From a virus: a DNA stretch of 27,114 nucleotides. Positions 1-27,114 of this stretch are shown here, in pieces. The first letter of the stretch is position 1, and each line of letters opens with the position of its first letter. The notes beneath the pieces were generated by a model, which had not been told where the DNA came from, did no database searches, and worked only from the letters and a program-made list of their open reading frames with translations. Made by a program: the position numbers and the translations under genes. The DNA is taken from IMG/VR virus record IMGVR_UViG_3300009506_000216, positions 1-27,114 of that record. One strand, given 5' to 3'.

Positions 1-59
1 AGCACTATGCCGGGCTCTCTGTAATAGATATATTTCTCTGCCGCTTCCGGTATCATTTT
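1..59. repeat. Direct repeat, copy 1 (methyltransferase N-terminus)
   Basis: This 59-base stretch matches 1003-1061 with two mismatches, in the same orientation and 1002 bases apart. Both mismatches fall in third codon positions (Tyr and Pro codons). The repeat encodes the shared first residues of two adjacent methyltransferases. It may extend further left, outside the window. Confidence 0.9.
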
Positions 60-68
60 ACTATCCAT
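1..68 (-). CDS. DNA methyltransferase, second copy (N-terminus only, runs off window)
   Basis: Only the first 22 codons are visible; the gene continues beyond base 1. From the ATG at 68 the protein reads MDSK followed by MIPEAAEKYIYYREPGIVL, and that second part is the same amino-acid sequence as the start of the methyltransferase at 78-1058. The two DNA stretches differ at only two sites, both synonymous. The start lies 9 bases after the stop of the upstream methyltransferase, so both are in one transcript. Translation could begin at the ATG at 68 or at the ATG at 56; neither has a clear Shine-Dalgarno site. The inference is a tandem duplicate of the methyltransferase. Whether the rest is homologous, intact or of a different specificity cannot be seen here. 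Confidence 0.7.
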   Translation of the reverse strand, partial: MDSKMIPEAAEKYIYYREPGIV

Positions 69-77
69 CTGTTTATT

Positions 78-1058
78 TTAAAGTAAAATCCCCTGACGGC
101 CTATCCTGTCAGGTGATAGTTCAAGATATTCTTTATTAAGCTCTATTCCTATATATCGCCTTTTAAATTTCTTGCAGACGTGGCCGACCGTTGATGAGCC
201 GCTAAAGGGGTCTATGACTATATCCCCCTCCTTGGTTCCAGCCAGTATGCAGGGCTCTATAAGCTCGGGCGGAAAAACCGCGAAATGAGCGCCTTTATAT
301 GGCTTTGTTGCAATTGTCCATACATCACGGCGATTGCGTGTTTTGGGTATACCGTCAATTTTTAATTTTTCAGCATATCTACCATTAAACCCCGCATGTC
401 TCCTAGAATGGCCGCGCTTTTTATCTTTTCCCTTATCAGTAAATTTCTTCATATCTGTCGATTTGGCATCTTCTTTTATAGCTTCACTATCATAATAATA
501 TTTTTCCGCTTTACTCATAAGGAAAATATATTCATGCGCCCTGGTAGGTCTGTCAGTGACACTCTCAGGCATGGGATTAGGCTTGTGCCAGATGATATCG
601 GAGCGCAGATACCAGCCCGCCGCTTGAAGAGCGAAAGCCACGCGCCAAGGAATGCCCACCAAGTCCTTTGGCTTGCCGTAAGTTTGTATATGACGTTTGT
701 CTTTTACGTCTCTAGCTAGTTGATTGTAATTGCCCCCTCGGTTCCCCAAACATTTATGAGTTGATTGTGGAGTATAACTATCCCCCAAATTAAGCCAAAG
801 CGTACCGTCTGATTTCATAACCCGTTTAATTGAATCAAACACTGAAATCATAATTCCTACATATTCATCCGGCATTTTCTCTAATCCTATTTGCTCGGAT
901 ATTCCATAATCACGCAATCCCCAATAAGGAGGGCTTGTCACACAACACTGTATTGTCTCGGGCTCAAGCAGCGGCAGAATGTCCCGGCAGTCCCCATACA
1001 AGAGCACTATGCCGGGCTCTCTATAATAGATATATTTCTCTGCCGCTTCGGGTATCAT
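78..1058 (-). CDS. Beta-class DNA methyltransferase (N4-cytosine or N6-adenine)
   Basis: A SAM-dependent methyltransferase acting on an exocyclic amino group of DNA, about 326 aa. Numbered from the ATG at 1058, the catalytic motif IV TSPPYW lies at residues 41-46, followed by GLRDYG. The SAM-binding motif I, DPFSGSSTVG, lies near the C-terminus (283-292) and is followed by YIGIELNKEYLE. Motif IV before motif I, with the target-recognition region between them, is the beta-class order. The SPPY form is common in N4-cytosine enzymes but does not exclude N6-adenine. I chose the ATG at 1058 because it overlaps the preceding TGA as ATGA and has GGAAAG just upstream; a TTG at 1076 would add six residues. 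No restriction endonuclease is visible nearby, so a solitary phage enzyme for protection against host restriction or for regulation is the likely role. Confidence 0.9.
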   Translation of the reverse strand: MIPEAAEKYIYYREPGIVLLYGDCRDILPLLEPETIQCCVTSPPYWGLRDYGISEQIGLEKMPDEYVGIMISVFDSIKRVMKSDGTLWLNLGDSYTPQSTHKCLGNRGGNYNQLARDVKDKRHIQTYGKPKDLVGIPWRVAFALQAAGWYLRSDIIWHKPNPMPESVTDRPTRAHEYIFLMSKAEKYYYDSEAIKEDAKSTDMKKFTDKGKDKKRGHSRRHAGFNGRYAEKLKIDGIPKTRNRRDVWTIATKPYKGAHFAVFPPELIEPCILAGTKEGDIVIDPFSGSSTVGHVCKKFKRRYIGIELNKEYLELSPDRIGRQGILL

Positions 1059-1061
1059 TTT
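1003..1061. repeat. Direct repeat, copy 2 (methyltransferase N-terminus)
   Basis: Partner of 1-59, with 57 of 59 bases identical. Similarity breaks down upstream of the ATG at 1058, where the two copies have different preceding codons. The homology therefore begins at about the start codon of the coding sequence. Confidence 0.9.
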
Positions 1062-1336
1062 TCTTTCCGGCCCCAAATTCTATTGAATTCTTTTTGAGTA
1101 ACCCAATAAACCTCGTTATCAATAAGTGCTGCCCGGAGTTCAGGCGATGGAGGCTTGATTCTGCAAGGTGTAAGTTCACCGCTTGCAGCCTTTCCCCATC
1201 CCGTCGATGCTTTCAGCCTGTATAACCAGCCGTTATAACCTACCATGAGGTCGCCGGGCTCGGCAGTCATATCAAACGGGCTATATAAACTTACCCTGGT
1301 ATTTTTTCTTTTCCTGTATTTTATTCTAATTTCCAT
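1055..1336 (-). CDS. Hypothetical protein, 93 aa, between primase and methyltransferase
   Basis: I do not recognise this small basic protein. The ATG at 1336 lies one base after the primase stop (TGATATGG), and its stop overlaps the methyltransferase start as ATGA, so it is translationally coupled on both sides. An extended reading from 1399 would overlap the primase by about 60 bases in another frame and is less likely. The sequence has an N-terminal cluster of Lys and Arg (IKYRKRKN), then a predicted beta-rich middle (LMVGYNGWLYRLK) and a Trp-containing C-terminus (EVYWVTQKEFNRIW). The basic start would suit nucleic-acid binding, but that is only an inference. Confidence 0.7.
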   Translation of the reverse strand: MEIRIKYRKRKNTRVSLYSPFDMTAEPGDLMVGYNGWLYRLKASTGWGKAASGELTPCRIKPPSPELRAALIDNEVYWVTQKEFNRIWGRKEK

Positions 1337-1337
1337 A

Positions 1338-3893
1338 TCAGAACGGTTCCGGCGCGTCCTGCTTTTGCAGGCAGTCCTCGCACATGAAACGCCTTTCATC
1401 CTTGAGCCCCGGTACTAAACTGACCTTTTCCACTACCCTTTGGCAGATATTGCAGAAACGGCCCTCCAGCTTCCATATGCGCCGCTGTCTGCCGTCCATG
1501 TAGGCCCGCGATGGCTTGTATCCCCGGCTTTCAAGAATGCGCGTAAACTCGGATTGAAAGCGCGGCGGCCATTTGTGCATGTGTTGCTCGCTCATATTGA
1601 ATATGTTTGATGCCGCCTTAACCATGCTGATAATAACCGGATCGCCCGGCATTGCCCTATCTTCGGTTTCCTCGATGTACTTCATAATCGAATCAAGGAA
1701 AGCGGGCTTGACGCGCTTTTCCTCTCTCAGATAGTTCATGAAGTGTATAAGCTCGCCGCTTACCAGCAATTCCTTGATTAGCGTTTTTTCCTTTAGCACC
1801 TGGCGGGCCTTGGTGCGATAGTAGACATAAAGCCGCTTGACAAGTTCCTTTTTATCGAAAAGCTCATTGTCAACATAGCTGATACGCACGGGCCAGAATC
1901 GCCGGTTGCCCGTTGTGTCCCTGAGATACTCGCGCTCGTTTGTAGTGCCTATGAATGATATAGTACGCGGCGAGCGGTAAGTGTTTTCGGAATACAGGCG
2001 GCGCATTTCGTCGAATGTAGCGGAGATAAACGCCTTTATCGCTTCAAGCTCCGTGCGCTTTAGGCCCGCAAGCTCTCCGAGTTCGCCTATCAGCTTGCCC
2101 CTTATCTTCGCCAGCGTGTCGCGGGACGTGGTTAATTGAAGCTCTGCCATATCAACGTAATATTTATGTGGCTCAAGGCTCAGGAAATAGCAAAGCCTTG
2201 TCTTTCCTATGCCCTGGTCGCCTTCGAGTATGGGCACGATATCTGCCGGGGGGATTTCGTCAATCTTGCCGTGTATGATGCATTCTATTTTCAAAAACAT
2301 TTTCAGGAAATATTTATCGAATAGCTCGTAATAATAGCCGTGGATTTCATCATAGTTCAGATATTCCTCCTCAAGCGAAAACCTCAAATGCCCAAGGATT
2401 GAGGCAAGCGGGTTGTCCTTGAATTCCGGGGCCGCGCCCGCGAATATCTCATATTCAAGCTCGTTAAGGAATATCTCTAGCGAATTGAAATTGTTTCTGT
2501 AGGCGATGCTTTTGAGCATATCATTGCGCTGGGTCTTGTTAGGCGCTATGCCGTAATGCCTCTGGCAATATTGCCAGACGTGGTTATCAAGTTCGTCAAG
2601 CTCCTTGTACCTGTCGGAAAATTTGATATCATTCGTGGCCGTATCATAGGCAACAAGGTACGAAAAGAGAGGGTCCGCTTCGGTTATGTGCAGGAAATTT
2701 CCGTCAACCTTTTTCGGCAGGCCGTCACGGTTTGAATCAAGTTCCGATAGCGTTTTAAGAATGCTTGAGGGCTCGGGCTTTTCCAATACAGTGAATTTTC
2801 TTACGTCCCTGAAATCCGGCAGCGCGGCGGGCTCAATGTCCTCGAGCCCCGCAAGTTTCCGCGCGTCCTCAAGCGTTATTGCATTGTCAGGGTCCAGTAC
2901 AAACTTTAGCGGGTCGCCGCCGTCCTTTACATAGTCCGCGATATCGTATCCATGCTTGGTTTCCTTGTTCCCCGGATGCTCGGCCGCGCGCAGGATCGTA
3001 AAATCAGCCTTGCCCTGCAATTCCGCCCCTAGATAATAGGCCGCCTTGTATCCGCCGCGCTCCTGCTGTACGTTCAGGCTGTCATTATCGGGCCATATAT
3101 AGACCTTGCGGCCATAGAGGGCGCGAACGTCCGTTAAGGTTATGCCGTTAGTCCCGCCGGGCCAGGTAGTCAGGATGAATCTGTCGGAAAGCCCCGGATA
3201 CTCAACCGAAGCGCATTTACAGCCCTCAACCACGAGCGCGGGCTTTTGGGGTTCGGCCGTCAGTTTGTGCAGATTAAAAAGTATGCGCTTCTTTTCGATA
3301 ATGGTAAAGGGGATTCCCATTTTCCATTTGCCGTTTCTGGCATAGTAAATGGGCAATACCTGTTTTTTGGATTTCCCCTTTTCCTGCTTTTCAAATCTCA
3401 CATCGCAATAGGCGACGTTTCCCTTGGCATCGTGATAGCGCCAGGCGGCAACGGGCTTGCCGTAATTGTCCTCCCACCACTTGCGCTCAAGGGCCTTTAT
3501 GAGATTGAAAAGCGCTTTTTCGGGAATGGGCATCTGCGGCTTTGCCTTGCGGCCCGAGCTGCCCGACTTCTGCCCTTTATCCTGCCCTTTCTTCTGGCCG
3601 CCTGTTTTCACGGCATCGGGCGCGTATCTTTCGCTTAAATACTTGCAGGCCTCTTGGAATTCAACTCCCTTGAATATCTCTATAAAACGTATGACATCGC
3701 CGCCCTGGCCGCACCCCTTGCAATGCCATACATTTTTGTCCTCGTCAATGGTAAGGGAAGGGTTTTTATCAGGGTGCAAGGGGCAAAGGACGAATTGAAT
3801 CGCGCCACGGCGTACAAATTCATTGCCGGTTTCCTTGCGAATGATGTCGGCAATTTCAAGATGCTTTAGTTTATCAATGTCATATTCAGGCAT
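1338..3893 (-). CDS. CHC2 primase / TOPRIM / VapE-type helicase fusion with C-terminal zinc ribbon
   Basis: An 851-aa phage replication protein. Residues 30-75 form a CHC2-type primase zinc finger with Cys37, His40, Cys58 and Cys61, plus the typical WHCKGCGQGGDVIRFI. Residues 218-290 look like a TOPRIM domain (VVEGCK, then IWPDND). The C-terminal half is of the virulence-associated E (VapE) type: Walker A GDQGIGKT at 558-565, a Walker B-like LIGELGEL at 601-608, and the family signature FIGTTNEREYL...TGNRRFWPV at 648-669. The last 40 residues carry two CxxC pairs (814/817 and 838/841), probably a zinc ribbon. The likely role is to make primers and unwind DNA at the phage origin. A Lys/Gly-rich linker (about 96-118) separates the zinc finger from the rest. 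The start at 3893 has no good Shine-Dalgarno site and sits 11 bases after the upstream gene. Confidence 0.92.
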   Translation of the reverse strand: MPEYDIDKLKHLEIADIIRKETGNEFVRRGAIQFVLCPLHPDKNPSLTIDEDKNVWHCKGCGQGGDVIRFIEIFKGVEFQEACKYLSERYAPDAVKTGGQKKGQDKGQKSGSSGRKAKPQMPIPEKALFNLIKALERKWWEDNYGKPVAAWRYHDAKGNVAYCDVRFEKQEKGKSKKQVLPIYYARNGKWKMGIPFTIIEKKRILFNLHKLTAEPQKPALVVEGCKCASVEYPGLSDRFILTTWPGGTNGITLTDVRALYGRKVYIWPDNDSLNVQQERGGYKAAYYLGAELQGKADFTILRAAEHPGNKETKHGYDIADYVKDGGDPLKFVLDPDNAITLEDARKLAGLEDIEPAALPDFRDVRKFTVLEKPEPSSILKTLSELDSNRDGLPKKVDGNFLHITEADPLFSYLVAYDTATNDIKFSDRYKELDELDNHVWQYCQRHYGIAPNKTQRNDMLKSIAYRNNFNSLEIFLNELEYEIFAGAAPEFKDNPLASILGHLRFSLEEEYLNYDEIHGYYYELFDKYFLKMFLKIECIIHGKIDEIPPADIVPILEGDQGIGKTRLCYFLSLEPHKYYVDMAELQLTTSRDTLAKIRGKLIGELGELAGLKRTELEAIKAFISATFDEMRRLYSENTYRSPRTISFIGTTNEREYLRDTTGNRRFWPVRISYVDNELFDKKELVKRLYVYYRTKARQVLKEKTLIKELLVSGELIHFMNYLREEKRVKPAFLDSIMKYIEETEDRAMPGDPVIISMVKAASNIFNMSEQHMHKWPPRFQSEFTRILESRGYKPSRAYMDGRQRRIWKLEGRFCNICQRVVEKVSLVPGLKDERRFMCEDCLQKQDAPEPF

Positions 3894-3904
3894 TGATGAT
3901 GTTT

Positions 3905-4171
3905 TTAATCGCCGCTTTCCTTTTCCTTTTTATCATCCTTGAAAGGCGATTCAACATCAATAGTGACAGGGTAAGTAGTGGGGCCGAAGATATGCAGATA
4001 AAGCCTGCCTGTCCTGGCGATCTCGGCCGCCTCCTCTGGCGAAACTTCCCAGCATGTGATAAGCCAGTTTTGCTCAGGATGCTTGAATACGGGCATTGTC
4101 TTAACAACGTCCGCGCATCCTTTCGGTGCGCCGAGGTATTGGTTAGCCTCTTTGAATTCTATCGGCTTCAT
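3905..4171 (-). CDS. Hypothetical protein, 88 aa
   Basis: I chose the ATG at 4171, giving MKPIEFKEANQYL, because a GGGGGA Shine-Dalgarno site lies seven bases upstream and because the longer reading from 4231 would overlap the zinc-ribbon gene. The protein has a mixed alpha/beta pattern: a helix around WEVSPEEAAEIARTG, a short strand LYLHIFG, and an acidic-basic tail (KDDKKEKESGD). I do not recognise the family with certainty. Its place between a zinc ribbon and the primase suggests an accessory early or replication protein, which is inference only. Confidence 0.75.
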   Translation of the reverse strand: MKPIEFKEANQYLGAPKGCADVVKTMPVFKHPEQNWLITCWEVSPEEAAEIARTGRLYLHIFGPTTYPVTIDVESPFKDDKKEKESGD

Positions 4172-4182
4172 TGCTTGTCCCC

Positions 4183-4338
4183 CTATTCCACGTTCAGGGC
4201 AATGCTTACAACCGTGCCGCACTCGGCGCAATTGCCCCTGTATCCGTTTGAAGCGTTTAAGTCAAGAGTAACCTCCGTGTCCTCACAAACGGGGCACTCG
4301 CAATAAATCCTGTCCTTAAATTCCCTGTCCTCTGGCAT
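4183..4338 (-). CDS. Small zinc-ribbon protein, 51 aa
   Basis: This short gene starts inside the stop codon of the ParB-like gene (TAATG, shared base 4338) and ends with TAG at 4183. It reads MPEDREFKDRIYCECPVCED and continues for 31 more residues to a second cysteine pair, NCAECGT. The CxxC (CPVC) and CxxC (CAEC) pairs, 18 residues apart, form a zinc-ribbon pattern like that of many phage or transcription-related small proteins. The overlap, the metal-ligand spacing and the absence of any competing frame support a real gene. Function beyond zinc binding is unknown; DNA or RNA binding in the early module is likely. Confidence 0.75.
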   Translation of the reverse strand: MPEDREFKDRIYCECPVCEDTEVTLDLNASNGYRGNCAECGTVVSIALNVE

Positions 4339-5171
4339 TATTCATGCGCCTTTTCGAATTTGATTCCGGCATCCTCAAGAAATGCCCGGAGTTCAACAAT
4401 CACATCGGCGATAGGGTCGGGTACGCTCTCGGCATCGTCAAAGGCCTTGAAAAGCCTTTCGATGAATGAAAGGCTTTCAGGCCCGTGCTTATCCCAGCGG
4501 ACGCGCGGGGCCTTTTCCCTTGCAACGCGCTTGGTCGCCTTTGTCTTTCCGGTTTCCTTTGCCTTGCCTATGGCCTTTTCAATGACGCTTCCGGCCTTGT
4601 CCCCGTGCTCTTTCATGGCCTCCATGGCAAAGCGGACGGAAACCTTGCCAGCCTTTAGCTGCTTGACAATCTCGGGCGGCGCGGCCAGGAGCGTTTGCAG
4701 GTTGTTCATGTGCGTTATGGATTTGCCCGTTTTCTGCCGTATCTCGTCAATGGACCACCCGAAATCAAGCAGCCTCTTTACAACAACCGCTTGTTCGATT
4801 GTTTCAAGAGGCTTGCCGCTGTTTCTGGTAAGCATTGAAAGCACATGGTCGGCCTCGTTTGAATATCTCTCCTCCAGCTTTACGGGCACGGATTTTATGT
4901 CGGCCCCCCTTGACTTTGCAAGCATTGTTGCCTCATGTCTGCAAAAGCCGTCAGTTACCCACGGTTCATTGTCAATAAAGCGGATTGTTAAAGCCTGCAA
5001 AACGCCGAGTTCCGCGATACTTCTTGCGAGCATTTCTATATGCTCTTTGAGTTCAGGAGTTTTGCCCCTGACGTTCCATTTTGGGTCGATCTTTAAATCC
5101 TCTGGCCGTAATCTGAATTCGTCCTTACGCCCGACCGCGAAATCTTTTATGCCCTTTTTCTTTCCTGCCAT
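4338..5171 (-). CDS. ParB-like DNA-binding protein
   Basis: A 277-aa protein with the ParB/Srx fold followed by a helix-turn-helix. An N-terminal segment (residues 22-32, PEDLKIDPKWNVR) leads to the ParB box variant GFCRHEA at 75-81, in the place of the usual GxRR arginine patch. A helix-turn-helix with FGWSIDEIRQKTGKSITHMNN lies at about 137-157. The C-terminal third is Lys/Arg-rich (about 203-225) and then acidic. ParB family proteins bind centromere-like sites; in phages, relatives may serve in partition of a plasmid-prophage, in transcription control or as nucleases. No ParA gene is visible, so a partition role is not supported by context. The start is preceded by GGAGGG and overlaps the upstream stop as TAATG. 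Confidence 0.85.
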   Translation of the reverse strand: MAGKKKGIKDFAVGRKDEFRLRPEDLKIDPKWNVRGKTPELKEHIEMLARSIAELGVLQALTIRFIDNEPWVTDGFCRHEATMLAKSRGADIKSVPVKLEERYSNEADHVLSMLTRNSGKPLETIEQAVVVKRLLDFGWSIDEIRQKTGKSITHMNNLQTLLAAPPEIVKQLKAGKVSVRFAMEAMKEHGDKAGSVIEKAIGKAKETGKTKATKRVAREKAPRVRWDKHGPESLSFIERLFKAFDDAESVPDPIADVIVELRAFLEDAGIKFEKAHE

Positions 5172-5362
5172 TATTCGCTGCCCTCCTTTAAAGCGTTTTT
5201 GATTTTAGTTGCCTTGCCTGGCCTGAATGAATTTACGGCCATAGAGAAAATGCCGGAATTGTCTTTGTTGAGTAGGCCTATTGAGGTAAAGCCCGTTTCC
5301 GGGTCTGTGTAGGCCTCAAGAAAAATGCCCTTGTACGATAATAAATCGCCGATTGTGTTCAT
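5171..5362 (-). CDS. Hypothetical protein, 63 aa
   Basis: An unrecognised small protein that reads MNTIGDLLSYKGIFLEAYTD and ends in a basic helix (KATKIKNALKEGSE). It lies second in the operon, after the XRE regulator, and its stop overlaps the ParB-like start (TAATG). An AAAGGG purine run precedes the ATG. Nothing resembles a HipA, RelE or HigB toxin, so I do not call it the toxin partner of the upstream regulator. Conserved spacing and coupling support a real gene. Confidence 0.65.
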   Translation of the reverse strand: MNTIGDLLSYKGIFLEAYTDPETGFTSIGLLNKDNSGIFSMAVNSFRPGKATKIKNALKEGSE

Positions 5363-5387
5363 GCCCTGCCCTTTCGCGGCTGTAAAT

Positions 5388-5410
5388 CAGGGGCCTCAGA
5401 AATGCCCCTG
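5388..5410 (-). promoter_or_regulatory. GC-rich hairpin between XRE gene and next gene
   Basis: A perfect 7-bp inverted repeat, CAGGGGC and GCCCCTG, encloses a 9-base loop in the 51-base gap after the XRE stop codon. On the transcribed (minus) strand it is followed by ATTTA rather than a run of T, so it is not a strong Rho-independent terminator. It could attenuate read-through or protect an mRNA end, but no function is shown. Confidence 0.4.
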
Positions 5411-5413
5411 TAA

Positions 5414-5623
5414 TTAACGAAAATAAACGTACAGGCGTTTTCCCATGCTGTCGGCTATCCTGATAAGGGTTTTCATGGTCACATTGGATTTGCCGCTTTC
5501 TATCCTGCTTATCTGGCCCTGGTCCAGGCCCGCTTTTGCGGCCATTTCGCGCCCGCTCATGGACGCCTTGCGGCGCTCTCGCTTAACAACTATGCCCAAA
5601 TCCAGAAGCGTTTTAATCAGCAT
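5414..5623 (-). CDS. XRE/Cro-type helix-turn-helix regulator (probably leaderless)
   Basis: A 69-aa DNA-binding protein. From the ATG at 5623 it begins MLIKTLLDLGIVVKRERRKA. A classic XRE domain covers about residues 22-60: MSGREMAAKAGLDQGQISRI forms the helix-turn-helix and is followed by ESGKSNVTMKTLIRIADSMG. The C-terminus GKRLYVYFR resembles HipB/HigA-like small regulators, but no toxin gene is adjacent. I chose the ATG at 5623 because the promoter at 5630-5658 would start transcription at that A; a TTG at 5662 would place the first 13 codons inside the promoter. As first gene of the early-type operon, it probably represses its own promoter and so acts as a lysogeny or timing switch. That role is inferred from position. 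Confidence 0.87.
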   Translation of the reverse strand: MLIKTLLDLGIVVKRERRKASMSGREMAAKAGLDQGQISRIESGKSNVTMKTLIRIADSMGKRLYVYFR

Positions 5624-5629
5624 GTCAGT

Positions 5630-5658
5630 ATTATGTATTTTATTGCATTGGATGTCAA
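5630..5658 (-). promoter_or_regulatory. Sigma70-like promoter of the XRE-ParB-primase-methyltransferase unit
   Basis: On the minus strand a perfect -35 box TTGACA (5658-5653) is separated by 17 bases from CATAAT (5635-5630), one mismatch from the -10 consensus. Transcription is expected about seven bases after the -10 box, at 5623, which is the A of the XRE start codon. The mRNA would therefore lack a 5' leader. The -35 box lies three bases beyond the T-run of the preceding terminator. Confidence 0.75.
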
Positions 5659-5660
5659 GC

Positions 5661-5701
5661 AAAAAATAAGGGGCCGAAGGCGGGCAGTTCGCCTCCGGCC
5701 C
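5661..5701 (-). terminator. Rho-independent terminator of the structural/lysis unit
   Basis: On the minus strand GGGCCG-G-AGGCG and CGCCT-T-CGGCCC form an 11-bp stem with one internal mismatch and a 7-base loop (5671-5701). The stem is followed by CTTATTTTTTG. It lies 18 bases after the stop of the last gene of the tail-fibre region and directly before the promoter of the next unit, so it separates the two transcripts. Confidence 0.85.
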
Positions 5702-5718
5702 ATGAGGCGGACGGCAGC

Positions 5719-6510
5719 CTATGGCCCGTAAATTCCGTCGAGTTCCGTTAGCCTGTTATTGTAGGCTGTCAGGGCCGCCGCCTTTGCCGCGTCAATCTCC
5801 CCCTGAGTTCCAAGCGTATCCGCCATGGTAGCGGAATGAACATACTGGTTTTCGGCCTCTATGACATAGGCCGCCTTTTCGGTTGCTTTTTCGCCTGCCG
5901 TGAGTCCCGCTATCCTTGTTGTTTCCATCGTGTCAATCTCGGCCTGGTCGGGCTCATTGAAAACGGCTTCGGCCGGTATATCGGAATCCGGTTCATCGGC
6001 GGTTATCCAGTTCATTGTGTTTGGCAGCCTGTAAACAGTTCCCTGTTTGCTGTCCGCCTGCACATGGGAGACGAAATCATCGTTAGCATCTGTATTCACT
6101 TTTACGTATTTGCCCTCTACCATGTCCGCGCTTACGAGGTCCGCCTCCGCGTCTGCCGCAAGCACTGCATCGCGGGGTTTCAGGAATATGGGATTAGCGG
6201 CCGCGTAATCGTCCTGCATCTGCCTTAGCAATGCCTGCTGCTGGGCAACAAGTGAAATCTTGTTTTGAAGCTCCTGCAGGATTTCCACCGGCAGGGTATC
6301 GGGCTTTCCCGGCGAGTACCCCTCGTTTACTAGCTGGTCTATGTAGGCGTTATATGTTTCAATGCGCACGACCAAGGTGTTATATTCCTGTGTCGCCTGC
6401 ACCGCCGCAATCGCGGCGTCCCTGGTTTCTCTCGGGTCTATTGCGGCATCAACAATGCCCCTGACAATCTTGTTTCCTGCCTTTGATGTGCGATAGTTTA
6501 TAGCTTTCAT
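5719..6510 (-). CDS. Unknown protein downstream of tail fibre (possible fibre-associated protein)
   Basis: A 263-aa protein that I do not recognise. The first 110 residues are helical and Gln/Ala-rich (for example ILQELQNKISLVAQQQALLR), which suggests a coiled coil. A middle section, about 134-170, looks beta-stranded (GKYVKVNTDANDDFVSHV). The last 60 residues are again Ala-rich and helical. A GGAGGGCAG Shine-Dalgarno site precedes the ATG at 6510. It is the last gene before the terminator and directly follows the collar-domain fibre, the usual place of a tail-fibre assembly chaperone or a fibre-attached protein. No tfa signature is seen, so that role rests on position. Confidence 0.75.
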   Translation of the reverse strand: MKAINYRTSKAGNKIVRGIVDAAIDPRETRDAAIAAVQATQEYNTLVVRIETYNAYIDQLVNEGYSPGKPDTLPVEILQELQNKISLVAQQQALLRQMQDDYAAANPIFLKPRDAVLAADAEADLVSADMVEGKYVKVNTDANDDFVSHVQADSKQGTVYRLPNTMNWITADEPDSDIPAEAVFNEPDQAEIDTMETTRIAGLTAGEKATEKAAYVIEAENQYVHSATMADTLGTQGEIDAAKAAALTAYNNRLTELDGIYGP

Positions 6511-6518
6511 CTGCCCTC

Positions 6519-6755
6519 CTAGTACCTTATCCAGACATATGCTGTTTCGTTTATGGGATACGTTTGGTCCGCAACGCGGGCGGCGCTGTAAATGCCCGAG
6601 TCCTTTACCTCGGATGAACGGCCCTGGTCCACCGCCGGAATGGCTGCATACTGCACCGTCTGGCCCGCCGTTATCTCATCCGTTGTATCGCCGTAATTTG
6701 CAACCGAGCCCGCAACGGACTGCCTGACGCCGTTCCAATGCCTGTGCCCCTGCAT
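6519..6755 (-). CDS. Tail fibre collar-domain protein, C-terminal fragment (frameshifted)
   Basis: This frame carries the end of a phage tail-collar fibre: MQGHRHWNGVRQ near the break and INETAYVWIRY at the end, matching the QGHxH and final aromatic-rich strand typical of the family. The ATG at 6755 has no Shine-Dalgarno site. Read upstream without a start, the frame encodes FGAPQLDA just before the ATG, which is the expected continuation of the collar domain in 6761-7240. It is therefore best read as the 3' part of a single gene of about 240 codons, broken by a one-base shift at the TTTT run 6778-6781. It is unlikely to be made alone. Confidence 0.7.
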   Translation of the reverse strand: MQGHRHWNGVRQSVAGSVANYGDTTDEITAGQTVQYAAIPAVDQGRSSEVKDSGIYSAARVADQTYPINETAYVWIRY

Positions 6756-6760
6756 TGCGT

Positions 6761-7240
6761 CTAGCTGCGGTGCACCGAAAACGCGGCCTCGGCATCGTAT
6801 CCGCGCCTGAATTTGCCGCGCAAGTCCGGAAGCCTGAATGTGCCCACGGGTTCACCGCCGGTATTCCACGTAGTGCCTATTGCCGCGAAAAGCTCGGCAT
6901 AAGTAACCTCGCTTACGGTTGAGCCGTCCGCCTTCAAGGCCCTGACATTCAACGTTGCCGGGTCCACATCCGCCCCGAAGTCAATGAAAGAGCCCACGGG
7001 ATATATTGCCTCTATTATCTTGACAAGGTCGCTATTCCCCACTTGCTCCTGCAAGTCCGAAGGCGTCAGGCCGAAGTGGTCAAGCGCGGCATAGAGGGCC
7101 ATGAGCGGGTCGTTTGCCCATTCGGCGATTGCCGGGCTTCCGTTTCCGCTTCCCAGCGGGTTGCTGTTGACAAGCCGCCCATACGGATACTGCGACGACG
7201 GGGCCTCAATTACGATGCCCAAGTTATCAAGCCTGTACAT
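6761..7240 (-). CDS. Tail fibre collar-domain protein, N-terminal part (frameshifted)
   Basis: 159 codons in the present reading. Residues 80-150 form a phage tail collar domain: YPVGSFIDFG, then ADGSTVSEVTYAELFAAIG and TFRLPDLRGKFRRGYDA. After AAF154 the frame turns into SVHRS and stops at TAG, while the -1 frame gives GAPQLDAMQGHRHW, the normal continuation. The whole fibre would be about 240 aa, which is very short, with only about 75 residues before the collar domain to attach it to the baseplate. Its likely role is host-surface binding. GGAGG lies five bases before the ATG at 7240. The break may be an assembly error in TTTT, a true mutation or recoding. Confidence 0.85.
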   Translation of the reverse strand: MYRLDNLGIVIEAPSSQYPYGRLVNSNPLGSGNGSPAIAEWANDPLMALYAALDHFGLTPSDLQEQVGNSDLVKIIEAIYPVGSFIDFGADVDPATLNVRALKADGSTVSEVTYAELFAAIGTTWNTGGEPVGTFRLPDLRGKFRRGYDAEAAFSVHRS

Positions 7241-7249
7241 GATGCCTCC

Positions 7250-7759
7250 TTATTTCAAAGCCATGAGTTTTGTTTTTGTATGGCTTCCCAATGTAGTGCC
7301 ATTGAAATACTGCATTGAGCCTATCCATGCAGTGCCTAATGAGCCCACCATGATATTGACTATGGTTTTGTTGGCTTCCGGTATTTCTACTAGCATCATC
7401 GCTATAAGCGAGCCGAAAAAACCGATGGTAAGGATTATGGCAAGGATGCCGGGCATTTTAGAGTCCTTATGCGCGGCCCTGGCGTCCGCCTTGTCATCGA
7501 AGGCGAGTTCGCTTTCCTTGATTCCAAGCTCTTTCATTTTTATCTTGAGATCGGAATCAATCTGCTTGAGCTGCACAAGCTGCTCTGGCGTGGCCTTTTC
7601 TATGTACTCGGCCATTTGCGCCTCGTCTGGCGGTGCTTCGCCTTCATGGCCGAATACCGCGCCTATGGCCTTGGCCGCCAGGCCGCCCCATGGGCCGCCT
7701 ATCATAGTACCGGCCAGAGGGGCAACCTTTGAAAGTACCTGCTTCCATTTAGAGCCCAT
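7250..7759 (-). CDS. Holin-like membrane protein
   Basis: A 169-aa protein. The N-terminus (about 12-36) has a glycine-rich amphipathic stretch, APLAGTMIGGPWGGLAAKAI. A charged helical middle (48-100) follows, then two hydrophobic segments: PGILAIILTIGFFGSLIAMM (about 103-122) and a second around IVNIMVGSLGTAWIGSM (about 133-149). The C-terminus is basic and polar (GSHTKTKLMALK). The layout resembles three-segment holins of gene-transfer agents and some phages, which open the inner membrane for the endolysin. The gene overlaps the endolysin stop by TAATG and has GGAGGG upstream. The family assignment is tentative, but the endolysin neighbour supports a lysis role. Confidence 0.7.
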   Translation of the reverse strand: MGSKWKQVLSKVAPLAGTMIGGPWGGLAAKAIGAVFGHEGEAPPDEAQMAEYIEKATPEQLVQLKQIDSDLKIKMKELGIKESELAFDDKADARAAHKDSKMPGILAIILTIGFFGSLIAMMLVEIPEANKTIVNIMVGSLGTAWIGSMQYFNGTTLGSHTKTKLMALK

Positions 7760-8289
7760 TATCTGCCCTCCTTGTAATTCAATTCCTGTCTTAACCGCTT
7801 CCAGTACATGTGCTGGTAGTGCGGCGAATCCACAAAATTGTGGTCGTCAAACCTGTTGTCACCGTCCCAATCAGCCCCGTTTACAAGCGGGATTCCGTGC
7901 GCGTGGAAAACTCCGATTATCACGCCAGCGCAATGCCTCATCCGCTTTATGTTCTCGAGGATTTCGGCGGCCTCTTTCATGTCCCCGCGCTCAACGGCCG
8001 CCCAAAGCTCTTTAGTGCCGCGCCAGTCGACACCATGCGGCTTCTCGGGATAATACGGCATAGCATCGAAGGCGAAAACGCGGTCGCTGTCCTTTAGCGG
8101 GTTATGCGCGCTGTCAGGATATTTAACCGTTGTCCTGCCTTCATCGAAAAGCATGTTCTGCCTGTCCTCAATACGCCTGCCCTCAAGCAGCTTGATATCA
8201 ACACGCTTTATTACTTCCATCAAAGGCGCTTCATAGGATGGGTCCAGTTCCGATACTACCAGTAAAGATGAATCCGAATACTTATACAT
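7759..8289 (-). CDS. Endolysin, M15-type peptidase (D-Ala-D-Ala / L-Ala-D-Glu type)
   Basis: A zinc peptidase of about 176 aa that would cut peptide bonds in peptidoglycan. Numbered from the ATG at 8289, His62 in DSAHNP, Asp75 in FAFD and His157 in DSPHYQ fit the three M15 zinc ligands, and Asp154 the catalytic acid. The run GADWDGDNRFDDHNFVDSPH is typical of phage M15 endolysins. No signal peptide is present, so release through a holin is expected, and a holin-like gene follows directly. The ATG at 8289 is preferred over a TTG at 8307 because GGGGAGG lies six bases upstream. It overlaps the 46-codon gene before it by 8 bases. Confidence 0.88.
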   Translation of the reverse strand: MYKYSDSSLLVVSELDPSYEAPLMEVIKRVDIKLLEGRRIEDRQNMLFDEGRTTVKYPDSAHNPLKDSDRVFAFDAMPYYPEKPHGVDWRGTKELWAAVERGDMKEAAEILENIKRMRHCAGVIIGVFHAHGIPLVNGADWDGDNRFDDHNFVDSPHYQHMYWKRLRQELNYKEGR

Positions 8290-8422
8290 TGAATGCCTCC
8301 CCGTCAAGAATTATAGCCAGGTTTTCACCGTAAGTCTTTTTCAGAAACTTTATAAAGCCTATGCGTTCCTGGCCTTCGGCGTTTTCCCATGCAGATATTA
8401 TATCGTTTTCCAATTCGCCCAT
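8282..8422 (-). CDS. Hypothetical protein, 46 aa, upstream of endolysin
   Basis: A short gene coupled on both sides: its ATG at 8422 shares a base with the preceding TAA (TAATG), and its end overlaps the endolysin start by 8 bases. The protein begins MGELENDIISAWENAEGQER and ends in ILDGEAFNV; it looks helical and soluble, with no membrane segment. A GGGGGGA run lies directly before the overlap. I do not recognise it. The tight packing fits a minor lysis-cassette gene or a spacer that couples endolysin translation. Confidence 0.6.
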   Translation of the reverse strand: MGELENDIISAWENAEGQERIGFIKFLKKTYGENLAIILDGEAFNV

Positions 8423-8916
8423 TATCCCCCCGCTGCCGGTAACAGGTATTTGAATATTCCGAGTGTTGCGCTTAAAAGCAAAACAAGCTTTAGTATCTCG
8501 CCCATATCAAGCTTGCTTCCGAGTTTGCCCTCGTTCTTCGTATCAGCGACTTTAAGGTCGCCTATCTTCTCTGCCATTGATGTTTTCACATCGCCTATAA
8601 GTTTAGTGGTTTCAGTCCTTGAATCGGTTATCCTTTTATGTAGCGACCTGTCCTCTGCCTCTAGCTTGCCGTGCTGGTTTTCATTTATCCTTGCCATTTC
8701 CCCAATTGACTTGTTAAGCGTCTTTACAGCGGCGGATGCCAGGGCCAGGTTGACAACGGCCTCCTCCATCTGCCTTGTATTTTCCTCTATTGCTCCTGAT
8801 ACTCTTTCGTAATTTTCCTTGACTTCATAATAACGCCTGTCCATAAGCGCTATTCTTTGCGAAAGCGCTTTATTTGGCGGGCAGCTATCAGGATCGGCGC
8901 AATGCTCTTTACCCAT
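8422..8916 (-). CDS. Coiled-coil protein with C-terminal membrane segment (XhlA-like layout)
   Basis: 164 aa from the ATG at 8916, which has AGGAGG five bases upstream; a longer start at 8955 would overlap the preceding tail gene. Residues 15-135 are almost wholly helical with heptad-like spacing (coiled coil), rich in Glu, Lys and Ser/Thr. One hydrophobic segment, LKLVLLLSATLGIFKYLL, lies near the end (about 142-159). The N-terminus has two Cys in CADPDSC. A long coiled coil with a C-terminal anchor next to lysis genes recalls hemolysin XhlA-type lysis accessory proteins. It may help the holin, or instead be a spanin-like or tail-membrane protein. Confidence 0.7.
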   Translation of the reverse strand: MGKEHCADPDSCPPNKALSQRIALMDRRYYEVKENYERVSGAIEENTRQMEEAVVNLALASAAVKTLNKSIGEMARINENQHGKLEAEDRSLHKRITDSRTETTKLIGDVKTSMAEKIGDLKVADTKNEGKLGSKLDMGEILKLVLLLSATLGIFKYLLPAAGG

Positions 8917-8924
8917 GAAGCCTC

Positions 8925-9671
8925 CTAAATGAGATTCAAAAACGCGAATGCCCATGTCCTCATGGGCTTGTATCTCAAAACAAGTTCCCTGAATTCGTTA
9001 TATCTCGCCGATGGAATAGACGCCAGGGCCGTTATATCTATCGGGTCGCCTGAAATATAAAAAACGAATTTATGCCTGAAAGGCGCTATAGGGCAGGCGT
9101 CCTCGTTCTCATAAATCGCATTGATATGATTCTGGATTATGCGCGGCCTGTTAACGTCAAGTACAAAATTATCGCCTAGAACGAAATCGCCCAATATGGC
9201 CCCGGCAGCAACGTATTGTTCGCATGGGTCTATGGCATAGGCATATCCGGCTATATTGCCCTCAAGGTAGAAATCGCCCAATACGAGTTCATCGCCTAGT
9301 ATGGATTGAAATTCAACATACTGTATGCCCGAGATAACATAGACATCGAAACCGCTCTCCCTCAGCTTTCCCTGTATATATTCCTGAGTCTGGCCGCCGC
9401 TGTTTGTCCATTGTGTAGCGAGTCTTTCGCGGCGTTCCGCTATAGTCAAACCGGCCTGATATGGCAGACGGAATCTTGTTTCCCAATCAGGTATAAATGA
9501 TTCATCCATGAGTTCAGGGAATATTGAATCCTTGACAAGCAGCATGAAATCATACCACTTCTTGATTTCATCGCCTATGCCTCCCACAATAGCGGACAAA
9601 ACCTTTAAAGGTCGTGGTAGCCATGCCCTGCCAGTGGGGAAAATACCGCTTATGATTTTTTCGAAATCCAT
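8925..9671 (-). CDS. Baseplate / tail protein, Mu gp48-like (DUF2313)
   Basis: A 248-aa protein with the pattern of the Mu gp48/YmfQ family: near the start FPTGRAWLPRP, then SFIPDWETRFRLPYQAGLTIAERRERL and NSGGQTQEYIQGKL. These proteins close the baseplate wedge between gp47 and the fibre. The C-terminal third is less conserved (CPIAPFRHKFVFYISGDPID) and probably binds the fibre or another baseplate part. It follows the baseplate J gene by TAATG. The gene order gp45-gp46-gp47-gp48 as in Mu strengthens the call. Confidence 0.85.
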   Translation of the reverse strand: MDFEKIISGIFPTGRAWLPRPLKVLSAIVGGIGDEIKKWYDFMLLVKDSIFPELMDESFIPDWETRFRLPYQAGLTIAERRERLATQWTNSGGQTQEYIQGKLRESGFDVYVISGIQYVEFQSILGDELVLGDFYLEGNIAGYAYAIDPCEQYVAAGAILGDFVLGDNFVLDVNRPRIIQNHINAIYENEDACPIAPFRHKFVFYISGDPIDITALASIPSARYNEFRELVLRYKPMRTWAFAFLNLI

Positions 9672-10864
9672 TATGAATATATTATGTTGCCTGCCTTGGA
9701 TTTTTCGCCGTTGTCAAGCACATAAACGTCAATCGGGCTTCCGGTAAGCTCCAGAACCAGGTCGTCGATAGTGCCGCCCTGGCGGCTTATTGCCGCAACC
9801 GCCACGGCCAGAAGTTCAGCCCGAGATATGGTATCGTTTTTTTCGTCCAGGAAATCAGCGCCGTCAAGAAAAGGTTTTTTAGCTTTCAGGGCGGCGGTAA
9901 GGGCGCTTGTTATGCTTGCCTGTGCTGCCGGGATATCAGGGGCATTGAGCCCTATAACTTCCATATCGAAAAGCAAAACCGTTATGGGCAGCATCAATAT
10001 GAAATCGGACATGGGCTTGCGCTGCAATCCCGTTTCGGGGTCTATCAATATTGCTTCAAAGGCGGCGTCTAGCACTGCCTGAGTCGGTATGCCGTCAGGG
10101 TCCACGTCCGGGGTAGCTTCGATATAAACGTTTATCTTTCCGGGCTCGACCTGGTCGCTATAAGGATAAGAGGCCGCAACGCCCTCGGCGTCAAGGGGCC
10201 AGCGCTTGTAGTCTATGCGCGCTCCGCCCTGTGGCGCCAAGCGCAAAAAACTTACAACGCGGGGCCTGTATGATGTTTCGATACCTTCGCCATCCGTGGC
10301 AACGGTTAATATGGCACTCACCAAAGCCGGATTATCAATACCGGCAAACGGATTGACCGTGTTGACTTCCGAGCCCACGGAAAGCGCAAACTCAGTATTT
10401 TCCCTGTCCTCTGATACACTGGCCTTTATTATTCCCTGTGCCACTCCGGCAACAATTGTAATCTCCGCCTCGAGTAGATATATATTGCCCGTATTGCTCC
10501 TGTATGCAGTACCGGCCAGGAGTGTGCTGCCGTCTGTCCCTGTAATGTCTATCTGATAGCGCGGGGCCTGCCCTGGTTTTGGATCGCCGACTTTCAAGAG
10601 CCTGCCCCACTGCTGCAAGCGCCCGCCCGGCACTTCGTTTTCATCGTCCGCCGTTTGCGGGTCCGTCTGGTTCAAAGCCCACATGCCGAAAAGATAAAGC
10701 AGCCTTATTACCGGCGCAATCGCGCTAGCCATGATATATAGGGCTGATTTAAATGATCTCTTTATCTTTACAGAGCCCGGCGGCAAACCCTTTAAGGAAT
10801 TTATGCGCGTTTCCCAAAAGTTTATTATGGAATCCCTTGTTTCGGCGGTTGTCGGTATATGCAT
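9671..10864 (-). CDS. Baseplate J-like wedge protein (Mu gp47-like)
   Basis: A 397-aa protein with typical baseplate J features: an N-terminal helical region, GGRLQQWGRLLKVGDPKPGQAP at about 80-101, the beta-domain motif GSTLLAGTAYRSNTGNIYLL at about 112-131, PFAGIDNPA at about 172-180, and YRPRVVSFLRLAPQGGARIDY. The C-terminus contains GGTIDDLVLELTG. It forms the wedge ring around the spike in contractile tails. The length is close to the usual 350-400 aa. It is coupled by TAATG to the genes on both sides. Confidence 0.92.
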   Translation of the reverse strand: MHIPTTAETRDSIINFWETRINSLKGLPPGSVKIKRSFKSALYIMASAIAPVIRLLYLFGMWALNQTDPQTADDENEVPGGRLQQWGRLLKVGDPKPGQAPRYQIDITGTDGSTLLAGTAYRSNTGNIYLLEAEITIVAGVAQGIIKASVSEDRENTEFALSVGSEVNTVNPFAGIDNPALVSAILTVATDGEGIETSYRPRVVSFLRLAPQGGARIDYKRWPLDAEGVAASYPYSDQVEPGKINVYIEATPDVDPDGIPTQAVLDAAFEAILIDPETGLQRKPMSDFILMLPITVLLFDMEVIGLNAPDIPAAQASITSALTAALKAKKPFLDGADFLDEKNDTISRAELLAVAVAAISRQGGTIDDLVLELTGSPIDVYVLDNGEKSKAGNIIYS

Positions 10865-11349
10865 TATTCGGTTATCGTCCTTTGCTTTTCAAAATCCCAA
10901 CTAGGGTTAAAGTTGGTATTGCTTGAAGGCTGTTGAATGGTATCTCGTACCTCAACGCGGTCTATGCCGGTTATGAAAGCTTCGGATTCTACCTTTGATG
11001 CTATTGCCGCCTCCAGCATCCATGAAAGGTCTGAAACGCTGTAATCGCTTATGCGCAAAAGGTTGCCGCTGGTTATCTCAAGCTCGTTCAAGGCGCGCTC
11101 AAGCGATGAATTCATTTGCAGGACGGGCTCGTTTTTAAAAAGCTGGTTTCCAAACCAGTCCTCGCGCAATTCGCCCTGCTTTTCGTTTCCCGTTGTTGAG
11201 GCCTCTACATTGCCGCCGAAGTGTGACAGGTAAACGGAAGTGAAAAGGCCGCCTTCAAGCTCTATATCATAAAAGATTCCGTCCTCGTCCTCTGTCTGAA
11301 TAAGCACGAAATCGCCGCCGTCCAATGTCTCTATCATCTGTATATCCAT
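10864..11349 (-). CDS. Mu gp46-like baseplate protein (gpW/gp25-like position)
   Basis: 161 aa. The N-terminal half contains DGIFYDIELEGGLFTSVYLSHFGG and REDWFGNQ, which match phage GP46 proteins of the Mu group (a DWWG-type motif). Residues 80-125 (NSSLERALNELEITSGNLLRISDY) fit the helical core of gp25-like wedge proteins. The protein lies between the spike (gp45-like) and baseplate J (gp47-like), exactly as in Mu. Its role is in baseplate wedge assembly at the tail tip. The N-terminal residues MDIQMIETLDGG follow an ATG 11 bases after the spike stop. Confidence 0.82.
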   Translation of the reverse strand: MDIQMIETLDGGDFVLIQTEDEDGIFYDIELEGGLFTSVYLSHFGGNVEASTTGNEKQGELREDWFGNQLFKNEPVLQMNSSLERALNELEITSGNLLRISDYSVSDLSWMLEAAIASKVESEAFITGIDRVEVRDTIQQPSSNTNFNPSWDFEKQRTITE

Positions 11350-11360
11350 ATTGAATTATA

Positions 11361-11870
11361 TCATGGCAACGTGGGCGGAGTTGTTGGCAGGACGCCCACA
11401 TAATGTATATGGCTTAAAAAGGGTATCCCGCCTGATATCAGGTCGCCGTTTGTTATTTCAATATTCCCGTTTGTCAGGTTTATATCTCCTTCAATGTCCA
11501 TGTCCCCTGTCATGTTGACATTGCCGTTTATTTCCAAATCCCCGTTAATAGTGCCGTTGCCTTCGATAACATAAGTCCCATCATTCTTGAAATGCATCGA
11601 AGCAGAAACCGCGTTCCCCAGCGGGTCGGTGCTGTAAATTCTTATCTCGCCGGGCTGGGCTAAGAGAAACTTGTTTATGAATGCCAGAATGAGCCCGCGC
11701 CCGGCGGTTGTTGCCTTCATGAAAGCGCCCTTTATGCCGGGGTAAGGATTCGCGTCAATTCCGAAGGGCGCGGCAATCTCGTTCTTTCCCGTCTTGCCTT
11801 TAAGGGGCTCGTGTATGGCTATCCTGAGCCCCCTTTCCTGCCCCGTCTGCTTTATTAGCGTAATCCTCAT
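11361..11870 (-). CDS. Tail spike / baseplate assembly protein V (Mu gp45-like)
   Basis: A 169-aa membrane-piercing spike candidate. Residues 31-100 look like the small beta/OB region (EIAAPFGIDANPYPGIKG). Residues 105-148 show a period of about six residues (GTINGD, LEINGN, VNMTGD, MDIEGD, INLTNG, NIEITN), as in the triple beta-helix of trimeric spikes. The end has SHIHYVG, with His154 and His156 in an HxH arrangement like the iron-binding tip of P2 gpV. A short Pro/Thr tail follows. Its start overlaps the tape-measure stop as ATGA. It is somewhat shorter than Mu gp45. Confidence 0.85.
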   Translation of the reverse strand: MRITLIKQTGQERGLRIAIHEPLKGKTGKNEIAAPFGIDANPYPGIKGAFMKATTAGRGLILAFINKFLLAQPGEIRIYSTDPLGNAVSASMHFKNDGTYVIEGNGTINGDLEINGNVNMTGDMDIEGDINLTNGNIEITNGDLISGGIPFLSHIHYVGVLPTTPPTLP

Positions 11871-13726
11871 GGCATCACAAAGCCTTCGTCCATGCCTGCC
11901 GTGCGCGGAGTCATTTGTATAACTCCTGGCGCGCCGTCCTCTGTCATGCGCGCGCGGCCCGTCCTGTCCTCTATTACAAGCTTGTTTTGTGTCTCGTTTG
12001 TGGTTTCGGATATCTTCTTTGTCATTGCCGCTTGTGGCGCTACTATGCCCGCGCCGGTCCCGCCCTCAACTTTGACGTCGCCGCCGAAGCCTTCGGATAT
12101 CGCGCCCTTTATGGCCCCTGTTATGGAATCTGCCGCGCGGCCCAATGCACCGAGCCCCGGAATCTTCGAAAGCAGTTTCATGAATAGAATGATTGGAGCT
12201 ATCAGAAGCCCGACTATCGCGGCCCCTATGGCAATAATCTGTTTCCTGAAAACGATTATAGCGGCTATAGCGGCTGTTATCGCCAGCACGACCAGTATTA
12301 CAGGGTTAGCGGCCATAATCACATTGAACGCTATCATTGCGATATTTAAAGCCAGTATCGCCCCGTGTACGATCGCTATTGCCGAAGCAACCGCAAGTAC
12401 AGGGGCCGCTATCTTTGCGAAGGCAACAAGGGTTTTAATAACCCATGGGTTAGCCTCCAGGAATTTATTGATAACCCTTATAACTGACGTAAGCCCCTTT
12501 ATAATACTGTTTATGGAGGGCTGTAACTGTTTGAAAATGGTTAATCCTAGACCTTCGGCCGCGCTTTTCATCGTCTTGAAAGAGCCCAATGTCGTGCCGC
12601 GCATTACATCGGCCATTTGCTTGCTTGCGCCCGCCGCGCCCTCGAGCTGCTTCTGATAGGCCCTGAGCTTGTCCGCCCCGGCGTCAAGTAGTATGTTTAC
12701 GCCTGCTATCGGTATCTTTCCGAATATCTCATTGAGCACGGCCGCCTTTTCGGCAGTGCCCAGCTTCTTTGTTGCACTGTCAAGGTCGCCGAGTATATCG
12801 ACGACATCGCGCAGATTCCCCGATGAATCCTTTGTTTGTACTCCCATGCGTTTTAACTGCTTAGCGGCCTCTGGAGTAGCGGCGGCCAATCTAAGGAAAA
12901 CGTTTTTAAGGGTTGTCCCCGCCTGGCCGCTCTTTATGCCGGAATTGGCAAGCACTCCTGCCATTGCAGCGAATTGCTCAAGCGATGAACCGGCGCTTAT
13001 TGCAACGGGGCCGCCCTCCTTGATTGTCTCAAAGAGCCTTATCATATCAGTATTTGATGTTGTGACAGTCTTTGCCATAACATCATTAACTCGGGCAAGG
13101 TTTTTAGATAATTGCGCGGCATCGCTTGTGGCAAGGCCCATGGCCCCTAGAGTATCGGTCGCAATGTCCGTGGCCGTGGCAAGGTCCGTCTGTGAAGCGG
13201 TTGCAAGGTCAACGACTTTAGGCAGCGCGGCAATTGATTGCTCGGCGTTCATCCCGGCCATTGCCAGGAAGTTCAGGCCCGAAGCCGCCTCCGATGCCGT
13301 GAATTCAGTTGTGGCCCCCACATCGCGCGCGGCGGCCTCTAGCGCCTGAAACTCTTTTGTCCCCGGCCTTATGGCCCCCGGAAACTTAGCGGCGGCATTG
13401 ACAATTGTTTGTTCGAATTCAAGGCCGGTACTGATTGCGCTTTGTGCCGCAAGGGTAAAAGACGCGATCCCAGCTATCGCCACGCCAGCGGTAAACGCTT
13501 TCTTGAATCCCTTGCCGAATATTTCAGTTTTGCGGCTGAGCTTTGACAGGACGGCTGTTATCTTGGTTTGCGCTACCTTGAAAGAGCGGACGGCCGAGGC
13601 GCTCATCTGCTTGAAACGCCCGGCCATCCCGCTTGCTGCTGCTTTTCCGCTGCGGGCAATGTGCTTTAAAACCCTGGTTGTCTTGTCTATGGCTTTATAA
13701 GCTGTGCTTACGGCGAAATCAGCCAC
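11867..13726 (-). CDS. Tail tape measure protein
   Basis: A 619-aa protein that sets tail length and may channel DNA on injection. The start is a GTG at 13726 with GGAGG six bases upstream. The conserved tape-measure core covers about residues 120-300: TEFTASEAASGLNFLAMAGM, ASQTDLATATDIATDTLGAM and GQAGTTLKNVFLRL. A strongly hydrophobic region at about 415-515 (many Ala, Ile and Val) holds several potential membrane segments. The C-terminus (about 545-619) is polar. At roughly 0.15 nm per residue the tail would be about 90 nm, short for a myovirus and similar to Mu. It overlaps the frameshifted chaperone frame by 8 bases. Confidence 0.93.
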   Translation of the reverse strand: MADFAVSTAYKAIDKTTRVLKHIARSGKAAASGMAGRFKQMSASAVRSFKVAQTKITAVLSKLSRKTEIFGKGFKKAFTAGVAIAGIASFTLAAQSAISTGLEFEQTIVNAAAKFPGAIRPGTKEFQALEAAARDVGATTEFTASEAASGLNFLAMAGMNAEQSIAALPKVVDLATASQTDLATATDIATDTLGAMGLATSDAAQLSKNLARVNDVMAKTVTTSNTDMIRLFETIKEGGPVAISAGSSLEQFAAMAGVLANSGIKSGQAGTTLKNVFLRLAAATPEAAKQLKRMGVQTKDSSGNLRDVVDILGDLDSATKKLGTAEKAAVLNEIFGKIPIAGVNILLDAGADKLRAYQKQLEGAAGASKQMADVMRGTTLGSFKTMKSAAEGLGLTIFKQLQPSINSIIKGLTSVIRVINKFLEANPWVIKTLVAFAKIAAPVLAVASAIAIVHGAILALNIAMIAFNVIMAANPVILVVLAITAAIAAIIVFRKQIIAIGAAIVGLLIAPIILFMKLLSKIPGLGALGRAADSITGAIKGAISEGFGGDVKVEGGTGAGIVAPQAAMTKKISETTNETQNKLVIEDRTGRARMTEDGAPGVIQMTPRTAGMDEGFVMP

Positions 13727-13901
13727 CTTGCCCTCCAGCCTCGTTTATCTTTTTCTCTACTCTCTGCGCCGCCTCATACCAGTAATGAAGTCCCTTTAGC
13801 GGCTCGTGGCTTATTTCAAGCCCCCCTATTACATCGGGGTTAAAGTAAAACGTTGCTGCTATTGATATAACCTTGTCATTCAGCTCGTATATCTCAGGCC
13901 A
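13719..13901 (-). CDS. Tail assembly chaperone, frameshift extension (gpGT-like part)
   Basis: An open frame of 60 codons that has no ATG, GTG or TTG start of its own. It begins in frame just after the T-run at 13903-13908 and ends with TGA at 13719, overlapping the tape-measure GTG. It reads WPEIYELNDKVISIAATFYF, then NPDVIGGLEISHEPLKGLHY, then a helical end rich in Glu, Lys and Arg. With frame 0 the product would be a fusion of 225 or 226 aa. By analogy to lambda gpG/gpGT and to Mu, this extension would bind the tape measure during tube assembly. The site requires a +1 or -2 shift, not the common -1. Confidence 0.75.
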   Translation of the reverse strand, partial: WPEIYELNDKVISIAATFYFNPDVIGGLEISHEPLKGLHYWYEAAQRVEKKINEAGGQGG

Positions 13902-14397
13902 GAAAAAACAGGGCGTATGATCTCAGGCTTGCATGGTCGCTGGTATCAAGGCCCTTGTCCCCAAGCTCGTTTTCGGAATTCTTGAGAATGTTCCTAGGTA
14001 TGCCCGAGAGCGCGGAAACCATGCATAGCGCCCTTTCGTCAACCGCGCCTATCTCAACATCCTTCAATGAATTGAAAGCCTGATTGACGCCGATAAAAAA
14101 GCGCATTTCAATGCTCTCAACCATGGCCGAGCTTTTCGGGACCAGGGGAACTTGCAGCCTGTACGATGCGCGCTTTTTCTCGAAATCGAATTTCAGCGCG
14201 CCGCTTTGTACAAGCCTTATGAGGTCCTTGATATTCTGGTCGAAAGTATGTTCCCTCTTGCTCTCGGATATGCGCTTGAGGTCCAGAAATCTTTTTACCT
14301 CAAGCTCGGCCGCTTCCTCGTCGACCTTCATCCCCGCTGTAAAGGCCGTTGCATCAAATGATTCTGCCTTGCCCGTTGCGCCCGCCTCTTTGCTCAT
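13894..14397 (-). CDS. Tail assembly chaperone (Mu gp41-like / gpE-like), frame 0
   Basis: A 167-aa protein directly before the tape measure. An N-terminal Ala/Glu-rich region (1-35) leads to helices such as EHTFDQNIKDLIRLVQSGAL, a beta region (RASYRLQVPLVPKS), and a helical end (DERALCMVSALSGIPRNIL). The position between tube and tape measure and the length fit the chaperones that keep the tape measure soluble. The last residues ALFFLA are encoded across a TTTTTTC run just before the TGA, where a fraction of ribosomes probably shifts into the following open frame. AAGGAGG precedes the ATG at 14397. The family match is by position and layout more than by motif. Confidence 0.8.
   Translation of the reverse strand: MSKEAGATGKAESFDATAFTAGMKVDEEAAELEVKRFLDLKRISESKREHTFDQNIKDLIRLVQSGALKFDFEKKRASYRLQVPLVPKSSAMVESIEMRFFIGVNQAFNSLKDVEIGAVDERALCMVSALSGIPRNILKNSENELGDKGLDTSDHASLRSYALFFLA
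13902..13908 (-). promoter_or_regulatory. Putative programmed +1/-2 frameshift site TTTTTTC
   Basis: On the minus strand the chaperone frame reads CTG TTT TTT CTG GCC TGA. A +1 move of the Phe tRNA from TTT to TTC, or a -2 slip from TTT back to TTT, puts the ribosome into the 60-codon open frame that begins TGG CCT GAG. A -1 shift would reach a stop after seven codons. The stop of frame 0 lies 7 bases after the T-run. Confidence 0.65.
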
Positions 14398-14407
14398 GAA
14401 GTCCTCC

Positions 14408-14809
14408 TTATACGTCCCGTTTTAGTTCCGTACCCTTGAACATCACGGTTACGGTTGAATTGCTGTCATTCTTTGCCATGTCCCCGGTCGGCTTCGCCTT
14501 GTGCGTGTAAACGCTTCCGTTCATGTGCTCGTATGAAACGGTTGAAAAGCCGTTTGCCCTGGACGCCTCAAGCAGCCATTCGTGGTCGCCGCTTGAATCG
14601 TCAACGTCAAGGACAACCTCGCGTTCACCGGGCCTGCTGCGCACGATATCCCTTACCGTCCCGTCGCCGTTTGGCTCTACTTCTTCCGTATAGCGGCCGC
14701 CCATTATACGGGAGTTATCGCCGCCGCTTGCGACGGCAAAGTTGCGGGTCTGGCCGTCAGGCCTTTTGATGAAAACGCTCAGTAAATCTCCGCCCTGTCC
14801 GTTACCCAT
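14408..14809 (-). CDS. Tail tube protein (Mu gpM-like)
   Basis: A 133-aa protein directly after the sheath gene. It has the beta-rich pattern of Mu-type tube proteins: GDLLSVFIKRPDGQTRNFAV at the start, GGRYTEEVEPNGDGTVRDIV at about 37-56, and TVTVMFKGTELKRDV at the end. The acidic turn DVDDSSGDHEWLLEAS lies near the middle. It polymerises in hexameric rings around the tape measure and forms the inner tail tube. GGAGG lies eight bases upstream of the ATG at 14809. The length is close to the 118 aa of Mu gpM. Confidence 0.83.
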   Translation of the reverse strand: MGNGQGGDLLSVFIKRPDGQTRNFAVASGGDNSRIMGGRYTEEVEPNGDGTVRDIVRSRPGEREVVLDVDDSSGDHEWLLEASRANGFSTVSYEHMNGSVYTHKAKPTGDMAKNDSNSTVTVMFKGTELKRDV

Positions 14810-14835
14810 ATCTATGCCTCCTTTGTTTTCTTTTC

Positions 14836-16377
14836 TTATCCGCCGAAGTTGAAGCCCCAGCGTATTGTACTGTCGGCCTGCCTCACGTTGCCCGAGTATA
14901 TCAGCGTAAAGGCTGTTTCCATACGGTCGGGGTTTTGTGTGCCTATGTCCGCCTCTACCGTGTCCCTGGATTCATCGGCGCGCGTGGTTATGGCAGCCCT
15001 CGCCAGGTCCGTGATAAATTCGCGGACAATGCTTTTCCATTTCCTCGGGTCAATGGCTTCGGGGTTGTCCGTCTGCGTTACATCATCAACCAGTATCTTG
15101 TTCATAAGGGTGCTTTCCTCAAGCACCCTGTACTGGTAGATAACGTTCATAGAACGCCCGAGCACGTTCACCACCCTGAAATAAGGCGCGGCGGCAGGGC
15201 TGATGCCGTCAGGGTGGTAATGTGTATTGACGTCCTCGATGTAGTAAACGCCGTTGTTGAGCGTCACCGTGGAAACTCCCTTGCTTTCGATGTAATCGCG
15301 CAAGAGATAATCATTGAAGTCCCCGGCATCCGCCTGGTTAGCGGGCGCGGGCACGTCAAGGAGCGCTTGCCCTGAATATGCCTTGGGCGGATTCTCCGTT
15401 ACAGTAAGGGCGATTTTCAGGACAAAGGCGGCGGCGATCTCGAAAGTGAAGCCAGGGGAGCCTGGCGCGGGAGACTTGCTGTTTGTCATGTCAAGCTTGC
15501 GCGTGTCCGGTATGAGCGTTATATCGTCCTTATCGTTTTCCTTTGTCCCGTAAAAGGCGACGAAAGGTTTTGTGATAAGGGAATTCCACCGGCCCGTGTT
15601 TGCATCGGCCGCACCGTTGAAATCGGAAAGCTGGTCGAGCACTGTTTCCGCAACGTCCACGGCATTGACAACAACGTTGTACCAGGTTTCGCCGAAGTTG
15701 GCAAGGGCCGCCGTTATATCGTAAACGCCCACGCCGCCCGCGAATACCGGATTGGTATAGACTATTCCGGCGTAATCGTCCGCCTCTATGGTTACGCTTA
15801 CCTCGTTGCCGCTTGCGCCGTACCAGCCCACGGTAAAGTCAATGTCTATATCATTGCCCACGGCGGCCTGCACAATGCTGTCAAGCGGATTGAACTTGAT
15901 TTCGGCATCGAGGATATCCTTGATACGGCCCGCAAGCGATGTAACGTCGTCCGTTTTCAGGACCGTAAAGGGAATGCGCCTGCCGTTGACATTTGCATAA
16001 TGCGTAATGTTTTTGTCCGGGTTAACCAGAGCTATGTTTATACCGAGTGTGCCGGTTGCCTGGACCTTGCCCACGGCGGCCTGCACCGGGAAAAGGGTCG
16101 TCCTTATGGTTGAAAGGCCGCCTCCGGTTTCGGGCCTAAGCATACGCGCGGCCCTGTAGGCGGGCGATTTGTAGCCGTATGCTTCGCCTATCTCGCGGGC
16201 CGTCTGAAAGTCAATGCCCTTGTCGAATTCGGCCCCGGCTTCGGCTGCGGCCGATATGGGAGCTATCAGCGCAACCTGTACCGGCATGAGCTGCGGTATG
16301 TTGCGTAAGTCTATGAAATCAAGCTTGGTCCCTATCACCCTTGCGATTGCGGCCGCTGGTATCGCGTTGCTTATCAT
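14836..16377 (-). CDS. Tail sheath protein (Mu gpL-like)
   Basis: 513 aa, near the usual 490-500 aa of Mu-type sheaths. The N-terminus includes MPVQVALIAPISAAAEAG and FDKGIDFQTAREIGEAYGYK, then GGGLSTIRTTLFPV at about 85-98. The middle region carries NVVVNAVDVAETVLDQLSDF and SLITKPFVAFYG, typical of the sheath core, and the C-terminal domain holds the conserved helix-strand end TLIYSGNVRQADSTIRWGFN. It forms the contractile outer tube, which makes this a myovirus-type tail. GGAGGG precedes the ATG. Sheath, tube and chaperone are in Mu order. Confidence 0.92.
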   Translation of the reverse strand: MISNAIPAAAIARVIGTKLDFIDLRNIPQLMPVQVALIAPISAAAEAGAEFDKGIDFQTAREIGEAYGYKSPAYRAARMLRPETGGGLSTIRTTLFPVQAAVGKVQATGTLGINIALVNPDKNITHYANVNGRRIPFTVLKTDDVTSLAGRIKDILDAEIKFNPLDSIVQAAVGNDIDIDFTVGWYGASGNEVSVTIEADDYAGIVYTNPVFAGGVGVYDITAALANFGETWYNVVVNAVDVAETVLDQLSDFNGAADANTGRWNSLITKPFVAFYGTKENDKDDITLIPDTRKLDMTNSKSPAPGSPGFTFEIAAAFVLKIALTVTENPPKAYSGQALLDVPAPANQADAGDFNDYLLRDYIESKGVSTVTLNNGVYYIEDVNTHYHPDGISPAAAPYFRVVNVLGRSMNVIYQYRVLEESTLMNKILVDDVTQTDNPEAIDPRKWKSIVREFITDLARAAITTRADESRDTVEADIGTQNPDRMETAFTLIYSGNVRQADSTIRWGFNFGG

Positions 16378-16391
16378 CTTGTCCCTCCTGC

Positions 16392-17216
16392 TTATTCGAT
16401 TGTTATAACTTTACCATCATACGATGTATGTAGTTTAACATTTATTTCGGCAATTATCTTTTGCAGAATTTCGCCGCGCACGGCAGGCCCTATTTCATTG
16501 AACTTGACAGCTATATTCAAGATGCCCACCGTTCCATGTACCGCGTCGCTTTCCTGATAATCAGGCTGTATAACGTCCACGCTGTTAACCCATCTTCGCC
16601 AGACAAGGTTATCAGTCTTTGAATAGCCGAGCCTTACATACTGGCCTGACATTATGATTGCCCTTATAAGGCCCATAGTCCTTGCCGCGATCCTTGCGGC
16701 CTTTTCGTCGCCGTATTTGATTTCATCGTCTTTTTGTTTGTGCTTTGCGGTTATGTGCGCCTCGATTGTATAGCTTGCATCGGCAACCTGGTGGTTTATC
16801 GGATTGCCTTCATTCATGGGGAAATCAGAGCGGTTATAGTAAATATTCATTCCCGGCAGTTCCGAGCCGTCAAACTTCGTTCCCTTTTCGATAAAGATAT
16901 TTTGAATGATATCGAAAATGCCGTTATCAAGGTCGCTTACCGCCTGGCGGCCAACAAGGGTTTCTGGCTGAGTAGCGGCGAGATTTTCGGCAATGCTTTT
17001 CTGGTTTTGCAGTTCATTTACGATAATCAAGGCTATCTGATCGCGCACTATTTCCGCGACCATGGGCATTATGTAATCGTCAATTACCGGATTGAATGGC
17101 TCGGGAGGAGTGTAAACGTCAGAGCATGAACGCCTTTCATCCATGCCCAATTGTGAAATAGGCATACCAAGAAAAGCAGTGGGAGGAAGGACTATACCAA
17201 TATCTATAACCGGCAT
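16392..17216 (-). CDS. Unknown neck/tail protein, candidate tail terminator
   Basis: A 274-aa protein that I do not recognise by motif. The first 45 residues are Pro-rich and poorly structured (PPTAFLGMPISQLG, YTPPEPFNPVIDDY). From about residue 60 it resembles a mixed alpha/beta protein with IALIIVNELQNQKSIAENLA, ELPGMNIYYNRSDFPMNEG, SYTIEAHITAKHKQKDDE and AARTMGLIRAIIMSG. It lies directly before the sheath, where Mu encodes its tail terminator (gp37), and this alternation of helix and strand is compatible with a terminator fold. It is longer than the usual 150-200 aa, so an extra N-terminal part would be present. Its coupling by TAATG to the 318-aa gene suggests joint use. Confidence 0.7.
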   Translation of the reverse strand: MPVIDIGIVLPPTAFLGMPISQLGMDERRSCSDVYTPPEPFNPVIDDYIMPMVAEIVRDQIALIIVNELQNQKSIAENLAATQPETLVGRQAVSDLDNGIFDIIQNIFIEKGTKFDGSELPGMNIYYNRSDFPMNEGNPINHQVADASYTIEAHITAKHKQKDDEIKYGDEKAARIAARTMGLIRAIIMSGQYVRLGYSKTDNLVWRRWVNSVDVIQPDYQESDAVHGTVGILNIAVKFNEIGPAVRGEILQKIIAEINVKLHTSYDGKVITIE

Positions 17217-18172
17217 TACTTTGGTATTGCTATCCTTACTATTCCGTTATTTCCGAGTATCCAGTGCTCGGCGTCCACACCTGCCGGATTTGGAAAGCCG
17301 TCAACGTCCACCTTGAAAATGGTTTCATCCGTGAAAGGTGCAAGAATACCTATGGAATATTGACTTATAAGCATCATTCCAATTACCCTGCCTCTTATCT
17401 CCCATTCGCTTGAAGTCCTGGCGAAATAAGCGGACATCTTTGATACGTTCGATTTGCCCGACCATGAATGTGTAGAGCCCGGCACAGTAGTACCATGAAC
17501 GCCATAATTGCCCGTATCCAAGGCGCGCAAGTTATAGCGGCCCATCTGTCCGAAGTCTGTAAGGAAACCGGAATATATACCGGCAGTGCTTCCGGTATAG
17601 CCCAATCTCGTGCGGCAGAATGAAAGCATTATCGCGGATGCAACAGCATTGATTCCGGCCCCGGATGTCCATATATAGGGCGGATATCCCGCCGCCGCCG
17701 TATCCTCTGGATTATCGCGCATGGTTTCGCATATGCAGACAAAACCGTTTTGATTGTTGCCGATCTCTCCGTTTATGTCCGAAAGCAGATACATATAACT
17801 CGCCTGTGCAAATATGTTCATCTTGCCGCCCGCCGCAAGGTCTACAAGCTGTGCATACGTTGTTGTATCGCTCAGGTAAGCAAGGTTGGTCCCGGCATGT
17901 GTCAGCTCATTCCAGTTTTCATATACCTTGAGCGCAAGAAAACCGGCATTACTGTAATCAAGCACTATGTACTTGTAGCTTATGCCGTCCTTGTTCAGAG
18001 CCCGGTATGCCCTTGCATCGGCCCCGGCCGCCGCGTCAAGAAGTTCCCAGCCCATAGCGGTTATCGCGGATTCTATTGTATCTATCAGGTCCGCAAGGTT
18101 AGAGCCTGCCGGATACTGAACGGTTTTAGCGTTAGTGCTCGGGCTTGTTATCCAGGCGGGAAAGACTGCCAT
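17216..18172 (-). CDS. Unknown virion protein, 318 aa, in neck region
   Basis: I do not recognise a family. The N-terminus has VQYPAGSNLADLIDTIESAI, then AITAMGWELLDAAAG and a beta-rich stretch (ISYKYIVLDYSNAGFLALKV). The remainder is rich in Gly, Ser, Tyr and aromatic residues, with no membrane segment (YLSDTTTYAQLVDLAAGGKM, TRLGYTGSTAGIYSGFLTDF). The composition, with few charged residues, fits a rigid beta-sheet virion protein such as a decoration, neck-whisker or fibre protein. It lies between neck genes and the terminator candidate, where Mu has no gene of this size. It is linked by TAATG on both sides, so it is probably made with the neck proteins. Confidence 0.7.
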   Translation of the reverse strand: MAVFPAWITSPSTNAKTVQYPAGSNLADLIDTIESAITAMGWELLDAAAGADARAYRALNKDGISYKYIVLDYSNAGFLALKVYENWNELTHAGTNLAYLSDTTTYAQLVDLAAGGKMNIFAQASYMYLLSDINGEIGNNQNGFVCICETMRDNPEDTAAAGYPPYIWTSGAGINAVASAIMLSFCRTRLGYTGSTAGIYSGFLTDFGQMGRYNLRALDTGNYGVHGTTVPGSTHSWSGKSNVSKMSAYFARTSSEWEIRGRVIGMMLISQYSIGILAPFTDETIFKVDVDGFPNPAGVDAEHWILGNNGIVRIAIPK

Positions 18173-18363
18173 TATAAAACCTCCTCTGCCACAAAGGGCG
18201 CTGAATCATAACCCTTGTTTTCAAAATGCATTTCCGAATCATCGCAAACAACGTAAAGCTTGCCGTCCACGTCAACGCCTACATAATGATCGCTTGCAAG
18301 CTTGTCAATCGCCTCTTGCTTCAAGGCTTCGAATGTCATATTGTCAATATATATTATCTTCAT
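18172..18363 (-). CDS. Hypothetical protein, 63 aa
   Basis: A small acidic protein: MKIIYIDNMTFEALKQEAID starts it, followed by GVDVDGKLYVVCDDSE and PFVAEEVL. It is linked by TAATG on both sides to the 138-aa and the 318-aa genes, which supports a real gene. It may be a soluble accessory or regulatory protein for the neighbours; no family is recognised. Confidence 0.65.
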   Translation of the reverse strand: MKIIYIDNMTFEALKQEAIDKLASDHYVGVDVDGKLYVVCDDSEMHFENKGYDSAPFVAEEVL

Positions 18364-18779
18364 TATTCTATTTCCAATTCCCCTAGAATGAATACTACAT
18401 GCCCTAGCGTTCTTGTGGGCATGGTAAATTCTATCTTGAAATCACGGCGCGTCCCGCCTGTGGGGGCCAGCCATGAAATTTTATAGTCTTTTAATTTAAT
18501 CTCGCTTGTATCCGTTATAACTCCCTTGTCTAAAAGCGTTTGCAAATGGAATGTAGCGTTTACATTAATGCCAGCTTGAGGTATGCCGGTTTCAGGGTCG
18601 TGCTGTGTAAAATGGTCCTTTATGAATGCACGTATATGGTTGTCCGTATCATCGGGGTCGAGCGTTCCGTATTCAATATTGCCAGGCGGCGGCGAAACAA
18701 TGAGGGCGGGGACTGAAAAGCCGTCGGGGTTTTCAAGGATGTTCTTTGCATCCCCTCTTGCCCTATCGTACAGGCTCAT
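18363..18779 (-). CDS. Putative head-tail connector / neck protein, 138 aa
   Basis: The N-terminus MSLYDRARGDAKNILENPDG is a helix typical of small neck proteins that follow the capsid gene. The middle has VPALIVSPPPGNIEYGTLDP, and from about 70 on it has beta strands and loops (GINVNATFHLQTLLDKG, KDYKISWLAPTGGTRRDFKI). The length and the order (capsid, gp35-like, this gene) point to the head-completion or tail-adaptor set, which joins the portal to the tail. No signature proves this. The purine-rich GGGCGGGGA before the ATG at 18779 serves as Shine-Dalgarno site. Confidence 0.65.
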   Translation of the reverse strand: MSLYDRARGDAKNILENPDGFSVPALIVSPPPGNIEYGTLDPDDTDNHIRAFIKDHFTQHDPETGIPQAGINVNATFHLQTLLDKGVITDTSEIKLKDYKISWLAPTGGTRRDFKIEFTMPTRTLGHVVFILGELEIE

Positions 18780-18805
18780 TGTCCCCGCCCTCTCCCTGGG
18801 GTTTT

Positions 18806-19207
18806 CTATCCGTTAGGCTCTAGCTGCTTTTCGAAAGCGGCCCAAGCCTCATTGCGTTCATCGCCGGATATGCCGCCTTCAAATCCCTGCGTATCCTTGA
18901 GAATTTCCTCGAGCGCTTCGACCTTTGGCTTGCCGTCACTCGTGAAATCCTCAATGCTTATTGGAGCGCCCTGGTCGTCAAAGAGGCTGCCGATTGCCTT
19001 TACAATGACATCCCGCCTGTCCCCTTTGGGCAGTTCCTTTGCGGGCTCGGCGGCCTTTTCCTTGATAGTGCCCTTTTTGACGTGGACGTCGAAGATCTCT
19101 TTTGATATGCCCATTATCTCCGGCGTTACCGTCTTGTTGGGGCCATGTATCTCATGCCCGGCAGATATGGCCCTTTCGCCTATAACGTATACCTTAGCGT
19201 TTGCCAT
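18806..19207 (-). CDS. Mu gp35-like protein (head/neck region)
   Basis: 133 aa. The end of the protein, GKPKVEALEEILKDTQGFEG followed by ISGDERNEAWAAFEKQ, matches the C-terminal motif of Mu-like gp35 / HI1506 proteins (a P-x-V-x-A-L-E-x-x-L...E-R-x-E-A-W pattern, related to small HeH/LEM helical hairpins). The N-terminus is less conserved, with GISKEIFDVHVKKGTI, and an acidic/basic linker at about 45-65. Function is not established; its place directly after the major capsid protein fits a head-completion or connector role. GGAGGCGC precedes the ATG at 19207. Confidence 0.7.
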   Translation of the reverse strand: MANAKVYVIGERAISAGHEIHGPNKTVTPEIMGISKEIFDVHVKKGTIKEKAAEPAKELPKGDRRDVIVKAIGSLFDDQGAPISIEDFTSDGKPKVEALEEILKDTQGFEGGISGDERNEAWAAFEKQLEPNG

Positions 19208-19220
19208 TTGCGCCTCCTCC

Positions 19221-20315
19221 CTAGTATATGGCCGTCAGGCAGCCGTGTGCCCCGTTATTCGTGGGGACAAGCAGCGGCGCGCTGTCTATGCCGATTATTG
19301 TTGACTTGCGCTCTGTCCTGGCATGAGGGAAGAAGTCGAAGGCCTGACGCGAGGCTATCATCGTAACGCGGCCCGGCAGGAGTGACATTATCTCTGCCTC
19401 GGCCTGAATTACCACGTCAACGCCCGCATGATAGCGGCGGCGGTCGGCGTCAGAGGCGTACATAATGACTTTGTTATCGTCAATGTACCTCGTAAGCACT
19501 CCGGTTTCCGGGTGGTTATAACGTCCCGTGTAAAGCCAGAATGTGTATTCGTAATCCCCTATGCTGAAACGCCCTATGCGCTTCATGCCGTTCCCCTGAA
19601 TAGGCGAGGGCTGTATGACGCCCTTTTCTATGCGCCTGTTGTCAAGCTCGGCCCTGACATTGGCGTCGGCCTGGAATTCACGCCATGCGGCGCGGCCGAA
19701 TATGATGTTATCGGGGTCCACGAGTCCCTTTTCCCTTATCTTGTCCGCGAGGGCCTCGAGGTCTGCGAATTTGTCAGAGGCCCCGGCCCATGTGGCAACC
19801 GCCAGAGGGAACAGGTCTGTGGACATTTCAAAATCAATGTCCGCTACTGAATCGCCAAGTATGCCCGCGAAAATCGAAAACTCGATCTTGCCCTTTTGCA
19901 GTATCTCAGACGCCTGCCACTCTATGCCACGGTCTATCTTGTCCTGCAAGCGGCCGAAGTCCGTTGCAATCTTTGTCATGAGCGCGGCGGTCTTGTTCAT
20001 GTTGCCCGCATCGTACTTGGTCATGCCCGCGCCGCGCACTGCGAAGTCGGCGATATTGAAGGGCCTTTCCTCTGAGTAGTAAGGCGGCCTGAATTCCCGC
20101 GTTACAAAGCGGTCGGCCGTGTTTGTCCTGGGCTCTGCATGACGCCTGACGGGCAGGGCCATAGATTCAAGGCTCTTGGTTATATCGTATTCCACCACTT
20201 CGCCCGAGAATATGCCATCAGGCTCAAGCGGAAACAGGTTCATGAGCCCCGCTGTCGGACGACGCATCTTCTGGACAAGCCGCCCGAATTTGGTTGCGAA
20301 TTCCGGATTTAGCAT
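19221..20315 (-). CDS. Major capsid protein (lambda gpE family)
   Basis: 364 aa, close to the 341 aa of lambda gpE. Typical features: FPLEPDGIFSGEVVEYDITK near the start, the E-loop region with FVTREFRPPYYSEERPFNIA at about 70-89, the long helix with QDKIDRGIEWQASEIL, DPDNIIFGRAAWREFQADA at about 201-219, and KRIGRFSIGDYEYTFWLYTG. It forms the HK97-fold shell. GGAGG lies nine bases before the ATG at 20315. The decoration protein upstream and protease/scaffold before it form the lambda C-Nu3-D-E order. Confidence 0.92.
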   Translation of the reverse strand: MLNPEFATKFGRLVQKMRRPTAGLMNLFPLEPDGIFSGEVVEYDITKSLESMALPVRRHAEPRTNTADRFVTREFRPPYYSEERPFNIADFAVRGAGMTKYDAGNMNKTAALMTKIATDFGRLQDKIDRGIEWQASEILQKGKIEFSIFAGILGDSVADIDFEMSTDLFPLAVATWAGASDKFADLEALADKIREKGLVDPDNIIFGRAAWREFQADANVRAELDNRRIEKGVIQPSPIQGNGMKRIGRFSIGDYEYTFWLYTGRYNHPETGVLTRYIDDNKVIMYASDADRRRYHAGVDVVIQAEAEIMSLLPGRVTMIASRQAFDFFPHARTERKSTIIGIDSAPLLVPTNNGAHGCLTAIY

Positions 20316-20362
20316 CTTGTATATCCTCCTTTAGAAAACGTTTTCAGTTATAGGCCCCGATA

Positions 20363-20761
20363 CTAGGGAGTATCGAAGTCCGTAAGCTCGGCGCTGTCTA
20401 TAGCGTATATGGTAACGTCCCTTAGCTGTTCGCGGATGCTCAGGACTGCGCCGTTGGGCCTGTCGTCTATCGCGAATGCGCCACTGAAAATGTCCAGCTT
20501 GTCCGTGAATACCTTGCCGCCTATGCATATGGGCAGCGTTCTTTCACCGGCCCCGGCGACCACTATGTCCTCGTTTATCGCCAGAACGGCGCGGGCATCC
20601 TCGGCGGCAGCCCCTGTGTAAAGCAGCCACTTATCGTCGGCCGGGTCGTACTTCATTACCGCGCCAGGCTTGAGCGTTTCGGCCCCGGCGCTCTTGACTA
20701 TCACGCGCCGGTAAGTGTTCTTACCGGCCCTGAATTGCCTTGTGTCCCTCTCGGTTCCCAT
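20363..20761 (-). CDS. Head decoration protein (lambda gpD-like)
   Basis: 132 aa, a little longer than lambda gpD (110 aa). The N-terminus RQFRAGKNTYRRVIVKSAGA gives way to LKPGAVMKYDPADDKWLLYT and AVLAINEDIVVAGAGERTLP, then to CIGGKVFTDKLDIF. The beta-tulip-like pattern LKPGxVM...AxxILxxDV is typical of the family. Trimers of this protein would bind the expanded shell at the threefold sites and stabilise it against DNA pressure. GGAGG lies nine bases before the ATG. Confidence 0.87.
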   Translation of the reverse strand: MGTERDTRQFRAGKNTYRRVIVKSAGAETLKPGAVMKYDPADDKWLLYTGAAAEDARAVLAINEDIVVAGAGERTLPICIGGKVFTDKLDIFSGAFAIDDRPNGAVLSIREQLRDVTIYAIDSAELTDFDTP

Positions 20762-20794
20762 CTATGTAAGCCTCCTTTTTGTTTTTCCTTTCGC

Positions 20795-21139
20795 TTAATC
20801 GGCAAGCAGCCCGTCAAGCACGGCCATGTTCTGCTTTTCCTGCTCGGTTACGGCCACCGCGCCGCCGCCCTGGCCTTCGGGCGTCAGGCTACCGGGGTTA
20901 TCCGCGCTTGCGGCCTGTCCCGTCTTGTGCTTTGCGGCCGCGTTCATGTACGTGGACATCGTGCTTGCATCAAAGGGCGTTCCTTTGGTTATGGCCTCGA
21001 TAACCACGTCCCTTGAATGCTCTATGTTCTGCAAATGCGCCGTTACCCTTGTGCGCTCCGCGCCCACTGCGTCCTCGATTGCCTTGTCATGCTCGGCCTT
21101 TAGCTCGGGATTGTCCCTGAACATATCCTGTAGGCTCAT
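20795..21139 (-). CDS. Nested scaffolding protein, in frame inside the protease gene (lambda Nu3-like)
   Basis: An internal ATG at 21139, in frame with the protease gene, has AAGGAGG 10 bases upstream (21150-21156). That is at least as strong as the Shine-Dalgarno site of the protease itself. The 114-aa product begins MSLQDMFRDNPELKAEHDKA. It is helical and charged for 55 residues, then Gly/Gln-rich, and ends helical (VTEQEKQNMAVLDGLL). In lambda, Nu3 is made in the same way from the 3' part of gene C and serves as the scaffold for procapsid assembly. The strong site and the matching context support an independent product; the function follows from the lambda parallel. Confidence 0.72.
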   Translation of the reverse strand: MSLQDMFRDNPELKAEHDKAIEDAVGAERTRVTAHLQNIEHSRDVVIEAITKGTPFDASTMSTYMNAAAKHKTGQAASADNPGSLTPEGQGGGAVAVTEQEKQNMAVLDGLLAD

Positions 21140-22327
21140 TCCTGTGAAACCTCCTTTTTGTGTTCTCTGTTTTTCCTGGTCCTGCTTTGATATTTTATCG
21201 CGGTATTTGTCTATGTGCGCCTGCACTGCCGCCCTGTCGCTTTCCGGTATGTCAGGACGATTGCCGCGCGCTCCTGACATAGCGCCGTTTGCGGCGAATA
21301 CCGCGCGCCTGATAGCGACCAACTTGCCGTCTACCACGTCCGTAAACGGCAGCTTGTAAGCCCCGAAGTTGCTTTTGTTTGCCGGGTCATACCAGAAAAA
21401 GGCCTTTTTGTAATCGGCAGAGGGGCTTTCGGTTGAGTTTAAAAAGCTCCTGACGCGCTTTATTGCGGCGGCGGAATCCCATATCTTGTTGACAACTTCC
21501 AAGTCCTGAAAAGGCGGAGTCCCCGCTAAAGGCTCATTGCCGCTTCCGCCCACCTTGCCGGTTATTCCGATCCTGTTATTGCCTAAAGCCATTTCCTCGC
21601 CTCCTTCGATGGCATCAATCATGCCGCGCCTTAATGCTATATCGGCGGTAAATGTCATGCCCTGGCCGAATTCACTGTTGACTATATCGGCCGTAATATC
21701 ACGGCCCCTTGCTATAGTGCTAACCATAAGGTTATGCATCATGTCAAGTTCATCGCGCACTTTGTCCATGCCTGCTTGTGTTGTTACGTCAGGGGCCTTG
21801 TAAGGCGCTTTTCTTGACGTGATATCAACTATGCGGTCCGAAACAAACATTGAAACCCTGACGCCGATGCTGCCTATCCTGTCCGCCGCGTTTTCGGAAA
21901 TTATCTTGTCCGCCTGCGATGCAAGCAGATAGGCCCCGCTTGCCGCAAGCCCGGATATCCTGGCCTCTACCGGCTTTTTTGCTTCCTTTATTGCATCGGC
22001 CGCCGCGAAAGCTCCGGCAACCGTCCCCCCCGGACTGTCAACGTCAAGGAGTATCTTTTGTACATCATCCCTGGATTCCGCCTCCTGTATCCCCTGCACT
22101 ATTTCCTGATAAGTTGTGCCGCCTAGAATCATCCTGATAAGCCCGAAGCCTGCCGGGGATTTGGTAAGGATTCCTTGAATCGGTATTACCGCTATGCCGT
22201 CCTTTACCTCCAGCCTGTTATCAATGCCGGGAGCTGCTATATTCGCGGCCAGGGAAGGGTCGTTATTGCCAAGGATATTATTGATTATCCCGAAAGCGTA
22301 TTCATCTATTGCCCAAAGTTCAAACAT
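20795..22327 (-). CDS. S49-family capsid maturation protease with scaffold domain (lambda gpC-like)
   Basis: A 510-aa protein. Residues 38-235 are an S49 (SppA/ClpP-fold) protease: DVDSPGGTVAG (oxyanion side) at 95-105, the nucleophile candidate Ser130 in LAASGAY, and a lysine candidate Lys177 some 47 residues later. Residues about 280-385 are a separate module seen in several phage proteases: DYKKAFFWYDP, NFGAYKLPFTDV, AMSGARGNRPDIPESDRAAV. The last 114 residues are the scaffold domain, which can also start internally. The protein would cut scaffold and portal or capsid during head maturation. It is longer than lambda gpC (439 aa), mainly because of the middle module. GGAGGG lies upstream of the ATG at 22327. 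Confidence 0.92.
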   Translation of the reverse strand: MFELWAIDEYAFGIINNILGNNDPSLAANIAAPGIDNRLEVKDGIAVIPIQGILTKSPAGFGLIRMILGGTTYQEIVQGIQEAESRDDVQKILLDVDSPGGTVAGAFAAADAIKEAKKPVEARISGLAASGAYLLASQADKIISENAADRIGSIGVRVSMFVSDRIVDITSRKAPYKAPDVTTQAGMDKVRDELDMMHNLMVSTIARGRDITADIVNSEFGQGMTFTADIALRRGMIDAIEGGEEMALGNNRIGITGKVGGSGNEPLAGTPPFQDLEVVNKIWDSAAAIKRVRSFLNSTESPSADYKKAFFWYDPANKSNFGAYKLPFTDVVDGKLVAIRRAVFAANGAMSGARGNRPDIPESDRAAVQAHIDKYRDKISKQDQEKQRTQKGGFTGMSLQDMFRDNPELKAEHDKAIEDAVGAERTRVTAHLQNIEHSRDVVIEAITKGTPFDASTMSTYMNAAAKHKTGQAASADNPGSLTPEGQGGGAVAVTEQEKQNMAVLDGLLAD

Positions 22328-22345
22328 GAATGATTATATCCCTCC

Positions 22346-23983
22346 TCATTGTTGCTTTTCAAGCTCTTTTATCGGCCGTATCGCCTCGGCAAGCAATTTA
22401 TTCTGGCGCGTCAGGCGGGCGACTATCTTGCTATGTCTTACGCCGAAATACTTTAATGATATTGCGTCGCGGTCCGTTAAACCGTTTTCGAATGCCTTTT
22501 CAAACATGGTAACGTGCTTGAGCATATCGACCGAAAGCTCGGCTGTACTGGACCAGTTGGAATTAAGCCATGCCATAACTGTTATATCATCCTGCCTGAG
22601 CATAGCATCAAACAGGCCTGGCGTTACAAGCCTGCCGGTTATGTCCAGGGCTATTACAACATTTCGGTAAATCGGTTCATTGAAAGACGAATTGAATTGC
22701 GAATGCTCTTTGCGTCTTATAGCGTCGAATTCGTTGACGGCCTGGCGCGAAGCCGAAAAATTGTTATTGAACATTAGTAACAGTATTTCGGGCGGCACAT
22801 TGGCTGCCGCTCCGGTTAGATGAACGCCGCCCATAACAGCTTTCATGACTTCCGGGTTAGGATGCCTTGTGTTATGGCTTTCGATCTTCTGCCCCGGACG
22901 CAGGCCGTCAATGATAAGGCCGGGGCCTATTTCCTTGAATTCTACATTTTTGCTATTGCCGTCAGTTGTTGTGGTTGTAACTGTGCTTTCATCTATAGCG
23001 GCGCGCCTCATGGGGCTTTTGCCAAAAAGCTCGCTTTGCGTTTTGGGAGCATCTTTGTCCGTCACGACTGAAAGCACAAGGGAATTATCCAGGGCCATTG
23101 CAAGCTGGGAATTATCAAGCGTCCTGTCTATCTGCTTTAGCATTTGTATTGAACATCCCAAAAGAGGCATGCCCCTGTATTCGTTGACGCGCATCCTCGA
23201 GCCGAATATAAGCCTTGCCACACGGCGGCCGCTTTGCGGCCCGAATGCGGGAATGAATACATAGTTCATGCCTTCGATGCTGTAAATAAGATTTGGATTG
23301 AAAGCCTTTATTCTAACCCAATAGCCTACCTCCACGCCCCTTGAATTGATTTCAACGCCGTCTATAACATCATTGCCGGTTTCAGGATTAATGCCGCGTA
23401 TCATGCCCAAGGGCGTACCGATATTATAGCCGTCAATAAGTTGAATTCTCGGAAGGCGCGTTATCGGGTCTATCCTGGTTATCTTGAGGCAATCGCCTGA
23501 AAGCTTCGCCGTGCTGTATGCCTGCCTTTGAAGCTCATATAGGTTATCGCGCATCCTTTCGTCAACCACTTCCGGTATTAGCGCGTAAAGGCGTATGAAT
23601 GATTCTAGCGATTCCGACCAATTCCTGATAAATTCGTCGTCCTCTGAATATCCAAGAATCTGAGCCTCGGGCAAGGCGTCTGGATTCAGGCCGTCGTTTA
23701 TCACCTTTGTTTCAAGGCGATTGTATATCATGTTTGCTATTGGATTTGAACGCCATAGATTTATGCTATGCCTTTGAAGCTCCCGAAGGTCCACAACTTC
23801 ATAGTTCTTATCTATCCCCAAGCCACCGGGGAACTTTTCACCAGTGTAAAGATAATGAACGGCATCGAAATAGTTTGACGATGCCATAACGTTACCCATA
23901 TTGGAAATGCGTTTTTCAATCGCTCTGGCCGGGGCTCCGCTTGCCATGCTGAAAAGGTCTTTTGCGACCGTGATAAGATTCAT
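22346..23983 (-). CDS. Portal protein (lambda gpB family)
   Basis: 545 aa, near the 533 aa of lambda gpB. Typical elements: VVDLRELQRHSINLWRSNPI at about 63-82 followed by ANMIYNRLETKVINDGLNPD, then the region PRIQLIDGYNIGTP. Later come RVNEYRGMPLLGCSIQMLKQ and the portal-2 signature ...GGVHLTGAAANVPPEIL...NNNFSASRQAVNEF. It forms the dodecameric ring at the head vertex through which the terminase pumps DNA. It is coupled to the gpW-like gene by TAATG. Confidence 0.93.
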   Translation of the reverse strand: MNLITVAKDLFSMASGAPARAIEKRISNMGNVMASSNYFDAVHYLYTGEKFPGGLGIDKNYEVVDLRELQRHSINLWRSNPIANMIYNRLETKVINDGLNPDALPEAQILGYSEDDEFIRNWSESLESFIRLYALIPEVVDERMRDNLYELQRQAYSTAKLSGDCLKITRIDPITRLPRIQLIDGYNIGTPLGMIRGINPETGNDVIDGVEINSRGVEVGYWVRIKAFNPNLIYSIEGMNYVFIPAFGPQSGRRVARLIFGSRMRVNEYRGMPLLGCSIQMLKQIDRTLDNSQLAMALDNSLVLSVVTDKDAPKTQSELFGKSPMRRAAIDESTVTTTTTDGNSKNVEFKEIGPGLIIDGLRPGQKIESHNTRHPNPEVMKAVMGGVHLTGAAANVPPEILLLMFNNNFSASRQAVNEFDAIRRKEHSQFNSSFNEPIYRNVVIALDITGRLVTPGLFDAMLRQDDITVMAWLNSNWSSTAELSVDMLKHVTMFEKAFENGLTDRDAISLKYFGVRHSKIVARLTRQNKLLAEAIRPIKELEKQQ

Positions 23984-24225
23984 TACGAGGGCCGTCCATA
24001 AAATGAGGTTGAATTATCTGCCGCCACTGCCTCGAGGTAGTCTATTTCTTCCCGGAGTCTTTTTCGCTCGGCATAAAGGAATTGCAAGTTAGGACGTTCA
24101 ACACTTTGTTTGCCCTGGCCGTCGTCAAATGAATACTTTTGCTCTTTTTCGGCGGCGGCTATTGCCGCCTGCACACTTGCCAAATCCGCCTTTAATTCTG
24201 TCAGTCTTTCATTGATATCGGCCAT
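23983..24225 (-). CDS. gpW-like head-tail joining protein
   Basis: An 80-aa helical protein between terminase and portal, as lambda W lies between A and B. It begins MADINERLTELKADLASVQA, has a short beta-type centre (QKYSFDDGQGKQSVE), and a second helix (LYAERKRLREEIDYLEAV). The helix-hairpin-helix arrangement with a Gly-rich turn fits gpW-type proteins, which cap the portal after packaging and allow tail attachment. The stop overlaps the portal start (TAATG). Confidence 0.78.
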   Translation of the reverse strand: MADINERLTELKADLASVQAAIAAAEKEQKYSFDDGQGKQSVERPNLQFLYAERKRLREEIDYLEAVAADNSTSFYGRPS

Positions 24226-24248
24226 GCAGGATTATAACAAAACAGAAT

Positions 24249-26270
24249 TCAATAAGCAATGCCTTGTTCTAGCGCATCAAATATAGTCTTATAATCAATT
24301 CCGTCAATTCGCATTTCCCGGCATGAAAGGAAAACAAAGATATCAAGCAGGACCATGTTATAAACGCGGCAGTCCCAAGCATGGTTAGGCACTTTGGCAT
24401 ATTTCCTGGTCCAGCGAGTACCAAGAAAACGTGATGTCCTTTCATCATAGACATTGATTTTGTTTTCACCGCCGTACATTTCGAAATATTCTTTATTGTA
24501 CGGATCGCCGTAAGGATAATTCATATAGCCTGACGGCTGGGGCAGCGGATGCCCTGCCCACTTCAAAGCCATTTGGTCGGCGAGAATGTCTTTGTATCTG
24601 TCGACTATCGGCCTGAAACAAACTCCAAAGTTTGTTTTCTTCTCATAAAAGCTTCCCGTAATATCCTTAAATTTATCATCGCCCCATAGCGGTATAACTC
24701 CATATGAAAACTGTTTGCAAAAGCTGTAAACCATGCGTGGCAAGTATGCTGAATCTATGCCGGTAAGTCTTATGGGATAAATAGCCTTTCCGTTATCGGA
24801 AACAAATTGCTTTGTCATGATATCATGCTCAAGCCTGTACCATGTATTTTCTTTGAGTGCTTCCGGGTCCGCCTGGTAGGCTGCCGAATATTCCCTATCC
24901 CAATATGCCTCGGTATCCCCTTCAATGCGCTGCCATAGAATGCTGTAAGTGCTCCCGTTGCGGCAGTGGCCCAATACCTCAACGTCAAGCCTGCCTTCGG
25001 ATGATTTCTTTTTCTTGTGCACGTCAACCGCACAAGTCAATATCAGTATCGGCCCGTTGCCGTCTTTTATTGCCATGTCGTTTGGAACTGTCCAGGGCAT
25101 GTAATCCCTTTGCTTCCCTCTTAGCATTTCGGGTTTCGGGCTGAGTTCTACCTCCTCATAAGGCAGGGCCATTCTGAGATTCTTGAATGTTCTTAGCAAC
25201 GATTTATCTTTTTGAGCTGATATCCAGTCGGCGGCTATTTCGTCCCATGCTTCGAAAAGGGAATACCAGGATGGAATATAGAAACCGCTTGTCAGAAGTC
25301 TTTTTGATTTTTGTGTTGCCCTGTATTCTCCGGCGTTCATGATTTTATGTTTATAAGATTCTGTAATGCCGTGCTTCTTTCCCTTTTCACAATAGCGGCA
25401 TCTGTAGTGTGTGCTGCCTGGCACTAAAATATAATCGTCGTCGGTTTCGTATCTGAAACCCGTATCGTTTTCTTCATCGTACCAGACAAGCTCTTGGTAC
25501 TCTCCGCAAAAAGGGCAGGGCACAAAACGTTTACGGAAGTCTGATTCTAGGAGCATTCTGTAAATTCTTGAGGTCTGTGCGGATAGCGGCGTCGAGATAT
25601 CGCATATTTTTTTCGTATGCCTGAAAGTGATTGTTCTTTTTTCTGTAAGCATTAAGGGATCGCCCTCACTTGTTTCTATGGGCCAGGCGTCTATTTCATC
25701 CCTAAGTAATTTCCTGACAGGGTTTGAACGTGCTTTCTTTGGGTTTAAAACTCCTATTGCAAGCAGGAAACCTCCGGGAAACTGTTTGAATAGTTTTCTA
25801 TCGCCTGTCTTTTTTCCCGGCCTTCCCTCTTTCTGATTTGATAATATTTTTTCTTCAAGGCCGCTGTACTCAAGAAGCCTTGCGACCTGTAATTCCATTG
25901 CGAGTTCCGCCGCTTCTTTTTCTTCACGGGCATAAAGCATTCCGCAAGGGTCGTGGTCTATAGTAAAGCCGATAAAGTTTTCAATCAGGCCTGTTGTTGC
26001 CCCTATCTGAACGCCTTTGCAAACTATTACATGTCGTGTTGCGCTGGTAGGAGATAATTCTAAAGCGGGCTCTATTAAATGAGGGGCTTTTGTCCAATCA
26101 AATTTACCAGGGCTTGCCGTAAGCTCTGGCGGCAAGAAACGTTTTTCTTTCGCCCATTCAATTATGTCAAGAAGTCTTTTGCCTTTTGGTAGCTCATCAA
26201 TTCCATTATCAATAAAATCCAGTTCCGATATTTCAAAAAATGAAAGCAGTTCAAGGAAATCAGGCGGCAT
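24249..26270 (-). CDS. terL: Terminase large subunit (lambda GpA family)
   Basis: 673 aa, close to the 641 aa of lambda gpA. The ATPase part has a family-typical Walker A variant CKGVQIGATT at 84-93 and an acidic Walker B LLRDEIDAWP at 188-197. FPGGFLLAIGVLNPKKARSN leads to it. A zinc-binding pair, CPFC (252-255) and CRYC (291-294), is present as in this family. The nuclease half shows the acidic strand CAVDVHKK, then GIDSAYLPRMVYSF and HAWDCRVYNMVLLDIF. It cuts and packages phage DNA. It overlaps the small subunit by 11 bases. GpA-type enzymes usually work with cos or with Mu-like packaging; which one cannot be told here. Confidence 0.95.
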   Translation of the reverse strand: MPPDFLELLSFFEISELDFIDNGIDELPKGKRLLDIIEWAKEKRFLPPELTASPGKFDWTKAPHLIEPALELSPTSATRHVIVCKGVQIGATTGLIENFIGFTIDHDPCGMLYAREEKEAAELAMELQVARLLEYSGLEEKILSNQKEGRPGKKTGDRKLFKQFPGGFLLAIGVLNPKKARSNPVRKLLRDEIDAWPIETSEGDPLMLTEKRTITFRHTKKICDISTPLSAQTSRIYRMLLESDFRKRFVPCPFCGEYQELVWYDEENDTGFRYETDDDYILVPGSTHYRCRYCEKGKKHGITESYKHKIMNAGEYRATQKSKRLLTSGFYIPSWYSLFEAWDEIAADWISAQKDKSLLRTFKNLRMALPYEEVELSPKPEMLRGKQRDYMPWTVPNDMAIKDGNGPILILTCAVDVHKKKKSSEGRLDVEVLGHCRNGSTYSILWQRIEGDTEAYWDREYSAAYQADPEALKENTWYRLEHDIMTKQFVSDNGKAIYPIRLTGIDSAYLPRMVYSFCKQFSYGVIPLWGDDKFKDITGSFYEKKTNFGVCFRPIVDRYKDILADQMALKWAGHPLPQPSGYMNYPYGDPYNKEYFEMYGGENKINVYDERTSRFLGTRWTRKYAKVPNHAWDCRVYNMVLLDIFVFLSCREMRIDGIDYKTIFDALEQGIAY

Positions 26271-26961
26271 TTTCCTCTAATACCTGTTCCCTTGTTTTTC
26301 TCTTTGCATGTTGAATCTTTGTTTTTACATCTGTATCAATTGTCATGAATATTTTTTCTATTTCAGTTGTCCATGTATCGTTCATATTCAAGAGTAATTC
26401 CGAATCTGTTTTGTTCAAGTCTAAACCGCTTTTAATTTCGTCAAGTATTAATTGGGAGATATTGGGAATAGCATTTAAAACTTGTTCCCTGGACGCCCCA
26501 ACTAATCCCATTATGAACTTGCCAAATGGATTTATTGAAACAAGTTGCCCGCGCGCTTCAAGCGCTTTTGTCTTTGATGCCTCGGCGTCGTATTTCATTT
26601 TCTCTGCCCTGAATCGTTCTAAAGCGTTTTTGTTTTTCGCTAACTCAGGGTCTACCTGTGGCAGTGGAGCGGACGGGTTATTGCTTGTGTCTGGCGCGGC
26701 ATTGTCAAGCGGTAAGATTTCCGATTGCTCTTTTTCAGTTTCGGTTATGAGGCGGACGCCTTCAAAAAGCCGGGTTAGGTCGTCAGGAACTACACGGTTA
26801 TTTTTCAACAAGGCGTCAGCCACCCAGCGCTTATTCTTGGCATCGGTCAAATCAATGAGGCCGTCAGTGCCTTTGTTAAGCTTGCCGCGCTTCACGGCTA
26901 CTGAAACGGCAGCGGGTTTGTATCCTAACACCCTTGTTAAATCTATTGGCCTGACGCGCAT
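26260..26961 (-). CDS. terS: Terminase small subunit (DNA-recognition)
   Basis: 233 aa. The N-terminus MRVRPIDLTRVLGYKPAAVS with VAVKRGKLNKG is a winged or simple helix-turn-helix like those of lambda Nu1 and of Mu-like small terminases; a second HTH-like segment follows (LLKNNRVVPDDLTRLFEG). The middle is a charged coiled coil (LERFRAEKMKYDAEASKTKA), and the C-terminal helices (about 150-200) may contact the large subunit. Its gene directly precedes and overlaps terL. AAGGA lies about nine bases before the ATG at 26961. The protein would bind the packaging site, which could lie nearby. Confidence 0.82.
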   Translation of the reverse strand: MRVRPIDLTRVLGYKPAAVSVAVKRGKLNKGTDGLIDLTDAKNKRWVADALLKNNRVVPDDLTRLFEGVRLITETEKEQSEILPLDNAAPDTSNNPSAPLPQVDPELAKNKNALERFRAEKMKYDAEASKTKALEARGQLVSINPFGKFIMGLVGASREQVLNAIPNISQLILDEIKSGLDLNKTDSELLLNMNDTWTTEIEKIFMTIDTDVKTKIQHAKRKTREQVLEENAA

Positions 26962-27000
26962 TTCTTAAATCCTTATTTTTAAAACGTTATCTGCCCTGCC

Positions 27001-27084
27001 TTTAACTGTAGTGCTGATATTTTAACATACTGATAAATTTTTTTACAGAAAAAAGTTAACAGCCATTTAACAGATTTACAGCTC
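27001..27084. repeat. Cluster of TTTAACAG-like words upstream of terS
   Basis: In an AT-rich stretch of about 150 bases without a gene, plus-strand words resembling TTTAACAG recur: TTTAACTG (27001), TTTAACAT (27021), TTTTACAG (27042 region), GTTAACAG (27055), TTTAACAG (27067) and TTTACAG (27075). All are in one orientation, 20, 20, 14, 12 and 8 bases apart. They overlap the candidate promoter. They could be operators for a phage regulator, or a terminase binding region; chance in AT-rich DNA is possible. Confidence 0.45.
27019..27047 (-). promoter_or_regulatory. Candidate promoter for the packaging/head operon
   Basis: On the minus strand TGTAAA (27047-27042) and TAAAAT (27024-27019) lie 17 bases apart, giving a leader of about 50 bases before terS. 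The -35 box is weak, which would fit an activator-dependent late promoter. No other gene lies in 26962-27114, and no hairpin was found there. Confidence 0.35.
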
Positions 27085-27114
27085 CAATGATTTCAAACGC
27101 ATTCGGGTAGGGCG

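Follow-up and report, generated by a model that had tools for sequence, protein, structure and literature searches.

The tail module of a 27,114-base IMG/VR virus record (hereafter the window, meaning the whole stretch of DNA analysed) carries two overlapping reading frames, P1 and P2, and their arrangement points to programmed ribosomal frameshifting, which would yield a minor gpGT-like chaperone; we consider this reading probable, with +1 as the most likely direction of the shift. Few recoding events in phages are as well conserved as the frameshifts of tail chaperone genes. Shifts of -1, -2 and +1 have all been published for these genes, and the window is a further example of such recoding; what its comparison with related loci adds is an apparent change of direction confined to one lineage, in a family that otherwise shifts by -1.

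Two overlapping reading frames in a contractile-tail module

The window encodes a contractile-tail module on its minus strand, in the order sheath, tube, P1/P2, tape measure and then baseplate genes. The features referred to below are as follows.

14836..16377, minus strand: tail sheath protein of a contractile tail (PHROG 165, E=5e-50)
14408..14809, minus strand: tail tube protein, directly upstream of P1 (PHROG 4699, E=2e-17)
13894..14397, minus strand: P1, open reading frame of the putative short chaperone form, frame 0, 167 aa (PHROG 4648, E=1.7e-6; homolog in the relative L002 79% identical)
13923..13925, minus strand: upstream TGA terminating the P2 frame, which excludes an internal start (frame 2 translation ...A*DHTPCFFWPEI)
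13902..13908, minus strand: candidate shift site TTTTTTC, phased CTG_TTT_TTT_CTG (kept in L002 as CTG_TTT_TTT_CTC)
13719..13901, minus strand: P2, start-less second frame of 60 codons and a TGA, entered by +1 or -2 (PHROG 5697, E=0.0097, and E=5e-4 in a second search; conserved in L002)
13880..13882, minus strand: TGA met by the -1 frame after seven codons (frame reading)
11867..13726, minus strand: tape-measure protein with a GTG start, directly downstream (Pfam PF10145, E=1.9e-46; PHROG tape measure, E=1e-88)

The P1/P2 pair sits between the tube and tape-measure genes, which is the position of G/GT chaperones, and P2 runs into the beginning of the tape-measure gene. P1 has a strong Shine-Dalgarno sequence (AAGGAGGA; ribosome-binding-site duplex of -12.2 kcal/mol), and its 3′ end on the minus strand reads GCC CTG TTT TTT CTG GCC TGA, with the stop at 13894-13896. 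The codons of P2 extend from 13901 to 13722 (WPEIYELNDK...AGGQGG), and its stop codon (13721-13719) falls a few bases inside the tape-measure start at 13726. As P2 contains no ATG, GTG or TTG codon and overlaps P1, the two frames can be fused solely by a change of frame. A -1 shift would read TCT GGC CTG AGA TAT ACG AGC TGA, that is, seven codons and a stop, so that a shift of +1, giving a fusion of 225 residues, or of -2, which would give 226, is required. The original prediction had described the end of frame 0, the start-less 60-codon frame running from the T-run into the tape-measure start, the closed -1 path and the two fusion sizes in these terms, and each of them is borne out by the sequence. 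Upstream, the P2 frame is closed by the TGA at 13925-13923, which confines entry to the 29 nucleotides from 13922 to 13894. The second frame also contains the strong ribosome-binding site of the tape-measure gene, GGAGGG (13724-13740, with the GTG start at 13726); translation of the fusion and initiation of the tape measure would therefore overlap.

Neither P1 nor P2 matched a Pfam family. PHROG 4648, the match of P1, carries no function label; a gene of phage MAG7 annotated 'tail assembly chaperone' stands among the relatives of P1. The predicted structure of P1 is of low confidence (pLDDT 61, pTM 0.46) and gave no meaningful match in a Foldseek comparison with the PDB, and a sequence search of the PDB found nothing.

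In the interpretation that we favour, the gene would be a G/GT-type tail-assembly chaperone of a contractile-tailed phage. The majority of ribosomes would halt at the TGA that ends P1 and release the 167-residue protein, and a small share would shift at UUU_UUU_C and read 60 more codons to give the 225- or 226-residue fusion, the C-terminal part of which would be the counterpart of the T domain of lambda. By analogy with lambda, the short form would coat the tape measure and the rare fusion would recruit tail tube subunits.

Conservation of the second frame in a diverged contig

The sole close relative found is contig IMGVR_UViG_3300010413_000184 (L002), with protein identities to the window of 79% for P1, 77% for the tape measure and 83% for the sheath. 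Scans with P1, P2 and sheath alignments recovered this contig alone; a site-pattern scan of viral contigs returned it with seven others lacking any tail-gene match, where the pattern mostly marked a lipoprotein start, and scans of genome contigs with the tape measure as query gave no confirmed relative. The site in L002 reads CTG TTT TTT CTC GCA TGA, and its second frame likewise stands in the +1/-2 relation to P1. The second frames of the window and L002 are 51% identical. Neither contains a stop, against 5-8 stops in each of the two remaining frames. Across 59 ungapped codons, the P2 frame has a BLOSUM score of 153 and the others 55 and 34; when the same substitutions were placed at random, about 1 in 10,000 trials attained 153. 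This pattern indicates that the second frame is protein-coding in both contigs.

These comparisons leave very little room for an independent gene that begins within P1, or for a second frame that goes unexpressed. An ATG does lie upstream in the second frame of L002; in the window, however, an internal start is ruled out by the TGA at 13925-13923, P2 itself offers no start codon, and the frame is under protein-level selection and matches the shift-reached second frames of relatives. The original prediction had proposed related phages as a check, with a start codon proper to the 60-codon frame or loss of the T-run counting against it; L002 keeps both the T-run and the second frame, and its ATG belongs to a route that is blocked in the window.

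The conserved run also bears on two accounts in which the T-run itself varies. If sequencing or assembly had altered a true run of seven T (a -1 gene) or five T (one fused gene), a single base more or less would restore the usual relation of the family, which is -1 at 90 of the 93 loci surveyed below, or a continuous open reading frame. Such an error is very unlikely, since the same T6 and frame relation occur in two diverged contigs, and with seven T the window and L002 would both lack the X_XXY_YYZ phasing of most relatives. Transcriptional slippage, which would produce mixed mRNAs of which one (T5 or T8) joins the frames, would give the same fusion with no need for a ribosomal slip; but such slippage has been reported to require runs of more than eight T (PMC3711429), and the run here has six, ended by C, and we give this account marginally less credence than an error.

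The -1 shift is the rule in the wider family

In all of the named phages whose tube-to-tape-measure regions were read, a P1 homolog is followed by a second frame in the -1 relation. These comprise the Shewanella phages SppYZU01 and SFCi1, the Vibrio phages CKB-S1, VP16T, 1.009.O, 97.13, 1.030.O, 1.124.O and MAG7, Aeromonas phage AeroV_348, Oceanospirillum phage PD0307 and Pseudoalteromonas phage PY6; the further viral contigs that were read show the same arrangement. In the Bacteroidota phages phi3:1 and FCV-1 the second part resembles that of the window and L002 (PHROG 5697) and is reached by -1, and P2 matches proteins of Cellulophaga and Flavobacterium phages that are reached by this shift.

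A tape-measure alignment used as the query yielded 80 loci. Once contigs fetched more than once had been reduced to a single copy, 93 loci had a significant P1 and made up the survey set, some of them being near-identical. The second part is in the -1 relation in 90 of these, +1/-2 in two (the window and L002) and in frame 0 in one (L089). Among the -1 sites, T7 ending in G (39 loci) and T7 ending in A (15 loci) are the most frequent. Fourteen loci that first looked open in both shifted frames were all placed at -1 by second-part profile scoring; as its training set consisted of -1 second frames, the profile gives low scores to the window, L002 and the UGA case, the assignment of which depends mainly on frame layout. 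The position of the gene, the -1 homologs of both its halves and the conservation in L002 support the assignment made in the original prediction, a tail chaperone with a +1/-2 shift.

In a quick, midpoint-rooted tape-measure tree, the window and L002 group together (SH-aLRT 99) among -1 users, beside L099, another -1 user (support 92). The whole tree can be accounted for with two changes of state. The simplest reading is that the direction switched from an ancestral -1 in the lineage of the window and L002. The phasing of the sites is read directly from the sequences. Relatives that use -1, such as L020, have the same letters phased GCT_TTT_TTC, where two tRNAs would be able to slip back one base; in the window, CTG_TTT_TTT_CTG, the T6C has moved one base relative to frame 0. 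From this we infer that the phase of the window would lose the tandem -1 slip, in which one tRNA would face GUU, and would open both a +1 slip (E site UUU to UUU, P site UUU to UUC) and a single-tRNA -2 slip.

Direction of the shift

Within 13922-13894, the T6C is the sole spot where we see the prospect of good tRNA re-pairing. TTT TTT C occurs in frame once, and TTT followed by C 19 times, in the 8,061 codons of 26 window genes. In the window (CTG) and in L002 (CTC) alike, the UUU in the P site is followed by C, as in sites of the UUU_C class. On a +1 route, the P-site tRNA-Phe on UUU would slide one base to the better-paired UUC, and the preceding tRNA-Phe in the E site would re-pair perfectly too (UUU to UUU). 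The preference of tRNA-Phe for UUC, for which it has a higher affinity than for UUU, and the precedent of influenza PA-X, where a +1 shift at UUU_C was identified by peptide sequencing and no -2 peptide was found, both favour +1 (PMC3498833). The influenza A site, UUU_CGU, resembles that of the window in its UUU_C and in the movement of tRNA-Phe to UUC, but it is read by a eukaryotic ribosome with a rare CGU in the A site, and it lies in a gene for an unrelated protein.

Several features of the site count against this reading, and in particular against a simple +1 shift. The UUU_C +1 class expects a slowly decoded A-site codon; in the window's codon usage the A-site codons are not rare, at 16.7 (CTG) and 11.0 (CTC) per thousand, values that may not mirror the host tRNA pool. 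UUU_CUG is also found in frame at P1 codon 37, which indicates that UUU_C alone is insufficient for shifting. No Shine-Dalgarno-like stimulator was found upstream of the shift site, and RNA structure downstream of the window site was not significant (z=+1.1 and 0.0); the downstream 100 nt of L002 fold with z=-2.8. A lambda/HK97-type X_XXY_YYZ site with a -1 second frame is absent, as the -1 frame runs for no more than 7 codons in the window and 4 in L002. In positions 13880-13930 of the window, the sequence preceding the T-run, GCCTGAGATCATACG, recurs almost unchanged right after the run (GCCTGAGATATACGA); L002 has this repeat only in part, and it may be due to chance.

Alternatively, the same chaperone could be made by a Mu-like -2 shift, in which the P-site tRNA-Phe would move back two bases and add an extra Phe (UUC), giving the 226-residue fusion with the peptide ALFFFWPE. 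We regard this as possible but rather unlikely. The U6 run would let the P-site tRNA pair perfectly after moving back two bases (UUU to UUU), which speaks to possibility, not to use, and L002 conserves two UUU codons, not UUU_C alone. The E-site tRNA, however, would be unable to re-pair, its codon becoming UGU, so that the P-site tRNA alone would do so, and natural -2 shifts are rare. The Mu tail chaperone site, which reads CGG_GGG_CGA at the end of gp41 in the Mu genome, shares the homopolymer-then-C layout, and a -2 shift of about 2.2% is reported for it (PMC3498833). The Mu chaperone has the same frame relation as that of the window, with no kinship by sequence claimed, but its run is of G and not of U. 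A +1 shift in Mu would need the GGG-reading tRNA on GGC, and its preference for -2 therefore need not carry over to the window, where, unlike in Mu, +1 improves pairing because tRNA-Phe can also re-pair forward on UUC. Judging from the sequence, we favour +1 as about twice as likely as the Mu-like -2. The original prediction had left the direction open, rightly in our judgement, with tRNA re-pairing tipping the balance somewhat towards +1.

An in-frame UGA in another family member

In L089 (1905-2495) and L088 (records IMGVR_UViG_3300033143_005265 and 3300033148_000518), both chaperone parts lie in one frame with a single TGA between them (TAMYMVG*TADLDIVNTIAAG). As the neighbouring sheath, tube and tape-measure genes contain no in-frame TGA, L089 looks like a case of stop-codon read-through in place of a frameshift. 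The nearest neighbours of L089 in the tree are -1 users, and this member of the family may have replaced frameshifting by UGA read-through. A bolder proposal, to which we give a small chance, is that the shift in the window is truly -2, a second natural phage -2 site beside that of Mu, and that the family would form a series of -1, -2 (or +1) and UGA read-through in which the product is conserved and the route is free. The homologous genes provide a matched set of sites, T_TTT_TTG, T_TTT_TTC, TTT_TTT_C and in-frame UGA, which could be used to test what sets -1, +1 or -2 in bacteria and whether selection targets the product rather than the route.

Comparison with known chaperone systems

Xu, Hendrix and Duda reportedly described the gpG and gpGT chaperones of lambda and their -1 frameshift, a system covered in a later review (PMC5009743). 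Like the pair in the window, the lambda genes precede the tape measure and consist of a short form and a shift-extended form with a start-less second part; lambda uses -1, whereas the window requires +1 or -2. Since the window gene lacks a Pfam match, kinship to lambda G/T is not shown by sequence. The phages VP16T, SppYZU01, CKB-S1, AeroV_348 and MAG7 (PHROG 4648) have homologous P1, tape-measure, tube and sheath genes in the same order as the window and a T-run at the same place, but they require -1, mostly at C_TTT_TTT_TG or T_TTT_TTC.

According to the same review, shifts of -1, -2 or +1 serve, in different tailed phages, to fix the proportion of two products required for tail length and assembly; it names Mu for -2 and the tail chaperone of the haloarchaeal virus HSTV-2 as very likely +1 (PMC5009743). 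Forward shifts are also annotated in actinophage tail chaperones (PMC10885494). The likeness of the HSTV-2 and actinophage chaperones to the window is in the forward shift, by description only, with no claim of homology. Among the precedents cited in the original prediction, -1 in many tail chaperones and -2 in Mu hold, but the +1 shifts of Listeria phage PSA affect its capsid gene (cps) and its tail-shaft gene (tsh), not a tail chaperone (PMC5009743), and HSTV-2 is the better +1 precedent.

Annotation of the second chaperone frame varies among the deposited phages in the set L013-L023, L037 and L038: in some it is unannotated (for example SppYZU01, CKB-S1 and FCV-1) and in others it is entered as a separate gene (for example PD0307, AeroV_348, MAG7 and phi3:1). 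In three Vibrio phages, 1.030.O, MAG7 and 1.124.O (L022, L023 and L024), about 1 kb of small reverse-strand genes lies between the tube and chaperone genes, including DNA-binding ones (HTH or homeodomain-like).
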